From Alphaproteobacteria bacterium (GTDB taxonomy: Bacteria; Pseudomonadota; Alphaproteobacteria; JANQMY01), in assembly GCA_028289425.1 (NCBI GenBank), contig JANQPL010000002.1:1-64000 (forward strand): a stretch of 64,000 bases of DNA, written 5' to 3'. Both the position numbers and the translations under genes were made by a program. The notes beneath the pieces were generated by a model that made no database searches, was not told where the DNA came from, and worked only from the letters and a program-made list of their open reading frames with translations. Positions 1 to 64,000 of this stretch are shown one piece after another (within the stretch, counting starts at the first letter, position 1; each line of letters begins with the position of its first letter).

Positions 1-1
1 G

Positions 2-316
2 TTGGGTGCTCAAGGCATCCGGATCAACTGCGCCGGCCGCCTGAACGGCGCCGAGATTGCGCGCATGGAATGGTATCGCGAAGGCCGCGTGCCGCTTCAT
101 ACGCTGCGCGCCGATATCGACTACGGCGTTGCGACGGCGTACACGGCGTACGGCATTTGCGGCATCAAGGTTTGGGTCTTTAAGGGCGAAATCCTGGAGC
201 ACGATCCCATGGCGCAAGACCGCCGGGCGCAGGAAGCGCAAGAAGGCGGCCGCCCTCCGGGCGGCGGCAGACCGCCAGGAGGGGGACGTCCCCCGCGTGG
301 AAAGGAAGCTGCCTAG
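2..316 (+). CDS. rpsC: 30S ribosomal protein S3, C-terminal part (5' end outside window)
   Basis: S3 binds 16S rRNA in the 30S head and lines the mRNA entry tunnel. The window opens inside the gene, so only about 104 C-terminal residues are visible and the TTG at position 2 is an internal Leu codon, not a start. The conserved S3 C-terminal domain is clear ([41 protein letters not shown]). After it comes an unusual low-complexity tail built of Gly-Gly-Arg-Pro-Pro-like repeats ending RGKEAA. rplP follows 42 bp downstream in the usual S10-operon order. Confidence 0.97.
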
Positions 317-358
317 ATCGTCAGCAGACGAACGAAGCACAGAAGTTGGTAAGAAGAC

Positions 359-775
359 ATGTTACAGCCGAAACGAACAAAATACCGGAAAGCGCATAAG
401 GGGCGCATTCACGGCAACGCCAAAGGCGGCACCACGCTTAACTTCGGAGCCTACGGTTTGAAGGCGACGGAACCTGCGCGCGTCACCGCGCGTCAGATTG
501 AGGCGGCCCGGCGTGCCATCACCCGTCACATGAAGCGTGCCGGGCGCGTGTGGATTCGCATCTTCCCCGATGTGCCGGTGTCCAAGAAGCCAACCGAAGT
601 GCGCATGGGTAAAGGTAAGGGCTCGCCGGAATTTTGGGCCGCCAAAGTAAAGCCCGGCCGCATCATGTTCGAAATCGATGGTGTGCCGAACAATGTGGCG
701 CGGGAAGCGCTGCGCTTGGGCGCTGCCAAATTGCCGCTCGGTGTGCGCTTTGTTGCGCGCGTGGGCGACAATTAA
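359..775 (+). CDS. rplP: 50S ribosomal protein L16
   Basis: L16 is a 23S rRNA-binding protein close to the A site and the peptidyl transferase centre. The 138-residue product has the family length and hallmarks: [11 protein letters not shown] at the start, [11 protein letters not shown], a central [17 protein letters not shown] helix and [10 protein letters not shown]. It lies between rpsC and rpmC, as in other S10 operons, and is co-directional with both. Confidence 0.98.
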
Positions 776-802
776 GAGACACGAAAGACTGGAGTGAAGG
801 CC

Positions 803-1033
803 ATGCAGGCCAGAGACATGAACGCTGCAAAATATCGCGCCATGACGGCCGATGAACTCGATGACGAGCTGAAGAAGCTCAAGAAGGAGCAGTTCAATTT
901 GCGCTTTCAAGGGGCTACCGGCCAGTTGGAAGGCACGAACCGCATCAAAGAAGTTCGCCGGACCATTGCGCGCATCAAAACGTTGCAGAACGAAGCGGTC
1001 GCGAAAGCGTCGCAATCAGAACAAGGAGCTTGA
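803..1033 (+). CDS. rpmC: 50S ribosomal protein L29
   Basis: L29 is a small two-helix protein near the polypeptide exit tunnel. The signature [11 protein letters not shown] is present, followed by [14 protein letters not shown]. The start is ambiguous. ATG at 803 has a GGAG eight bases upstream, while ATG at 818 gives a product whose length aligns better with other alphaproteobacterial L29 proteins; a GTG at 794 is also in frame. The stop lies three bases before the rpsQ start. Confidence 0.96.
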
Positions 1034-1036
1034 TCG

Positions 1037-1270
1037 ATGCCGAAACGCATACTTCAGGGCGTCGTCGTCAGCGACAAAACCGACAAGACCGTCGTGGTGC
1101 GGGTCGAGCGCCGTTTCACCCATCCGGTGTTCCAGAAGACGGTGCGCCGCGCGAAAAAATACCATGCCCATGACGAGGCAAACGCGAAGAAAGAAGGCGA
1201 TGTGGTGCGCATTCAGGAATGTAAGCCCATCTCCAAGAACAAACGATGGGAAGTAATCGGCGACGGTTGA
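1037..1270 (+). CDS. rpsQ: 30S ribosomal protein S17
   Basis: S17 is a primary 16S rRNA-binding OB-fold protein of the 30S body. The 77 residues include the family motifs [37 protein letters not shown] and [14 protein letters not shown]. It starts three bases after the rpmC stop, so it is probably translationally coupled. A 68-bp gap follows before rplN; it holds no gene. Confidence 0.98.
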
Positions 1271-1338
1271 GTTCGTGTGCGCCCAAGAAATCGAACTTGG
1301 TGCGCACCGAGGTGGCCCGCAAAAGTTGAGGTTCAGCG

Positions 1339-1707
1339 ATGATACAAATGCAATCAAGATTAGATGTTGCTGACAATTCGGGCGCGCGTAGTGTCATGTG
1401 CATCAAGGTGCTTGGCGGCTCCAAGCGTAAATACGCCAGCGTGGGCGACATTATCGTCGTCAGCGTCAAAGACGCGATTCCCCGCGGCCGAGTGAAAAAG
1501 GGCGATGTGCTAAAGGCGGTCATCGTGCGCACCGCGAAAGATATTCGCCGCGCCGACGGCAGCGTCATCCGCTTCGACCGGAATGCGGCTGTTCTGGTGA
1601 ACAATCAGATGGAACCGATCGGTACACGGATCTTTGGCCCGGTGACCCGCGAACTGCGTGCGAAGAACCACATGAAGATCGTATCGCTTGCCCCAGAGGT
1701 GCTGTGA
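1339..1707 (+). CDS. rplN: 50S ribosomal protein L14
   Basis: L14 binds 23S rRNA at the subunit interface and takes part in bridges to 16S rRNA. The product has the standard 122 residues, with [17 protein letters not shown] at the start, [14 protein letters not shown] in the middle and [13 protein letters not shown] near the end. Its TGA stop overlaps the rplX ATG by one base. Confidence 0.98.
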
Positions 1708-2030
1708 TGGCTCAAAAACTGAAAATCAAAAAGGGCGACAAGGTGATCGTCGTTGCGGGCCGCGATAAAGGCAAGAAGGGAGATGTGTTGCGCGTCTTTC
1801 CCGAGAAAAACCGTGCCATCGTCCAAGGCGTGAACATCGTGCAGCGTCATCAGGCGCAAACCCAGCGGCAGCAAGGCGGCATCGTTCGCAAAGAAGCGTC
1901 GATCCACATTTCCAATTTGGCCCATGTGGATCCCAAATCGGGCGACGCCACGCGCATTGGCTATAAGACGCTGGAGGATGGACGCAAAGTCCGCTTCGCA
2001 AAATCGTCAGGAGAAGTCATCGATGTCTGA
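1707..2030 (+). CDS. rplX: 50S ribosomal protein L24
   Basis: L24 is an early 50S assembly protein with a KOW motif. The KOW region ([20 protein letters not shown]) sits at residues 5-24, and the 107-residue length is normal. ATG at 1707, overlapping the rplN stop, is preferred over the GTG at 1704 because it gives the usual [11 protein letters not shown] start. The 3' end overlaps the start of rplE by eight bases. Confidence 0.97.
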
Positions 2031-2580
2031 GGCAAATTACACGCCGCGGATGAAGACCGAGTATTTGGATGTGGTCCGTCCGGCATTGGTCGAAAAGTTT
2101 AGTTACAAGAATCCGATGGAAGTGCCCAAGGTTGAGAAAGTGGTTCTCAATATGGGTGTCGGCGAAGCAGTGGGCGATTCCAAGAAGGTAAAGTCCGCCG
2201 TCGAGGCCTTGACGCTCATTTCCGGGCAGAAACCCGTCGTCACCAAGGCCAAGAAGTCGATCGCGAGTTTTAAGGTGCGCGAAGGCATGCCGATCGGCGC
2301 GAAGGTGACCCTGCGCCGCAATCACATGTACGAGTTTCTCGACCGTTTAGTGACCATCGCGCTGCCCCGGGTGCGGGACTTCCGTGGTCTTAACGGGAAG
2401 AGCTTCGATGGCCGTGGCAATTACGCCATGGGGCTTAAGGAACACATCGTGTTCCCGGAAATCAATTACGACCAGGTCGATGAGATCTGGGGCATGGACA
2501 TTGTGGTGTGCACATCCGCGAAATCGGACGACGAAGCACGCGAGCTCCTTCGCGGCTTCAAGTTTCCGTTCACGAATTAG
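2023..2580 (+). CDS. rplE: 50S ribosomal protein L5
   Basis: L5 binds 5S rRNA and contacts P-site tRNA. An open frame extends upstream to 1924, but ATG at 2023 is preceded by AGGAGAAG and yields the normal 185-residue product starting [14 protein letters not shown]. The family segments [45 protein letters not shown] and FKFPFTN are all visible. It overlaps the end of rplX, indicating coupled translation. Confidence 0.98.
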
Positions 2581-2616
2581 ACGTGTTGCCGAGAGAAAGG
2601 CATCAGGAGGACCGAC

Positions 2617-2922
2617 GTGGCAAAAAAGAGTGCAATTGAACGTGACAAGAAACGCCGGAAGATGGCCAAGCAATCGGCTTCGCGCCGCGCACGGCTGCGC
2701 GCGATTGCGAATGATCAGTCGCTGCCGCCGGAAGAGCGTTTTGCTGCGCGTTTGAAGCTGGCGCAACTGCCCCGCAATTCGTCGCCCAGCCGCATCCGTA
2801 ACCGGTGTGAGGTGACGGGCCGGCCGCGTGGCTTTTACCGCAAAATGCGCATGTCGCGCATCGCACTGCGTGAGCTGGCGTCGTCAGGACAAATTCCTGG
2901 CATGGTCAAGTCGAGCTGGTAG
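2617..2922 (+). CDS. rpsN: 30S ribosomal protein S14 (zinc-free form)
   Basis: S14 is a late-assembling protein of the 30S head. The 101-residue length and the lack of a CxxC pair mark the zinc-independent form. The C-terminal signature [20 protein letters not shown] is intact. The start codon is GTG, with GGAGG upstream. It lies between rplE and rpsH as in other spc operons. Confidence 0.97.
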
Positions 2923-2933
2923 GAGAACGACGT

Positions 2934-3332
2934 ATGTCAATGACCGATCCGTTAGGGGATATGCTGACCCGCATCCGCAACGCGCAAATGCGCGGCAAGT
3001 CGGTGGTGAACACGCCAGCTTCGAAATTGCGCCGCCGGGTTTTGGATGTTCTGGAGTCGGAAGGATTTATTCGCGGCTACACGGAAGTGGAGCATGCAGG
3101 CAACAAGCCTGAGTTCGAAATCTCCCTTAAATATTTCGAAGGCCGTCCAGTGATCAAGGAAATCAAACGGATTTCCAAGCCGGGACGGCGGGTCTATTCC
3201 CAGGCATCCAAGCTGCCGCGTGTCGGCAACGGCCTTGGCATTTCGATTGTGTCCACGCCGAAGGGTGTCATGTCGGACTCGGTCGCGCGCGACAACAATG
3301 TAGGTGGCGAGGTTCTGTGCCAGGTCTTCTAA
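2934..3332 (+). CDS. rpsH: 30S ribosomal protein S8
   Basis: S8 is a primary 16S rRNA-binding protein and, in enterobacteria, the translational repressor of the spc operon. The 132 residues begin [18 protein letters not shown] and end with the conserved [14 protein letters not shown] and GGEVLCQVF. It starts 11 bases after rpsN. Confidence 0.98.
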
Positions 3333-3373
3333 GACAGGCGGCAGGGACAAACAGAAACTAGGACATGGGCGAT

Positions 3374-3905
3374 GTCTAGAATTGGAAAAAAACCGATCAC
3401 GATACCAAGCGGCGTTACCGTGACCATCGACGGACAGGACGTTAAGGTGAAAGGCTCTAAGGGTGAGCTTGCGCTGACGCTTGTCGACGATGTGAAGGTG
3501 GAACAGCGTGACGAAGGCATCGTTGTGGAACCGCGCGGCGATACCAAGCGGGCGCGCTCCATGTGGGGCATGAGCCGTACCTTGGTCGGCAACATGATTA
3601 CCGGTGTGTCGGAAGGGTTCACCAAAGAGCTTGAGATCAACGGCGTTGGTTATCGTGCCCAGATGAAAGGCAAGGATCTTCAGCTGCAGTTGGGCTTCAG
3701 CCATGACGTTCTGTTTCCCGTGCCCGAGGGCATCAAGATCGAGTGTGAGAAGAACACGCAGATCAAGATCAGCGGTGTCGACAAGCAGCAGGTGGGGCAA
3801 GTGGCTGCGAAGATCCGCTCCTACCGGCCGCCGGAGCCGTACAAGGGCAAGGGTGTGAAATATGCGGATGAATATATCTTCCGCAAAGAAGGTAAGAAGA
3901 AGTAA
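3374..3905 (+). CDS. rplF: 50S ribosomal protein L6
   Basis: L6 binds 23S rRNA near the GTPase-associated centre. The product, beginning [15 protein letters not shown], has 177 residues and two homologous alpha/beta domains. The second carries the signature [27 protein letters not shown]. The exact ATG is at about 3372-3374 in GATGTCTAG. A 41-bp spacer separates it from rpsH and 15 bp from rplR. Confidence 0.97.
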
Positions 3906-3920
3906 GGCAGGCTTAGGCAA

Positions 3921-4283
3921 ATGGATAAAAGCACAAAGCTCGTCAATCGGCGCAAGACGCGTGTGCGGAACGCGCTGGCAAAGTCCAACAAAGGGCGGCC
4001 GCGGCTTTCCGTGTTTCGCTCGTCGAAAAACATTTACGTCCAGATCATCGATGATGTGGAAGGGCGCACGATCGCCTCTGCCTCCACGATGGAAAAAGAC
4101 ATGCGCGAAAAGATCGCCTATGGCGGCAACAAAGAAGCCGCCGCGCAAGTGGGCAAGATCATCGCCGAGCGCGCCGCCAAGGCAGGCGTTGAAAAAGTAG
4201 TTTTTGACCGTGGGGCCTATCTGTTCCACGGACGTGTAAAGGCGCTGGCAGATGCTGCGCGCGAAGCTGGCTTAACCTTTTAA
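3921..4283 (+). CDS. rplR: 50S ribosomal protein L18
   Basis: L18 binds 5S rRNA together with L5 and L25. The 120-residue product has the basic N-terminal region ([10 protein letters not shown]), the [17 protein letters not shown] strand region and the [16 protein letters not shown]-like C-terminal helix, read here as [18 protein letters not shown]. It is spaced 11 bp from the GTG start of rpsE. Confidence 0.97.
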
Positions 4284-4294
4284 GGAACGGACAC

Positions 4295-4846
4295 GTGGCA
4301 CGAGGTGATAATCGCGAAGACCGCGATAGCGAATTTGTAGACAAGCTGGTGGCCATTAACCGGGTCGCCAAAGTGGTGAAGGGTGGCCGCCGATTTGGCT
4401 TTGCGGCTTTGGTGGTTGTGGGCGACCAGCGCGGCCGTGTGGGCTTCGGCCACGGTAAGGCCCGGGAGGTGCCGGAAGCCGTGCGTAAGGCGACCGAAAG
4501 CGCCAAGCGCTCCATGATCCGAGTGCCGTTGCGGGAAGGCCGCACGCTCCATCACGATGTCAAAGGTCGCGCCGGTGCCGGTAAGGTGGTCTTGCGGGCC
4601 GCACCCACGGGTACGGGCATCATCGCAGGCGGTCCCATGCGCGCGGTTTTCGAGACGCTAGGCGTGCACGACGTTGTCGCAAAGTCGGTCGGATCGTCCA
4701 ACCCCTACAACATGATCCAAGCCACCTTCGATGCGCTCAAGAATTCCTATTCGCCGCGCACCATCGCCGCGAAGCGCGGCAAGAAGGTGGGTGAGATCGT
4801 CTCGCGCCGCGGCGAAGCCGTCACCGAATATGCGGCGGATGCGTAA
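4295..4846 (+). CDS. rpsE: 30S ribosomal protein S5
   Basis: S5 lies near the decoding centre and mRNA entry and contributes to translational fidelity. The N-terminal dsRNA-binding-like domain ([21 protein letters not shown]) and the C-terminal domain ([33 protein letters not shown]) are both complete in 183 residues. The start codon is GTG at 4295, with AAGGA upstream. Confidence 0.98.
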
Positions 4847-4870
4847 GACCGCAGACTTAGGATCAAGACG

Positions 4871-5065
4871 ATGGCTGACAAAAAGACGTTGAAAGTTAAA
4901 CAGACGGGAAGTCCCATCCGGCGCACGAAGGATCAGCGCGCGACGTTGATCGGTTTGGGGCTTAACAAGATGAACCGGGTTTCCGAATTGGAAGATACCC
5001 CGTCGGTTCGTGGAATGATTCAAAAAGTAAAACACTTGGTTGAAATCGTTGAAGAGGGCGCTTAG
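4871..5065 (+). CDS. rpmD: 50S ribosomal protein L30
   Basis: L30 is a small 23S rRNA-binding protein. The 64 residues contain the family core [27 protein letters not shown] and the C-terminal [11 protein letters not shown]. The 81-bp gap to rplO contains no convincing gene. Confidence 0.97.
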
Positions 5066-5146
5066 GTAACCATGACTCGACAGCGGCGATCCAAGGATCG
5101 CGCAGAGCGTGTTGCCGCCCGCGATGAGACGTGAAGGGCGAAGGAT

Positions 5147-5707
5147 ATGAAGCTCAATCAGATCTCCGACAATAAAGGCGCCCGCAAGGCTCGCGTGCGC
5201 GTCGGCCGGGGTCTTGGCTCCGGCAAAGGCAAGACGGCCGGACGCGGCGTGAAAGGTCAGAAGTCTCGCTCTGGCGTTTCTATCAATGGGTTCGAAGGCG
5301 GGCAAATGCCCGTTCATATGCGTTTGCCTAAGCGCGGCTTCAACAAGCCGAACCGTCTTAGATTTGCAGAATTGAATCTCGGTCGTTTGCAACAAGCCAT
5401 CGCTTCAGGGTCCGTGGATGCGGGATCGCCCATCACCGAGCAAGGCCTGGTAGAGGCCGGCGTCATTCGACGCCTGCATGACGGTGTGCGCTTGCTGGGC
5501 AACGGCAAGCTTGAGGCTAAAGTGGACATTTCGGTGACCGGCGCCAGCAAATCGGCTGTCAGTGCCGTTGAAGGGGCCGGCGGTAGCGTCACTATTTTGC
5601 CGCCCAAACGGGTACCCCAGCCGGGGCCGAAGGAGCGCAAGCCCGCCGACAAATCCAAAAAGAATTCGGATGGCAAGCGCGGTAAGAAGAAAGCCGCTGC
5701 CGCGTAA
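5147..5707 (+). CDS. rplO: 50S ribosomal protein L15 with lysine-rich C-terminal extension
   Basis: L15 is an assembly protein at the core of the 50S subunit. The conserved part is complete: MKLNQISDN, the glycine-rich [19 protein letters not shown] loop, [17 protein letters not shown], and [11 protein letters not shown] at about residue 150. The product then continues for about 30 residues of Lys/Pro/Asp-rich tail ending KKKAAAA, giving 186 residues where about 145-165 is usual. It directly precedes secY. Confidence 0.97.
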
Positions 5708-5749
5708 TCGGCGGGAGCGCCACCTGGGAAAGGCCTTACGGTAGAGTAG

Positions 5750-7096
5750 ATGGCTTCAGCAGCAGAACAATTAGCCGCCAATATTAACTTCGCGTCGTTT
5801 GCCAAAGCGGAGGAGCTCAAAAAGCGGCTATGGTTTACGCTGGGCGCGCTCGTCATTTACCGGATCGGTACCTACATTCCACTGCCGGGCATCGATCCGG
5901 TGGCCTATGCGCAAGCCTTCCAAAACCTGCAGGCCGGCATTGGCGGCATGGTCAATCTGTTCACCGGTGGCGCGGTGGAACGCATGGCCATCTTCGCGCT
6001 CAACATCATGCCGTACATCTCGGCTTCGATCATCATTCAGTTGATGACGGCCGTGTCGCCGCACCTCGAACAGCTCAAGAAAGAAGGCGAGCAAGGCCGC
6101 AAGAAGATTAATCAGTATACGCGCTATGGCACGGTGCTTCTGGCCACAGTGCAAGGGTTCGGTATCGCCATCGGACTTGAAGCCAGCAATGTGGCCGTCG
6201 ACCCCGGATTGTTCTTCAGGCTCACTACTGTCATTACGCTGGTGGGCGGCACGATTTTCCTCATGTGGCTGGGCGAGCAGGTCACGGCACGCGGCGTGGG
6301 CAACGGTATTTCACTGATCATTTTTGCGGGCATTGTGGCTGAGTTGCCAAGGGCGGCCTTTGCCACCTTGCAGCAAGGCGCCACGGGCCAGATCTCCACC
6401 GGTTTGATCATCGGCGTCTTCATCCTGATCGTCGCCGTGATCACCGCGGTTGTTTTCGTGGAGCGGGCCCAGCGGCGCATTCCCATCCAATACCCAAAAC
6501 GCCAGGTGGGGAACCGCATGTTCGGCGGCGACAGCTCTCACCTGCCCCTGAAGATCAACACCGCGGGCGTTATTCCGCCGATCTTTGCCTCGTCACTTCT
6601 GCTTCTGCCGGCAACGGCTGCGGGCTTCCTCGTTACCGGTCCCGAGGCGGGCAATGAATGGCTGCAGACCATCGTCACCCTGCTTGGCCGCGGCCAGCCG
6701 CTTTATTTGGGCCTCTATGCGGCGATGATCATCTTCTTCTGCTTCTTCTACACGGCCATTGTCTTCAATCCGGAGGACACGGCGGACAATCTGAAAAAGT
6801 ATGGCGGGTTTGTGCCGGGCATAAGACCGGGCGCGCAGACAGCGGACTTCTTGGACAGAACACTGTCGCGCTTGACAGTGGTAGGTTCCGCTTATCTCAC
6901 GGCCGTCTGTCTGATACCGGAGGTGCTCACATCCCAAGGGTCGGGCAGCCAGTATCTAGTGTTCTTTGGGGGTACATCGCTGCTCATTGTGGTCACGGTG
7001 ACCATGGATACGGTGGCGCAGATCCAAAGCCATCTTTTGGCCCACCAATATGAGGGTCTGATCAAGAAATCGAAACTTCGGGGGGCGCGACGTTGA
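5750..7096 (+). CDS. secY: Protein translocase subunit SecY
   Basis: SecY is the pore of the SecYEG inner-membrane translocon. The 448-residue product has ten predicted hydrophobic segments, the plug-region start (IPLPGIDP), the TGGAVERMAIFALNIMPYISASI segment of TM2 and the cytosolic RRIPIQYPKRQVG loop that contacts the ribosome and SecA. The TGA stop overlaps the TTG start of adk, so translation of the two is probably coupled. Confidence 0.98.
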   Translation: MASAAEQLAANINFASFAKAEELKKRLWFTLGALVIYRIGTYIPLPGIDPVAYAQAFQNLQAGIGGMVNLFTGGAVERMAIFALNIMPYISASIIIQLMTAVSPHLEQLKKEGEQGRKKINQYTRYGTVLLATVQGFGIAIGLEASNVAVDPGLFFRLTTVITLVGGTIFLMWLGEQVTARGVGNGISLIIFAGIVAELPRAAFATLQQGATGQISTGLIIGVFILIVAVITAVVFVERAQRRIPIQYPKRQVGNRMFGGDSSHLPLKINTAGVIPPIFASSLLLLPATAAGFLVTGPEAGNEWLQTIVTLLGRGQPLYLGLYAAMIIFFCFFYTAIVFNPEDTADNLKKYGGFVPGIRPGAQTADFLDRTLSRLTVVGSAYLTAVCLIPEVLTSQGSGSQYLVFFGGTSLLIVVTVTMDTVAQIQSHLLAHQYEGLIKKSKLRGARR

Positions 7097-7743
7097 GATT
7101 GATCTTCTTGGGTCCGCCTGGCGCCGGGAAGGGCACGCAGGCGCAACGCATTGCGGACGCCTACAACATCGTTCAGTTGTCGACTGGCGAGATGCTTCGC
7201 TCGGCGGTTGCAGAGGGCACTGAAGTGGGCAAGAAGGCCAAGCCGATCATGGAACGCGGCGATCTGGTCCCCGATGAAATCGTCGTGGGCATCATCGACG
7301 AGCGGTTCGGCAGCCCGGATTGCGCAAACGGCTTCATTCTGGACGGTTTTCCGCGGAATACCGCCCAGGCAGAGGCGCTGGATTCGGTTCTTGAAAAGCG
7401 GAACATGGAACTGGACCACGTGGTTGAGCTGCAAGTGGACGATGAGGCCCTGGTGGAGCGGATTACCGGCCGGTTTACCTGCGCCAATTGCGGCGAAGGC
7501 TATCATGACAAGTTCAAACGGCCGCAGAAACCGGGGGTTTGCGACCGCTGCGGGCATCGAAAGTTCACCCGCCGAGACGACGACACCGAGGCCACAGTGC
7601 GCAGCCGCCTGGAGGTTTATCACCGGGAAACGGCGCCTTTGCTGGCCTATTACGGCGCCCAATCCAAGGTTAAATCGGTCGACGGCATGGCCGAAATGGA
7701 CGAAGTGACCCGGCAGATTCAAGCCATTTTGGGGGCACCTTGA
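7093..7743 (+). CDS. adk: Adenylate kinase, long form with Cys4 LID
   Basis: It interconverts ATP + AMP and 2 ADP in the cytosol. The P-loop GPPGAGKGT is at residues 7-15, the AMP-binding DGFPRN is present, and the LID domain carries two CxxC pairs (CANC and CDRC), as in zinc-binding adenylate kinases. The 216 residues match the long form. The start is TTG at 7093, inside the last codons of secY; no better start exists before the P-loop. The secY-adk pairing is common in alphaproteobacteria. Confidence 0.97.
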   Translation: MRLIFLGPPGAGKGTQAQRIADAYNIVQLSTGEMLRSAVAEGTEVGKKAKPIMERGDLVPDEIVVGIIDERFGSPDCANGFILDGFPRNTAQAEALDSVLEKRNMELDHVVELQVDDEALVERITGRFTCANCGEGYHDKFKRPQKPGVCDRCGHRKFTRRDDDTEATVRSRLEVYHRETAPLLAYYGAQSKVKSVDGMAEMDEVTRQIQAILGAP

Positions 7744-7901
7744 ATGGTTGACTGGGGCCCGAGTTTTTCTATAATCCGCCGCTTCGCGAAGGATGCAATG
7801 AGCGTTGAGAGATTCGACCTGTGGGGCCAAGGGCCCGGTAGGGCGAAGTCTCTGTTTTCTTGTGCGCAGACCCGCGAAGCAGCTAACCAGGAGAGATCGC
7901 C

Positions 7902-8270
7902 GTGGCACGAATTGCTGGCGTAAACATACCGACGAACAAGCGCGTCGAAATTGCTCTGACCTACATCCATGGTATTGGCAACACCAAGGCCAGGGAAATC
8001 TGCACCAAGGTCGGCATCGATCAAGCGCGCCGCGTGCAAGACCTGTCCGATGCGGAAGTCATTCAGATCCGCGAGGTCATCGACGGCGACTACATGGTCG
8101 AAGGCGATTTGCGGCGCGAAGTGGCCATGAACGTGAAGCGCCTCATGGATCTCGGCTGCTATCGGGGTTTACGCCACCGGCGCGGCCTGCCGGTCCGCGG
8201 TCAGCGCACCCACACAAACGCGCGCACGCGGAAAGGCCCGGCAAAACCGATCGCGGGCAAGAAGAAATAA
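7902..8270 (+). CDS. rpsM: 30S ribosomal protein S13
   Basis: S13 sits in the 30S head and contacts P-site tRNA and L5. The 122 residues start with GTG ([26 protein letters not shown]) and end with the conserved [24 protein letters not shown]. It opens the alpha-operon part of the cluster, after a 158-bp gap from adk that could hold a promoter; I see no convincing one. Confidence 0.98.
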
Positions 8271-8324
8271 CGCGACATCAATTTGATCTGCGGGCGCAAA
8301 CCCCGCTGCAACGGATAGGGTTCA

Positions 8325-8717
8325 ATGGCTGTTAAAGAAAAAGCACGGGTAAAACGTCGCGAGCGGAAGAACATTACCGCCGGGGTTGCTCATGTGAACG
8401 CCACATTCAACAACACGCTGGTCACGATTACGGATGCGCAGGGCAATGCGATCTCCTGGTCGTCGGCAGGCTCGATGGGCTTCAAGGGCTCTCGCAAGTC
8501 GACGCCCTATGCGGCGCAGGTGGCCGCGGAAGATGCGGGCAAGAAAGCCATGGAACACGGCATGAAGACCTTGGAGGTCGAAGTGACCGGCCCGGGCTCC
8601 GGTCGTGAATCTGCTCTACGCGCGCTTCAGGCGGTGGGCTTTACCATTACGACCATCCGCGATGTGACACCGATCCCGCACAATGGCTGCCGCCCACCAA
8701 AGCGGCGCCGCGTTTAA
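8325..8717 (+). CDS. rpsK: 30S ribosomal protein S11
   Basis: S11 lies on the 30S platform near the E site. The 130-residue product has the motifs [37 protein letters not shown] and the C-terminal [18 protein letters not shown]. It is followed by two short hairpins before rpoA. Confidence 0.98.
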
Positions 8718-8732
8718 GAATTACGACGTGAG

Positions 8733-8792
8733 GCTCCCCCACGGGAGCACCTGTGAGAAGGCAGGCGGACCCCCGACCCCGCCTTCTTTATT
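8733..8792 (+). promoter_or_regulatory. Two hairpins between rpsK and rpoA (possible attenuator)
   Basis: A 6-bp stem GCTCCC/GGGAGC with a four-base loop (8733-8748) is followed by a second stem GAAGGC/GCCTTC (8757-8786) and a TTTATT run. This could be a weak intrinsic terminator or attenuator that sets rpoA expression relative to the ribosomal genes. It is inferred from inverted symmetry alone. Confidence 0.35.
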
Positions 8793-8807
8793 CATAAGGA
8801 AAAAGCT

Positions 8808-9824
8808 GTGATCCAAAAGAATTGGCAAGAGCTTATTAAACCGACCAAGTTGAATGTCGAAGGCGCCCCCGACGTGGAGCGCGTGGCGACATTGGTGGCT
8901 GAACCGCTGGAACGCGGCTTCGGTTTGACCCTGGGCAACGCCCTGCGGCGCGTTTTGCTGTCGTCCCTTCAAGGGGCGGCGGTAACGTCGCTTCAAATCG
9001 ACGGTGTTTTACACGAGTTTTCGTCGATTGCCGGTGTGCGCGAGGACGTCACCAATATCGTCCTCAACATCAAGTCGCTGGCGCTCAATCTGCACTCCCA
9101 AGGTCCAAAGCGCATCACTTTGCGCGCCGAAGGACCGGGCGAAGTGACGGCCGGACAAATCACCGAAGTTGCCGACGTGGAAATCCTCAATCCGGATTTG
9201 GTGATCTGCACTCTCGATGAGGAAGCGGAGATCCGGATGGAAATGACCGTGGACACGGGCAAGGGCTACGTGCCGGCCGACCGCAATCGGCCGGAAGATG
9301 CGCCGATTGGTTTGATCCCGGTGGATGCGCTCTACAGTCCGGTGAAGAAGGTCTCCTATCGTGTTGAAAACACACGGGAAGGTCAGATCTTGGATTATGA
9401 TAAACTGATGCTGACGGTGGAGACCAACGGCGCCATCTCGCCGGAAAATGCGGTGGCCTATGCGGCGCGCATTCTCCAGGACCAGCTCCAGATCTTCATC
9501 ACCTTCGAAGAGCCGTCCGAGCGGAAGGTGGAAGACACACGGCCGGAACTGGAGTTCAATCCTGCGCTGCTCAAGAAGGTGGACGAGCTGGAATTGTCGG
9601 TTCGGTCGGCGAACTGCCTGAAGAACGACAACATCGTCTATATCGGCGACCTGATCCAGAAGACCGAAGCGGAAATGCTGCGCACGCCGAATTTCGGCCG
9701 CAAGTCGCTCAACGAAATTAAGGAAGTCTTGGCGCATATGGGCCTGCATTTGGGCATGGAAGTGCCCAATTGGCCGCCGGAAAACATCGAAGATCTGGCC
9801 AAGCGCTATGAGGATCAATACTGA
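8808..9824 (+). CDS. rpoA: DNA-directed RNA polymerase subunit alpha
   Basis: RpoA forms the dimeric scaffold for beta and beta' and its C-terminal domain contacts UP elements and activators. The N-terminal domain (residues about 20-235: [22 protein letters not shown], then [17 protein letters not shown]) and the C-terminal helical domain ([32 protein letters not shown]) are complete in 338 residues. The start codon is GTG. Confidence 0.98.
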
Positions 9825-9860
9825 CGCTTGGGTTTGCGTCGAGGGTTAAGGAGATAAACC

Positions 9861-10289
9861 ATGCGTCACGGCAAGCACGGCCGCAGGTTCAATCGGTCAT
9901 CGAGCCACCGCAAAGCCATGCTGGCAAACATGGCGGCGGCGCTGATCAAGCATGAGCAAATCAAGACCACGCTGCCCAAGGCGAAGGATCTGCGGCCGGT
10001 GGTGGAAAAGCTGATCACGCTCGGCAAGCGCGGCGATCTCCATGCCCGGCGGCAAGCCATTGCGCAACTCCAAGATCTGCCCATGGTACGTAAGCTGTTT
10101 GACGTGCTCGGGCCGCGCTATGAAGAGCGGGCCGGTGGCTATACGCGGATCATCAAGGCCGGGTTTCGCTACGGCGACGCCGCGCCCATGGCGGTGATTG
10201 AGTTCGTCGACCGGGATCCCGATGCGAAAGGGATTGATTCCGGGCCCGACCAAAATGCTGATGATGAAAGTGAAGCCGACGCCGCATAA
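9861..10289 (+). CDS. rplQ: 50S ribosomal protein L17
   Basis: L17 binds 23S rRNA near the exit tunnel. The core ([66 protein letters not shown]) is followed by an acidic Asp/Glu-rich tail, as often in alphaproteobacteria; the product has 142 residues. It is the last gene of the ribosomal run and is followed by an intrinsic terminator. Confidence 0.98.
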
Positions 10290-10319
10290 GTTTGAATTTT
10301 AAGGAAAAATGACATTTAG

Positions 10320-10343
10320 GGCAGCCAAAGAGCTGCCTTTTTT
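10320..10343 (+). terminator. Intrinsic terminator after rplQ
   Basis: A perfect 6-bp stem GGCAGC/GCTGCC with a CAAAGA loop is followed directly by six T residues. It lies 30 bp after the rplQ stop and closes the ribosomal/rpoA transcription unit. Confidence 0.85.
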
Positions 10344-10408
10344 GTTTTTCCGCACATTTCGCGATACACACCAGATCCTGTTCATGTTGAGTATTTTAGG
10401 ATTGACCA

Positions 10409-11887
10409 ATGAACATTAGGGCTGAGACCAATTTCCCCTCTAGCCGCCGGATTTGGCGCATGGTGAGCGCACTCGCGCTCGCCGGGGCAGCGTTGTCTGT
10501 CTTCTATTTCACCTCCGGCGCTCAGGAAACGGTGGACGAACCTGCGCCCGAGGTGATGAGAGAGCTGCCCGAAAGCCGCGCACAGGTTCAATTGTCCTAT
10601 GCCCCGTTGGTGCGGGAAGCTGCCCCCGCCGTCGTCAATGTCTATGCCAAGCGGGTGGTCGAGGCGCGCTCGCCCATTATGTCCGATCCGTTCTTTCGGC
10701 GCTTTTTCGGCGATGGATCCTTCGGCATGCCGCGCGAGCGGGTGGAAAGCTCGCTGGGATCTGGTGTCATTGTGCGGGATGACGGTGTGGTGGTGACCAA
10801 CAACCACGTCATCAAGGGCGGCGATCAGTTCACGGTCGTTCTGTCCGACCGGCGGGAATTCGATGCCACCTTGATCGTTGCCGACGAAAAAACCGATCTG
10901 GCGGTCCTGCAAATCGATCCGGGCAATGAGCAACTGCCGGCCCTGCGCTTTCGCGATTCCGACAATTTAGAAGTGGGCGACATCGTCCTCGCCATCGGCA
11001 ACCCGTTCGGTGTGGGCCAGACAGTCACCAGCGGCATCGTTTCCGCGCTGGCGCGCACCCAGGTGGGTGTGTCGGACTTTCAATCCTTCATTCAAACGGA
11101 TGCGGCCATTAACCCGGGCAATTCCGGCGGCGCGCTGATCACGCTGGACGGCGGTCTTGTGGGCATCAACACCGCCATCTTCACCCGAGGCGGCGGTTCC
11201 ATCGGCATCGGATTTGCCATTCCCTCCAAACTGGTGGAGCGGGTAGTGAACGCGGCGGTCACAGGTGGCATTGTAGAGCGCCCGTGGCTTGGCGCCGACA
11301 CCCAGCGCGTAACGGCGGAAATCGCCGACACGATCGGTCTCGACCGACCGCGTGGCGTGCTGGTCACCCAGATCCACCCCATCAGTCCGGCGGGCGATGC
11401 GGACGTGAAGGTGGGCGACGTCATCACGTCGATCGACGGCTATGAGATTTTCGACCCGGAAGGGCTCCAATACCGGATCGCCACCCAAGACATTGATGCG
11501 AAGGTAGATCTGCAAGTCCGCCGGCGCGGCGAACTGAAAAAAGTTGCCGTCCAACTGGCGAAACCTCCGGAAGATCCACCAAGAGACATCCAAAAAATCT
11601 CCGGTGAAAACCCGGTCGCGGGTGCAACGGTCGGCAATTTATCTCCCGCCTTTGCCGAAGAAATCGGTGTAAGCCCTTGGCAGGAAGGGGTGATCATCAC
11701 GGAAATCGAGCGCCGCTCCATTGCCTCTCGATTGAGGCTTCGCCCCCGTGACATTATTTTGGAAGTGAACGGCCGGAAGACCCCGACGATCCAAACACTT
11801 GTGATGGCCATCGAAACGGATCAGCGCAGCTGGGATTTTGTGATCAAGCGGGGCGACCGAAAGATTTCGGTGACGTTCAGGATCTAA
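10409..11887 (+). CDS. Do-family (HtrA/DegP-like) periplasmic serine protease
   Basis: It is a probable periplasmic protease/chaperone for misfolded envelope proteins. An N-terminal hydrophobic segment (about residues 18-36) acts as signal peptide or anchor. The trypsin-like catalytic triad is visible: His133 in TNNHV, Asp163 in KTDLAVL and Ser239 in NPGNSGG. Two PDZ regions follow, at about 285-375 and 400-490, the second containing PRDIILEVNGRK. The 492-residue length fits the Do family. rarA starts 23 bp downstream, so the two may be co-transcribed. Which paralogue it is (DegP, DegQ or DegS type) cannot be decided here. Confidence 0.93.
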   Translation: MNIRAETNFPSSRRIWRMVSALALAGAALSVFYFTSGAQETVDEPAPEVMRELPESRAQVQLSYAPLVREAAPAVVNVYAKRVVEARSPIMSDPFFRRFFGDGSFGMPRERVESSLGSGVIVRDDGVVVTNNHVIKGGDQFTVVLSDRREFDATLIVADEKTDLAVLQIDPGNEQLPALRFRDSDNLEVGDIVLAIGNPFGVGQTVTSGIVSALARTQVGVSDFQSFIQTDAAINPGNSGGALITLDGGLVGINTAIFTRGGGSIGIGFAIPSKLVERVVNAAVTGGIVERPWLGADTQRVTAEIADTIGLDRPRGVLVTQIHPISPAGDADVKVGDVITSIDGYEIFDPEGLQYRIATQDIDAKVDLQVRRRGELKKVAVQLAKPPEDPPRDIQKISGENPVAGATVGNLSPAFAEEIGVSPWQEGVIITEIERRSIASRLRLRPRDIILEVNGRKTPTIQTLVMAIETDQRSWDFVIKRGDRKISVTFRI

Positions 11888-11910
11888 CGGGAATCCAAAA
11901 GGAACCTCCT

Positions 11911-13218
11911 ATGGCGACATTGTTCGAAGCGGCTGGCCTCTCGGACGATGCGCCGCGCCCCCTCGCTGATCGGCTCCGGCCAAAATCATTGGACGAGGTG
12001 GTCGGGCAAGACCACCTGTTGCAAGGCGACGGCCCGATTGCCCGCATGGTCAGCAGCGGCAAGTGGGCCTCGTTAATTCTGTGGGGGCCGCCGGGCACCG
12101 GCAAGACCACAATCGCACGCCTGTTGGCGGAAGCGAGCCAGCTTTCCTTCGTGCAAATCTCGGCCATCTTCAGCGGTGTCGCGGATCTGCGCAAGGTGTT
12201 TGACGCGGCCAAGGCGTTACGCGAGCAGGGCAAGGGCACTTTGCTTTTCGTGGACGAGATCCATCGGTTCAATCGGTCTCAGCAAGACGGTTTTCTGCCC
12301 CATATGGAAGACGGCACCATCATTCTGGTGGGTGCGACGACTGAAAACCCGTCCTTCGAACTGAACGGCGCCATTCTCTCCCGCGCGCAGGTGCTGGTGC
12401 TCAACCGGCTGCAGGATGCCGATCTAGAAACGCTGCTTGAGCGCGCCGAAACGACCGCGGGAAAAAAGCTGCCGCTGGATGCGGAAGCGCGGGAGCTGAT
12501 GAAGCGCATGGCCGATGGGGACGGGCGTTATCTGCTCAACCTGGCGGAAGATCTGTTGGAGCGCCATGCGGAAGAAATGCTGGATGCGGAAGCGCTGGTG
12601 GCCTCCGTCCAGAAGCGCGCGCCGCTTTACGACAAAACTCAAGAAGAACATTACAACCTCATAAGTGCGCTGCATAAATCGATTCGCGGGTCCGATGTGG
12701 ATGCTGCCCTTTATTGGCTTGCACGCATGTTGGTGGGGGGCGAAGACCCGCTTTACATCCAGCGCCGTTTGGTGCGCGCGGCCATGGAAGATATCGGCAT
12801 GGCCGATCCTCAGGCGCTGCCCCACGCCATCGCGGCCAAAGACGCCTATGAGTTTTTGGGAAGCCCTGAAGGGGATCTGGCGCTTGCCCAAACGGTCATT
12901 TATCTCGCCACCGCACCCAAATCCAATGCGGCCTACACAGCCTTCAGCACCTCCAAAGCAGCGGCGAAGCAGCATGGCTCGCTCATGCCGCCCAAGCACA
13001 TCCTGAACGCGCCGACCAAGCTGATGAAGGATCAAGGATACGGTGCCGGCTACGAATATGACCATGAAGCCGAAGACGCTTTTTCGGGCCAGAATTACTT
13101 TCCGGAGAACATGGACCGGGACCAATTTTACCGCCCCGTCGAACGCGGTTTCGAGCGCGAGGTTGCGAAACGCCTCGAATACTGGTCAAAGCTTCGGGCG
13201 ACAGATCGAAGCTCATAG
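11911..13218 (+). CDS. rarA: Replication-associated recombination protein A (MgsA/RarA ATPase)
   Basis: It is a AAA+ ATPase related to clamp loaders that acts at stalled replication forks. Walker A (GPPGTGKTT, residues 59-67), Walker B (DEIHRFN, 115-121) and the sensor-1 GATTEN motif are intact. The C-terminal tetramerisation region (HYNLISALHKSIRGSD, LARMLVGGEDPLYIQRRLVR) is complete. The 435 residues match the family. It lies just upstream of a fluoride channel gene, separated by seven bases. Confidence 0.95.
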   Translation: MATLFEAAGLSDDAPRPLADRLRPKSLDEVVGQDHLLQGDGPIARMVSSGKWASLILWGPPGTGKTTIARLLAEASQLSFVQISAIFSGVADLRKVFDAAKALREQGKGTLLFVDEIHRFNRSQQDGFLPHMEDGTIILVGATTENPSFELNGAILSRAQVLVLNRLQDADLETLLERAETTAGKKLPLDAEARELMKRMADGDGRYLLNLAEDLLERHAEEMLDAEALVASVQKRAPLYDKTQEEHYNLISALHKSIRGSDVDAALYWLARMLVGGEDPLYIQRRLVRAAMEDIGMADPQALPHAIAAKDAYEFLGSPEGDLALAQTVIYLATAPKSNAAYTAFSTSKAAAKQHGSLMPPKHILNAPTKLMKDQGYGAGYEYDHEAEDAFSGQNYFPENMDRDQFYRPVERGFEREVAKRLEYWSKLRATDRSS

Positions 13219-13225
13219 GGATTCC

Positions 13226-13606
13226 ATGTGGACCTATTTGGCAGTTGGTGCAGGCGGCGCGTTGGGCGCCATGGCCCGCTATGCGGTGTCCGCCCAGGCC
13301 TTGCATATGATGGGCCCGAACTTTCCCTGGGGAACTTTGTTTGTGAATGTGTTGGGAAGCTTTCTGATTGGGGTTCTGGTGGAAGCCCTTGCGCTCAAAA
13401 TCAACATAACGCCCGAACTGCGCTTACTATTGGTCACAGGTTTCCTGGGTGGATTTACGACCTTCTCGGCCTTTTCGCTGGATGCGGTGAATATGGCGCA
13501 ACGGGGTGACCTGTCGAATGCGGCCGTCTATGTGGTGGCGTCGGTGACGTTGAGCATCGGTGCTCTGATCGTCGGGCTGGTGCTCACCCGGTGGGTGCTG
13601 GCGTGA
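13226..13606 (+). CDS. crcB: Fluoride-specific ion channel Fluc (CrcB)
   Basis: It is a small inner-membrane channel that exports fluoride as a dual-topology dimer. The 126-residue product has four hydrophobic helices and the family motifs GGALGAMARY, NVLGSFLIG and GFLGGFTTFSAFS. The open frame extends upstream, but ATG at 13226, just after the rarA stop, gives the normal length. Its TGA overlaps the GTG start of the next gene. Confidence 0.94.
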   Translation: MWTYLAVGAGGALGAMARYAVSAQALHMMGPNFPWGTLFVNVLGSFLIGVLVEALALKINITPELRLLLVTGFLGGFTTFSAFSLDAVNMAQRGDLSNAAVYVVASVTLSIGALIVGLVLTRWVLA

Positions 13607-14619
13607 GCGGCGTGCAGCAAATCGAAGTCGCTGAATCCGATTCGGAGATCCGTTTGGATCGATGGTTCCATCGGCACTTCCCGGGGCTTAGCCATGGGCG
13701 ATTGCAGAAGCTCCTCAGGAAGGGACAGGTGCGCGTGGACGGGGCGCGCGCAAAAGCATCGGACAGGGTCAATGCCGGTCAAATCATTCGCGTGCCGCCG
13801 ATCCAAGAAGAGGCCCCCAACGCTGCCGCAAAACCGGCCCGACAAAAGCTTAGTGCGGACGAGAAGAAATTCATTCAATCACTTGTTTTGTTTAAGAATT
13901 CGGATCTTATTGCAATCAACAAACCGGCCGGTCTAGCGGTTCAGGGCGGCACCAAAACCCATCGGCACATCGATGGCATGTTGGACGGCTTACGCTTCGG
14001 TGAGAAGGAGCGGCCCAAGCTCGTGCACAGGTTGGATCGCGATACCAGCGGCGTTTTGGTGCTGGCCCGCACTGCAAAAGCTGCCGCAACCCTATCTGCG
14101 GCCTTCCGCAGCCGGCGCGTTAAAAAGATCTATTGGGCGCTCACCAAAGGCGCGCCGCCGATCCGGAAAGGCATCATCGATGTGCCCCTTATCAAAGCGG
14201 CTTCCGCCGCCCAGCAAGGCCGTGAAATGATGATGCCTGACTTGGACGATCAGGCGGCCGCGCGGTCCACCAAAACCGCCTATCAAGTAGTGTCATCGAT
14301 CGGCGGCGAAATGTCGTGGCTGGCGCTTCAGCCGGTCACCGGGCGCACCCATCAGCTACGGGCCCACTGCGCAGCAATTGGAAATCCGATCATCGGCGAT
14401 CACAAATATGGCGAACGGCAGGCTATCAATCCGGACCTTGCGGACCAATTACATCTTCACGCCCGCAGATTGGACATAAACGACCGGAAGCTCGGCAACA
14501 TATCGATTGTCGCTCCATTGTCGGCCCATATGAAAAAGAGCTGGGGCTTTTTGGGGCTGGTCGAGCGAGAGGGTGACGAAATTGAGTTGGCACAGGAAGA
14601 GGATCCCTTAAGCCAATGA
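13603..14619 (+). CDS. RluA/RluC-family pseudouridine synthase
   Basis: It isomerises specific uridines to pseudouridine, probably in 23S rRNA. An N-terminal S4 RNA-binding domain (about residues 15-65, with GRLQKLLRKGQVRVDG) precedes the catalytic domain. The signature HRLDRDTSG is at residues 142-150, with catalytic Asp145, and the later GRTHQLRAH motif is present. The GTG at 13603 overlaps the crcB stop (GTGA) and is preferred over the GTG at 13591. The RluC/RluD-type domain layout is clear; the exact target site is not. Confidence 0.92.
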   Translation: MSGVQQIEVAESDSEIRLDRWFHRHFPGLSHGRLQKLLRKGQVRVDGARAKASDRVNAGQIIRVPPIQEEAPNAAAKPARQKLSADEKKFIQSLVLFKNSDLIAINKPAGLAVQGGTKTHRHIDGMLDGLRFGEKERPKLVHRLDRDTSGVLVLARTAKAAATLSAAFRSRRVKKIYWALTKGAPPIRKGIIDVPLIKAASAAQQGREMMMPDLDDQAAARSTKTAYQVVSSIGGEMSWLALQPVTGRTHQLRAHCAAIGNPIIGDHKYGERQAINPDLADQLHLHARRLDINDRKLGNISIVAPLSAHMKKSWGFLGLVEREGDEIELAQEEDPLSQ

Positions 14620-15266
14620 GTAGACTTATTGTTTTCGATTGCGACGGGACGCTGGTCGACAGTCAGTTCGTGATTACTGCGGCCATGAACCAAGCGATGA
14701 CCAGCCACGGCTTTCCCACCATCGAGCGGGAACTTGTGCGCCGTGTCGTCGGCCTTTCCTTGGTGGAAGCGGTGGCGATGTTGATTCCCAACGAACCGCA
14801 AAGGGTTCACCATAACGTTGCCAAAGAGTACAAAGCCGCCTTCCAGACTTTGCGGCGCGATCCCGCTCACCACGAGCCTCTGTTTCCCGGCGCCGATGGT
14901 GCGATTCGGTCCGTTGCCGGGAGCGGCGATCATCTGGGTTTGGCCACCGGCAAATCCCGCCGCGGTGTGGCCTCGGTATTGGGGCTTCATGGATGGGAAC
15001 AGTTATTCGACACCATACAAACCGCCGATGACGGGCCGGGTAAGCCCCATCCCCATATGCTGGAGCAGGCCATCGCCGAAACCGGCGCAAACCCCGCCGA
15101 AACGGTCATGATTGGCGATACGACCTACGACATGGAAATGGCGAAATCCGCCGGTGTTCGCGCCATCGGCGTGAGTTGGGGGTATCACGCACCTGAAGAA
15201 TTGATCGGCTCCGGCGCAGAAATTGTCACGAAAGACTTTGCTCAGCTCTTAAAAGCCTTAAACTAA
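14616..15266 (+). CDS. HAD-superfamily hydrolase, phosphoglycolate phosphatase-like
   Basis: It is a predicted cytosolic phosphatase. Motif I DCDGTLVD gives nucleophile Asp8 and Asp10. A helical cap follows, then a GKSRRG segment that likely holds the motif III lysine, and GDTTYDM as motif IV. The 216-residue length fits HAD subfamily IA. Its ATG overlaps the TGA of the pseudouridine synthase gene (ATGA). The pairing of this HAD gene with an RluC-type gene and an ATP12 chaperone gene is frequent in alphaproteobacteria. The substrate is not evident. Confidence 0.88.
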   Translation: MSRLIVFDCDGTLVDSQFVITAAMNQAMTSHGFPTIERELVRRVVGLSLVEAVAMLIPNEPQRVHHNVAKEYKAAFQTLRRDPAHHEPLFPGADGAIRSVAGSGDHLGLATGKSRRGVASVLGLHGWEQLFDTIQTADDGPGKPHPHMLEQAIAETGANPAETVMIGDTTYDMEMAKSAGVRAIGVSWGYHAPEELIGSGAEIVTKDFAQLLKALN

Positions 15267-15355
15267 GAGAGTGTTTTCCGCAGTGACGGATTGGCCTTGT
15301 CCAACCGGCCCCGGCACTGCGGCACGAGGGGTCAGACGAAAAAAGGCGACACCAC

Positions 15356-17272
15356 ATGCGCGCTTTTCGCGGGATATTATGGTGTGCGGCGATACTTCTT
15401 GCGGTATCGGTCATTGGCCTGTTCGTGCTTTCCACTCAAGATCTAAGAGTTGCCAAGCCGCATTTCGAAAAGGCGTTGAGCCAACAGATCGGCCATCGGG
15501 TTTCGATTGATGGGCCTATTCGCGCCGCCCTCATTCCGGAAGGGCTGCGTCTTGCCCTTCATGACGTGGCCGTTGAGAACGTGGACTGGGGGCTTGAGCC
15601 CAATGCAGGCAAGGCACACCGCATCGTTTTGGATATGCGCCTTTGGCCATTGTTCGACCGACAGGTGGAGCTCGACCGGCTGAGCATATCCGGCGCCACA
15701 GTCTATGTGGAGCGGAACAGCGCCGGGCAAGTCAATTGGGGCACGTTGACGGACGGGTCCGGTCAGCCCGATGCCGTGCTGCAGATGAGCTTCACGGATA
15801 TCGAGCTTCAGTTCTATGATCTCTCGAAGAATGGTCTCACTCGTCTGGCGATCAGAGAGCTATCGGTTCATCCGACTGGCGACGGCGTATCTTATGACGG
15901 ACGTCTGCAGCTTGCCGGCCAGCCGGTGACGTTCACGGGGCAGGCTCGGCAGTTGGCGAATTGGGAAGATGGGAAGGCCGCCCAAATCCAAAACGACGTT
16001 TCCATCGCCGGCTACGATTTTGACATTGAAGGTGCGCTGGCAGATCCGCGCACCCACTCGTCAGAACTGACCATTAGCGGCCGGGTCCCGCCGGACAGCA
16101 TTCTGCCCGGCCTGTTCGGTCATGTAGACTCTGGCCAATTGATGACCGCCCAACTTCAGCTGAGCAAGGATCAGCTTGTCCTGGATGATCTTGCTTTCGG
16201 CGACGAGGAGGAAGGGCCGATTGCACGGGTTGCATTTTTGTGGACACCGTTCGAAAGGCCAAAGATTGATGCGTACGTCCATGCACTCAATATGGATGTA
16301 GACAGCTCTGTTCTCGGCGGGCTTTCCGGCGGAAACGAGTTCTCCGATGTGGCCGAACGAGCAGCAGTGATCGCGCACAACTGGGACACTCACATCGAGA
16401 TCCAAGTGGGCCGGCTGGAACTGGCCGGTACGCAATTGGATGACATTCACCTTAATCTCAATGCTCGTGACGGCCGGGTGGCTGACAGCTCCATCTCCGC
16501 ATTGATGGCGGGCGGATATGTTGAAGTCCCGTTCGACATCTGGTTTGAGCCCAATTTGTCGATTGCCGCACGTCCACGCGCGCGCAGCATTCGGCTCGCC
16601 CATTTGCAGGCGGAAGGCGGCGAGGCGTTGCCCTTTGACGGTTTGATGAGTGTGGCGGCCGACCTTAGCGCGGAAGGAAACGATCCCGCGGAGCTTCTTA
16701 GCTCTTTGGAAGGGCAGACCAATCTGCTGTTGGGTGATGGAATCATCAGCAGCGCGGCGAATGTTGTGTCTGGCGAGAACGCCTGGGGCGAAATCTGGCA
16801 ATTGCTGAGTTATGGCCGATGGCACGGGGACTCGCCCAACGAAGATATCGAGCTTTCCTGTGTGGTGAGCCGGTTCGATTTCGTGGGCGGCCTTGCCACC
16901 GCAAATGGCTTCTTAGTGGAGACCAAGCAAGCGGCGACCACGGGTTCCGGATATTTGGATTTGCGTGAGGGCCGCATTGATTTCCGTTTGTCACCTCGCC
17001 CCAAGGACCCTGTTCTTTTGGCCGCTGCCACGGACCTTCGGGTGGCTGGCGAAATTGCTCGGCCCGTACTGACCCCGCAGCGGGAGCCGACCACGGATCG
17101 CCGTGGGTCCGGCGGTGTGGGAACATTGGTGCTATCGGGGGGTGCCCAGTCGCTCCTGCCGCTGATCGAAATCGGCCATGACAACGAGAATGTCTGTACG
17201 CGGCAGATTTCGGGATCGGTCTCAAGCGCATCGCCGCTCAGCACAGACGGTGCTTCCGGCGGCGGCGGATGA
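15356..17272 (+). CDS. AsmA-family protein
   Basis: It is a large envelope protein of the AsmA/TamB-like group, thought to help lipid or outer-membrane protein homeostasis. A single N-terminal membrane anchor (about residues 7-28) is followed by the AsmA N-terminal pattern (RVSIDGPIRAALIPEGLRLALHDVAV) and a long beta-rich periplasmic part. The C-terminal DLREGRIDFRLSPRPKDPVLL segment is typical of the AsmA C-terminal region. The 638 residues are within the family range. Its stop overlaps the next ATG by four bases. Confidence 0.85.
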   Translation: MRAFRGILWCAAILLAVSVIGLFVLSTQDLRVAKPHFEKALSQQIGHRVSIDGPIRAALIPEGLRLALHDVAVENVDWGLEPNAGKAHRIVLDMRLWPLFDRQVELDRLSISGATVYVERNSAGQVNWGTLTDGSGQPDAVLQMSFTDIELQFYDLSKNGLTRLAIRELSVHPTGDGVSYDGRLQLAGQPVTFTGQARQLANWEDGKAAQIQNDVSIAGYDFDIEGALADPRTHSSELTISGRVPPDSILPGLFGHVDSGQLMTAQLQLSKDQLVLDDLAFGDEEEGPIARVAFLWTPFERPKIDAYVHALNMDVDSSVLGGLSGGNEFSDVAERAAVIAHNWDTHIEIQVGRLELAGTQLDDIHLNLNARDGRVADSSISALMAGGYVEVPFDIWFEPNLSIAARPRARSIRLAHLQAEGGEALPFDGLMSVAADLSAEGNDPAELLSSLEGQTNLLLGDGIISSAANVVSGENAWGEIWQLLSYGRWHGDSPNEDIELSCVVSRFDFVGGLATANGFLVETKQAATTGSGYLDLREGRIDFRLSPRPKDPVLLAAATDLRVAGEIARPVLTPQREPTTDRRGSGGVGTLVLSGGAQSLLPLIEIGHDNENVCTRQISGSVSSASPLSTDGASGGGG

Positions 17273-17979
17273 CGCAGCGCGAGCGCTTCTACAAATCAGT
17301 TACCCTTTCTGAAATCGAAAATGGTGTTGAAATCCTACTCGATGGCAGGCGCGTGCGAACGCCTGGGAAGAGCCCGCTGGTTTTGGCGAACCGTGACATT
17401 GCGGAGGCGGTGGCCGAGGAATGGTCGCGCCAAGAAAAAGAAATTGACCCGCTCTCCATGCCGCTCACCCGGCTTGCGAATTCCGCCATCGATCAAGTGG
17501 CGCCCGAGCGCGCCAAGGTCACCGACCAACTTGTGAGTTACGCCGGCTCGGACCTTACCTGTTACCGTGCCGACGAGCCTGAGACGCTGCAGCGGACGCA
17601 AGCCATCAAATGGGATCCATTGCTTGACTGGTTCCATGAGGAAACCGGCGCCCGGCTCGTTCCCACCGCCGGCATCATGCCGCTTACGCAAAGCGAACAG
17701 GCTTTGGCTGCGGTGCGGGAGGCGCTCGATCGACTGTCCGTACAAATCCTAACGGGCCTGCATGTGGCGACCACGTCTGCGGGCTCGATGGTAATCGGAT
17801 TTGCAGGCATCCACGGCCGGCTTTCGACGGACGAGGCATGGGAAACCGCCACCATTGACGAGCGATGGCAGCGGGAAAAATGGGGCACCGATGCCGAAGC
17901 CCTGAAGCGGGAAAAGGCGCTGCGCCAAGACTTTGCCGACGCGGTCCGCTTCGCCGCTTTACATCATTCTAATGGTTAA
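17269..17979 (+). CDS. ATP12-family F1-ATPase assembly chaperone
   Basis: The 236-residue product matches the ATP12 family, which in mitochondria binds the F1 alpha subunit during ATP synthase assembly. Visible family segments are RFYKSVTLSE near the start, GVEILLDGRRVRTPGKSPLVL, DPLSMPLTRLANSAID, DLTCYRADEP and WDPLLDWFHEETGA. Among bacteria the family is essentially alphaproteobacterial, which supports the taxonomic guess. It starts inside the last codons of the AsmA gene. Confidence 0.93.
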   Translation: MTQRERFYKSVTLSEIENGVEILLDGRRVRTPGKSPLVLANRDIAEAVAEEWSRQEKEIDPLSMPLTRLANSAIDQVAPERAKVTDQLVSYAGSDLTCYRADEPETLQRTQAIKWDPLLDWFHEETGARLVPTAGIMPLTQSEQALAAVREALDRLSVQILTGLHVATTSAGSMVIGFAGIHGRLSTDEAWETATIDERWQREKWGTDAEALKREKALRQDFADAVRFAALHHSNG

Positions 17980-18185
17980 TTCCCCTTAGAAATGCTGGGG
18001 TTTAGGGGATGGCGGCAATTTTACATATCATAGTTGTGCAATAATTCGCGCCAATCGCATTTGGTGGTTTTGAGCGTTGGCAACCCCAAAGGGGGGTGCT
18101 ATGTCACTCTGGCCGAAAGGGGCCTCGGACTGCTCTGCGAGCGACCGCTCTTCGTCACCCGAAACAAGAATGATCAGAGGGAAGA

Positions 18186-19718
18186 ATGAAGGAGATACTT
18201 CATCGTCTTGAATTGAAGCGTGCTGAAGCCCGTCTGGGGGGCGGTCAAAAGCGGATCGACCAGCAGCACTCGCGGGGCAAGCTCACGGCGCGCGAACGGC
18301 TCGAACTCCTACTGGACGAAGGCTCCTTCGAAGAATTCGACATGTTTGTGGAACACCGGGCGGTCGAGTTCGGCATGCAGGAAAACAAGGTGCCGGGCGA
18401 TGGCGTGGTCACCGGCTGGGGCACCATCAACGGCCGGCTTACCTACGTCTACAGCCAAGACTTTACGGTGTTCGGTGGGTCTCTTTCTGAGACCCATGCC
18501 AAGAAGATCGTCAAAATCATGGACATGGCCATGAATGTTGGTGCACCGGTCATTGGGCTAAATGACTCGGGTGGGGCGCGCATTCAAGAAGGTGTCGACT
18601 CCCTTGGGGGGTATGCGGACGTTTTCTTAAAGAACGTGATGGCCTCCGGCGTGGTGCCCCAAATCTCCGTCATTATGGGGCCGTGCGCGGGCGGCGCGGT
18701 CTATTCGCCGGCCATGACGGATTTCATTTTTATGGTGCGCGACACGTCTTACATGTTCGTCACCGGTCCGGACGTGGTGAAGACGGTGACCCAGGAAACG
18801 GTGACCCAGGAAGACTTGGGCGGAGCAACGCCGCATACGCAAAAGTCTTCGGTTGCCGACGGTGCCTTCGATAATGACGTGGAAGCGTTGGCGGGGATTC
18901 GCCGGCTGTTCGATTTCCTTCCGTTGTCGAACAAAGAGCAGCCGCCTGTGCGGCCCGTGTTTGATGAGCCCGAACGGATTGAGATGTCCCTCGACACGTT
19001 GGTGCCGGCCAATCCCAACAAGCCTTATGACATGTTGGAATTGATTACCAAGGTCGCAGACGAGGGCGATTTCTTCGAAATCCAGAAGGATTACGCTAAG
19101 AACATCATCACCGGATTTGCACGGATCGAAGGGTCCACAGTGGGCATCGTGGCGAACCAACCCATGGTGTTGGCGGGTTGTCTGGATACCAATTCAAGCC
19201 GCAAGGCGGCGCGCTTCGTGCGCTTCTGCGATTGCTTCAACATTCCCATTGTTACCTTCGTGGACGTGCCGGGCTTCCTGCCCGGCACGAGCCAGGAACA
19301 TGGCGGGATCATCAAGCATGGCGCGAAGCTGCTGTTTGCCTATGCGGAAGCGACAGTACCGAAGGTGACTGTCATTACACGGAAGGCGTTCGGCGGTGCT
19401 TATGACGTTATGTCGTCCAAGCACATTCGCGGCGATGTGAACTATGCCTGGCCGTCGGCGCAGATTGCCGTGATGGGCGCGAAAGGGGCCGTGGAAATCA
19501 TCTACCGGTCCGAAATCGGCGATGACGGGGCGATTGCCAAGCGCACACAGGAATATGAAGACCGCTTCTTGAGCCCGTTCGTGGCGGCCCAGCGCGGTTA
19601 CATCGACGAAGTGATCATGCCCCATTCGACGCGGCGCAGGCTGTCGCGGGCGCTGGCCATGCTGGCCAACAAGGATCAGTCCAATCCTTGGAAGAAACAC
19701 GACAACATCCCGCTGTGA
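18186..19718 (+). CDS. pccB: Propionyl-CoA carboxylase beta subunit
   Basis: It is the carboxyltransferase subunit that transfers CO2 from carboxybiotin to propionyl-CoA, giving methylmalonyl-CoA. The 510-residue product has both crotonase-like halves. N-terminal motifs are [15 protein letters not shown] and [21 protein letters not shown]-terminal ones are [25 protein letters not shown] and [14 protein letters not shown]. The sequence resembles PccB much more than acetyl-CoA or methylcrotonyl-CoA carboxylases. It is followed 29 bp later by the partner alpha subunit. The 206-bp upstream gap holds no gene. Confidence 0.95.
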
Positions 19719-19747
19719 CACGGCCAGACAAAATCAAGAGTTAGCGC

Positions 19748-21781
19748 ATGTTCTCAAAAATTCTCATTGCCAATCGTGGTGAAATCGCCTGCCGTGTCAT
19801 CAAGACCGCGCGCAAGATGGGCATCAAGACCGTGGCGGTCTATTCGGAAGCCGACGCCGATGCGCTTCATGTGGAAATGGCGGACGAGGCCGTTTTCATC
19901 GGGCCGCCGCCGGCCTCTGAATCCTATCTGGTGATCGATAAGATCATCGATGCCATTAAGCAGACCGGCGCCGAAGCGGTTCACCCCGGCTATGGCTTCT
20001 TGTCGGAAAATGCGGATTTCGCCAAAGCCCTACACAATGCGGGCATTGCCTTTATCGGCCCGAACATCGATGCCATCTCGGCCATGGGCGACAAGATCGA
20101 ATCCAAGAAGATCGCGCAGAATGCCGGCGTGAACACCATTCCAGGGTTTTTGGGCGCCATTCCCGATGCGGATGAAGCGGTCAAGATCGCCAAGGAAATC
20201 GGCTTCCCGGTCATGATCAAGGCATCCGCCGGGGGTGGGGGCAAAGGCTTGCGCGTGGCCTACAATGAAGACGAGGTGGCCCAAGGCTTTCAGTCCGCCA
20301 TGAACGAGGCGCGCTCAAGCTTTGGTGACGACCGGACCTTCATCGAGAAATTTGCAAGCGAGCCCCGGCACATCGAAATTCAGGTGCTGGCTGACAAACA
20401 CGGCAACGCCATCTATCTGGGCGAGCGGGAATGTTCCATCCAGCGCCGCCACCAAAAGGTGATCGAAGAAGCCCCCAGCCCCTTTATCGATGCGGCCACC
20501 CGCGCGGAGATGGGCGAACAGGCAGTGGCCCTTGCCAAAGCCGTGGGTTATGAGTCCGCCGGCACGGTGGAGTTCATTGTCGATAAGGACCGGAACTTCT
20601 ATTTCCTGGAAATGAACACGCGCCTTCAGGTGGAACACCCGGTGACGGAACTGATCACTGGTTATGATCTAGTGGAACAAATGATCCGCGTGGCCGCGGG
20701 CGAAAAACTTACGATCTCCCAAGGCGATGTGGAACTGAAAGGGTGGGCGATCGAATCCCGCATCTACGCGGAAGATCCGTTCAGAAACTTTTTGCCGTCC
20801 ATCGGCCGCTTGGTGCGCTACAGCCCGCCGCCGGAATCCGAAGAAGACGGCAGGCGCGTGCGCAACGACACGGGTGTGCAAGAGGGTGGCGAGATCTCGC
20901 TCTATTACGATCCCATGATCGCCAAGCTCTGCGTCCATGCGGAAGACCGCGCGGCCGCCATCGAACATATGAGCCAAGCGCTCGACGAATTCTACATTGA
21001 CGGCATTCAGCACAACATTCCGTTCCTGAATGCAGTGATGAGCCATCCGCGCTTCCGCTCGGGCGATTTCACCACGGGCTTTATCGCTGAGGAATTTCCC
21101 GACGGCTTTGAAGGGGCCGAGTTGGGCGAAACCACCCGCGAAGTTCTGGTGGGGGTCGCCGCCCGGGCGCATGCCACCATGGCGACCCGTGCAGCCCAGA
21201 TCAGCGGGCAGCTCCATGACGGCTATGGCGCCGACGAGGAGCGGCAGAATTGGGTCGTCACCATCGACGGCAAGAATTACGAGATCAACATCGGCGAAGA
21301 CGATATTGCCGACGAGGATCTGGAAGTGGACGTTCTGCCACGCTGGGAAGCGGACCGGGCGCGCCATCTTGTCGTGAATGGCGAATGGACGCCGGGCCAA
21401 CCCCTGTTCCAAGGCCAAGTGAACGAAAAAGATGTGGCCGTGCAGGTAAAACCCCTCGATGACGGCTTCATGCTGAGCTATCGAGGGGCCACCGTGAAAG
21501 CGGCCGTGCGTTCGCCGCGCGCGGCGGAGCTTGCCGCGCTGATGCCCGAAAAAGTGGCGCCCGATACGTCCAAGTTCCTCCTATGCCCCATGCCGGGCCT
21601 GGTGGTCTCCATCGATGTGGAAGTGGGGCAGGAAGTGAAAGCGGGCGAGACACTCGCCGTGGTCGAAGCCATGAAAATGGAAAACGTTCTGCCGGCGGAA
21701 CGGGATGGGGTTGTCGCCAAGATCAACGCGGGCCCCGGCGACAGCCTGGCGGTGGACGAAGTGATCCTTGAGTTTGAGTAG
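19748..21781 (+). CDS. pccA: Propionyl-CoA carboxylase alpha subunit (biotin carboxylase + biotin carrier)
   Basis: It is the ATP-dependent biotin carboxylase fused to the biotin carrier domain. The N-terminal biotin carboxylase domain (ILIANRGEIACRVIKTARKMG, HPGYGFLSENADFA, KASAGGGGKGLRV, EMNTRLQVEHPVTE) covers about residues 1-450. A linker/BT domain follows. The C-terminal biotinyl domain has EAMKMEN with the biotin-accepting Lys643. The 677-residue length suits PccA. It is directly downstream of pccB, so the pair encodes a complete enzyme. Together with the mcc genes at 46 and 58.6 kb, this window holds two acyl-CoA carboxylases. Confidence 0.94.
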   Translation: MFSKILIANRGEIACRVIKTARKMGIKTVAVYSEADADALHVEMADEAVFIGPPPASESYLVIDKIIDAIKQTGAEAVHPGYGFLSENADFAKALHNAGIAFIGPNIDAISAMGDKIESKKIAQNAGVNTIPGFLGAIPDADEAVKIAKEIGFPVMIKASAGGGGKGLRVAYNEDEVAQGFQSAMNEARSSFGDDRTFIEKFASEPRHIEIQVLADKHGNAIYLGERECSIQRRHQKVIEEAPSPFIDAATRAEMGEQAVALAKAVGYESAGTVEFIVDKDRNFYFLEMNTRLQVEHPVTELITGYDLVEQMIRVAAGEKLTISQGDVELKGWAIESRIYAEDPFRNFLPSIGRLVRYSPPPESEEDGRRVRNDTGVQEGGEISLYYDPMIAKLCVHAEDRAAAIEHMSQALDEFYIDGIQHNIPFLNAVMSHPRFRSGDFTTGFIAEEFPDGFEGAELGETTREVLVGVAARAHATMATRAAQISGQLHDGYGADEERQNWVVTIDGKNYEINIGEDDIADEDLEVDVLPRWEADRARHLVVNGEWTPGQPLFQGQVNEKDVAVQVKPLDDGFMLSYRGATVKAAVRSPRAAELAALMPEKVAPDTSKFLLCPMPGLVVSIDVEVGQEVKAGETLAVVEAMKMENVLPAERDGVVAKINAGPGDSLAVDEVILEFE

Positions 21782-21788
21782 GGCGCGC

Positions 21789-22565
21789 TTACAGCGCTCC
21801 CGCAATCATGGCGCCACCCGATATGGCGATGCATTCGCCCGTCACCCAGGCGCCGGCGGGCGATACAAAATAGAGAATGGCGGCGCCCAAATCTTCGGGC
21901 TTGCCAAGGCGACCAGCGGGCAGTCGGAGCCTCTTTTCAACGGCCGGCAGATCTGCGTCCGTCCAATTAAGGGCCTTCATGGCGATGGCCGTGGGCACGA
22001 GACCGGGCATCACACAATTCACGCGGATGCGTGGGCCCAATTCGTATGCGAATGATTGGGTGAGCGAGTTTACCGCGCGTTTGGCCGCGGAATAGTGGCC
22101 GCTGCCGGGCACCACATGCCGCGCCGCCACGGACGACACGTTCACGACACGTCCATTGTCGTTCATCTGGCGGGCAGCGAAACGCGTACAATTCCAGACC
22201 GCCGTGAGATTAAGGGCCATGGTGGCGTCCCATTCCTCCCGCGGCAATTCGAGAAGCGGGGCCTGGATGGGCGAGCCGCCTGCATTGTTGACCAGGATGT
22301 CGAGTTGGCCCCACTTGTCGACGGCCGCCTGCATGAGACTTGCCACCTCCTCATCCTTTGTGACATCGGTGGGCACACTAATGGCTTCTCCGCCCTTGTC
22401 GCGAATATCGTTTGCCACCCGCGCGATCTCCGCTTCCCGCCGGCCCGCGCACACGACCCGCGCACCCGCAGCTGCCAGCACGTGGGCGGTCCCTTCGCCG
22501 ATCCCGCTGCCCGCGCCCGTGACCACCGCGACATCGCCGTCCAGTGTGAATAAATCCTTCGACAT
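21789..22565 (-). CDS. Short-chain dehydrogenase/reductase (SDR)
   Basis: It is a classical SDR with NAD(P)-binding TGAGSGIG near residue 17, NNAGG, and the catalytic Ser plus YxxxK (HYSAAK). The open frame extends upstream to 22631, but ATG at 22565 has a strong GGAGGG Shine-Dalgarno and gives 258 residues, the normal length. It is convergent with pccA; the stops are seven bases apart. The substrate is unknown. Confidence 0.88.
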   Translation of the reverse strand: MSKDLFTLDGDVAVVTGAGSGIGEGTAHVLAAAGARVVCAGRREAEIARVANDIRDKGGEAISVPTDVTKDEEVASLMQAAVDKWGQLDILVNNAGGSPIQAPLLELPREEWDATMALNLTAVWNCTRFAARQMNDNGRVVNVSSVAARHVVPGSGHYSAAKRAVNSLTQSFAYELGPRIRVNCVMPGLVPTAIAMKALNWTDADLPAVEKRLRLPAGRLGKPEDLGAAILYFVSPAGAWVTGECIAISGGAMIAGAL

Positions 22566-22753
22566 CGCGTCCCTCCGTTGCCGCCGTTTAAGAATTTCCG
22601 GCATACTACGCGGGGCCCCTCGCCCGTCCACCTGGCTGATCGGGGGGCGAGACTTGCTCTAGGAGCGCCCCAACACAAATAGTTGAGGCACTAGGAAAAG
22701 GGGTGCCTTGCAGGCTAGACTTACGGAATACGCGTACAATAGTGGGGAGCGTT

Positions 22754-23173
22754 ATGCGAATTCTGCGTTACTTGATTATCCTGTTTGTTCTCTATGTGGG
22801 GGTCGTGGTCGCCTTCGAATCCTTACTCGGTTATGTCCAGCCTGAAAACGAGGGCACCATCGTTTTGACCACCATCGATGAAGACGGCAATGAGCATGAT
22901 CGGGTGCTTTCATTGCTGGAAACCGACGGCAAAGAATATGTGGCCGTGAACCACTGGCCGCGGGCTTGGTGGTACCGCACCAAAGAAAACCCAAATGTGA
23001 AAATGACCAAGGACGGGGAAACCCGCGACTATGTGGCTGTTACCGTCAGCGGCGCGGAGCATGACCGCGTACAGGCGGAAAATCCCATACCGCTGACCAT
23101 GCGATTCCTGATGGGATTCGCGCCGCGCTATTTTGTGCGACTCGATCCGGTTGAGGCCGGCGCGGAAGGATAA
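22754..23173 (+). CDS. Membrane-anchored protein resembling the DUF385 (deazaflavin-type) split barrel
   Basis: The 139-residue product has one N-terminal hydrophobic helix (about residues 4-25). The following soluble part has a pattern (YVAVNHWPRAWWYRTKENPNV, then DYVAVTVSGAEHDRV) that weakly recalls DUF385/nitroreductase-like split-barrel proteins. The start at 22754 is preceded by GGGGAG. No close family is recognised with certainty; treat the assignment as tentative. Confidence 0.6.
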   Translation: MRILRYLIILFVLYVGVVVAFESLLGYVQPENEGTIVLTTIDEDGNEHDRVLSLLETDGKEYVAVNHWPRAWWYRTKENPNVKMTKDGETRDYVAVTVSGAEHDRVQAENPIPLTMRFLMGFAPRYFVRLDPVEAGAEG

Positions 23174-23259
23174 CGCAACGCCTAATCGTCACCGATCGAG
23201 CCGGGTTGGGTCACCAAACCAATCCGGCTTCACTTTGTTTGGGCGCATTTAGCCTTTGC

Positions 23260-25266
23260 TCAAGGCTGGCGATACCAAATCGGGGACGTCCACGCCATTT
23301 CGTTGACCGTTTCGGGATAACTGCCGTCGCTGCACACCGCGGGACGGTCGGCTTCAGCAAGCTTTGCGCAGTCATAGGTGTGCCACCGCGCGCGTTTCTG
23401 TTCGACGGCACGCGCATAATAATAGGCGGACTGGGCGGGATCGAAGGCGTCGTCCGTGTAAACGGCGCAAAGCGAAGATGCGCCGTCTGCGTTGGTGTTA
23501 ACAGGAATAACTTCCGTTTTCATGGTGCCGTCTGCTTCGATCCATCCTTTGATCACTTGAAGTGAATGAAGGTCTAGACTGTTCGGGTCTTTCGTCGCGT
23601 AGACCAGGAGCTGCGGCTTGCCTTCCGCCGTTGATGGGGCGAGGTCGCCCCCCATGGGCACGCCGTTGTCGTAGCCCAGCGCGTCGCGATCGTTTCGATC
23701 ACACGAATCTGCCGGGAAATCCCACCCCGCAAACAGCCGCGGCATGATGCGAGGACCGGACGTGCCGAACACCTCCCGGCGTTGCATGGCGGCAAACACT
23801 TCATCGCGCGTATTCTCCCGCGCCCACACACCGGCAAGCCCACCCGGGTTGCCATCAATGCCACTGGTGAGGACGCCTTTTTGAAGCCGGCCAGCCGGAG
23901 AAGTTTCACCGACGACGGCACCGCCCCAGGCTTCTTCAGCAACACCTCCCGGCGTGGCCGTGTGTGCATCTGTCGACGCAATCACACCCAGCTTGATCGG
24001 GTTGAGGCCAATGGCTTGCTCTTCCTTGAGGCCAACCAGAAGTGCGGACCGGTGGAAATCCGTGGCATCGACGCATCCCGCGCCCAGCATGCCGTTTTCG
24101 CCTTCTTTCCCCGGTTCGCATTCGGTGATGAGTTCGCTGTGCCGCTCAACGACCACCTCACCTTGTTCATTTTGGACGAGCAGCGCAAAGTCCTGTTCCT
24201 TTCCAAGGCGCCGAACGCTCTCCACGTCGCACAGTTCGTCGGGGGCGCCCAGCACGCTGCTCAAGCCATTGACGCATTCCGACCCGCCTTTATGTTGGAA
24301 GATCTCGATGATTGGTTCACGGAGCAATCGGGTGCTGGCGTAGCCTTTCTTGTTTTCCAGCGTGGCTTCCAGCATGCGGTACGGCGCCATACGCCCATTT
24401 GCCAGATTGCTGTTGTGGGGAATGGTCAAGTAAGTGCAGCCGTCCTCTTCGCGGCAAGAACCGTCAAGCTGTGCCCAGAGCTTGCTGTCGATGGGCGCGT
24501 CGATATAGCTGACCGGCAAATCGGGCACCACGTCGCCTTTGAAGATGACATTCCGATGATAGTTCGATCCGCCCGGCGTGCCGGTGTACTCATATCCAAT
24601 GAACGCCGTGAACGTGCACGGATCGTTGGCCTCGTTCGCGCTTTCCTGAATTCTTTGCCAGGGGGTGCGGGCAAATTCCCGGCAGAGAGAGCCGTCGGGT
24701 CCGCAGATCGATTCCATCCTCTTTGGCGCCTCGCTGAAGATGACGCCGGCCAGCACGGCCGAGCCAGAGCTTGGTTCTGCTCGATACTGCTGACAGAACG
24801 GTGTGTCATAGCTGGCCGACCCCTCGGTGATGCACATGGCACGTTCACCGAGAAACTCCCCGTGGTCTGTGACCGCAAGAAAGTCGAGCGGCCGGTCTAT
24901 TTGCGCGGTGCCTGTCGGTTGACCGTTTTCATCGAGCGGCCAGAAGGGAATGGGTTCCCCCTTTGCATAGCGATGCGCATCGTCCGGTGTCGCGCGGGTG
25001 TACATGGCCGCCGCATCAAAGGAGAAGCTGGTGTGGACGTGCAGATCGCCGAACAGGGGCATGCGCGTTTCCGTGAAGTTTTCGCATGTGCCGGTGTCCC
25101 CGGTGACGGGTTCCGCCGCTGCGATAGTCTCCGCGGGTTCGGCACCTTCCGTCGCTGTTTCGACGGCCGGCGTTTCAGTCTGCTCGCTTTCACTGGCCGG
25201 GTCCCCGCAATTGGCGAGCACCAGGCTCAAGCCGATCCAGAGAATTCTTGTTTTGAGCGAAAACAT
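23260..25266 (-). CDS. DUF3604 lipoprotein (PHP-like metallohydrolase fold), copy 1
   Basis: The 668-residue product carries a lipoprotein signal with lipobox LANC and lipidated Cys20, then a Glu/Thr/Ala-rich linker. The DUF3604 domain follows, with LFGDLHVHTSFSFDA, VTDHGEFLGE, IPHNSN and STDAHTATPGG. These His/Asp clusters resemble PHP-type metal-dependent phosphoesterases, so a hydrolase role in the envelope is an inference. An upstream open frame to 25359 exists, but ATG at 25266 gives the signal peptide directly. A second member lies at 33034-34974. Confidence 0.85.
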   Translation of the reverse strand: MFSLKTRILWIGLSLVLANCGDPASESEQTETPAVETATEGAEPAETIAAAEPVTGDTGTCENFTETRMPLFGDLHVHTSFSFDAAAMYTRATPDDAHRYAKGEPIPFWPLDENGQPTGTAQIDRPLDFLAVTDHGEFLGERAMCITEGSASYDTPFCQQYRAEPSSGSAVLAGVIFSEAPKRMESICGPDGSLCREFARTPWQRIQESANEANDPCTFTAFIGYEYTGTPGGSNYHRNVIFKGDVVPDLPVSYIDAPIDSKLWAQLDGSCREEDGCTYLTIPHNSNLANGRMAPYRMLEATLENKKGYASTRLLREPIIEIFQHKGGSECVNGLSSVLGAPDELCDVESVRRLGKEQDFALLVQNEQGEVVVERHSELITECEPGKEGENGMLGAGCVDATDFHRSALLVGLKEEQAIGLNPIKLGVIASTDAHTATPGGVAEEAWGGAVVGETSPAGRLQKGVLTSGIDGNPGGLAGVWARENTRDEVFAAMQRREVFGTSGPRIMPRLFAGWDFPADSCDRNDRDALGYDNGVPMGGDLAPSTAEGKPQLLVYATKDPNSLDLHSLQVIKGWIEADGTMKTEVIPVNTNADGASSLCAVYTDDAFDPAQSAYYYARAVEQKRARWHTYDCAKLAEADRPAVCSDGSYPETVNEMAWTSPIWYRQP

Positions 25267-25404
25267 GATCTGTGGCCTTTCCTGACAACGGTGAATGGCT
25301 CTTTTTTTGGGCGGGCACTGCAGCCTGCCACATGATCGCATAGTTTCTGGATTGGCCAACCCCGCAATTTAACTGCGTCTGATCCCAAGGGGCCGCCGGT
25401 CGCG

Positions 25405-26088
25405 TCAGCCAAAGACCTCAGCAAATCGACGTTGCAATGCGGCATCGACCTCGGTGTAAGTGACGGGCAGGCCGAGATCCACCAGGCTTGTGACACCATG
25501 TTGCTGGATGCCGCAGGGCACGATGCCGGAGAAGTGTTCGAGATCGGGCTCCACATTGATGCTGACGCCGTGGAAGGTGACCCATTTGCGCACGCGCACG
25601 CCGATGGCCGCGACCTTGTCCTCTTTGCCTTCACCAAGCTCGGGCCGGCGCACCCACACACCCACCCGTTCGGGGCGCGTTTCGCCCACCACATTGAACT
25701 CGGCAAGCGTGCTGATCAGCCAAGTTTCAAGATTGGTCACGAAGCGCCGCAAATCTTTGCCGCGTTTGTTGAGATCGAGCATCACATAGCCGACGCGCTG
25801 GCCGGGCCCGTGATAGGTGAACTGCCCGCCCCGGCCGGTCTTGTAGACGGGGAAACGGTCCGGCGTCAGCAGATCTTCTTCCTTGGCGCTGGTGCCCGCC
25901 GTGTAGAGGGGCGGGTGCTCCAACAGCCAGACGCATTCCGGCGCGGTACCCGCCGCGATACTGGCCGCGCGTTGTTCCATGAACGCTTCCGCTTCGCGGT
26001 AGTCGACAGGCCGGTCCGAAATCCGCCATTCAACGCTGACCGTTTGGCTCTCTGGCTGTGCAGTCTGTGACAAGGTGTTTTGGGACAT
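25405..26088 (-). CDS. lipB: Lipoyl(octanoyl) transferase
   Basis: LipB moves the octanoyl group from acyl carrier protein to lipoyl domains of 2-oxoacid dehydrogenases and the glycine cleavage H protein. Motifs [30 protein letters not shown] and the [12 protein letters not shown] segment with the catalytic Cys are intact. ATG at 26088 gives 227 residues; the longer frame to 26154 would overlap the upstream NTF2-like gene and is disfavoured. Confidence 0.94.
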
Positions 26089-26101
26089 GTCTGGGCCCGC
26101 T

Positions 26102-26578
26102 CTATCCCGCCATGCGGTCGGCAACGATGGCATATGCATCGCTTTCTTCGACAAGCGCCCTCAGGCTTTTGAACAGCCACCGGCCGTCTTGCCGCACAAA
26201 CGCGTCTTCGTAATTGCCGATGATCCGCGTGTATTGAGCCGGCCCATCCGCGGGCAGACCCGTCCACATCATCAAGAAGCGCCATCTTCCGGTGGCCTGG
26301 TCACCATCGATGGTAATGCGCGGATTCATCACCATGTGCGCCGAATTGCGCATGCCCATGGGCGTGCCCATACCGGAAAAGAACGCATACAGTTCCTGAG
26401 GTGTTTTGCACGTGGCAATGCCGGGCGCATCCCAAACGCCATCCTCCGTAAACAGAGTAATGACCGTATCCGGATTATGGTCGTCGTCGCAGGCAGCGCA
26501 GTAGGCGGCTTTTAGCTCGCAAATCTCTTGCTTGTCTTCCAGAAACTGCAGGCGTTCCAAAATGGCGGCGTCGGTCAT
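26102..26578 (-). CDS. NTF2-like / SnoaL-type protein
   Basis: The 158-residue product has the NTF2-like (SnoaL_4) pattern: an N-terminal helix pair ([22 protein letters not shown]), [11 protein letters not shown], then beta strands with [20 protein letters not shown] and a C-terminal [13 protein letters not shown]. Such proteins include ring dehydratases, cyclases and many without known function. It lies between an SDR gene and lipB, with short gaps on the same strand, so it may act with the SDR. Confidence 0.78.
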
Positions 26579-26586
26579 GGGGTTCC

Positions 26587-27465
26587 TCAGCGTTGAACGA
26601 GTTTTGGGCGGCCAAAGGGCAGGGGCGCCTTGTCTTTGAAATGGGCATCCAGATCGTCTGCCGACATGGGGCCATCGGAGAACCGAACATAATCTTCACT
26701 TGGATGTTTCCATAGCGCCGTGCGGTGCCCGTTGAAGGACAAACACTGGCCGTTCAAATGGTTCGCGGCATCGCTTGCCAGATAGACGATGCCTTGGGCG
26801 ACTTCTTCCGGTTTGCCGAAGCCCAATTCTTGAGGGGAGGGGGCGGTTTCGCCCTTTTGTTCGGCGAGCCCCTTGGCGCGGTCGAATACCACTTGGGTCA
26901 TATCGGTGTCCGCCACCGGCCACATGGCGTTACAGCGTATGTTGAACTTGGTCAGTTCCAGCACCGCAGATCTTAGCAAGCCCATCATGCCTTCTTTGGC
27001 GGCTGCATAATTGCCTTGGCCGAAACCGCCCGCCAGGCCGGACCCGGATGTAATGAGAATGATGTGGCCGCCGGTTTCCTTCATAGCGAGTGCCGCATAT
27101 TTCGTGCACAGAAAGGCGCCGCGTAAATGAACCGCCACCACGTCATCGAATTCTTCAGCCGCCATTTTCATCAGTGTACGGTCGCGCACAATGCCCGCAT
27201 TGTGAACGATGGTATCGATGCCGCCATAGCGTTCGACGCATGTGTCCACCAAGGATTGGCAAATTGCTTCTTCCGCCACCGATCCTTTGACCGCCGCGAC
27301 TGTTCCGCCATTGGCGCGGATAAGCTCTTCGACCTCACCCAGCACGGTTTCATTTGTGCCGTTGATCACAAGCTTGGCGCCTTCGGCCGCGCAGGCCATG
27401 GCAAAGGCGCGGCCCAGCCCCCGGGTCGATCCGGTGATGACGATGCGTTTCCCTTCTAATCTCAT
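26587..27465 (-). CDS. Short-chain dehydrogenase/reductase (SDR)
   Basis: It is a 292-residue SDR with TGSTRGLG near residue 12, HNAGIVRDRTLMKM, ITSGSG and the catalytic Tyr-x-x-x-Lys (NYAAAKEG). The C-terminal extension after LASDAANHLNGQCLSFNG resembles SDRs annotated near 3-oxoacyl reductases and 17-beta-HSD4-like enzymes. It ends eight bases before the NTF2-like gene on the same strand. The substrate is not evident. Confidence 0.86.
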   Translation of the reverse strand: MRLEGKRIVITGSTRGLGRAFAMACAAEGAKLVINGTNETVLGEVEELIRANGGTVAAVKGSVAEEAICQSLVDTCVERYGGIDTIVHNAGIVRDRTLMKMAAEEFDDVVAVHLRGAFLCTKYAALAMKETGGHIILITSGSGLAGGFGQGNYAAAKEGMMGLLRSAVLELTKFNIRCNAMWPVADTDMTQVVFDRAKGLAEQKGETAPSPQELGFGKPEEVAQGIVYLASDAANHLNGQCLSFNGHRTALWKHPSEDYVRFSDGPMSADDLDAHFKDKAPLPFGRPKLVQR

Positions 27466-27550
27466 ACTGCTCTCGTTCCTTGTTAACCGTTGGGATTTTT
27501 ACCGAACCGTAACCGCAAAGTGAAACGCTGGAATTCCTCATCAGAAGCTA

Positions 27551-27817
27551 ATGGAAGCGGTCGAATTGTCTACAACCCTCAACTCCGTCGGTGTCGAAAT
27601 CTCCGTTGTTCTTGGCAATGCCACCATGCCCATGAAGCAATTGCTGCGCATGGGACGGGGGGCCGTGATTGAGTTGGACTCTCGCGAGGACGAGGAAGTG
27701 TGGATTCTCGCCAATAATCGGGTTGTGGCCCGGGGCGAGATCATGGTTCAGGGGGACAAGCTGGCCGTATCGGTGACCGAAACACTTAAGGTCACCGACC
27801 AAATCACCGCGCGCTAA
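27551..27817 (+). CDS. Orphan FliN/SpoA-domain protein
   Basis: The 88-residue product is a single SpoA domain as in the flagellar switch protein FliN: VEISVVLGNATMPMKQLLRMGRGAVIEL, then DEEVWILANNRVVARGEIMV. The conserved Arg-Met-Gly-x-Gly and NNxxVARGE patterns fit FliN C-termini. No other flagellar or type III secretion gene is visible in the window, so this copy is isolated. It could be the true fliN displaced from its operon, or a paralogue. Confidence 0.82.
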   Translation: MEAVELSTTLNSVGVEISVVLGNATMPMKQLLRMGRGAVIELDSREDEEVWILANNRVVARGEIMVQGDKLAVSVTETLKVTDQITAR

Positions 27818-28000
27818 AGCCTTTTAAATTCAAGCGTTTCTGCGCTGAGCTAGCCTCAGCCGCATAATTCACATGTGTATTCTGTGAATAAAAGATATTT
27901 TTCCATTTACGACTTGAATTGTGAATTGTACAGTAACAAATGTTATTATCTAAACCTATTACAATAATGTCTTGTGAAATAGGCGTGGACACGCGCCGTC

Positions 28001-28585
28001 ATGAGATCCGAAAGTGCGCGCCATATGTTCCCTATTGTACTTGACCTGAACGTCCTGCGGGTCGGTTTGGTCGGCCAAGGCCGGGCGGCTTTGCGGCGTC
28101 TTGCCTTGCTGGACGAAGACGGCGCGGCGCATGTGCAAGTTTTTGCGCCCCATGTGGATGCCGATCTGGCGGACAAGGCGGGGGAGCGGGTCATTCGGAG
28201 GCTGCCGACGCGAGATGAAATCGCCGGGCTGCATGTGCTTTTCCTGGCCGGCTTGAGCGATGCGGAAAACATCTCTCTCGCGGCGCAAGCGCGTGAAGAA
28301 GGGGTGTTGCTCAATACCGAGGATGTGAAAGAGCTGTGCGATTTTCATATGCCGGCAAGCGTGCGCCGGGGCGATCTTCTGTTGAGCGTTTCCACCGGTG
28401 GCGCGTCGCCGGGCTTGGCGCGCCGTCTGAAGACGACCTTGTCGGGACAGTTTGGTCCGGAATGGGAAGCCCGCGTGGAAGAGATCAGCGATCAGCGCAA
28501 GCGCTGGCGGGAAGCGGGGATGGACCTGCCCACCGTGTCCAAACGCACCGAAGACTTTATAAACGAAAAAGGGTGGCTGCCATGA
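28001..28585 (+). CDS. Precorrin-2 dehydrogenase/siroheme synthase N-domain protein
   Basis: The 194-residue product matches the N-terminal NAD-dependent module of CysG (precorrin-2 dehydrogenase/sirohydrochlorin ferrochelatase), with VGLVGQGRAALRRLALL as dinucleotide fold and SVSTGGASPGLARRLK as the conserved ferrochelatase-side motif. It would supply siroheme for sulfite reductase. The C-terminal methyltransferase domain of CysG is absent. ATG at 28001 and ATG at 28025 (MFPIVLDL) are both possible; the latter resembles family starts more. It overlaps cysH by four bases, suggesting one operon. Confidence 0.85.
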   Translation: MRSESARHMFPIVLDLNVLRVGLVGQGRAALRRLALLDEDGAAHVQVFAPHVDADLADKAGERVIRRLPTRDEIAGLHVLFLAGLSDAENISLAAQAREEGVLLNTEDVKELCDFHMPASVRRGDLLLSVSTGGASPGLARRLKTTLSGQFGPEWEARVEEISDQRKRWREAGMDLPTVSKRTEDFINEKGWLP

Positions 28586-29397
28586 CCGCCACGGCACCCC
28601 ACGCTTCAGCTCACACGACAAGGATCGATCGCCGGTCCACCGGCGCGCCGCGGGCCTTCGATTTGGCAGGGTCCGAATCCATGTCGCCGGAAACGGCCGA
28701 GCGTCTGGCAACGCTCCAATCGCAATATGAAGGTGTGACCGGTATCGAGCTCATGCGCTCCCTGATCACCGAAGAATTCAAAGACGAAATCGCCATCGTG
28801 TCGTCCTTCGGGTCCGAATCCGCCGTGTTGCTGCACATGGCCGCGCAAGTGGATCCGACGGTGCCCGTTATTTTCCTCAACACGGGCAAACTGTTCGGTG
28901 AAACCCTGCGCTATCGGGACCGTTTGCAGGAAGCCATCGGCCTCACCGACATTCGCGCCATTGGTCCCCATCCGAACGATGAAAAGGAATACGATCCGGA
29001 CGGTATTCTGTGGAATGAAGATCCCGACAAGTGTTGTCACTTCCGCAAAGTGCTGCCCCTTCGCCGCGCGCTCAAAAACTTCTCGGCGCAGATTACCGGG
29101 CGCAAACGTTTTCAAACGGGCGCGCGTGCGGCCATGAAAACCATCGAGTTCAGCGACGGCCTGTTCAAAATCAATCCACTGGCCAACTGGACGCTTGATG
29201 ATCTGCAGCGGCATGCCGAAAAGCACAAGCTTCCCCAGCACCCGCTGTTGAAAGATGGCTATCTGTCCATCGGCTGCATGCCGTGTACCGACCGGGTGAA
29301 AGACGGGGAAGATTACCGCTCCGGCCGCTGGGCGGGCCTCGACAAAGACGAATGCGGCATTCACGATCCTGTATTGACCGACGGCGAAGGCATCTAA
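28582..29397 (+). CDS. cysH: Assimilatory adenylyl-sulfate (APS/PAPS) reductase
   Basis: It reduces APS or PAPS to sulfite using thioredoxin. The 271-residue product has VSSFGSESAVLLHMAA for nucleotide binding, a Cys-Cys pair in DKCCHFRKVLPL, a CxxC in IGCMPCTDRV and the C-terminal ECGIH motif. The two cysteine pairs mark the 4Fe-4S APS-reductase type rather than the cluster-free enterobacterial PAPS reductase. The start ATG at 28582 lies in the last codons of the siroheme gene. No sulfite reductase gene lies next to it, unlike many alphaproteobacterial cys operons. Confidence 0.93.
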   Translation: MTATAPHASAHTTRIDRRSTGAPRAFDLAGSESMSPETAERLATLQSQYEGVTGIELMRSLITEEFKDEIAIVSSFGSESAVLLHMAAQVDPTVPVIFLNTGKLFGETLRYRDRLQEAIGLTDIRAIGPHPNDEKEYDPDGILWNEDPDKCCHFRKVLPLRRALKNFSAQITGRKRFQTGARAAMKTIEFSDGLFKINPLANWTLDDLQRHAEKHKLPQHPLLKDGYLSIGCMPCTDRVKDGEDYRSGRWAGLDKDECGIHDPVLTDGEGI

Positions 29398-29574
29398 GTC
29401 AGACTTGCTCTGACCGCGCTAGTCAGTCGGTCGCATACACCTGCTCCTACAACCAAAAGCAATGACGCAACCGCTTCCGGCGAAACAGCGCACCACTTGA
29501 CATGTGCTCAGAATGTCAGCGCTAATGCTAAAACAATAACCCGATCGATTTTACTTTTTGGCGATGTTGCGCAT

Positions 29575-29628
29575 ATCGGATGTTTCAGTGTGTTGAGGGG
29601 ACCGCGGAGTTGCCGCCAGACATCCGAT
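29575..29628. promoter_or_regulatory. Inverted repeat upstream of the tetR gene
   Basis: ATCGGATGT at 29575-29583 is repeated inverted as ACATCCGAT at 29620-29628, 36 bases apart and ending 17 bases before the TetR start. It could be an RNA stem in the leader or a pair of regulator half-sites. Only the symmetry is seen; function is inferred. Confidence 0.3.
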
Positions 29629-29645
29629 TAAAGATGGGCCATTGA

Positions 29646-30284
29646 ATGAGTGATTCTCTATCAGAAGTCCTGGCGAAATCAGAAGTCGTCACCAAGAAAG
29701 GTGCGCGCACAAATCAACTCATTCTCGACGCGGCGGTTGATGTGATTTTCGACGTCGGATTGCCCAACTTCACATTCCGTGCGGTTGCCGATCGTGTAGG
29801 CCTGTCGCGTGGCGCCCTTCTTCATCATTTTAAAGACAAGGAAGCACTGCTGACGTCGCTGGTCGGACATATCTACCGCAAGCGGCTGGCTGAACTCGTC
29901 GCCGGAATCCAGGCGTTCACCGAAAAAGAACGGAAGCAAGAGCAGTCAGGGGTGGAATTGATGTTCCAACTCGCTCAACGGCCATATTCCGTGGTGTTGA
30001 GGGAGATACAGGCGCACGCGCGCACCGAGAAATATTTGATGAAGACGCTGAAGCGCGAAGCGGCGGCGATGCTCAAACAAAATGCGGAAGTGCGGAGCGA
30101 ATTGTACCCGGAATGGCAGTTTGAAGGGTCGTCTGTCATCGGCGCCTACATGCTGATACGCTCCGTCACGGAGGGGTTTGCCGCCATGTCCATTCATTCC
30201 GAGCTTGAAATGGATGAAGAAGAGCTGATCGATCTCATGAAGTTTGTGCTGCGCAAAATCAGCAAGCGTCCGTCTAGAAGCTAA
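29646..30284 (+). CDS. TetR-family transcriptional regulator
   Basis: The 212-residue product has the TetR N-terminal helix-turn-helix: TNQLILDAAVDVIFDVGLPN, TFRAVADRVGLSRGALLHHFKDKEALL at about residues 20-75. The divergent C-terminal domain has no recognisable ligand motif. It lies 187 bp upstream of a TonB-dependent receptor on the same strand, whose promoter carries a repeated sequence that could be its operator. A role in regulating that receptor is an inference from position. Confidence 0.88.
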   Translation: MSDSLSEVLAKSEVVTKKGARTNQLILDAAVDVIFDVGLPNFTFRAVADRVGLSRGALLHHFKDKEALLTSLVGHIYRKRLAELVAGIQAFTEKERKQEQSGVELMFQLAQRPYSVVLREIQAHARTEKYLMKTLKREAAAMLKQNAEVRSELYPEWQFEGSSVIGAYMLIRSVTEGFAAMSIHSELEMDEEELIDLMKFVLRKISKRPSRS

Positions 30285-30351
30285 CGTCCGCCGCCCACTC
30301 CCTTACAATGTGACAAATTCATCACAACTCGGTTCTGATTGCTGTCTGCCA

Positions 30352-30404
30352 AACCGGACAAATTGACTTTTTTGTGATTTGGTTTGATAACCGGACAAGT
30401 TGAC
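30352..30404 (+). promoter_or_regulatory. Promoter with direct repeats ahead of the TonB receptor gene
   Basis: A sigma-70-like promoter reads TTGACT (30363-30368), a 17-base spacer and GATAAC (30386-30391), giving a leader of about 75 bases. A 16-base sequence, AACCGGACAAATTGAC, covers the -35 side (30352-30367) and recurs with one change (30389-30404) over the -10/start region. The placement suits a repressor operator. The adjacent TetR protein is the obvious candidate, by inference. Confidence 0.5.
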
Positions 30405-30470
30405 TGTTTTCCGGCGGCGCAACTGTGCGCCTGTTTGAGAAAAACAGCGTGCCTCTAGGGAGGGGAGAAA

Positions 30471-32861
30471 ATGAGGAGAACCACATCACGTGCGGCACTT
30501 TTAGGTGCCGCGATCGCAGCGCTTATCTCCGCGGATTTTTCGAGTGCGTTGGCACAAATGGACGAAATCATTGTGACGTCCCGTAAGCGCGAAGAGAGCC
30601 TTTTCTCTGTGCCCGTGGCGGTGACCGTCTTGGGCGAGCGCGCGATCGAAGCGGTATCGCCGGCCGATCTTCAGGATCTCACAGGTCTGGCGCCCAATAT
30701 GTTCATTGGACTGAATACCGCCGGTCCCGGCGCCTCGGCGATTTTTAGCCGCGGTCAAGGTTATGCGGACATCGAGAAGACTCAGAACCCTGCGGTTGGC
30801 GTTTCCGTTGACGGAATGTTCATCGGCACCAGTACGGGCCAGTTGTTGGATGCGTTCGATATCGCGCAAGTGGAAGTCAACCGCGGTCCCCAGGGGCTGT
30901 TGTTTGGTAAGAACACAACGGCTGGCGTAATCGACGTTAAACGGACGAGACCAACCGGCGAATTGGGACTTCGTGCGTCCGCATCCTTCGGGAGTTATAA
31001 TGAGCGCATCTTCAAGGCGGTGGGAAACACACCACGGTTTTTGAACGATGTTTTCGCGGCGAAGGTCGGTATTACCCACCGTAGGCGCGACGGATATTAT
31101 GGAAACCTCTATGACGGAGGGGATGAAGGCGAGCTAGAATATTTCAGCGTTCATGGCATGTTGTCGATTGAGCCGGCGAGCTGGTTTGAAGGCTTAATAA
31201 TTTACGATTTCATTGAGCAGCGGGGCGATGGCCAGCCTGTTCAAAATGCCAACAAACTGAATGAACGCCTGTCGGGCGTTGCACTTGCGAACCCCGCGGG
31301 ACTAGGCCCCCACCAAGTCGCGACCGATTTAGATCAGTTTGCTGACTATGACGCTCAGAGGATTAGTGCCGAATTTAATATCGATTCCCCGCTGGGAGAC
31401 TTAACCTCGATTACCGCCTATTTCGACACCTCGGATCGGGTCTTCCAGGATTTTGACGGCACCTGTGCTACTGATCTCGGCGGTTTTGGTTGTGCCGCTT
31501 TGTTGTCATCGAATTTCCGATTCCCGCCGCCGTCTCTGCATACGGACCGTAATCAGGAATATGACCAGTTCACCCAGGAGCTTCGGCTTGTCTCGGATCT
31601 GGGTGAGATCTTCGGCGAGCTGCCTTTGATTCAAGGGGCGACGCTCACCACCGGCGGTTACTTGTTCTTTGGCGATATTCAATTGCTTCAGAATACCGAT
31701 CTGGGGCTTCCGGTTCCCTTCGTTGAACAAGTTGGTACCGAACAGACCCGTTCCTATGCCGGTTTTGCGGCCATGGACGCGGACCTGACCAGCCGCATTT
31801 CGATTACGGCTGGCGGCCGCTTCATCCGTGAAGAGAAGGATTTCTCAAACGTTTATTTTAGCAGGGCGAACTTAGGAGCACCTGCGGGTTCAATCACGTT
31901 TGGCGATGTCACCGGCGTCACATTGGCCCGGCGGACGGAAGATGCTGCCTTCGAAGCGTGGATTACCAAGTTCGGCATCGATTTTCAGGTCACGGAAGAT
32001 GTACTGGCCTATTTCAGCCGCGCTGAAGGTTTCCGTAGCGGCGGATTTTCAATTCGCGCGACCGGTGCGGAAGCATTCGAAGGCGTCAACAGCTGCGCGC
32101 CGGATAATGGCGTCCCGCCGCCATTGGAGCAGCTTTGCCCGGACAACAACTTCTTCACCTTCGAGCCGGAAAGGAATACGACCTACGAACTCGGCCTGAA
32201 AGGTGATCTGTTTGAGAGTGAACTCCTGTTCGGTCTGACCGGTTTCTGGCAAAAGGTTGAAGATTACCAGGTGAGCACTGTGACCAACACGCCGGGCTTT
32301 CCGCGTGCCACGTCCACCTACATCAACAACTTCCAAGAGACCGGAGGCTGGGGTGTTGAAGGTGAGCTCATTTGGGACGTTTCCTTCATTGAAGGGTTCG
32401 TGCTGACGCTCGTCGGCGGCTATCAAGATCTCGAAATCAAGGAAGCGTTGATCGATGCACGTCGGCTGCCTGTTGGCCCCGGAGGGCAACCTGGCTCGCT
32501 GGCGCAAGGCTTCATCGATTTGTCCGATACGGAATTGTCCAGAACACCGGAATTCCAATACTCCATATCCGGCACCTATGAGCGTCATCTCTTCGGCGAC
32601 TATTCCGTCAACACGTCGCTGACGTGGCGGTACCAAGATGAGTTTGTCATCGGTACGCTGGGGACGGAAACGGATATCCAAGACGGCTATGGGCTGCTGG
32701 ACGCGCGGGTAAGCCTTTTGTCGGAAAAAGGGTTCCAATTCTCCGTCATCGGAAAGAACCTGACGAACAAGGATTATCGGAACAACTCGCTGCCTTCGGT
32801 CAATTTCCAAGGCTGGGGCAATCCGACCATCATCACGTTCGAGATACGTGGTGAATTCTGA
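30471..32861 (+). CDS. TonB-dependent outer-membrane receptor
   Basis: The 796-residue product has an N-terminal signal peptide (to about residue 28, ending SALA), a TonB box (DEIIVTSRKREE), a plug domain (GERAIEAVSPADLQDLTGLAPN, VEVNRGPQGLLFGKNTTAGVID) and a beta barrel ending GNPTIITFEIRGEF with a C-terminal Phe. The type resembles sphingomonad-style receptors for organic substrates more than classical siderophore receptors, but the substrate cannot be read from sequence. It is flanked by a TetR regulator and a DUF3604 lipoprotein. Confidence 0.93.
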   Translation: MRRTTSRAALLGAAIAALISADFSSALAQMDEIIVTSRKREESLFSVPVAVTVLGERAIEAVSPADLQDLTGLAPNMFIGLNTAGPGASAIFSRGQGYADIEKTQNPAVGVSVDGMFIGTSTGQLLDAFDIAQVEVNRGPQGLLFGKNTTAGVIDVKRTRPTGELGLRASASFGSYNERIFKAVGNTPRFLNDVFAAKVGITHRRRDGYYGNLYDGGDEGELEYFSVHGMLSIEPASWFEGLIIYDFIEQRGDGQPVQNANKLNERLSGVALANPAGLGPHQVATDLDQFADYDAQRISAEFNIDSPLGDLTSITAYFDTSDRVFQDFDGTCATDLGGFGCAALLSSNFRFPPPSLHTDRNQEYDQFTQELRLVSDLGEIFGELPLIQGATLTTGGYLFFGDIQLLQNTDLGLPVPFVEQVGTEQTRSYAGFAAMDADLTSRISITAGGRFIREEKDFSNVYFSRANLGAPAGSITFGDVTGVTLARRTEDAAFEAWITKFGIDFQVTEDVLAYFSRAEGFRSGGFSIRATGAEAFEGVNSCAPDNGVPPPLEQLCPDNNFFTFEPERNTTYELGLKGDLFESELLFGLTGFWQKVEDYQVSTVTNTPGFPRATSTYINNFQETGGWGVEGELIWDVSFIEGFVLTLVGGYQDLEIKEALIDARRLPVGPGGQPGSLAQGFIDLSDTELSRTPEFQYSISGTYERHLFGDYSVNTSLTWRYQDEFVIGTLGTETDIQDGYGLLDARVSLLSEKGFQFSVIGKNLTNKDYRNNSLPSVNFQGWGNPTIITFEIRGEF

Positions 32862-33033
32862 TCCCCGCCAGGATCCTTTTGCGAACCATTCTTGGCGACA
32901 CTTGGCCGCCGTGGTAGGTAACCACGGCGGCATTCTTCCTTTCGTTTTCACTTCAATCGGCTAATGAAAACACTCTTGTGATGAAGGCGATGCGGTTCGA
33001 GCATGCACAAATACCAGCCCGGGGGAATACGCC

Positions 33034-34974
33034 TTGAAGCTTCAAATCGCGGTTGCCGCCCTTAGTTTGTCGCTCTTGGCCTGTGGCGACGAGTCAGACG
33101 CCACATCATCGCCTGTAGCGTCGGAAACGCCGGTGGTTGCTCAAAGTGCAGCACCTGCTGCGGCGCCGCCGCCCGAAAATGAGCCGGCGCAGCCGGATGA
33201 CTATTCCCCGTATGCAGGCGACGATTTCCCGCGGCGGGTCTTGTGGGGTGACACCCATGTGCATTCCCATTTGTCGTTGGATGCTAACATTTCCGGTAAT
33301 AAAAGCTTGAGCCCGACGGATGCGTTCCGGTTTGCCCGCGGCGAAGCGGTAGAGACGCCCAATGGCACGACCGTCAAATTGCGGCGCCCGCTCGACTTTC
33401 TAGTCGTGTCCGATCATGCGGAGTATTTGGGGGTGATGGAGGGGCTGACCCGCGGCGATGAAGAGCTTCTGCAAGATGAAACGGCCCGCCGATGGGGAGA
33501 CCAGCTCGCCCGAGGCGACCCAACCCCAATGAGCGAGTTTTCGCGGTCTCTGTCGACCGGCGAAAAACTCATCACCAATCCGCTCTTTGAACAATCGGTT
33601 TGGAAACGCGTGGTGGAAGGTGCGGATGCGCAAAACACGCCGGGCGTTTTTACCGCCTTCATCGGCTATGAGTGGACCTCGATGCCGATGGGCAACAATC
33701 TCCATCGGGTCGTGATCTTTCGGGACGGTGCCGAGCGCACATCGCAAGTATTGCCGTTCAGCGCGCTCGACAGCGACAAGCCGGAAGATTTGTGGGCCTA
33801 TCTTGCCAAATACGAAGAAGACACGGGCGGCCAAGCCATTGCCATTCCGCACAATTCGAACATCAGCGGCGGCATGATGTTTCAGGAGATTATGTCCGAC
33901 GGCAAGCCGATGGACCGTGCCTATGCGGAAGCCCGCGCTCGGTGGGAACCCCTTGTGGAAGCAACCCAGGTGAAAGGGGATAGCGAGGCCCATCCCTTCC
34001 TATCGCCCGATGATGAATTCGCCGATTACGAAAGTTGGGACAAAACCAATATCAGCTTTTCTATTCCGCACCAGGATGAATGGTTTGCCGGTGAGTATGT
34101 GCGGTCGGCATTGAAACTCGGGTTGGGGCTTGAAGCGGAAACAGGCGCCAATCCCTACCGGTTCGGGCTGATCGGCAGCACGGATTCTCATACCTCACTC
34201 GCAACCGCCGATGAAAACGATTATTGGGGAAAGTTTACGGGGGCTAACCCGTCGCGTGAGCGCTGGAAACGTCCGCTGGTGCCTGCAGGCGATTTGCCTT
34301 ACTTGACCTATGAATGGCAGATGGCGGCCTCCGGTTATGCCGCCGTCTGGGCAGCCGAAAACACTCGAGAGGCAATTTTCGATGCCATGCGCCGGCGCGA
34401 AACCTACGCCACAACCGGTCCGCGCATGACCGTGCGGTTTTTCGGGGGATGGTCGTTTGACGACCAAGACGCCGTGAAACCGGACTTGGCAAAAACCGGA
34501 TACGAAAACGGCGTGCCCATGGGTGGCGTGCTGCCGGAAAATCCGGACGGGGCCGCACCGCGATTTCTTGTGTCCGCGCTCAAAGATCCCGACGGCGCTA
34601 ATTTAGATCGTATACAGATCATCAAAGGGTGGCGCGACGCCGAGGGGGAGCTTCACGAGAAGGTATTCAACGTGGCATTGTCCGATGGTCGGGTGGTTGG
34701 GCCCGACGGCAAAGTGCCGCTGGTGGGCAGCACGGTGGATGTGGAGGGGGCGACCTATGACAATTCAATTGGCGCCGCTCAACTGACAACCGTTTGGCAG
34801 GACCCCGGTTTCGATCCCAATGAACGTGCATTTTATTATGTGCGCGTGCTGGAAATTCCCACGCCGCGCTGGACCACCTATGACGCGGCCATCTACGACA
34901 TCGATTTGCCGGAAGAAGTCCCGCGCACCACCCAGGAACGGGCCTATACCTCGGCCATCTGGTACACGCCCTAA
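33034..34974 (+). CDS. DUF3604 lipoprotein, copy 2
   Basis: The 646-residue product starts with TTG at 33034 and has a lipoprotein signal with LLAC lipobox (Cys17), then an Ala/Pro-rich linker. The DUF3604 domain has LWGDTHVHSHLSLDA, VVSDHAEYLGV, IPHNSNISGG and GSTDSHTS, the same His/Asp set as copy 1 at 23260-25266. A metal-dependent hydrolase activity is inferred from resemblance to PHP proteins. Its place behind a TonB receptor suggests processing of an imported or surface-bound compound. Confidence 0.86.
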   Translation: MKLQIAVAALSLSLLACGDESDATSSPVASETPVVAQSAAPAAAPPPENEPAQPDDYSPYAGDDFPRRVLWGDTHVHSHLSLDANISGNKSLSPTDAFRFARGEAVETPNGTTVKLRRPLDFLVVSDHAEYLGVMEGLTRGDEELLQDETARRWGDQLARGDPTPMSEFSRSLSTGEKLITNPLFEQSVWKRVVEGADAQNTPGVFTAFIGYEWTSMPMGNNLHRVVIFRDGAERTSQVLPFSALDSDKPEDLWAYLAKYEEDTGGQAIAIPHNSNISGGMMFQEIMSDGKPMDRAYAEARARWEPLVEATQVKGDSEAHPFLSPDDEFADYESWDKTNISFSIPHQDEWFAGEYVRSALKLGLGLEAETGANPYRFGLIGSTDSHTSLATADENDYWGKFTGANPSRERWKRPLVPAGDLPYLTYEWQMAASGYAAVWAAENTREAIFDAMRRRETYATTGPRMTVRFFGGWSFDDQDAVKPDLAKTGYENGVPMGGVLPENPDGAAPRFLVSALKDPDGANLDRIQIIKGWRDAEGELHEKVFNVALSDGRVVGPDGKVPLVGSTVDVEGATYDNSIGAAQLTTVWQDPGFDPNERAFYYVRVLEIPTPRWTTYDAAIYDIDLPEEVPRTTQERAYTSAIWYTP

Positions 34975-35121
34975 GGCCTGACGGCGGGTACTCCGTCATC
35001 GGGCCGCGATCTCAAAAGCGGCGCCGACACAAAGTCTTAACGCTTGAGCAGCCATCTTCGTGGCCGCATCACGGAAACGCTTCACAAGGCGAGCGGGATT
35101 TGCTACACGCTCAGGCCTTAT

Positions 35122-35208
35122 GCGGTCGTGGCGGAACTGGTAGACGCGCAGCGTTGAGGTCGCTGTGGGGTAAAACCCGTGGAAGTTCGAGTCTTCTCGA
35201 CCGCACCA
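35122..35208 (+). tRNA. tRNA-Leu (anticodon GAG)
   Basis: An 87-base cloverleaf ends with an encoded CCA. The acceptor stem is GCGGTCG/CGACCGC, the anticodon loop TTGAGGT gives GAG, the long variable arm (TGGGGTAAAACCCGT) is typical of a class II tRNA, and the T-loop is TTCGAGT. The GAG anticodon reads CUC/CUU codons. The D-stem and loop contain GGTAGA as usual for Leu. Confidence 0.96.
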
Positions 35209-35333
35209 TTCGAAACCGGTTTGCGTGGCAATGATTTTGATCCAGTGGATCAAAATCAGGTGGAGAATGCCCCAGTAGGGGCTTTATTCAGCCCTGTCGA
35301 ATTGAGCATGCGGAAATTTGGGGACAGGATCCG

Positions 35334-36719
35334 ATGACCGACAGCCTGAACCCTGCTACCGATACGCCACCGCCCACGGAGATTCTGACACCCGACTATA
35401 TTCGCGGCGTTATTGATGCGCTGGACCGGGGCGATGAAAGCACCGTGCGCCAAAAAACCGCCGGTCTTCACGCGGCCGACCTGGCGGATTTGATCAGCCT
35501 GATCCGCCCGGATGAGCGGCGCGAATTGGTCGACGTGCTGGGCGCGTCTCTCGATCCAAACATGCTGTCCGAGCTCGAAGAAGGGGTGCGCGACGAGGTG
35601 TTGCCCCTGATCAAGCCCGAGATTATCGCCCGCGCCGTGGAGGTGCTGGATTCCGACGATGCGGTCTATCTGCTGGAGGATCTGGATGAACCCCGCCAGC
35701 GGGAGATCCTCAGTCAGGTTCAGGACACAGACCGCGCCGCCGTCGAATACAGTCTTCAGTACCCGGAAAATAGTGCCGGCCGTTTGATGCAGCGGCAAAT
35801 CATCACCGTGCCGCCTTTCTGGACGGTGGGGCAAACCATCGATTATATGCGCGAGACCGAAGACTTGCCCGATGAGTTCCTGCATGTCTTTGTGGTCGAT
35901 CCCGCGTTTCATCCGCTGGGCACGGTCCCCACCAGCCGCATCTTGCGCACCAAGCGGCCGGCGCGGATTGGCGACATCATGGAAGCAGACCCGATCCTGA
36001 TCCCCGCTGAAATGGATGAGGAGGAAGTCGCCTATCAGTTCGAGCAGTATCATCTGTACTCGGCCCCTGTGATCGATGAAAACCAGCGCCTATGCGGCAT
36101 GATCACCGTGGACGATGTGGTCGGTGTTATTCAGGAAACCAACGAAGCGGACATTCTGCAATTGGGCGGCGTCAACGAAGAAGCGGAAGTGAGCGACACG
36201 GTGCTCACCACCACACGGCGCCGCTTTAGTTGGCTGTTCGTCAATTTGTTGACGGCGATCCTTGCGTCCGTGGTGATCGCGTTTTTCGATGCCACCATCC
36301 AGGAATTGGTGGCGCTGGCGGTTCTCATGCCCATTGTGGCCAGCATGGGGGGCAATGCAGGCACCCAGACGCTCACAATCGCGGTCCGCGCCCTGGCGAC
36401 CAAGGAGCTTACCCCCACCAACACGTTTCGCGTGATCGGCCGGGAAGCTACCGTGGGCTTGCTCAATGGTGTGATGTTTGCCGTTCTGATGGGGATCGTT
36501 GGGGGCGTGTGGTTCCAGAGCGTCGATTTGGGCTTTGTTTTGGCGGCGGCCATGCTCATAAACCTCATATTCGCGGGTCTTGCGGGCATATTGATCCCGC
36601 TTAGCTTGCAGCGCATGGGTATCGATCCCGCTGTGGCGTCGACGGTGTTTGTCACCACGGTCACCGATGTGGTCGGTTTTTTTGTGTTTTTGGGCCTTGC
36701 CGCATGGTACCTGTTCTAG
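35334..36719 (+). CDS. mgtE: Magnesium transporter MgtE
   Basis: It is an inner-membrane Mg2+ channel gated by cytosolic Mg2+. The N-domain (HAADLADLISLIRPDERRELVDVL) and two CBS domains (about residues 140-265, with ILRTKRPARIGDIME and LYSAPVIDENQRLCGMITVDDVV) precede five TM helices. The TM part contains PIVASMGGNAGTQTLTIAVRALA, a family signature. The 461-residue length is normal. It starts about 125 bp after tRNA-Leu. Confidence 0.94.
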   Translation: MTDSLNPATDTPPPTEILTPDYIRGVIDALDRGDESTVRQKTAGLHAADLADLISLIRPDERRELVDVLGASLDPNMLSELEEGVRDEVLPLIKPEIIARAVEVLDSDDAVYLLEDLDEPRQREILSQVQDTDRAAVEYSLQYPENSAGRLMQRQIITVPPFWTVGQTIDYMRETEDLPDEFLHVFVVDPAFHPLGTVPTSRILRTKRPARIGDIMEADPILIPAEMDEEEVAYQFEQYHLYSAPVIDENQRLCGMITVDDVVGVIQETNEADILQLGGVNEEAEVSDTVLTTTRRRFSWLFVNLLTAILASVVIAFFDATIQELVALAVLMPIVASMGGNAGTQTLTIAVRALATKELTPTNTFRVIGREATVGLLNGVMFAVLMGIVGGVWFQSVDLGFVLAAAMLINLIFAGLAGILIPLSLQRMGIDPAVASTVFVTTVTDVVGFFVFLGLAAWYLF

Positions 36720-36753
36720 ACAGAGGGGGGCCGCGCCGGCCCGGCATGTGTCA

Positions 36754-37728
36754 ATGACAATGGGTTCGTTGAGTTTCGTGATTAAGAACGCTCTATGCGC
36801 CGCCGCTTTGATTTTCCTGTCCCTGGGCGGAACGGTTGGCTTTTCTCAAGCGCAGGAATGGCGTGCGCTGACACCTATGGATACCGGCCGTGCGCGCGCA
36901 GGTGTTGCCGTTGTGGACGGCGAGATTTACGTGGCCGGTGGGTCGGGCCTCACCGGGCCTGAAGATGCCTTTGAAGTGCTGGACCCCATTGGCGAGCACT
37001 GGCGGCCTTTGCCGGCGCTGCCCAGCGGCCGGGAACATTTCGGCATGGCGGCGATCGGCAAGGATCTCTATCTGGTGGGCGGTTTTACAAGTGCCAGCGA
37101 CAACAAACCCACCCGCACGGTTCAGATTTTCGACACCATGACCCAAAGTTGGCGCCAAGGTCCAAACATGCCCGGCGTGCGCTCCGGCCATTCGGCGGTG
37201 GCCCACAACGGCAAGCTCTATGTGATGGGCGGGCGGGGGACCAGCCCTCAAGACGTCTATGTCTTCGATCCGGCCAAGCGGCAATGGCGCACCTCGACCG
37301 TGCGGCTCTCCGTGGCCCGCGAAAGCATGGCGGCTTTGGTCAATCGGGGGCGCATTTATTTGATTGGCGGGCGTGGGCTTTCCGGCCAAGCCACCGGCCG
37401 CGTGGAAAGCTGGGACTCCAGCGGTGGCCAATGGCGCCGCCACCGGGATTTGCCCGTGCCGCGCTCCGGATTGACGGCGGTATCGCTCGGCGGGCGCATT
37501 CATGTGGCCGGCGGCGAAAGCCTGAAGCCCTTGCGTACCTATGACAACCACGATGTTTACAATGCGTCATCCGATGCTTGGGGACGCGGCAAAAAGCTGA
37601 CCAACCCGCGCCAGGGTTTGGTGTCTGCCGCGGTGGGCGACAAGTGGTTTATCATCGGCGGCGGTGCCGGCGCTGGGTTTCTGACCGTCTTTACCCCGAC
37701 CGATGTTGTCGAGGTGTACAGTCCTTAG
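36754..37728 (+). CDS. Secreted kelch-repeat protein
   Basis: The 324-residue product has a signal peptide (ending about SQAQ) and about six kelch-type blades with the GG and spaced Tyr/Trp pattern, such as EIYVAGGSG, DLYLVGGFT, KLYVMGGRG, RIYLIGGRG and RIHVAGG. A beta-propeller acting in the periplasm or outside is expected. An upstream open frame overlaps mgtE, but ATG at 36754 gives the signal peptide. The binding partner is unknown. Confidence 0.85.
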   Translation: MTMGSLSFVIKNALCAAALIFLSLGGTVGFSQAQEWRALTPMDTGRARAGVAVVDGEIYVAGGSGLTGPEDAFEVLDPIGEHWRPLPALPSGREHFGMAAIGKDLYLVGGFTSASDNKPTRTVQIFDTMTQSWRQGPNMPGVRSGHSAVAHNGKLYVMGGRGTSPQDVYVFDPAKRQWRTSTVRLSVARESMAALVNRGRIYLIGGRGLSGQATGRVESWDSSGGQWRRHRDLPVPRSGLTAVSLGGRIHVAGGESLKPLRTYDNHDVYNASSDAWGRGKKLTNPRQGLVSAAVGDKWFIIGGGAGAGFLTVFTPTDVVEVYSP

Positions 37729-37797
37729 TTTCCGCATCCGCAAACCATTTGCGGCGCCAATCGGTATATTTACGGCCCTGCGACAAAGGGAACGACC

Positions 37798-38970
37798 ATG
37801 ATTCCAAACGAATATCCCACGCTGAATTTCGACCTGGGCGAAACCGCCGACATGCTGCGCGATACGGTGCGCAGCTTTACCTCGGACAATATTACGCCGC
37901 GTGCGGAGGAAATTGACCGCACCAATGAGTTCCCCCGCGACTTATGGCCGAAGCTCGGCGAATTGGGGGTGCTGGGCGTCACCGTGGAAGAAGACTATGG
38001 CGGTGCGGGCATGGGCTATCTCGAACAAACCATCGTGATGGAAGAGCTATCCCGTGGCTCGGCGGCTGTCGGCCTGTCCTATGGCGCCCATTCCAACCTG
38101 TGCCTCAATCAAATCCGCCGTTGGGCCGATGAGGAACAAAAATCCAAGCACATGCCCAAGCTCATCTCGGGCGAGCATTTGGGCGCGCTCGCCATGAGTG
38201 AGCCCGGCGCAGGCTCCGATGTGGTGTCCATGAAATTGCGTGCCGACAAAAAAGGCGATCGCTACGTGCTCAACGGCAACAAGTTCTGGATCACCAACGG
38301 TCCGACTGCGGATGTTTTGGTGGTCTACGCCAAGACGGACCCCGATGCGGGCCCCAATGGGATTTCCGCCTTCATCATCGAAAAGGATATGAAAGGGTTT
38401 TCCACGGCCCAGAAGCTCGACAAGCTGGGCATGCGCGGTTCCGACACGGGCGAACTGGTGTTTGAAGACTGCGAAGTGCCGGAAGAGAACCTTCTGGGCC
38501 CCCTTAATGAAGGCGTGAAGGTGCTGATGAGCGGCCTCGATTACGAACGCGCCGTGCTGTCGGCCGGTCCCCTGGGCATCATGCAAGCCTGCATGGACGT
38601 GGTGTTGCCTTACGTCCACGACCGTAAGCAATTCGGTAAACCCATCGGCGAGTTTCAGCTTATGCAAGGCAAGATTGCCGACATGTACACCACCATGAAC
38701 GCGGCCAAGGCGTATGTCTATGCCGTCAACAAGGCGTGCGACCGGGGTGAAACCGCCCGTAAGGACGCGGCGGGCGCCATTCTTTATGCCGCCGAAAAAG
38801 CCACCTGGATGGCGCTGGAAGCCATCCAAGCCCTGGGCGGCAATGGCTATATCAACGAATACCCTACCGGCCGCCTGTTGCGGGATGCCAAGCTTTATGA
38901 AATCGGCGCGGGCACATCGGAAATACGCCGTATGCTGATCGGCCGCGAGCTGTTCGCCGAAAGCGCCTAA
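37798..38970 (+). CDS. ivd: Isovaleryl-CoA dehydrogenase
   Basis: It is an FAD-dependent acyl-CoA dehydrogenase that converts isovaleryl-CoA to 3-methylcrotonyl-CoA in leucine breakdown. The 390-residue product has [23 protein letters not shown] and the C-terminal [18 protein letters not shown]. The catalytic Glu250 sits in LDYERAVL, the position used by isovaleryl-CoA dehydrogenases rather than the usual C-terminal Glu. mccB (46 kb), an enoyl-CoA hydratase (57.8 kb) and mccA (58.6 kb) supply later steps. Confidence 0.93.
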
Positions 38971-39000
38971 ACGAATTCGACATAAAAGAAGGAAAGAAAC

Positions 39001-40188
39001 ATGTCATCACAAGATCCCATTGTCATTGTCGGCGCATCGCGCACGCCAATGGGCAGCATGTTGGGCGCGCTTACGGATTGCGCTGCGTCGGAACTGGGCA
39101 GTGTCGCGATCAAAGACGCCCTTGCCCGCGGCAGTGTCAAAGAAGAGGCGATCGACGAAGTGATCATGGGCTGCGTGCTCCAGGCGGGGCAGGGGCAAGC
39201 GCCCGCCCGCCAAGCTTCTTTGGGTGCGGGCATTCCCAACACCATCCCATGTTCCACGGTCAACAAGATGTGCGGGTCCGGCATGAAGGCGGTGATGATG
39301 GCGTGCGACACGCTGGAAGTGGGCCGCGCCGATACCATGGTGGCCGGCGGTCTCGAAAGCATGACCAATGCACCCTACTTGCTACCCAAGGCGCGGCAAG
39401 GTTATCGCCTGGGTCACGGGGCGCTGCAAGATCATATGTTCACGGATGGTCTGGAAGACGCCTATGAAGGCAAGGCCATGGGCATTTATGCGGAAGAAAC
39501 CGCAAAGGCCTATCAGTTTACCCGTGAACAGCAAGACGCCTTTGCCATTGCGTCCGTCGAACGGGCGCAGAAGGCGTCCGGCGACGGCACCTTCGCCAAG
39601 GAAGTTACGCCCGTGGAAGTCAAAACCCGCAAAGGCTCTGTCACGGTGGAGCTCGACGAGCAGCCGCAGAAGTCGAATGTGGACAAGATCCCCGGGCTTA
39701 AGCCGGCTTTCGTGAAGGACGGTACGGTGACGGCGGCCAACTCAAGCTCCATTTCCGATGGCGCGGCGGCGCTGATCCTCACCCGCGAATCCGTTGCCAA
39801 CAAAAATGGTTGGACGCCGCTGGCCCGCATTGTCGGCCAGGCAAGTAACGCCCACGAACCCCAATGGTTCACCACCGCACCCGTCGGCGCCATCCACCGG
39901 CTTCTTGAGCAAACCGGGTGGAGTAAAGACGATGTGGAGCTATGGGAAATCAATGAAGCCTTCGCGGTCGTGCCCATGGCAGCCATGAAGGAAATCGACA
40001 TTCCCCACGACAAGGTGAATGTACATGGCGGCGCCTGTGCCCTGGGTCACCCCATCGGGGCGTCCGGCGCGCGCATCATGGTCACCCTGCTCAACGCCAT
40101 GGACAAGTATGACCTGAAGAGGGGCGTTGCGTCCTTGTGCATTGGTGGTGGCGAAGCGACGGCAGTAGCGGTCGAGCGCATGTCATAA
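39001..40188 (+). CDS. Acetyl-CoA acetyltransferase (thiolase)
   Basis: It is a biosynthetic-type thiolase that joins or splits acetoacetyl-CoA and acetyl-CoA. The acyl-accepting Cys91 is in NKMCGSGMKAV. The base-supplying CALGHPIGASGARI and the NEAFAVVPMA motifs are present, and the length is 395 residues. It lies 30 bp after ivd, so it probably handles the acetoacetyl-CoA end of leucine and ketone breakdown. Confidence 0.94.
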   Translation: MSSQDPIVIVGASRTPMGSMLGALTDCAASELGSVAIKDALARGSVKEEAIDEVIMGCVLQAGQGQAPARQASLGAGIPNTIPCSTVNKMCGSGMKAVMMACDTLEVGRADTMVAGGLESMTNAPYLLPKARQGYRLGHGALQDHMFTDGLEDAYEGKAMGIYAEETAKAYQFTREQQDAFAIASVERAQKASGDGTFAKEVTPVEVKTRKGSVTVELDEQPQKSNVDKIPGLKPAFVKDGTVTAANSSSISDGAAALILTRESVANKNGWTPLARIVGQASNAHEPQWFTTAPVGAIHRLLEQTGWSKDDVELWEINEAFAVVPMAAMKEIDIPHDKVNVHGGACALGHPIGASGARIMVTLLNAMDKYDLKRGVASLCIGGGEATAVAVERMS

Positions 40189-40218
40189 CCGCTCGCAAAA
40201 GCTTGGGAGGAAACGCGC

Positions 40219-41460
40219 ATGGAAGAAGAGACAAAAAGCGCGCCGATCAATAGTGTGATGGAAACAAGTGCCTTCGATCCCAAGGCGCGCGACAATCCGC
40301 ACCCAATCCTTAAGGACGTACAAAGTCAGTGTCCGGTCTATCGGGACGAGGATGGCAAGATTTGGCTGCTCAGCAAGTATGAGAACGTCCGCGAGATTGT
40401 GAATGACCGGTCCCTGTGGCGGCATCCGGCCAATGCGGAGGAAGGGTCCTTCATGCGGCTGTTCGCGACATCGGGCGATCAGAACACTGACGAACGTGTT
40501 GCCGACCGGCCAAGCATTTTGTTTATGGACGATCCGGACCACTCCCGCGTCCGGCCACCCATCGCTAAAGCGCTTTATGCCCGCATCAACAAGAAAAAAG
40601 GTGAGATTGAGCATATTGTCAATCAGGTGATTGATGCAGCACCGTCCTCCGGCATCTTCAACATCATCGATGACATCTGCATTCCCATTCCCATCCTGGT
40701 GATCGCGCGCCTAATTGGCGTTGAAGAAAGCCGAGTGGCGGAGTTTCGGGAATGGTCCGAAGCCTCGATCCTGAGCCTGGCGGCGATCCGCACGCCGGAA
40801 CAAGAAGAACGCATGAAATGGGGGTCGGACAAACTGGCGGAATACTTTCACGCGTTGATTGCGGAACGGCGCACGGCGCCCGCCGATGATTTGATCTCGG
40901 ACTTGGTTCAGGCACAGCAAGAGGGATTGGATCTGACGGACGATGAAATTGAGGTCAATCTCATCGGCTTGCTAATCGGGGGAAACCTCACCACGACGGA
41001 CTTGATCGGCAATGGCACCTGGCTGTTTCTAACGCACCCGGATCAAAAAGCCGTATTGATGAAGGACGCATCCCTCGCGCCTGCCGCCGTCGAAGAGGTT
41101 CTGCGGTATGAATCGCCTGTGGGGATCACCACCCGCGTCATGTCGGAAGAACGCGCCGTGGGCGGCTGCCCCATGAAACCCCATGAGGGGATGATGATGT
41201 CCCTCCATGCCGCCAACCGCGATCCCGATGTGTTCGACAACCCGGATCAATTCGACATCACGCGCAAGCACACATCCCATGTGGCTTTTGGTGGTGGGGC
41301 GCATATTTGCATTGGCGCGCCATTGGCCCGCATCGAAGCCCAACAGGCTTTCGTGAAGATTTTCGAGCGTTATCCAACCTTGCGCTTGGCCAATCGGGCC
41401 GTCAAGTGGCGCGATCTCCCCTTTTTCCGCGGCCTGGAAGAGCTGTGGGTCGAGGGGTAG
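40219..41460 (+). CDS. Cytochrome P450
   Basis: It is a soluble bacterial P450 monooxygenase of 413 residues. The heme-binding motif FGGGAHICIG has the iron-ligand Cys364. The I-helix LLIGGNLTTTDLIG contains the oxygen-binding Thr pair, and the K-helix EEVLRYESP has the Glu-x-x-Arg. No ferredoxin or ferredoxin reductase is nearby. It is co-directional with the thiolase, 30 bp downstream. The substrate is unknown. Confidence 0.94.
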   Translation: MEEETKSAPINSVMETSAFDPKARDNPHPILKDVQSQCPVYRDEDGKIWLLSKYENVREIVNDRSLWRHPANAEEGSFMRLFATSGDQNTDERVADRPSILFMDDPDHSRVRPPIAKALYARINKKKGEIEHIVNQVIDAAPSSGIFNIIDDICIPIPILVIARLIGVEESRVAEFREWSEASILSLAAIRTPEQEERMKWGSDKLAEYFHALIAERRTAPADDLISDLVQAQQEGLDLTDDEIEVNLIGLLIGGNLTTTDLIGNGTWLFLTHPDQKAVLMKDASLAPAAVEEVLRYESPVGITTRVMSEERAVGGCPMKPHEGMMMSLHAANRDPDVFDNPDQFDITRKHTSHVAFGGGAHICIGAPLARIEAQQAFVKIFERYPTLRLANRAVKWRDLPFFRGLEELWVEG

Positions 41461-41485
41461 GTGAAGGCCTATCCCGGTACCCCAT

Positions 41486-41520
41486 CCCGGATTTGATCCG
41501 GGGACCTATGAATCCATAGG
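41486..41520. repeat. Palindromic intergenic element between convergent genes
   Basis: Two adjacent perfect inverted repeats, CCCGGAT-TTG-ATCCGGG and CCTATG-AATC-CATAGG, lie between the convergent P450 gene and the unknown gene at 41538. They may act as bidirectional terminator or REP-like element; no T run follows. Confidence 0.5.
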
Positions 41521-41537
41521 CTACCATCGATCGGACT

Positions 41538-42332
41538 TCACTCCAACCGGGTGCGCGGCAAGCGCTCCGTTGTCGGAAGGTCTTTCTTAGGCCCCGGCAA
41601 CAGAATCGGCAAGGGATCGCGTTCTCTCTCATTAATCTGAAGGCGGATATTTTGGGGCTGAAGCGTCACAAAGGTCCAGACTTTCTCGTTGGAGGTGCTG
41701 AACTCGGCGCCGTCGCAGTGCGAAACGTAATAGTTGTCGTCTCGCCGGCGAGACGCACCCCAAACATAACTATTATCCTCGTCCGCTGCCGCATCCAATC
41801 GTAGGGCATGGATAGCAATTGTCCACTGGCCATCCGGGACTTGTTCGCCAAACCATGCTTTGAACGGAATGGTCATCGGAAACTTGGTTGGATCGATCGA
41901 TGCGAATGCGGAAAAGAAGTATTTGTTTTGGGCGTTGAGTTGCGGTTGAAGTGCTTGTGCTTCCGCATGCGTTAAATTTGCAGGATACATATACATCTGA
42001 ACCGGACATTCTTTGACAAGAGGTGCGGACATTCCGGCGGGCCGGGCTGCGGCTGTCCCGTTCAACGTAATCAGGATTTGTTCACTGCTGGCCCGCGGGT
42101 CACCCCACTTTGCGGTGGCCGACGTAATTGTGCCGAGATGGGTTTGGAATTTGAGTCCGGTTTGGACCGGTACCGGCGGTGATCCCGTAAAGACAAAATC
42201 GTGGGCGGTAGCCGGCGCCGACCAAATGACTGCGGCGACAATGGCGCATAAGGGCCGCAATAGCGGTCGCCGAACCAACTTGTGAAAGTGTGAAATCGCA
42301 AACGAACTAAACTTCTGCAGTGTCCTGATCAT
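41538..42332 (-). CDS. Secreted protein of unknown function
   Basis: The 264-residue product has a basic N-terminus and a hydrophobic segment ending SAPATAHD, consistent with a signal peptide cleaved at about residue 43. The rest is beta-rich with several Trp/Tyr and two Cys, plus a Pro-rich C-terminus. No family is recognised. It is convergent with the P450 gene and separate from the next gene by about 130 bp. Confidence 0.65.
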   Translation of the reverse strand: MIRTLQKFSSFAISHFHKLVRRPLLRPLCAIVAAVIWSAPATAHDFVFTGSPPVPVQTGLKFQTHLGTITSATAKWGDPRASSEQILITLNGTAAARPAGMSAPLVKECPVQMYMYPANLTHAEAQALQPQLNAQNKYFFSAFASIDPTKFPMTIPFKAWFGEQVPDGQWTIAIHALRLDAAADEDNSYVWGASRRRDDNYYVSHCDGAEFSTSNEKVWTFVTLQPQNIRLQINERERDPLPILLPGPKKDLPTTERLPRTRLE

Positions 42333-42459
42333 TTTATCCCCCGCTCAGTTTGGTGCAGATGGTCGTCGCTAGGTTTGTGTGTGCCCCCGTTGCAACAAGC
42401 TTCAGTAAAGAGGAAGACTTTAGTTCAAATTACGTTGAAAGTCGACCGACCACGCTGCC

Positions 42460-43287
42460 CTATGCCAACCCAACGGCCCTTAGACTCTCGTTCCACAATT
42501 TCTCGCGTAAGGCGCCATCTGTCGTAAATGCAGACGGATCGGCAGGTTCGCACTGATCGAAATACTGACCCGTTGTTTCCGCCAATGATGGATCGCTGGC
42601 CAACATGATCGTGGTTTGTGCCCCTTTCTCGACTGGAATGAAAGTGAGCCTCACCATGAGCCTCATATACCAGGGAAGATCGCGGGCAATCTGTGTCCTG
42701 ACCGCGCCGGGATGAAGCACGTTGGACGTAACGCCTGTGCCTTCCAGTCGCTTAGCGAGCTCTACGGCGAAAAGTGCGTTGGCAAGCTTGGATTGGTTAT
42801 AGGCTGTTTGAGCAGAGTACGGATCAAATCCCCTGAAAGAATCGAAGTCGATTTCGCCGCGTTTGTGCAGCGCAGAACTTACGGTGACGATCCGCGCAGG
42901 CGCGCTTTCCTTCAGCCGATCGAGCAGCAAATTGGTCAACAGGAAATGCGAAAGGTGATTGACGCCGAATTGCATTTCAAACCCTTCCTGGGTGAGATGC
43001 TGTTTGGGCGGAAACAGGCCGGCATTATTGATGAGCACGTGAAGCTGGTCATAGGTATCGAGAAAGGTTTGCGCCATGCGCCTTACGCTTTCCAAACTTG
43101 CCAGATCAACCGAAATGTTTGCGGTAGGTCTGTTGCCGGCGGCGCTGATCGCATCAAGTGCTTTTTCGGTCTTTTCGCTTTCCCGGCAGGCCAGAACAAT
43201 CTCTGCCCCCAGAGCGGCAAGGGCTTTTGCCGCTACCAGGCCGATGCCGCTATTGCCGCCGGTAATTAGAACTCTTTTGCCGTCCAT
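42460..43287 (-). CDS. SDR of the retinol dehydrogenase/WW-oxidoreductase-like group
   Basis: The 275-residue product has TGGNSGIG near residue 11, LINNAGLFPP, NHLSHFLLTN and the catalytic YNQSK, as in RDH/WWOX-like SDRs. The longer frame starts at 43311, but ATG at 43287 has AGGGGG upstream and gives the usual MDGKRVLITGG start. The substrate is unknown. Confidence 0.85.
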   Translation of the reverse strand: MDGKRVLITGGNSGIGLVAAKALAALGAEIVLACRESEKTEKALDAISAAGNRPTANISVDLASLESVRRMAQTFLDTYDQLHVLINNAGLFPPKQHLTQEGFEMQFGVNHLSHFLLTNLLLDRLKESAPARIVTVSSALHKRGEIDFDSFRGFDPYSAQTAYNQSKLANALFAVELAKRLEGTGVTSNVLHPGAVRTQIARDLPWYMRLMVRLTFIPVEKGAQTTIMLASDPSLAETTGQYFDQCEPADPSAFTTDGALREKLWNESLRAVGLA

Positions 43288-43469
43288 GGATGCATCCCCC
43301 TGCGGTCCCATGTTCTTCGTTATAAAATGCGGTCATGCGGTACTCCCGACCGGCCAGCGCATTTCACAAATTTGTCTCAATTGTAGACGAATAACCCATG
43401 TCGCGGAACGCGCATATTTTCGCAACGCAGAGCAGGATTGGCCGCGGGTGCTGGCGACGAAGGTTGTAA

Positions 43470-43631
43470 CCCCCAAAATCCCTCAGTAATTCGGCAATCA
43501 CGCCGCCCGGCGGGCTGTCGCCCTTCACTTTAGTGGGTGACATTGATCTTGATCGCGGTGATAATCCGCGCAAGGCATTGGAAGGCGATAGAGAACGTTT
43601 AGTCCGTTGGCTGGACGTTTACCGCGCCTAG
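43470..43631 (+). pseudogene. Possible 3' remnant of a lost gene
   Basis: The 357-bp stretch between the SDR gene and the small membrane protein gene has no complete gene. One frame is open from 43470 to a TAG at 43629-43631 and reads like real protein: GDIDLDRGDNPRKALEGD, then RERLVRWLDVYRA. No ATG start is available, only a GTG at 43533. It may be a decayed gene end or chance; a frame-preserving function is not shown. Confidence 0.25.
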
Positions 43632-43644
43632 GCGACCAGGGGGG

Positions 43645-44007
43645 ATGCTTTTTCCGATGAATAGATGGTCATTCTTGGCGATCGGTTTGGTGCTCGGTGT
43701 CGTGGGGACATTGGGGGTCGACCGTGTGGTCCTGAAGTCCGATGTGACCGGCCAAGCCGCACTCCACACAAACGAAGATTGCGTGGCCACATCCGGTGAG
43801 CTTGAGCAGATACCCCAAAACAGTTTTCAAACGGAAGCGTTGCAGCAGGGCAATGCCGTTAACTTGGACAGTTCCGCATTGGCGCCGTCTCCACACGATG
43901 ATGTGTTCACGCCCGAGGGCGAAGAGGGACTCACAGGTGAAGGGCTGCCCCAAAAAGATCTGGTGAACAAAGTGGTACCGATGAAGTCCCAGAGTAACGA
44001 GTTTTGA
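43645..44007 (+). CDS. Small single-TM protein of unknown function
   Basis: The 120-residue product has one hydrophobic helix (about residues 7-26, RWSFLAIGLVLGVVGTLGV) and a polar, Gln/Asn/Glu-rich remainder. ATG at 43645 or the internal ATG at 43657 could start it. No family is recognised. The stop is followed by about 150 bp before the YbjN-like gene. Confidence 0.5.
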   Translation: MLFPMNRWSFLAIGLVLGVVGTLGVDRVVLKSDVTGQAALHTNEDCVATSGELEQIPQNSFQTEALQQGNAVNLDSSALAPSPHDDVFTPEGEEGLTGEGLPQKDLVNKVVPMKSQSNEF

Positions 44008-44154
44008 ATTGTCGAATTGCCTGCCAGTTACGGAAGCGGGCGGTTGCGGCGTATCGGCAGGCCGGCGGTTTTCACATTAGTGGGTCTGGCTGCCATAGCA
44101 CATCGGCGAAGCGGTTCTAGGACCGAACCGTCATAGGTAAGGGGGAAAGAAGTC

Positions 44155-44640
44155 ATGAAGCGGCTTATTGCACTTGTGCAGGCGTGTGTCCTGGTCGCGC
44201 TGATGGGGTTTGTGAACGGCGCGGGGGCGGAGCCCGCAACGGGGCAACCAAACTTGATCCTCAGCTTGGCCCAAACATACGGCCCCGCGCGATTAACGAA
44301 AGACCGCTGGGATGATCCATTGGTGGATGCCTCGGTCAACGGCGTTCGATATCAGATATTGTTTTACGAGTGCACGCCTGCCAAAGACGTGTGCCAAAAC
44401 ATCCAGTTCTATGCGGCCTGGGAAACGGAAGGCGGCGTGTCCATGACGTCTATCAACAAGTGGAATCAGACAAAGAGGTTTGGTACCGCTTTCATCGATA
44501 ATGAGAACGATGCTTCCATCGGCATGACCGCCAACTTGGAAGGGGGCGTTTCAGACCGCAACCTGCGTAGCAGGTTCGAATATTGGATCTTGGTGATGAA
44601 TGAGTTCCAGCAGTTCATTCGTGACGAGGGATGCTGTTAA
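44155..44640 (+). CDS. YbjN-domain-like secreted protein, copy 1
   Basis: The 161-residue product has a signal peptide (ending GAGA) and a YbjN-like domain (PF10722 type): QILFYECT, IQFYAAWETEGG, INKWNQTKRFGTAFID and LEGGVSDRNLRSRFEYW, ending DEGCC. It is a tandem paralogue of the gene 45 bp downstream. Function unknown; YbjN proteins are sometimes linked to stress or motility regulation. Confidence 0.75.
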   Translation: MKRLIALVQACVLVALMGFVNGAGAEPATGQPNLILSLAQTYGPARLTKDRWDDPLVDASVNGVRYQILFYECTPAKDVCQNIQFYAAWETEGGVSMTSINKWNQTKRFGTAFIDNENDASIGMTANLEGGVSDRNLRSRFEYWILVMNEFQQFIRDEGCC

Positions 44641-44685
44641 AGCGGTATTGCAAAAAGATTTCTCGAAAAAAGAGGCGTGCGCAAA

Positions 44686-45168
44686 ATGGTGAAGCGATCG
44701 GTATTGCTTGTTCAATTGGTTTTGTTGGTTGTCTTTGTTTCTTTTTCCAGTGCGGCACAGGATCAATATGTGGGTGGGCAGCCCCAGCTCATCCTTGATC
44801 TGGCCCGGGAACACGGCACCGCGCGCTTGACCACGGATGAGTATGGGGATCCCATGGTGGTGGCGGAAATGGGCAACCTAAAATATCGCATCTTGTTTTA
44901 CGAATGTGGCTTTGCGGGATGCGAACACATTCAGTTCACGGCCGGCTGGCTCACCCAAGGAAGATTGTCGCTAGCGTCCGTAAACAAGTGGAACCAAACC
45001 AAACGGTTCGGCACGGCCTCCATCGATCCGGAAAACGATGCGCAAGTCGATTTAACGGCAAACTTGGAAGGCGGCGTAACGGAACGCAATTTGCGCAGCA
45101 CGTTTGAATATTGGATTTCCGTGCTGCGGGACTTTCAGCGGTTCATGAGAGACGAGGGCTGTTGTTAA
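44686..45168 (+). CDS. YbjN-domain-like secreted protein, copy 2
   Basis: The 160-residue product is a clear paralogue of the gene at 44155: the same RILFYECG, IQFTAGWLTQG, VNKWNQTKRFGTASID, LEGGVTERNLRSTFEYW and terminal DEGCC. The signal peptide ends about SSAAQ. ATG at 44686 is preferred over GTG at 44677, since AGAGG lies ten bases upstream. The two copies are separated by 45 bp and likely arose by tandem duplication. Confidence 0.75.
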   Translation: MVKRSVLLVQLVLLVVFVSFSSAAQDQYVGGQPQLILDLAREHGTARLTTDEYGDPMVVAEMGNLKYRILFYECGFAGCEHIQFTAGWLTQGRLSLASVNKWNQTKRFGTASIDPENDAQVDLTANLEGGVTERNLRSTFEYWISVLRDFQRFMRDEGCC

Positions 45169-45179
45169 TCCAGGGCCCG

Positions 45180-45986
45180 TCACCAACGGTCCGCATAGCA
45201 CTTAACGAAACGTTCAAAAAACGTTTTGGCATCCGGTGACAAGGCTGCGAAAAGGCTGGCATTTCCAAAACAACTCTGTGTGGGAACAGTCCAATCCGGA
45301 AACGGACCCCAGCTGTAAATCACGTCCAAAGTGCGGCGCACCGGCGTTGCATGGTAGCGACCCCGATGGATGGACCAGGCGTCGAACATCACCGCATCAC
45401 CTGCCTTGAGGGCTATGCGCCGGGCGCCCGGCATAGCCGATGACGTGGTTTCTGGGGTGCGGGCCCACACATCGGTGTTTGGCGGGCGGCGCAAGGCAAG
45501 CTCTTCATCTGTGTCCCAACGCGATCCGGACCCGGGAACGATTTCCAGGTGGTCATCGTCTTCGAATGCGACCCGAAAATGCGCGCTTTGCATGCCGGCC
45601 ATTCGCGCCCGCTCTTCCGCTAAATCCGGCGCTTCGAATTGGGTATCCCGATGCCACGGGCCGGCGCCCAGGTAGGGAGACTCATCGGATACTTGTTCGA
45701 CGAAATATTGGGTGTTGTGAAACCGCACCGGCTCCCCGGCGATCTGCTCCAGCGGCCCGGTAACGCGGCGGCCGCCAATGAGATTGAGCAGGGCGATCAA
45801 ATCGCTTTGGTTTTCCGCGAAATAGTGTTCGTCCGTCAGGTAAGCGATATTTGTCGTATGCCCCGGCGGATTGGCGCGCAGCCATTGCGCATAGACGGAA
45901 TCGCAAATAGATCTGTATGTCGTGCACTCTGCGGCCGACAGAAATCTCGGCAGCAGAATGTAGCTTTGTTCGGCCCAAGCGCTCAT
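45180..45986 (-). CDS. PhyH-family Fe(II)/2-oxoglutarate dioxygenase
   Basis: It is a probable phytanoyl-CoA dioxygenase-type enzyme of 268 residues. The iron-binding His-x-Asp is in PWHRDTQF, and the distal His is in SIHRGRYH, with an Arg further on for 2-oxoglutarate. It lies between the YbjN pair and the mccB gene, divergent from mccB; the two starts are 45 bp apart. The substrate is unknown. Confidence 0.85.
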   Translation of the reverse strand: MSAWAEQSYILLPRFLSAAECTTYRSICDSVYAQWLRANPPGHTTNIAYLTDEHYFAENQSDLIALLNLIGGRRVTGPLEQIAGEPVRFHNTQYFVEQVSDESPYLGAGPWHRDTQFEAPDLAEERARMAGMQSAHFRVAFEDDDHLEIVPGSGSRWDTDEELALRRPPNTDVWARTPETTSSAMPGARRIALKAGDAVMFDAWSIHRGRYHATPVRRTLDVIYSWGPFPDWTVPTQSCFGNASLFAALSPDAKTFFERFVKCYADRW

Positions 45987-46031
45987 CGTGCCGCCGTCTT
46001 ACCATAATTCTTGCAAGGGAATGTATCGGGA

Positions 46032-47639
46032 ATGCCATCTCTGACTTCATCGATCGACACATCGTCCGAACAATACAAAAAGAACGCTGAAGAGATGGCG
46101 GCACTGGAAGCCGATCTTTCGGAAAAGCTTGGCCTCGCGGCGCTTGGTGGGGATGAGCGCTCGCGCGAGCGTCATGTCTCCCGAGGCAAGATGCTGCCCC
46201 GCGACCGAGTGGAGAACCTTCTTGATCCGGGTACGCCGTTTCTGGAGTTAAGTCCATTGGCCGCAAATGGACTTTATGGCGACGATATTCACGGGGCGGG
46301 TATTATTACTGGCATTGGGCGTGTCTCCGGACGCGAATGTGTGATCGTCTGCAACGATGCCACCATCAAAGGCGGCACCTATTATCCCGTGACGGTGAAG
46401 AAGCATTTGCGCGCCCAGGAAGTTGCTCTCGAGAACCACTTGCCATGTCTCTATTTGGTGGATTCGGGCGGCGCCAATTTGCCGAACCAGGCGGAGATCT
46501 TTCCGGACAGGGAGCATTTCGGCCGGATCTTTTACAATCAAGCAAACATGTCTGCGGCGGGCATTCCCCAGATTGCCGTGGTGATGGGATCGTGCACTGC
46601 CGGCGGCGCTTATGTGCCCGCCATGTCGGACGAAACGGTTATCGTCAAGAATCAAGGCACCATATTCTTGGGCGGCCCCCCCTTGGTGAAAGCGGCCACC
46701 GGCGAGGTGGTGTCGGCGGAAGAATTGGGCGGGGCCGACGTGCATACCCGCGTTAGCGGCGTGGCCGATCATTTTGCCCAGAACGACGCTCATGCCCTCA
46801 GCCTTGCACGGCAGATCGTTTCTACACTGAATAAAGCAAAGGTGGTGGACATTCCGCTCAGCCCCTCCGCGGAACCCCATTACGATCCGGCGGAGCTTGG
46901 TGGCGTCGTGCCCCAGGACCTGCGGGTGCAATATGACGTGCGCGAGGTGATCGCGCGCCTCGTGGACGGCTCTGAATTCGACGAGTTTAAAGCGCGCTTC
47001 GGGACCACCTTGGTCACGGGCTTTGCCCATCTTCATGGCCAGCCCATCGGCATCATCGCCAATAACGGCATTCTGTTTTCGGAGTCGGCCTTGAAGGGTG
47101 CCCATTTCATCGAGTTGTGCTGTCAGCGGCGCATCCCGCTTCTATTCCTGCAGAACATCTCGGGCTTCATGGTGGGGTCCAAATACGAACAAGGGGGCAT
47201 CGCCAAGGACGGCGCCAAGCTGGTCACCGCCGTGGCCTGCGCCAAAGTGCCCAAGCTCACCTTGATCATTGGGGGCTCTTACGGGGCCGGGAATTACGGC
47301 ATGTGCGGCCGCGCCTACGGACCCCGCTTCTTGTTCACCTGGCCGAACGCGCGTATCTCGGTCATGGGCGGCGAGCAGGCGGCCAGCGTGCTCGCCACCG
47401 TCCGCCGGGACGGGATGGAAGCGCGCGGCGAGGACTGGCCGGCGGATGAGGAAGAAGCTTTCAAGGACCCCATTCGGACCCAATACAACGCAGAAGGGCA
47501 CCCTTATTTCGCCACAGCCAGGCTTTGGGATGATGGCATTATTCCCCCCCGGGACACGCGGCGCGTGCTGGCCTTGGCCCTGTCGGCGGCCCTCAATGCC
47601 CCCATTCCGGAAACAAAATTCGGCGTTTTTCGCATGTAA
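46032..47639 (+). CDS. mccB: Methylcrotonyl-CoA carboxylase beta subunit
   Basis: It is the carboxyltransferase subunit that forms 3-methylglutaconyl-CoA in leucine degradation. The 535-residue product has [72 protein letters not shown] and [20 protein letters not shown], which are typical of MccB rather than PccB. The TTG at 46011 opens the frame, but ATG at 46032 is chosen. In most relatives the hydratase and mccA follow at once; here they start 10 kb downstream. Confidence 0.93.
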
Positions 47640-47749
47640 ATGGCCGGATTCAGCGGTGTTTGGCCCTTGGCGTACACGCTGCGGATTGGCAATTTGGGCA
47701 AAAATCCGTTAACCTTAACGGCCTAAGTGGGGTGTTTAGGGGAACACCA

Positions 47750-50137
47750 ATGGAGTTGTTTACCCGCGTTGGGGCTACCGTTCTTTTTGTACTGGGCGGC
47801 GGCCTGTTGTTGTTCGCGAACGATCAAGACCGACTGACGCAGGCCGCGGATGTCTTCTCGGGCATCACCGTGCCCAAGATCACGGCCCATACGGAGCCGG
47901 AGCCCGAGGTCGGCTCGGTGGACCAGATGCCGGCGGATCTGGGCCTTGATGCGGCCGAAGCGGCGGCCGACACCAAGGATGCCGCGTCCGATGTGTGGGG
48001 GGATTTGTCGGCGCGGGAAGATCCCTTCGCCAAATCGAGCGTCTTCCCAAGAACACCGCTCCTCCGCCTCAACACACTTCAGCACACCGGCAAGATCAAG
48101 CGCATCGATCTGGATGATCTGGGCCGCTTGCTGGTGACCAGCTCCTACGACAAAACGGCGCGGGTTTGGCTTATGCCGGAGCGGCCAGGCGACACGCCCA
48201 AGCTTCTGCGCGTCCTGCGGCCGCCCATCGGTCCGGGCCATTTGGGGCGCATTTTCGGCGTGGCCATCTCGCCTGACGGTGCCCATGTGGCGGTGGCGGG
48301 CTGGACCCATTGGGTCGCCGGCGTCAGCGAAGAGGATGAATTCCTCTATCTGTTCGATGCGGAAACCGGCGAGATGACGCACCGCTTTGCGGGCCTTGAC
48401 GATATCGTCCACGATCTCGCCTTTTCGCCGGACGGCCGCTTCCTGGTGGCGGGCCTGTCGCGCAACGGCATACGCGTGTTCGACATGACCGACAAGGCGC
48501 GGGTGTCGAAAGACAAAACCTATGGCGGCCAGGTCTATGGCCTTTCTTTCGCGCCGGACGGACGGCTGGCCACCGCCAGCTATGACGGGCTGGTGCGCCT
48601 TTATGGGGCGGACCTGACGGTTGCCTCGCTCACCCCGCAACTCACCACCTACACCCCCCATGGAGAGCAGCCCCACGATCTCGCCTTTTCCCCCGACGGC
48701 ACCAAGATCGCGGTGGGCTATTACGATCAACGTCAGATCAGTCTTTTGTCGGCGGCGGACCTGACCGAGCTTGAGGCCCCCAATACGGACGGCATTGAGA
48801 ATGGGGATCTCTTGACCGTGCGCTGGTCGGCCGATGGGCGTTATCTCTATGCGGGCGGACGCTGGCGCAACGATGACGGGCGCAACATGATCCGCCGGTG
48901 GCAGCAGGACGGCCATGGTCCGTATGAGGACTTTGTGGCGGCGGATCAAACCATTCTCGACCTGCACGAGCTGGGGCCGCGCGGCATCGCCTATGCGGCC
49001 GCCGACCCCACCGTTGCCGCCATTGACGGCACGGGGCAGGCGCGCATCCAGCCCTTGCCGCTGGTGGCTGCGTGGTTGCGGGCGGAAGACGCCACTCTTG
49101 ACGTGAGCCATGACGGGGCGGAAATCACCATGGCCTATGGCCGCGGCGATGACCGCCTGGCGGTCGGCTTTAATGTTTACCGCCGGCGCCTCGACCTCGA
49201 TATGGGGGAAGTGGACGCGTCCGAAGATGATCTGCCCACGGAAGAGGCCGCGCTAGACGCGCAGACTACGGAAGAATTGACCGCGCCGGACCAGGAAATC
49301 GACGTGACGGGCTGGCACAACAGCCCCATGCCGCGCATCAATGGCGAACCCATCTATCTGCCCAACGGGGAATGGTCCCGCGCCATGGCTTTGGCACCCG
49401 GCGGCGACACGGTGTTATTGGGGACCGAAAAGAATTTGCGCCATTACGATGCCAAGGGCCAGCAACTTTGGCAGGTGAAGGGGCCGGGTGCCGCCACCCA
49501 TGTTCAAATCACCGGCGACGGCCAAAAGGCGGTGGCCGCCTATCGGGACGGCACCATTCGCTGGCACAGGCTGACTGACGGCCAGGAGCTGTTCGCGCTC
49601 TTCATCGACAGCGATTTGCGGCGCTGGGTGTTCTGGACCCCGGCGGGCCTCTACGATGCGGCGCCGGGCGCCGACGACCTGCTGGGCTGGCACATCAATC
49701 AAGGGGATGCGCGCGAAGCCCTGTTCTACGGCGCCTCGCGTTTCGAAGAGCTGTTCCACAAGCCGGACCGGGTGTCGGCCGCGCTTGACAGTCTTGCGGC
49801 CACGCCCGCCCCATCCTTTGAGCGCATTCTGGCCAACCTGCCGCCGGTGGTCCGTATTCTGAGCATCGACCGGGGCGCCTCGGGCACGCCCATCGTGACC
49901 TATTCCGTACACACCCCCTCGCGCGACCCGGTGGACGCGGTGCGCGTTACCGTGGACGGCCGCGTTCTTGAACTTGCCCCGGAAGATATGGTGGCCGCGG
50001 CCGACGGCACGTATGAGCTGCCGCTCTCTTGCGCCCAAGGGGATGTGGAAGTGTCGCTGGCCGCAAAAACCGCCGCCAGTGTCTTCGGCGACGCCGACCG
50101 CGCCGCCCTGGGCTCCCTTTGCAGCTTTGATTCTTAG
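47750..50137 (+). CDS. WD40-repeat protein with C-terminal module usually linked to caspase-like domains
   Basis: The 795-residue product has a TM anchor (about residues 5-25) and an Asp/Glu-rich linker. A WD40 propeller then spans about residues 100-640, with repeated Asp-Leu-Ala-Phe-Ser-Pro-Asp-Gly patterns. A C-terminal region resembles the WTPxGxYDA...GWHIN segment that often precedes a peptidase C14 caspase domain. The protein ends with an Ig-like beta region and no caspase domain. ATG at 47750 has AGGGGA upstream. Function unknown. Confidence 0.8.
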   Translation: MELFTRVGATVLFVLGGGLLLFANDQDRLTQAADVFSGITVPKITAHTEPEPEVGSVDQMPADLGLDAAEAAADTKDAASDVWGDLSAREDPFAKSSVFPRTPLLRLNTLQHTGKIKRIDLDDLGRLLVTSSYDKTARVWLMPERPGDTPKLLRVLRPPIGPGHLGRIFGVAISPDGAHVAVAGWTHWVAGVSEEDEFLYLFDAETGEMTHRFAGLDDIVHDLAFSPDGRFLVAGLSRNGIRVFDMTDKARVSKDKTYGGQVYGLSFAPDGRLATASYDGLVRLYGADLTVASLTPQLTTYTPHGEQPHDLAFSPDGTKIAVGYYDQRQISLLSAADLTELEAPNTDGIENGDLLTVRWSADGRYLYAGGRWRNDDGRNMIRRWQQDGHGPYEDFVAADQTILDLHELGPRGIAYAAADPTVAAIDGTGQARIQPLPLVAAWLRAEDATLDVSHDGAEITMAYGRGDDRLAVGFNVYRRRLDLDMGEVDASEDDLPTEEAALDAQTTEELTAPDQEIDVTGWHNSPMPRINGEPIYLPNGEWSRAMALAPGGDTVLLGTEKNLRHYDAKGQQLWQVKGPGAATHVQITGDGQKAVAAYRDGTIRWHRLTDGQELFALFIDSDLRRWVFWTPAGLYDAAPGADDLLGWHINQGDAREALFYGASRFEELFHKPDRVSAALDSLAATPAPSFERILANLPPVVRILSIDRGASGTPIVTYSVHTPSRDPVDAVRVTVDGRVLELAPEDMVAAADGTYELPLSCAQGDVEVSLAAKTAASVFGDADRAALGSLCSFDS

Positions 50138-50150
50138 TTTGAGATAACCC

Positions 50151-50266
50151 GGCCACCCGCTCCCCCGGCCCGTGAACCATGTCCTCGGGCCGCGCAAAGC
50201 GCGGACCCGGGGGCACCCCAAGGGTACCCTAGTTCGGGCGGTTGGGCCGGGGGAGCGGGCTGGCTA
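50151..50266. repeat. Modular hairpin element, copy 1
   Basis: Terminal inverted repeats of about 20 bp (GGCCACCCGCTCCCCCGGCC at 50151 and its near complement ending 50265) enclose a nested GGGCCGCGC-AAA-GCGCGGACCC stem and an AAGGGTACCCT palindrome. Related elements are at 51721, 57271 and 62138. Confidence 0.75.
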
Positions 50267-50279
50267 GGTCAAATCAACA

Positions 50280-50382
50280 AAGTCCAATTGTCACCCCGGG
50301 CACGCCGCAGCACAAGCCTGCCTGCAGGCGCCGTGGTGCGGTGTAGACCCGGGGTCCATACCTACTTTTCGTAGAGGGATTT
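50280..50382. repeat. Short intergenic palindromic repeat
   Basis: A region between CACCCCGGG (about 50291) and CCGGGGTCC (about 50350) holds further inverted segments (CCTGCCTGCAGG). It looks like another common alphaproteobacterial intergenic repeat. No gene is seen in it. Confidence 0.4.
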
Positions 50383-50385
50383 GCT

Positions 50386-50655
50386 CTAGAGCGCTTCATC
50401 GTCATATTGAATCGTTCTGACGTGCGATTTTTTACCAGGACAAGGAGGGCGCCGATGAGCATAGTGGGGCTACGGTCGAGGCGGCCGACACTGTCCTGGC
50501 AAAAAAGCGCCCGTCCCTACGGGTTGCCCAGCGGTGAGCGTCCGCGTCGTTGTGGTCCTCACCCGATGCCCCACATCGCGTTTCGGACCACGCCTAGCGG
50601 AAACACTCACCGCTGGACAACAGAACTGTTTCAATATGACGATGAAGCGCTCTAG
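50386..50655. mobile_element. MITE-like element with 34-35 bp terminal inverted repeats
   Basis: The left end CTAGAGCGCTTCATCGTCAT (50386 on) reappears inverted at the right end (50621-50655), with a few mismatches over about 34 bases. A second, inner inverted repeat (CCAGCGGTGAG/CTCACCGCTGG) lies within. No transposase is encoded. The 270-bp length and structure suit a non-autonomous element. Confidence 0.6.
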
Positions 50656-50710
50656 ATCCCGGATCTGCACCGCATCATCGTCGAGATGCTGCGGTGCGTC
50701 CGGGATGACA
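50656..50710. repeat. REP-like palindrome
   Basis: A long imperfect hairpin reads TCCCGGATCTGCACCGCATC, a short loop, then the near complement ending GTCCGGGATGA. It abuts the MITE-like element and lies just beyond the stop of the next minus-strand gene, so it may double as its terminator. Confidence 0.55.
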
Positions 50711-50718
50711 TCTGGGGT

Positions 50719-51153
50719 TCACTCCCCCTTACGCACCACCTTTTCGAAGCGGCCAAGGCCGCAGGAACCGCGCGGCGTGCCGGTGGTGGTGTTCAGCACC
50801 GTGATGATTTCCAAATGGCACAGGCGTGCAATTCCCGTGGAATAGGAGTAGGCGCCTTCGAATTTCAGGCCCGAGCACCGGTGGTTCAGGCGGCTCAAAT
50901 ATCTATCCCCATTGTTCAGCCGGAACAGAATGTGGAAATCGTCCAGCGGCCGCGAACTGCGGATGCGCGTGACCTGGAAGCACCGCTCCGTGTCACCCGT
51001 CAGCTCATACTCCGACAGCGCTTCCGGCAGCGGCCCGCCGAATTCCGTCGCCCCGCGGGTGGAATAGGGCCGGTCGTCTTTGTCCTCCGCCAGGGCCGGG
51101 CCCATCACAAGGGCGGCCGCCAAGGCCAGCAGGGTCAAGAGTTTGGTTTTCAT
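50719..51153 (-). CDS. Small secreted cysteine-containing protein, paralogue A
   Basis: The 144-residue product has a signal peptide ending ALA (about residue 22). The mature part carries about four cysteines and the segments GGPLPEALSEYELTGDTERC, FRLNNGDRYLSRLNHRCSGL and CGLGRFEKV, shared with the adjacent paralogue. ATG at 51153 has GGAAGG upstream. No named family is recognised; disulfide bonds in the periplasm are likely. Confidence 0.72.
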   Translation of the reverse strand: MKTKLLTLLALAAALVMGPALAEDKDDRPYSTRGATEFGGPLPEALSEYELTGDTERCFQVTRIRSSRPLDDFHILFRLNNGDRYLSRLNHRCSGLKFEGAYSYSTGIARLCHLEIITVLNTTTGTPRGSCGLGRFEKVVRKGE

Positions 51154-51184
51154 GAGATCCTTCCTTCTATCGGGTGGGTGCGCC

Positions 51185-51607
51185 TCACGCGCCGCCATCT
51201 GTTGAACGTGTCTGCAATTTCTCGAATACCCCCAGCCCGCAGGTGCTGCGCACCCCGTTCGACGCCGGGTCCAGCACCCGGATGATATCGGTGTTGCACA
51301 ATTTCGGCGGACCGACGGTGTAGGTGATGGCCCCGCCGCTGCGCAGGCCCGAACAGGTGCCCCCCAGCCGGCTCACATATCGCTCCCCATTGTTCAGGCG
51401 GAACACAATGTGGCGGTTGTCGATGGGGATGGTCTGCTTGATGCGGTGCTGGGGCAGGCAGGTTTCCGTCTCGCCGGTGAGCTCGTAATCGGCAAGCTTT
51501 GGCGGCAACGGCCCGCCTACCTCTGATGCTGTCGCATCGGACGCCGTGGCACTCATCGCCATGCCGATGCTGAACACGAAGACGGCGCCACGCAGTGTCT
51601 GTTTCAT
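51185..51607 (-). CDS. Small secreted cysteine-containing protein, paralogue B
   Basis: The 140-residue product has a signal peptide ending SATA or so and the same core as paralogue A: GGPLPPKLADYELTGETETC, FRLNNGERYVSRLGGTCSGL and STCGLGVFEKL. The four shared cysteines align. It precedes paralogue A by 31 bp on the minus strand, probably one transcript from a tandem duplication. Function unknown. Confidence 0.72.
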   Translation of the reverse strand: MKQTLRGAVFVFSIGMAMSATASDATASEVGGPLPPKLADYELTGETETCLPQHRIKQTIPIDNRHIVFRLNNGERYVSRLGGTCSGLRSGGAITYTVGPPKLCNTDIIRVLDPASNGVRSTCGLGVFEKLQTRSTDGGA

Positions 51608-51720
51608 GGGGGCTCCTCCGGTGGGTCAGCAGCCTCAACAATAGCATGTGGCGCCGCGATTTCAGTCCCTTGAGCCGCCGCCCCGATCACAAAAAGTTTT
51701 GCAATGTATTTGAAAGAACT

Positions 51721-51921
51721 TGGCCATCCCGCTCCCCCGGCCCAACCACCTAGTGCGCGGGCCTTTTCAGGCGCGCGCACCGTCCTTTTGTCGCGTTTCC
51801 GGACGGCGAACCGGAAGTCCACTTCGCCTGGAAACGCTTGCGGGTACCCTTGGGGTGCCCCCGGGTCCGCGCTTTGCGCGGCCCGAGGACATGGTTCACG
51901 GGCCGGGGGAGCGGGTGGCCA
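51721..51921. repeat. Modular hairpin element, copy 2 (contains 106-bp core)
   Basis: Outer inverted repeats (TGGCCATCCCGCTCCCCCGG at 51721, complement ending 51921) enclose a 106-bp core (51752-51857) that matches 57313-57418 at 105 of 106 positions by direct comparison. The inside also has a CGTTTCC...GGAAACG palindrome, related to the element at 52887. Open frames crossing it are not genes. Confidence 0.8.
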
Positions 51922-51989
51922 GGTCCCAAACCAACAATGGGGGTGCAAGGCCAGACCGCCCGTTCCGCCGCCAAAACCTTGCTGTCACC

Positions 51990-52201
51990 CCCACCCGAAA
52001 ATCGCCTGCGCCGATTTTCGATCCCGGATCGAGTCCGGGACAGGCTCTCCCCCATCGAGGGGGAGGTATGGCGTTTACAAATCCCGCATTGTCTTATTCC
52101 TCCCCCCTTGATGGGGGGAGGTTAGGTGGGGGGTGAATTTCCATTTCCTTTTTCGCGTCATTGCCCGGTAAGCGATCCGAAGGATCGCGCATCCGGGCAA
52201 T
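51990..52201. repeat. Cluster of short palindromes
   Basis: Between copy 2 and the fasciclin gene lie several palindromes: CTCCCCC-ATC-GAGGGGGAG, CCTCCCCCCTTGATGGGGGG, and ATTGCCCGG...CCGGGCAAT (52160-52201) with an inner GCGATCC-GAA-GGATCGC stem. The stretch 51608-52389 otherwise shows no gene. Confidence 0.55.
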
Positions 52202-52389
52202 CCAGAGTCACTTGCTGAAGCGCCCGCCACTCATCCCACGCCACCGCCACGGGTGCGGGCGTGCGCCCAACTCTCTTGAAAAGTTTATCCGTACCCAAAC
52301 GAATCGTGTTTTTTCAACTTTCGTTGATCCAGCGTGCGCATCCCCGCGTAAGAGCAGGTGTTTGCAATGCCTCACAGAATGGAATGTAC

Positions 52390-52881
52390 ATGTTGAAGAA
52401 ATTTGCTGTTGTGTTCGCGGCGGTGTTTTTCGCCACCAGCGCCCTGGCGGACGGCCATGGCGCCAAGAAAGATATTGTCGATACGGCGGTCGAAGCCGGC
52501 CAATTCACCACCCTTGCTGCCGCATTGACGGCGGCTGATTTGGTGGGCGCCTTGAAGGGCGAGGGGCCCTTCACCGTGTTCGCCCCCACCGACGAAGCGT
52601 TCGCCAAATTGCCGGACGGCACCATCGACACGCTTTTGAAGCCCGAAAACAAAGACCAGCTTGTCGGCATCCTCACCTATCACGTGGTCTCGGGCGCTGT
52701 TCCGTCCACGGATCTTGTGGGCAAGACCCTTGACGTGGCCACCTTACAAGGCGCGACCGTGGCGGTGGACGGCACAGACGGTGTCACCGTCAACGGCGCG
52801 AATGTTGTGACCGCGGACATCAAAGCGTCCAACGGCATCATCCACGTAATCGACACGGTAATCCTGCCGCCGGAGAGCTAA
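52390..52881 (+). CDS. Secreted fasciclin-domain protein
   Basis: The 163-residue product has a signal peptide ([20 protein letters not shown]) and one fasciclin (FAS1) domain: [47 protein letters not shown] and the final [12 protein letters not shown]. Such proteins are small secreted or surface adhesin-like proteins of uncertain role. ATG at 52390 is chosen because it gives the signal peptide; ATG at 52384 is also possible. Confidence 0.9.
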
Positions 52882-52886
52882 GACCA

Positions 52887-52934
52887 AGCGTTTCCAGGTG
52901 AAGTGGATACCGGTTCACCGTCCGGAAACGCGCC
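52887..52934. repeat. CGTTTCC/GGAAACG intergenic module
   Basis: GCGTTTCCAGGTGAAGTGG, about ten bases, then CCGTCCGGAAACGCG. It is the inverted form of the central module in elements copy 2 and copy 3. It lies five bases after the fasciclin stop. Confidence 0.65.
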
Positions 52935-52944
52935 AAAAAAACAA

Positions 52945-53079
52945 GCCGATTGGAAGTCTACATGACCAATCGGCCTACATAGTGCGGTTCGTCCGCACAC
53001 GAGATCTCGCAACCTCCCCCAATCAGTATTGCGAGACCAGATCTGGCGCGACCATCTCCCCTCGCGCCAGATCTTTTTT
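52945..53079 (+). ncRNA. Candidate small RNA with C-rich loops and terminator
   Basis: Four consecutive perfect stems occupy 135 bases. They are GCCGATTGG/CCAATCGGC (52945-52974), GTGCGG-TTCGT-CCGCAC (52982-52998), TCTCGCAA/TTGCGAGA with a CCTCCCCC-containing loop (53005-53036) and a 12-bp terminator stem with a TCTCCCC-containing loop (53039-53079). Exposed anti-Shine-Dalgarno CUCCC loops occur in alphaproteobacterial trans-acting sRNAs such as AbcR and CcsR types. No clear promoter is seen. It could instead be a structured 3' UTR of the fasciclin mRNA. Confidence 0.5.
53039..53079 (+). terminator. Strong intrinsic terminator
   Basis: A perfect 12-bp stem AGATCTGGCGCG/CGCGCCAGATCT (53039-53050 and 53063-53074) with a 12-base loop is followed by T residues to 53079. 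It ends plus-strand transcripts and marks the left boundary of the defence cassette. Confidence 0.85.
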
Positions 53080-53183
53080 CGAGTGTCAAACGCACGGTTG
53101 ACGTGATCTACGCCAGCATCAAGTTTCAATCTGTCGCAAGTGCTCTGCGGTCTCTGTCTTTCATTTGCGTCTTTGGATGTCGG

Positions 53184-53828
53184 TCAAATTCGTTGACAAG
53201 TGGGTTCGCCTTTTAAAGTACTGCAGTATCGCCAAATAATTAGATCTACTACACCTACGGGATCACCGCTTGCTTTTGCTAGTTGTGCGCAGAGTTCTTG
53301 AACACTAACGTACCCAAAAGAGCGAGCAACTGTGACGAGATGGCGGTCCGGCTTGGCCACATTGCAACCGATGTTTTTCGCCAGGTGCCAAACCGTGATA
53401 GGGCCAATGAATGGCAGCGAGCTGAGTGTTTTTATCGGGTCATCCCGAACGCGACCCATGAAAGTTTCAAAGCCGTCTTCGTGAATTGTTCTTGCGACTT
53501 TTGCAATTGATCTGATTTTGGCACGATTGCGAAAATAGGCTGTGGCGCATTCAACACAGAGCTCTTCGTTGTGAACGATGTATTGGGCTGTTTCCCAGTC
53601 ACCGAATGCAAGTGATACGCCGTTAAAGCGCCTTCTGGCGGTGGATTCTCTGAAACCAGAGTTTATGATTACCCAAGCAGCTTCTCGAAGGAAATCACTT
53701 TCACTGACGTTATCTAATCGAACTCCTAATTGCCATTCGACTTCAGCTCGATACTTTGAACCGAGAACGATACGTCGCGCGTTCAGATAGTAACGTACAA
53801 CCGATATTGCATCATCGTTCAGCACCAT
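53184..53828 (-). CDS. HhH-GPD DNA glycosylase-like protein (OGG-like, type IV CBASS accessory)
   Basis: The 214-residue product has the helix-hairpin-helix region LPFIGPITVWHLAKNIG (residues 138-154), followed by Lys-Pro-Asp with Asp161 in the place of the catalytic Asp of the HhH-GPD superfamily. The Lys nucleophile expected in the hairpin (Gly-x-Gly-x-Lys in OGG1) appears replaced, so activity may be altered. OGG-like genes are a recognised accessory of type IV CBASS. It is the last gene of the five-gene operon, overlapping the previous one by 17 bases. Confidence 0.82.
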   Translation of the reverse strand: MVLNDDAISVVRYYLNARRIVLGSKYRAEVEWQLGVRLDNVSESDFLREAAWVIINSGFRESTARRRFNGVSLAFGDWETAQYIVHNEELCVECATAYFRNRAKIRSIAKVARTIHEDGFETFMGRVRDDPIKTLSSLPFIGPITVWHLAKNIGCNVAKPDRHLVTVARSFGYVSVQELCAQLAKASGDPVGVVDLIIWRYCSTLKGEPTCQRI

Positions 53829-54393
53829 CTCGACTTATCGTATCTCTCCAAAATAGTTTCAAACGAGTTAACAGAATTGATGCGCCAGGGTAATTGTCGA
53901 GGTGCTTGCTGATCTCGACCTTCAATTTGTGCGCCTTTTTCAATCTAAGGAATTGTGATTCTGGAATGTTAGTCCCTATCTCAGTTGCCATGTCGTACTT
54001 TGAAGCAATTCTTCTGTATTCATCGTCATTCAGAGATTCCTTGGAAAGAAGATCGGAGATTTCCTTCTTTACTTCAGCGTACAGAGAAAAGCTCTTTGAA
54101 TGTGATTCTGACTTACCCTTCCAGTCGACGAGTAATTGAAATATAGAAAGGGCAAACACGCCTAAAGATATCAAACCGACCCAAATGTCCGGATCAATTG
54201 TGGAAACATTCAGATAAACTCGAACTCGATCAGGTGCGAACGTCAAAGACACCAAATATGCCGCAAGCAGGAATATAAACACATCCAGAACGGTGGCGTA
54301 GAATCTAAACCTATCTCTTAGCAGGGCGTGTGCCGTACACAGCATGTCAGCAGTGTCTTTTGTTTTCTTTGCTTGACTAGCTTTTTGCGTCAC
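53812..54393 (-). CDS. Two-TM SLATT-like effector
   Basis: The 193-residue product has two hydrophobic helices (about residues 33-52 and 70-90) and a long C-terminal helical, Lys/Glu-rich part, the layout of SLATT (SMODS and SLOG-associated two-TM) effectors. Such proteins are thought to damage the inner membrane when the cyclic-nucleotide signal is made. The start is GTG at 54393, overlapping the CD-NTase stop as GTGA. A different two-TM class is possible, since family assignment rests on architecture and neighbours. Confidence 0.8.
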   Translation of the reverse strand: MTQKASQAKKTKDTADMLCTAHALLRDRFRFYATVLDVFIFLLAAYLVSLTFAPDRVRVYLNVSTIDPDIWVGLISLGVFALSIFQLLVDWKGKSESHSKSFSLYAEVKKEISDLLSKESLNDDEYRRIASKYDMATEIGTNIPESQFLRLKKAHKLKVEISKHLDNYPGASILLTRLKLFWRDTISRDGAER

Positions 54394-55346
54394 TGGAATC
54401 GAGTCTCTTCAAGTTCAAACAATGACTCCCACTGTTCGATTGAATGGGCTGCATTGGCATTTCGCATTCGTTTCTCAATTCGTCCAAGCATGTGTGACGC
54501 TCTCAGCCGCGCTTTGCTATCCTTGTCTCCCAAATATTCATCGACATAATCTGATTGACCAGTTTTGTCGCTAATTGGGGTTTTTACACTTGTTTTCGCG
54601 CTTTCAAAGAACTTCACAAGCATAGCATGTAGCGTTTTCTGACCTGCATATTGTTTGAATGCTCTGACGGCGAGACTCTCTGTGTGATAACCTGAGAGCC
54701 GCTGACCCTCCGGAAGTGTAGCAATTATTGCTTTAGCCAGCTTGATCGTTGGAATTAGTTTCCTGTCACAAGCCGCGTTCAAGCTCGAAAGCTCCTCCTG
54801 AAATGCCTCTGGGTCGATCTTCGACCAATTTTTTCCGTCAGTTGACGGAATATATAGCTTGCCTCTGGTGCTCCTGAAGCCGGGCAATATTTGAAGCTCA
54901 GTGTTGTCGGGGTACTCCACCGTAACTGCTAAATCACCCTTCGTAACTTCAGCATCTGTCCCCAGGCGTGTCTGTACCAGGGAAGTGAAATCTGATATGA
55001 GTTTTGAAGGTTTCGGCAGTTCATCAAATTTGTCTTTTAGAATAAAGAGTGTGTCGACATCGCTTAGTCCGTCAACGTAAGTATGTTTTGCAACTGAGCC
55101 ACCAAAAAGGGAATCGATACTTGTCTCAAGTTCGTCGGAGATAAATTCTTTGAGCGCATTCAACCGCTGTTGAATGAGTTCTGGATTTCGGTCGTTGTAC
55201 TCACGCAAAAGTTCTTTAAACAAATCTGACAATGATACATTGAACCCAGATTCAAGGGCTTTCTTTTCAGCTTCGTCGATCCTCCTCTTTACCTGCTCAG
55301 GAGTCCACCTATCAGGGATATAGCTTCCGCCACCGCTTCCACCCAT
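54390..55346 (-). CDS. CD-NTase (cGAS/DncV-like nucleotidyltransferase) of type IV CBASS
   Basis: It is the signal-producing enzyme that makes a cyclic oligonucleotide on phage infection. The 318-residue product has the nucleotidyltransferase motif Gly-Gly-Ser (82-84), Asp96 and Asp98 in LSDVDTLF, and a probable third acid, Glu150, in ELQILPGF. The start is ATG at 55346, which shares one base with the Cap10 stop (TGATG). It yields Met-Gly-Gly-Ser-Gly-Gly-Gly-Ser, so Met removal exposes a glycine followed by a flexible tail. The GTG at 55349 would add one Met and is disfavoured. Cyclic product unknown. Confidence 0.9.
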   Translation of the reverse strand: MGGSGGGSYIPDRWTPEQVKRRIDEAEKKALESGFNVSLSDLFKELLREYNDRNPELIQQRLNALKEFISDELETSIDSLFGGSVAKHTYVDGLSDVDTLFILKDKFDELPKPSKLISDFTSLVQTRLGTDAEVTKGDLAVTVEYPDNTELQILPGFRSTRGKLYIPSTDGKNWSKIDPEAFQEELSSLNAACDRKLIPTIKLAKAIIATLPEGQRLSGYHTESLAVRAFKQYAGQKTLHAMLVKFFESAKTSVKTPISDKTGQSDYVDEYLGDKDSKARLRASHMLGRIEKRMRNANAAHSIEQWESLFELEETRFQ

Positions 55347-56353
55347 CACAAGCCTCCAATTTTCTCAACTGCTGCATCGTACAAGAACTTTAGTCTGTCT
55401 ACGTTGTAGTCAAATCGATTCCAATCTCCATCGTTCAAAAATGATCTCATCTGCATCTGCATGTTTTGCAGGTAATTGTAGTTGTGGTGCCAGCATTCGG
55501 TTTTCACTCTTGTGTGGTGTGTGTTCGGAGGGAACGCCAAAGCGGCTAAGTTTTGTTGATAGGTAGTTGCGCCTTTGTCGTAGGCGTATCGAAGCCATGT
55601 CAGACCGTCAAAAATGTCTGCGCCCATTGCGAAGTATAGAAGCGTCGTCACAGTGTCTAGGCTTCCAAAGATATGTATGGGCGTTTCCAGAGAGGCTTGA
55701 CCTAAAGCCAGTCTTATCCGCCCAACATTTGTCATGCGATCGATTAGCGAAGTTCCTACCTCTTTTTCTGTTACGCCAATCACCGCGAAAGGAGCGAAGT
55801 CTCTTGCACGTGCACAGATTTCATCAATGTCTAGATATTGTGCTGATGAACTAGCGGGTTTTAGTAACAACTCTCTGGCTATCGCATTTTTCGCTCCGCC
55901 AAGGCGTAACCCACGTTTAATCTGCTCGGCAACACTGCATCGCTCCTTTGGATGATCGTATGTAACGAAAATGGTCGGTGGAAGAGCGGTCCAGTTTGCA
56001 ACTACTTCTTCGTAGTACTCTAACTTCCAATCGCGCGGCTCATATTCCGTTTCAAGAGCTTCGAATTGAGTAGCAAGATCTGCCTCTGTTGAGGCCTCAT
56101 ATCCGCCGCTGTCCAGGAATATCAAAGAAGGAAAGTTCAGCTCTTGTTTGAGATAGTTGAAGTGGATGTCATACGCACTGACAAGAATTTCTGTTGATAT
56201 GAAAGGCTCAGTTAACTCGACAACTCTTCCGACTTGAGGGAAGCCTTTGCTCGAAAATGACGGCACAAGAATAGGAGTTCTTTCTGTCCCAGAGTTGGGG
56301 ATGTTTATTGTGCGCTTTTTTGCAAATCTTGGAGTATTGCTCGATCCCGACAA
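55346..56353 (-). CDS. cap10: tRNA-guanine transglycosylase-like protein Cap10 (type IV CBASS)
   Basis: The 335-residue product keeps the TGT fold signs: FLDSGGYE with Asp81 at the place of the TGT substrate-binding Asp, and DIFDGLTW with Asp249 at the place of the nucleophile. The C-terminal zinc motif of true TGT (CxCxxC plus His) is missing. In type IV CBASS, TGT-like Cap10 is reported to bind the CD-NTase rather than tRNA. The best start is TTG at 56353, with GGGGAG eight bases upstream, inside cap9; TTG 56371 and GTG 56362 are alternatives. It overlaps cap9 by 49 bases. Confidence 0.86.
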   Translation of the reverse strand: MSGSSNTPRFAKKRTINIPNSGTERTPILVPSFSSKGFPQVGRVVELTEPFISTEILVSAYDIHFNYLKQELNFPSLIFLDSGGYEASTEADLATQFEALETEYEPRDWKLEYYEEVVANWTALPPTIFVTYDHPKERCSVAEQIKRGLRLGGAKNAIARELLLKPASSSAQYLDIDEICARARDFAPFAVIGVTEKEVGTSLIDRMTNVGRIRLALGQASLETPIHIFGSLDTVTTLLYFAMGADIFDGLTWLRYAYDKGATTYQQNLAALAFPPNTHHTRVKTECWHHNYNYLQNMQMQMRSFLNDGDWNRFDYNVDRLKFLYDAAVEKIGGL

Positions 56354-56877
56354 GAAAGACACTCCCCACAAGGTTGTCTATTTTGCGACTCACAGCTGTA
56401 GGATGCCTCGATTGGAAGATTATTATCAATAGCGTATTGATAGATCTCGTGTTTTTCCCAGTCCAAGAATGGTGCAACTAGATCAACCGCTCCGTCTGTC
56501 ATATCTGAGATCAATCGCGAAGTTGATCGAAAGAACTCGGAAGAGCAATCGAAGTACGGTGTTCCCGCATGGATCCCGAGGCCAATTAGACCGGGTTTGA
56601 CCGGCATCATAAAAAGCACAGCCGATACAAAGAACAAATTCCGACCTGTGAGTTCACCTTCGCCAAAGGCTCGAGCATGCTCACATCGAATTATGGAGTG
56701 CGGAATTCCTAAGTTGTCTGCTAGGAACTGTGATGCCGAACGCTCCGAATGCAATGCAGCCTGACCGTAATCCACGAAGGTAGCGGATACGTCGAAACCG
56801 CTCTCTTGGAGGAGATGGGCGCAACACATTGAATCGATGCCGCCGCTGAAGAGGATGTTGGCGCGGACACTAGTCAT
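56305..56877 (-). CDS. cap9: QueC-like protein Cap9 (type IV CBASS)
   Basis: The 190-residue product is a PP-loop ATPase related to QueC, which converts 7-carboxy-7-deazaguanine to preQ0. The PP-loop SGGIDS is at residues 11-16, and the zinc-binding cysteines Cys162, Cys170, Cys173 and Cys176 are in the CxxxxxxxCGECLSC pattern. In type IV CBASS, Cap9 is reported to join a 7-deazaguanine to the CD-NTase N-terminus. ATG at 56877 has GGAG eight bases upstream; the frame to 56910 is longer but has no better site. No queD, queE or folE gene is in the window, so the deazaguanine must come from elsewhere in the cell. Confidence 0.88.
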   Translation of the reverse strand: MTSVRANILFSGGIDSMCCAHLLQESGFDVSATFVDYGQAALHSERSASQFLADNLGIPHSIIRCEHARAFGEGELTGRNLFFVSAVLFMMPVKPGLIGLGIHAGTPYFDCSSEFFRSTSRLISDMTDGAVDLVAPFLDWEKHEIYQYAIDNNLPIEASYSCESQNRQPCGECLSCRDRAILQDLQKSAQ

Positions 56878-56930
56878 TTCGTTGGCTCCATAAATGATCC
56901 TAACAGCCAAGAAAGCTCGGAGGAATCCAT
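56874..56930 (-). CDS. 18-residue upstream ORF coupled to cap9
   Basis: A short frame from ATG at 56930 reads MDSSELSWLLGSFMEPTK and stops at TGA 56876-56874, overlapping the cap9 ATG in AAATGA. The GGAG used by cap9 lies inside it. It has no clear Shine-Dalgarno of its own, so translation is uncertain. If translated, it would couple translation into cap9. Confidence 0.3.
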   Translation of the reverse strand: MDSSELSWLLGSFMEPTK

Positions 56931-57130
56931 CTTAACTATTAGTTGTGTCACCACGAAGCTTGGATTTTGCGCGAATGCTCGAAATAGGAGTTTGTGTTAC
57001 TATAAACACGAGGGTGGTGGAACGACGGCGGGTTTGGAGAGCGGTCGTAGGTGCCCTTGGTTTTCTCTCTACATGATGTGAGCGGTTGGCTCGAGCGGCG
57101 AGATCATCGCGCTTGGTTAATGGCATTGGA

Positions 57131-57151
57131 TCCCCGATCTGCGATCGGGGA
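57131..57151. repeat. TCCCCGATC palindrome
   Basis: TCCCCGATC-TGC-GATCGGGGA is a perfect 9-bp inverted repeat. It is one of several repeats filling 56931-57756; no credible gene lies in that stretch, despite open frames in several phases. Confidence 0.6.
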
Positions 57152-57234
57152 TGACGATTGGGGTGTGGGGCGCGGCTCGGGGGCGGCCGCATCCTCAAAC
57201 TTGATGGAAATGGGGAGGGGACTTCCGAAAATTT

Positions 57235-57549
57235 GGATGGACCCCATGCGCCCATTGTTTATTGACCATAGCCAGCCCACTCCCGCGCCTGTTGGTTTCT
57301 GGCCAACCACCCAGTGCGCGGGCCTTTTCAGGCGCGCGCACCGTTCTTTTGTCGCGTTTCCGGACGGCGAACCGGAAGTCCACTTCGCCTGGAAACGCTT
57401 GCGGGTACCCTTGGGGTGGTTGGCCAAGATCGACATTGGGGGAGAGGGTGGCCAGGACCATCAACTTTGGATCAACCCCATGCGCCCATCTCGTCAAGGT
57501 CAAAATCGGGGTGGAAGACGCAAAAATGGGATGAACCCCATGCACCCAT
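57235..57549. repeat. Three copies of a GGATnnACCCCATGCGCCCAT motif
   Basis: Copies begin at 57235, 57469 and 57529, the last with one change (GCACCCAT). Spacing is 234 and 60 bases. The first lies just before, and the others after, modular element copy 3. No function is seen. Confidence 0.5.
57271..57455. repeat. Modular hairpin element, copy 3 (contains 106-bp core)
   Basis: Outer inverted arms (GCCAGCCCACTCCCGC at 57271, GGGGGAGAGGGTGGCC near 57438-57453) enclose the same 106-bp core as copy 2 (57313-57418), in the same orientation and with one mismatch. It lies on the right side of the CBASS cassette. Confidence 0.8.
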
Positions 57550-57756
57550 CTTTCGGCCGATTTTTATCCCGCTCATCCCGGTCGCGCGGGCAGCGCGAAC
57601 CGGGATCTCGTGCCACATTGAAACAGATTCCTGCTCTGGATTTTGTCTGTGCTGGCCAAAGGCCAGACACGGGCGCAGGAATGAGCGGAGAGAGGTGGCG
57701 CCCGGTATCCCAAAAAGGGCGAGCTGCTATAACAACAAGAAGAAGAGGAGGCGCCG

Positions 57757-58566
57757 GTGAGTTCTGAAGAAGTCCAGTTAAGTGTCGACGGTCGGGGGGT
57801 GGCCACCGTGCTGCTCAACCGGCCGGAAATCCACAATGCCTTCAACGGGGAGGTGATCGAAACCCTCAAGCAAACCTTCCTCGGGCTTGCCGGCCGCCAA
57901 GACGTGCGCGTGGTGCTCTTGCGCGGGGCGGGCAAGAGCTTTTCGGCGGGCGCCGACTTTCACTGGATGAAGGCGGCGGGCCAGACCTACACGGTCGAAG
58001 AAAACGTGGCGGATGCCAAGAACCTGGCCGCCATGCTGCGGGCGCTGCGTGACTTGCCCCAGCCCTCCATCGCCCTTGCCCACGGCACGGCCATGGGCGG
58101 CGGCGTGGGGCTGGTTGCCACCGCCGACATCGCCATTGCCACCCGGGCCGCACGCTTTGCCTTTTCCGAGGTGCGGCTGGGGCTCACCCCCGCCACCATC
58201 TCTCCTTACGTGGTGGAGGCCATGGGCGCCCGTGCCGCCCGGCGCTATTTCCTGTCGGGTGAGCGCTTTGATGGCGAGGCGGCGTTGCGCTTCGGCCTCA
58301 TTCATCAGTTGACGGAGGATGAGGCGGAAATGAACGCCGCGGCCGACGCTGTGATCGGCAACATTCTGGCATCGGCCCCCGGCGCGGTTCACGCGGCGAA
58401 GGATCTGATCGACGCGGTCACCGGCAAACCCATCGACGACGCCGTCATGGACGACACGGCCCGGCGCATCGCCCATCAGCGCACCACCGACGAAGCGAAA
58501 GAGGGGCTTGCCGCCTTCCTCGAAAAGCGCAAAGCCAATTGGGTGCCCCAAGAGGACGATGCATAA
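57757..58566 (+). CDS. Enoyl-CoA hydratase/isomerase, probable methylglutaconyl-CoA hydratase
   Basis: It is a crotonase-fold enzyme of 269 residues. Oxyanion-hole segments GAGKSFSAGADFHWMK and HGTAMGGGVGLVATAD are visible, and FSEVRLGLTPATISPYV follows. The GTG start at 57757 is preceded by a purine-rich AAGAAGAGGAGG. It is followed at once by mccA, so in leucine degradation it would hydrate 3-methylglutaconyl-CoA to HMG-CoA. That specificity is an inference from position. No HMG-CoA lyase lies in the window. Confidence 0.88.
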   Translation: MSSEEVQLSVDGRGVATVLLNRPEIHNAFNGEVIETLKQTFLGLAGRQDVRVVLLRGAGKSFSAGADFHWMKAAGQTYTVEENVADAKNLAAMLRALRDLPQPSIALAHGTAMGGGVGLVATADIAIATRAARFAFSEVRLGLTPATISPYVVEAMGARAARRYFLSGERFDGEAALRFGLIHQLTEDEAEMNAAADAVIGNILASAPGAVHAAKDLIDAVTGKPIDDAVMDDTARRIAHQRTTDEAKEGLAAFLEKRKANWVPQEDDA

Positions 58567-60591
58567 ATGTTTAAGTCCGTCCTCATCGCCAATCGCGGGG
58601 AAATCGCCGCCCGCGTCATCCGCACCGCGCAGGCGTTGGGGCTCCGCACCATCTGCGTTTATTCGGAAGCCGATGCGGAGGCCTTCTATCTGAACCAGGC
58701 CGATGAACGCTATCTGCTGGGGCCGGCCCCGGCCACGGAAAGCTACCTTAAGGCGGACAAAATTTTAAAGATCGCCAAGCAGGCGGGCGCCGACTGCATT
58801 CATCCCGGCTATGGCTTCCTGTCGGAGAATGCCGAATTTGCGGAAGCCTGCGCGGCGGCCGGCATCAAGTTTGTCGGGCCCAGCGCCGCCGCCATCCGCG
58901 CCATGGGCCTGAAGGACGCCGCCAAGGCCCTCATGGAAAAGGCGGGCGTGCCGGTGGTGCCCGGCTATCACGGGGACACTCAAAACCCGGACTTTTTGGC
59001 GGCGGAGGCCGACAAGATCGGCTATCCGGTGCTGATCAAGGCCGTGGCCGGCGGGGGCGGCAAGGGCATGCGCCGGGTGGACGATCCCGCCCGCTTCGGC
59101 AAGGACCTGAAATCCGCCAAGCGCGAGGCCCAGTCGAGTTTCGGTGATGACCGGGTGCTGGTGGAAAAGTTCGTCGCCAAGCCGCGCCACATCGAAGTGC
59201 AGGTGTTCGGCGATGCCCATGGCAATGCGGTGCATTTGTTCGAGCGGGATTGCTCGCTGCAGCGGCGCCATCAAAAAGTGGTGGAGGAAGCCCCGGCCCC
59301 CGGCATGACCGCCGAGATGCGCGCGGCCATGGGCAATGCCGCGGTCTCGGCCGCCAAAGCCATCTCTTACGAAGGGGCGGGCACGGTGGAATTCATCGTG
59401 GATGCGTCTTACGGGCTCCGGCCCGACGGCTTCTACTTTATGGAAATGAACACGCGCCTGCAGGTGGAACATCCGGTGACGGAAATGATCACGGACCTTG
59501 ACCTGGTGGAACAGCAATTCCGCGTGGCGGCGGGCGAGCCCCTCGATCTCGATCTACAGGACGAGCCCTTCGGCCACGCCATCGAGGTTCGTTTGTATGC
59601 GGAAAATCCGCAAAAGAACTTTTTTCCCTCCGCCGGCACGCTGCACCATCTTGTGCTTGCCGACCATGAGCGCGACGCCCGGGTCGATACGGGCGTCGAA
59701 GAAGGCGACGAGGTCTCCATGTTCTATGACCCGATGATCGCCAAGATCATCGTGGAGGGGGACACGCGGGACCAGGCGATTGCAGCACTTCAGGTGGCGT
59801 TGCGGAGTACCCGCGTGGCGGGTCTCGCCTCCAATGTGGATTTCCTGCGCCGGGTGGCGGCCAATACCGCTTTTGCCGCGGGCGATGTGCATACGGGCTT
59901 TATCGATCAGCATTTGGCGGATCTGGTGCCGCCGGTGGACGAACGCCCGCCGGATGAAGTGTTTCTGGCCGCTTCGTTGTACGTGCTCCGCCGAGAACAA
60001 AATGACATGTCCAATGCGGAAAACGGGCGAAGCTCACCCTGGGGCGCTGTGGACGGCTGGCGCGTGGGCGGCCGCGCCAAGCGCGCGCTTCATTTTGAGA
60101 TTGCGGGAGATTATGTGCCTGTCGAGGTTACCTACGGGGCCGGCAAGGAGGGGCGGGGTTTTCAGATGTCTCTTGGGGCGCGGCGTGCGTTGGTTGAAGG
60201 CGACCTTATGCATGTGCCGGACAGCGGCTTGGCGGTGAAGATTGACCAACAACAAGAGGTCTTCCATTGCGTCCGGCTCGACGATCAGCTCACGGTGATC
60301 ACCCCGGAGCGCCATTGGCGCTTGGGCCTGCCGGATGTGCATGCCTTCGACGATGCGGGCGCCGAGGGGGCCGGCGATATCAAAGCGCCCATGCCGGGCA
60401 AGATCATCGCCGTGCAAATCGAAAAAGGCGCGCGGGTGAAAAAAGGCGATGCTTTGGTCACCCTCGAAGCCATGAAGATGGAACATGCCCTCTCGGCGGC
60501 GGCGGATGCGGTGATCGATGACGTGCTCGTGAAAGAGGGCGACCAGGTGGAGGAGGGCGCGGCCCTTGTCCGCTTTGCCGAGTCGGCTTAG
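58567..60591 (+). CDS. mccA: Methylcrotonyl-CoA carboxylase alpha subunit (biotin-containing)
   Basis: It is the biotin carboxylase plus biotin carrier subunit that partners mccB at 46032. The N-terminal ATP-grasp biotin carboxylase has LIANRGEIAARVIRTAQALG, HPGYGFLSENAEFA, KAVAGGGGKGMRRV and EMNTRLQVEHPVTE. The C-terminal biotinyl domain has LEAMKMEH with Lys637. The 674-residue length fits MccA. Its ATG starts directly after the hydratase stop. Confidence 0.93.
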   Translation: MFKSVLIANRGEIAARVIRTAQALGLRTICVYSEADAEAFYLNQADERYLLGPAPATESYLKADKILKIAKQAGADCIHPGYGFLSENAEFAEACAAAGIKFVGPSAAAIRAMGLKDAAKALMEKAGVPVVPGYHGDTQNPDFLAAEADKIGYPVLIKAVAGGGGKGMRRVDDPARFGKDLKSAKREAQSSFGDDRVLVEKFVAKPRHIEVQVFGDAHGNAVHLFERDCSLQRRHQKVVEEAPAPGMTAEMRAAMGNAAVSAAKAISYEGAGTVEFIVDASYGLRPDGFYFMEMNTRLQVEHPVTEMITDLDLVEQQFRVAAGEPLDLDLQDEPFGHAIEVRLYAENPQKNFFPSAGTLHHLVLADHERDARVDTGVEEGDEVSMFYDPMIAKIIVEGDTRDQAIAALQVALRSTRVAGLASNVDFLRRVAANTAFAAGDVHTGFIDQHLADLVPPVDERPPDEVFLAASLYVLRREQNDMSNAENGRSSPWGAVDGWRVGGRAKRALHFEIAGDYVPVEVTYGAGKEGRGFQMSLGARRALVEGDLMHVPDSGLAVKIDQQQEVFHCVRLDDQLTVITPERHWRLGLPDVHAFDDAGAEGAGDIKAPMPGKIIAVQIEKGARVKKGDALVTLEAMKMEHALSAAADAVIDDVLVKEGDQVEEGAALVRFAESA

Positions 60592-60615
60592 GTCTGAAGG
60601 AACAGGAAGAAAAAC

Positions 60616-60773
60616 TGGCAGGCTGATGAAAAAGTCATCTTGACCCTTCGAGACGGGCCTATCGGCCCTCCTCAGGGTGAGGAATACAAATAAAGGCCTC
60701 ATGGTGAGGAGGCGCGATAGCGCCGTCTCGAACCATAGAGAGATAAAACAATGACTTTTTCAGCAGCCTGCTA
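60616..60773. mobile_element. MITE-like element with 23-bp terminal inverted repeats
   Basis: TGGCAGGCTGATGAAAAAGTC (60616 on) is matched inverted by GACTTTTTCAGCAGCCTGCTA (ending 60773), with two mismatches over 23 bases. A second inverted pair, TTCGAGACGG/CCGTCTCGAA, is nested inside. It is 158 bp long and encodes no protein. The GCAGGCTGCTGAAAAAGTC-type ends are known from many proteobacterial insertion-derived repeats. Confidence 0.7.
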
Positions 60774-60796
60774 GACCAAAGAGAGCAAAAAAGATC

Positions 60797-61234
60797 ATGG
60801 TGTTGCATTTAGTCAAACTGTGCGTCGGCGCCGACGATGTGCAGGATCTGGCGGACTGGCAGCAATATTGGCTCGGCGAGCGCAAGCGGCTCAAACAGGC
60901 GCCGGAGATCTTTCACACCACGCGCATGGTGCCCAAGCGGGCCGACGAGATTGTCGCCGGCGGGTCCCTTTATTGGGTCATCAAGGGCAATGTGCAGGTG
61001 CGCCAGCTCATTACCGAGATCCGCCCGTTCAAGGACAGCGACGGCATCAGGCGGTGTCATTTGGTGCTGCACCCGGAATTGGTGCTCACCCAGTATCAGC
61101 CCAGGCGGCCGTTTCAGGGGTGGCGCTATTTACAAGGGAAGGATGCTCCGAAAGATCTACCAAAAAGCGCGCAAAGCGCCGGTGCAATCCCGGAAGAAAT
61201 GCGTCAAGATCTGATGGAGTTGGGCTTGTTATGA
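60797..61234 (+). CDS. DUF1489 protein
   Basis: The 145-residue product matches DUF1489, a small family largely limited to alphaproteobacteria: LHLVKLCVGADDVQDLADWQ, HTTRMVPKRADEI, GGSLYWVIKGNVQVRQLI and FQGWRYL. The function is unknown. It lies 24 bp after the MITE-like element and overlaps a possible longer start of the next gene. Confidence 0.85.
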   Translation: MVLHLVKLCVGADDVQDLADWQQYWLGERKRLKQAPEIFHTTRMVPKRADEIVAGGSLYWVIKGNVQVRQLITEIRPFKDSDGIRRCHLVLHPELVLTQYQPRRPFQGWRYLQGKDAPKDLPKSAQSAGAIPEEMRQDLMELGLL

Positions 61235-61266
61235 GTGTGGTGGCGAAAAACGCAAAGGGGACGGCG

Positions 61267-62040
61267 ATGATCAAACATGGGGTGACGATTGCGGGGGCTG
61301 CGCTGGCGGGCGCCGTTGTGTGGGGCGCAAGCGCGGCTCAGGCAAAGGATGCGGTGTGTCTCACCCAGCCTCTCAAATTCGCCGGAGAAGAGGTGAGCGG
61401 CTGTTTGAGCGCGCGGGAGGCGGCGGAGCTGGCCGATCTGCCGGTGATGCTGGGGGGCGATGAAAACGGCAAGGGCCTGGAACTGACCCATCCCACCGAC
61501 ATCCGCGAAAAGAGGGAAGTGAAAACCTGCCGGGAATACCGGACGGCCAGCGGCGAAGATTGGTTCGCCATGACCACCTATGACATGACCATCGAGGGGC
61601 ACTTCCAAAAGCGCTGCGGCTTGCTGGACCATGTGGCGCGCGCGCAAGCAGCCGACCGGGATTACTTGCCGAAGAAGTCGGTCACCGAAGTGGATATTGA
61701 CGGCATTTCCGTCTCCGTGCTGCTGCTGTTCGATCCGGAAGGAACGGCGGGGCTCGACCGGGAAGCGGAACAGGGGCGTACCTTGAAGGATTTCGCCGAT
61801 CAGGGGGCCTTGGAAGTGACCGGGCAAAACGCCCAAAGCCTCACCATCGATTACCGGTCCATGTCCGGCACCTTGCAGGAACTGGCAAGGGGCGACTTTA
61901 CGGGCGACGGCATTAAGGACGCTCTGGTTACCTGCGGTGTGCGCGCCCAAGAAGGCAGCTATCGGGTGAGCGATTTGATGGTGCTGACGAAACTCTCCGC
62001 AGACGGACCATTACAGGCCGTCGCGGATGGCGGAAGTTGA
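61267..62040 (+). CDS. Secreted protein of unknown function
   Basis: The 257-residue product from ATG 61267 has a signal peptide (MIKHGVTIAGAALAGAVVWG, ending SAAQA) and about four cysteines in the mature part. ARGDFTGDGIKDALVTC near the end resembles an FG-GAP/EF-hand-like Asp-rich loop. ATG at 61231 overlaps the DUF1489 stop, but 61267 has AAAGGGGA upstream and a proper signal peptide. No family is recognised. Confidence 0.68.
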   Translation: MIKHGVTIAGAALAGAVVWGASAAQAKDAVCLTQPLKFAGEEVSGCLSAREAAELADLPVMLGGDENGKGLELTHPTDIREKREVKTCREYRTASGEDWFAMTTYDMTIEGHFQKRCGLLDHVARAQAADRDYLPKKSVTEVDIDGISVSVLLLFDPEGTAGLDREAEQGRTLKDFADQGALEVTGQNAQSLTIDYRSMSGTLQELARGDFTGDGIKDALVTCGVRAQEGSYRVSDLMVLTKLSADGPLQAVADGGS

Positions 62041-62137
62041 TTGATGAGCTGGTTAGGGTGTCTGCTAACGCAAGTCTGCAACCCAAATCCGCTCACTCCC
62101 GCGAAGGCGGGAGTCTCGAAACGATTGTTTGAAGGCC

Positions 62138-62226
62138 TGGCCAGCCCTCTCCCCCTCCCAAACCACCCACAGGGTACCCTTGGGGTGGTTGGCCCAAAAC
62201 CAATAAGAGGGGGAGTGGGTGGCCAG
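62138..62226. repeat. Modular hairpin element, copy 4
   Basis: TGGCCAGCCCTCTCCCCCTC at 62138 pairs with GAGGGGGAGTGGGTGGCCA ending at 62225. An AACCACCC...GGGTGGTT inner stem around AGGGTACCCT is nested within. It lacks the 106-bp core of copies 2 and 3. Confidence 0.7.
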
Positions 62227-62238
62227 GCACTTCGCCCC

Positions 62239-63099
62239 TTAGGGCAGAAGAACCGGCATATTGTCGATGAGCCTTAGGTCGCCGATGCCCACCGCCGCCA
62301 AGAGCCTGCCGGATTTGGTGTTGGCTTTGACGGGCTCTAAGGTCTCGGCATCGCGCAGCTCCAGATACTGGACCGCGTTGAAGCCGGCGGCGAGCAACGC
62401 GGTTTTGGCCTTGTCCAGCGCCCGGGCCGGCGTCTCGCCCGCTTCGATGGTGTCGATGGCGTGGCGCATGATTTTGTTGAGCTCGCCGGCCGTTTCCCGC
62501 TGGTCCGCCGTGAGATAGGCGTTGCGGGACGACATGGCAAGCCCGTCCGCCTCGCGGCCCGTGGCACCGCCGACGATCTCGATGGGCATGTCCAGGTCCC
62601 GCACCATCCGGCGGATGGTGAGGAGCTGCTGATAGTCCTTCTCGCCGAAAATGGCGAGGTCGGGCTGGACCTGGTTGAGGAGCTTGGCCACCACCGTGGC
62701 AACGCCGCCGAAGAAGTGGGGGCGGGTGGCGCTCTCGAGCCCCTCCGTGACGCCGCCCACCGACACGGCGGTGGAGAAATTGGGGGGGTACATGGCGTCC
62801 CCGTGGGGCACATAGACCGCATCCACCGCCCGCAGGCTGAGCTTCTCGAAGTCCGATTGCTCCGTACGCGGATAATCATCGAAATCCTCATGCGGTGCGA
62901 ATTGGGCCGGATTGACGAAGATGGAGACGATCACCTTGTCGGCTTTTTCGCCCGCCAGATCGACAAGCGACAAATGTCCTTCGTGCAGCGCGCCCATGGT
63001 CGGCACGAAGCCGATCTTGTGGCCGCTTCCGCGCCACCCGGCAACTTGCGCCCGCAACGCATCAAGTTCCCGCACGATGATAAAAGGAAAATCCGGCAT
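62239..63099 (-). CDS. panC: Pantothenate synthetase (pantoate-beta-alanine ligase)
   Basis: It joins pantoate and beta-alanine with ATP in coenzyme A synthesis. The 286-residue product has VPTMGALHEGHLSLV (the HxGH nucleotide-binding motif), FVNPAQF, FGEKDYQQLL and the ATP-binding MSSRNAYL. No panB gene is visible next to it. The gene is convergent with the secreted-protein gene upstream in the window. Confidence 0.96.
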   Translation of the reverse strand: MPDFPFIIVRELDALRAQVAGWRGSGHKIGFVPTMGALHEGHLSLVDLAGEKADKVIVSIFVNPAQFAPHEDFDDYPRTEQSDFEKLSLRAVDAVYVPHGDAMYPPNFSTAVSVGGVTEGLESATRPHFFGGVATVVAKLLNQVQPDLAIFGEKDYQQLLTIRRMVRDLDMPIEIVGGATGREADGLAMSSRNAYLTADQRETAGELNKIMRHAIDTIEAGETPARALDKAKTALLAAGFNAVQYLELRDAETLEPVKANTKSGRLLAAVGIGDLRLIDNMPVLLP

Positions 63100-63243
63100 C
63101 AGAAGACTATGAAATTCGCGGCGGCAACAGGCTCGGGAAAACGTTCATCAGGAAACCGGTGTTGCGCATGGAGGATCCTTCCAAAAGGGGCAAGCCCCGC
63201 GGCGCGGAGTGTAATTCAGTTCACCAATTTCAGGAAGCTTTGC

Positions 63244-63280
63244 AAAAAACAATAGGCTCGCAGCGGTGAGCTGCGAGCCT
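63244..63280 (-). terminator. Intrinsic terminator on the minus strand
   Basis: On the minus strand, a perfect 10-bp stem AGGCTCGCAG/CTGCGAGCCT with a CTCACCG loop is followed by ATTG and six T residues. It begins at the stop codon of the small gene at 63280-63414. Confidence 0.85.
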
Positions 63281-63414
63281 CAATAATGCACCGTGCGCAG
63301 TTGATGCTGCGGCTTGGGTACGATTTCCTTGGTCTTGTCCCCGACCATTGGCGTTTCTTGTTGTTCAGGTGCTTTCCAGTGGGCCAGTAGGCTGGAGAAC
63401 ACCCCTTTTGGCAT
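63280..63414 (-). CDS. Small 44-residue protein of unknown function
   Basis: The frame from ATG 63414 encodes MPKGVFSSLLAHWKAPEQQ followed by 25 polar residues ending RTVHY. An AAGGCGA lies just upstream. The stop codon is immediately followed by a strong terminator, and two palindromes lie upstream, so the unit looks like a complete small gene. ATG at 63468 would give 62 residues, but it is disfavoured because it has no visible ribosome site. No family is recognised. Confidence 0.5.
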   Translation of the reverse strand: MPKGVFSSLLAHWKAPEQQETPMVGDKTKEIVPKPQHQLRTVHY

Positions 63415-63443
63415 TCGCCTTGTTATGAAACGCGAGGTCAGTT

Positions 63444-63470
63444 TGTCATATTTATGACAGTTGTGCACAA
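63444..63470. promoter_or_regulatory. Two palindromes upstream of the small gene
   Basis: TGTCATA-TT-TATGACA (63444-63459) and the perfect TTGTGCACAA (63461-63470) lie back to back 30-56 bases upstream of the small gene ATG. Their place suits an operator. No regulator is identified. Confidence 0.4.
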
Positions 63471-63502
63471 AAAAATAACAGGATTTGGCAAAAAAATCGC
63501 TT

Positions 63503-64000
63503 TTAGGATGCGTTTAGCGCCTGCCAAACAAGCTCGGCGAGCGCGGGGCTGGCGGTCAGCCCGGGCGATTCGATGCCGAAAAGGTTCACCAGTCCCGCTA
63601 TTCCGTGGGCCTCGGGCCCTTGCAGCCAGAAATCCTGGAGGATTTTGTCCTTGTCGGGACCATCCGGGGATGGGGACGAGATCTTGGGCCGGATGCCCAC
63701 ATATCCCGGCGCCAGCGTCCCGTCGCGCAGGCCGGGGTAGTAGCGGCGGATGGCCAGGGCGAACCGCTCGGCACTGTCGGGGGGGACCTGATAGTCGATC
63801 TCGTCGATCCAGCTATGGTCCGGCCCAAACCGCACGCGGCCGGCGAGATCGAGGGTGGCGTGGATGCCGAGGCCGTATTGCTCGGGCACAGGATAGATAA
63901 GGTGGGAGAAGGGGGGGCGCCCCGACAGGGTGAAATAGCACCCGCGAGAATAATGCGCATGGGGGATATGGTTTGACTGAAGGCCTTCGAGACGGCTGGC
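63503..64000 (-). CDS. FAD-dependent oxidoreductase, L-2-hydroxyglutarate dehydrogenase-like (C-terminal part)
   Basis: The frame stays open on the minus strand to the window end, so the N-terminal FAD-binding part is missing. About 165 C-terminal residues show GLGIHATLDLAGRVRFGPD, YYPGLRDGTLAPGYVGIRPK, WLQGPEAHGIAGLVNLFGIE and SPGLTASPALAELV, typical of the L-2-hydroxyglutarate oxidase/dehydrogenase group of DAO-type flavoenzymes. The GIESPGLT segment closes the FAD site. The exact substrate needs the missing part. Confidence 0.85.
   Translation of the reverse strand, partial: ASRLEGLQSNHIPHAHYSRGCYFTLSGRPPFSHLIYPVPEQYGLGIHATLDLAGRVRFGPDHSWIDEIDYQVPPDSAERFALAIRRYYPGLRDGTLAPGYVGIRPKISSPSPDGPDKDKILQDFWLQGPEAHGIAGLVNLFGIESPGLTASPALAELVWQALNAS

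Follow-up and report, generated by a model that had tools for sequence, protein, structure and literature searches.

A stretch of 135 nt between a fasciclin gene and a CBASS operon is occupied by a series of hairpins, and raises the question of whether it yields a regulatory RNA, from which transcript such an RNA would come and on which genes it would act. The locus was studied in the window, that is, the whole stretch of 64,000 nt of alphaproteobacterial DNA that was analysed. The sequence-only reading had regarded the complete 135 nt as a candidate small RNA (sRNA) with anti-Shine-Dalgarno loops, related to the AbcR and CcsR RNAs and possibly linked to the neighbouring defence operon. The features of the region are detailed in Table 1.

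Table 1. Features of the fasciclin–CBASS region, with coordinates of the window
Feature	Position	Strand	Characteristics
Fasciclin-domain protein gene, secreted, 163 aa	52390..52881	+	Pfam PF02469, E 1.2e-38; signal peptide in translation
Interspersed palindromic repeat	52885..52940	+	Between fasciclin gene and RNA; outside the conserved element
Hairpin 1, 9 bp	52945..52974	.	Terminator-like on the minus strand (52937-52974), then TTGTTTTTTT; not conserved
Hairpin 2, 6 bp	52982..52998	+	Loop UUCGU (not C-rich); not conserved
Core hairpin A, 8 bp	53005..53036	+	Anti-Shine-Dalgarno-type loop CCUCCCCCAAUCAGUA
Core hairpin B, 13-bp intrinsic terminator	53039..53079	+	Stem-loop 53039-53074, C-rich loop CCAUCUCCCC, then UUUUU
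CBASS operon	53184-56910	-	Convergent with the fasciclin mRNA; ends 105 nt from the RNA

Structure and rarity of the element

Four perfect stems within 52945-53079, the last of them a terminator with a U-tract, were borne out by the sequence and the predicted fold, and the two C-rich loops described earlier (CCUCCCCC and UCUCCCC) are present in the last two hairpins. The minimum free energy of the 135 nt was -58.0 kcal/mol, compared with a mean of -30.2 for shuffled sequences (z -8.2; 0 of 200 shuffles). Tandem hairpins with C-rich loops followed by a T-run were found once in the window and never in 1.53 Mb of Markov-shuffled sequence, and the G-rich mirror of this motif was absent from 1.31 Mb of strand-bases. 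Within 864 kb sampled of the same genome, only three of 80 terminator-like hairpins carried a C-rich loop, and among those three only 53039-53079 had a second C-rich hairpin just upstream; the simple type of terminator scan misses hairpin 1 because its loop is 12 nt long. Single CCTCCCCC words were about as common as expected (4 found, 3.3 expected), so that the architecture, and not the words, is the unusual feature. The structured RNA element is real and represents a variant of an already known kind.

An sRNA on the minus strand was also considered and rejected: this strand folds too (z -5.9), yet its loops are G-rich, and its Rfam matches to McaS and Mg-II are at chance level. Elsewhere in the same genome (L137, 1573-1635; C12, near 554 kb) a weaker second tandem pair of C-rich hairpins was observed, flanked by acyl-CoA dehydrogenase and enoyl-CoA hydratase genes and adjoining a copy of the palindromic repeat.

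Conservation in related genomes

The conserved unit consists of the last two hairpins only, 53005-53079. Comparison at the DNA level with 59 relatives retrieved the congener G001 alone, and a scan of fasciclin loci in named genomes added one further copy, L053, from a more distant alphaproteobacterial metagenome-assembled genome (MAG); the copies therefore total three, two of them from one genus. No similar DNA was found on plasmids. Hairpins 1 and 2 are lacking in both relatives, so the 135-nt unit proposed earlier holds for its core and not for its 5' part.

The contig with the G001 copy begins inside the fasciclin gene, of which it retains just the final 20 nt (C-terminal end VILPPES*, against ILPPEG* in the window), and the core begins ~17-20 nt after the stop codon. 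Hairpin A is TCTCGCA-CTCTCCCA-TGCGAGA, with CUCUCCCA as the loop counterpart, and hairpin B is AGATCTGGCGCG...CGCGCCAGATCT, with a loop UCUCCCCCAUCUUCCCC that contains CUCCCCC and CUUCCCC. In L053 the hairpin pair begins 9 nt 3' of the fasciclin stop; hairpin A is GTCTCCGG-CTCTCCTCCC-CCGGAGAC, with CUCUCCUCCC as the loop counterpart, and hairpin B is a 16-bp terminator with the loop ATTTCCCCCCACCCC (AUUUCCCCCCACCCC as the counterpart to CCAUCUCCCC). The loops are C-rich in both relatives despite altered loop length and sequence.

Manual inspection shows full complementarity in every stem of the three copies. In an alignment fitted to the structure of the window, in which one helix-1 pair fails through a register error, 13 of 21 pairs of L053 were changed on both sides (4.3 in shuffles, 0-3 in slid structures), including 7 of 13 pairs in hairpin B. 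A covariance model built from the window alone recovered G001 with 50.7 bits and L053 with 23.9 (E 0.0013); the remaining weak matches of this model among 385 genomes of the class, besides G001, had neither the tandem C-rich pair nor the fasciclin motif and were rejected.

Relatives of the genome that carries L053 (G385) retain the fasciclin gene, in some followed by a single C-rich hairpin (UUUCCUCCC in L175, CCCCCCUCCC in L178) and in others by none; a terminator-like hairpin stays in most of them while C-rich loops come and go. A general tie between C-rich hairpins and fasciclin genes was rejected, as 125 gene ends gave no clear enrichment over shuffles (stem 6, 9 against 5.2 expected; stem 7, 7 against 2.1; G-rich control, 6 and 4, respectively). 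With only some relatives bearing such hairpins and no general enrichment, the association of the hairpin pair with fasciclin is real but restricted. A small gene for a CPxC...CPC(S)AR zinc-ribbon-like protein was observed 3' of the fasciclin gene in L174-L176, L178 and L053.

In the genome of the window, 120 nt, comprising the palindromic repeat and hairpins 1 and 2, are inserted between the fasciclin gene and the core. The repeat matches 39 places of the genome at E<=1, ~30 of them at E<1e-3, and is not present after fasciclin in G001 or L053. Further copies at 51786-51840 and 57343-57401 flank the fasciclin–CBASS region, and three copies elsewhere are weak, sub-cut-off Rfam BASRCI27 matches. 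Two overlapping neighbouring DUF6491-type genes (50719-51607, minus strand) apparently represent a tandem duplication.

Comparison with known RNA families

The ar14 and CcsR1 families comprise alphaproteobacterial RNAs with anti-Shine-Dalgarno loops, and CcsR and NfeR1/ar14 RNAs have been reported or proposed to pair with Shine-Dalgarno sites, lowering translation. Such ar14/CcsR/cuckoo sRNAs are described in Rhizobiales and in Rhodobacter, those of Rhodobacter being tied to DUF1127.

No Rfam family was reached at its cut-off by the element of the window. Its best match was ar14 (RF02344), with 26.0 bits against a gathering cut-off of 58.8 (E 0.0039 in a search of 321 bases, 0.015 genome-wide); the alignment begins at 52976, covers three stems and places both C-rich loops on the corresponding hairpins. 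For L053 the best match was CcsR1 (RF02791), with 25.2 bits (cut-off 65.3, E 0.0098), a family to which no match of the window was reported. The AbcR/ar15 families were not matched by the window at any reported threshold. Of the kinship proposed earlier, a C-rich-loop sRNA of the CcsR type is supported by these sub-threshold matches, by the retention of C-rich loops and by the compensatory changes in L053.

The ar14 RNAs are defined by three hairpins, each with CCUCCUCCC in an unpaired region, and by their own sigma-70 promoter, CTTAGAC-N17-CTATAT (PMC10746234; see also PMC10253847). As in ar14 (NfeR1, Smr14C2), the last two hairpins of the window have C-rich loops in matching places; the three loops aligned are UUCGU, CCUCCCCCAAUCAGUA and CCAUCUCCCC, the first of them in a hairpin that is not conserved, and no sigma-70 promoter of that kind scored above shuffles. 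Exact CCUCCUCCC is lacking in the window element, and only L053 comes near it (CUCUCCUCCC). CcsR1-4 of Rhodobacter ("cuckoo" RNAs, CIN1 locus) are processed by RNase E from an mRNA 3' UTR (PMC8625941). The window element shares with them C-rich loops of the anti-Shine-Dalgarno type, and tandem hairpins with such loops and free stem sequence occur in the window, G001 and L053; it differs in being a single copy rather than an array, and in its host gene, which is fasciclin and not DUF1127. DUF1127 (PF06568) was not found in the genome of the window (G000) or in G001. With AbcR1/AbcR2 there is a general likeness, C-rich anti-Shine-Dalgarno loops pairing with ribosome-binding sites, in a different genomic setting. 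Judged by sequence features, the element looks CcsR/cuckoo-like; it was not filed as a member because its loops depart from the exact motif, C-richness is lacking in the loop of the hairpin that corresponds to the first one of ar14, no promoter rises above shuffles, and DUF1127 was not found in this genome or its congener.

In another genome (G023; L004, 1490-1760, minus strand) four C-rich hairpins, with loops containing CUCCUCCUCCCUG, were observed 3' of a DUF1127-like protein gene; this canonical cuckoo/CIN1 array scored 57 and 53 bits, just below the Rfam ar14 cut-off.

Origin of the RNA and alternative explanations

The explanation that we favour, with a probability of about 0.58, is that 53005-53079 is the 3'-terminal part of the fasciclin mRNA and a possible source of a CcsR/cuckoo-like anti-Shine-Dalgarno sRNA. 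It draws on the structure, the position after fasciclin in two lineages, the covariation in L053, the lasting C-rich loops and the weak but independent likenesses to ar14 and CcsR1; processing of the RNA and pairing with Shine-Dalgarno sites are its predicted steps. RNase cleavage, or mere terminator-bounded decay, would free a stable RNA of ~75 nt, the level of which would track the fasciclin promoter. The C-rich loops (CUCCCC, a mimic of the 16S anti-Shine-Dalgarno sequence) could then base-pair with G-rich Shine-Dalgarno regions in other transcripts and so reduce translation from them. Because of the 120-nt insert, processing from the fasciclin mRNA is not certain in the genome of the window.

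A clearly less probable alternative is that the element does no more than terminate the fasciclin transcript strongly and stabilise its 3' end by a hairpin, the C-rich loops having no role in trans. Hairpin B is a textbook terminator, the element directly follows the fasciclin gene in relatives, and both the variable loops in relatives of G385 and the lack of general enrichment after fasciclin genes speak for it. Against this stand the rarity of C-rich terminator loops and of the tandem arrangement in the 864 kb sampled, the persistence of C-richness through changes of loop length and sequence in G001 and L053, and the fact that the closest Rfam likenesses are known anti-Shine-Dalgarno sRNAs. 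An independent sRNA gene of ~104-135 nt, as the sequence-only reading implied, transcribed from a promoter in the fasciclin 3' region with a start at ~52945-52988, appears unlikely. The three-stem alignment to ar14 from 52976 would suit it, and a poor promoter-like sequence, TGGAAG-N18-CTACAT, would give a start near 52988; however, the promoter scan of 52781-53010 yielded nothing better than shuffles, the best score, 8/12, being also the commonest best score of shuffled sequences. Moreover, the distances from stop codon to core in L053 and G001, which have no hairpins 1 and 2, are too short to accommodate an additional promoter between the coding sequence and the core. The sequence-only reading had named two observations that would count against an sRNA, the lack of compensatory changes in homologues and the lack of an RNA species distinct from the fasciclin mRNA: the former changes exist, while a separate transcript is not indicated, the core lying <=~20 nt from the stop in relatives.

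Relation to the CBASS operon

The CBASS operon encodes QueC-like, TGT-like and OGG-like proteins, a 2TM effector and a cyclase, and is of the type carrying queuosine-type base-modification proteins. That the RNA regulates this operon, whether through the ribosome-binding site of cap9 or through antisense pairing with an extended CBASS 3' UTR, is very improbable. In its favour are the convergent arrangement and the short distance between the two units. On the minus strand hairpin 1 faces the operon with a fold of -16.7 kcal/mol, and it is plausible from the sequence that, with TTGTTTTTTT, it acts as a CBASS terminator in this genome only; a CBASS 3' UTR ending there would overlap the RNA and hold its full antisense. 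On the other side, the G001 and L053 copies follow fasciclin with no adjoining CBASS genes within their short contigs. The GGAG site of cap9 exists as had been noted, but its match to the loops is merely 4-5 bp. In a rough pairing scan of 643 gene leaders, cap9 paired weakly (-8.3 kcal/mol) and ranked 333, the best CBASS genes being the glycosylase (rank 93) and the cyclase (rank 108). A connection with defence is not supported: nothing ties the RNA to the neighbouring anti-phage genes.

Candidate targets

The fasciclin leader, which had been put forward as a target together with that of cap9, ranked 477 in the same scan, and neither proposal was upheld; autoregulation of fasciclin was rejected on this basis. 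The best partners of the loops, near the top of the 643 leaders, were those of TonB receptors. A further 24 TonB-receptor leaders, which had not been used to form the idea, outpaired background genes (p 1e-4), and GGGGAG was present in 7 of these 24 against 14 of 637 background leaders (p 3e-6). However, composition-scrambled C-rich loops reproduced most of the effect, and the score was no different for TonB receptors from 20 plasmid records of other alphaproteobacteria, 20 genes in all (p 0.25-0.32). The pairing is thus a trait of TonB leaders and not evidence of co-adaptation, and TonB receptors were rejected as a regulon; on sequence grounds their leaders are reasonable first candidate targets, no more, above all those with GGGGAG(G), such as that of the receptor gene at 30471-32861 of the window.

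The genome of the window (L226-L255) has 38 TonB-receptor plug domains, and many of these receptor genes have unusually G-rich ribosome-binding sites. GGGGG was present in 10 of the 24 own TonB leaders tested, compared with 1-2 of 20 in other alphaproteobacteria.

Biological significance

Current Rfam cut-offs miss members of this kind, including the canonical DUF1127-linked array mentioned above. A tentative and rather doubtful extension is that, in a lineage without DUF1127, a CcsR/cuckoo-like anti-Shine-Dalgarno RNA has moved to the 3' end of fasciclin, which would couple expression of a surface protein to the repression of those TonB receptors of the outer membrane whose mRNAs have G-rich ribosome-binding sites. 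More generally, this example suggests that such a pair of hairpins can become attached to an unrelated mRNA, here that of fasciclin.
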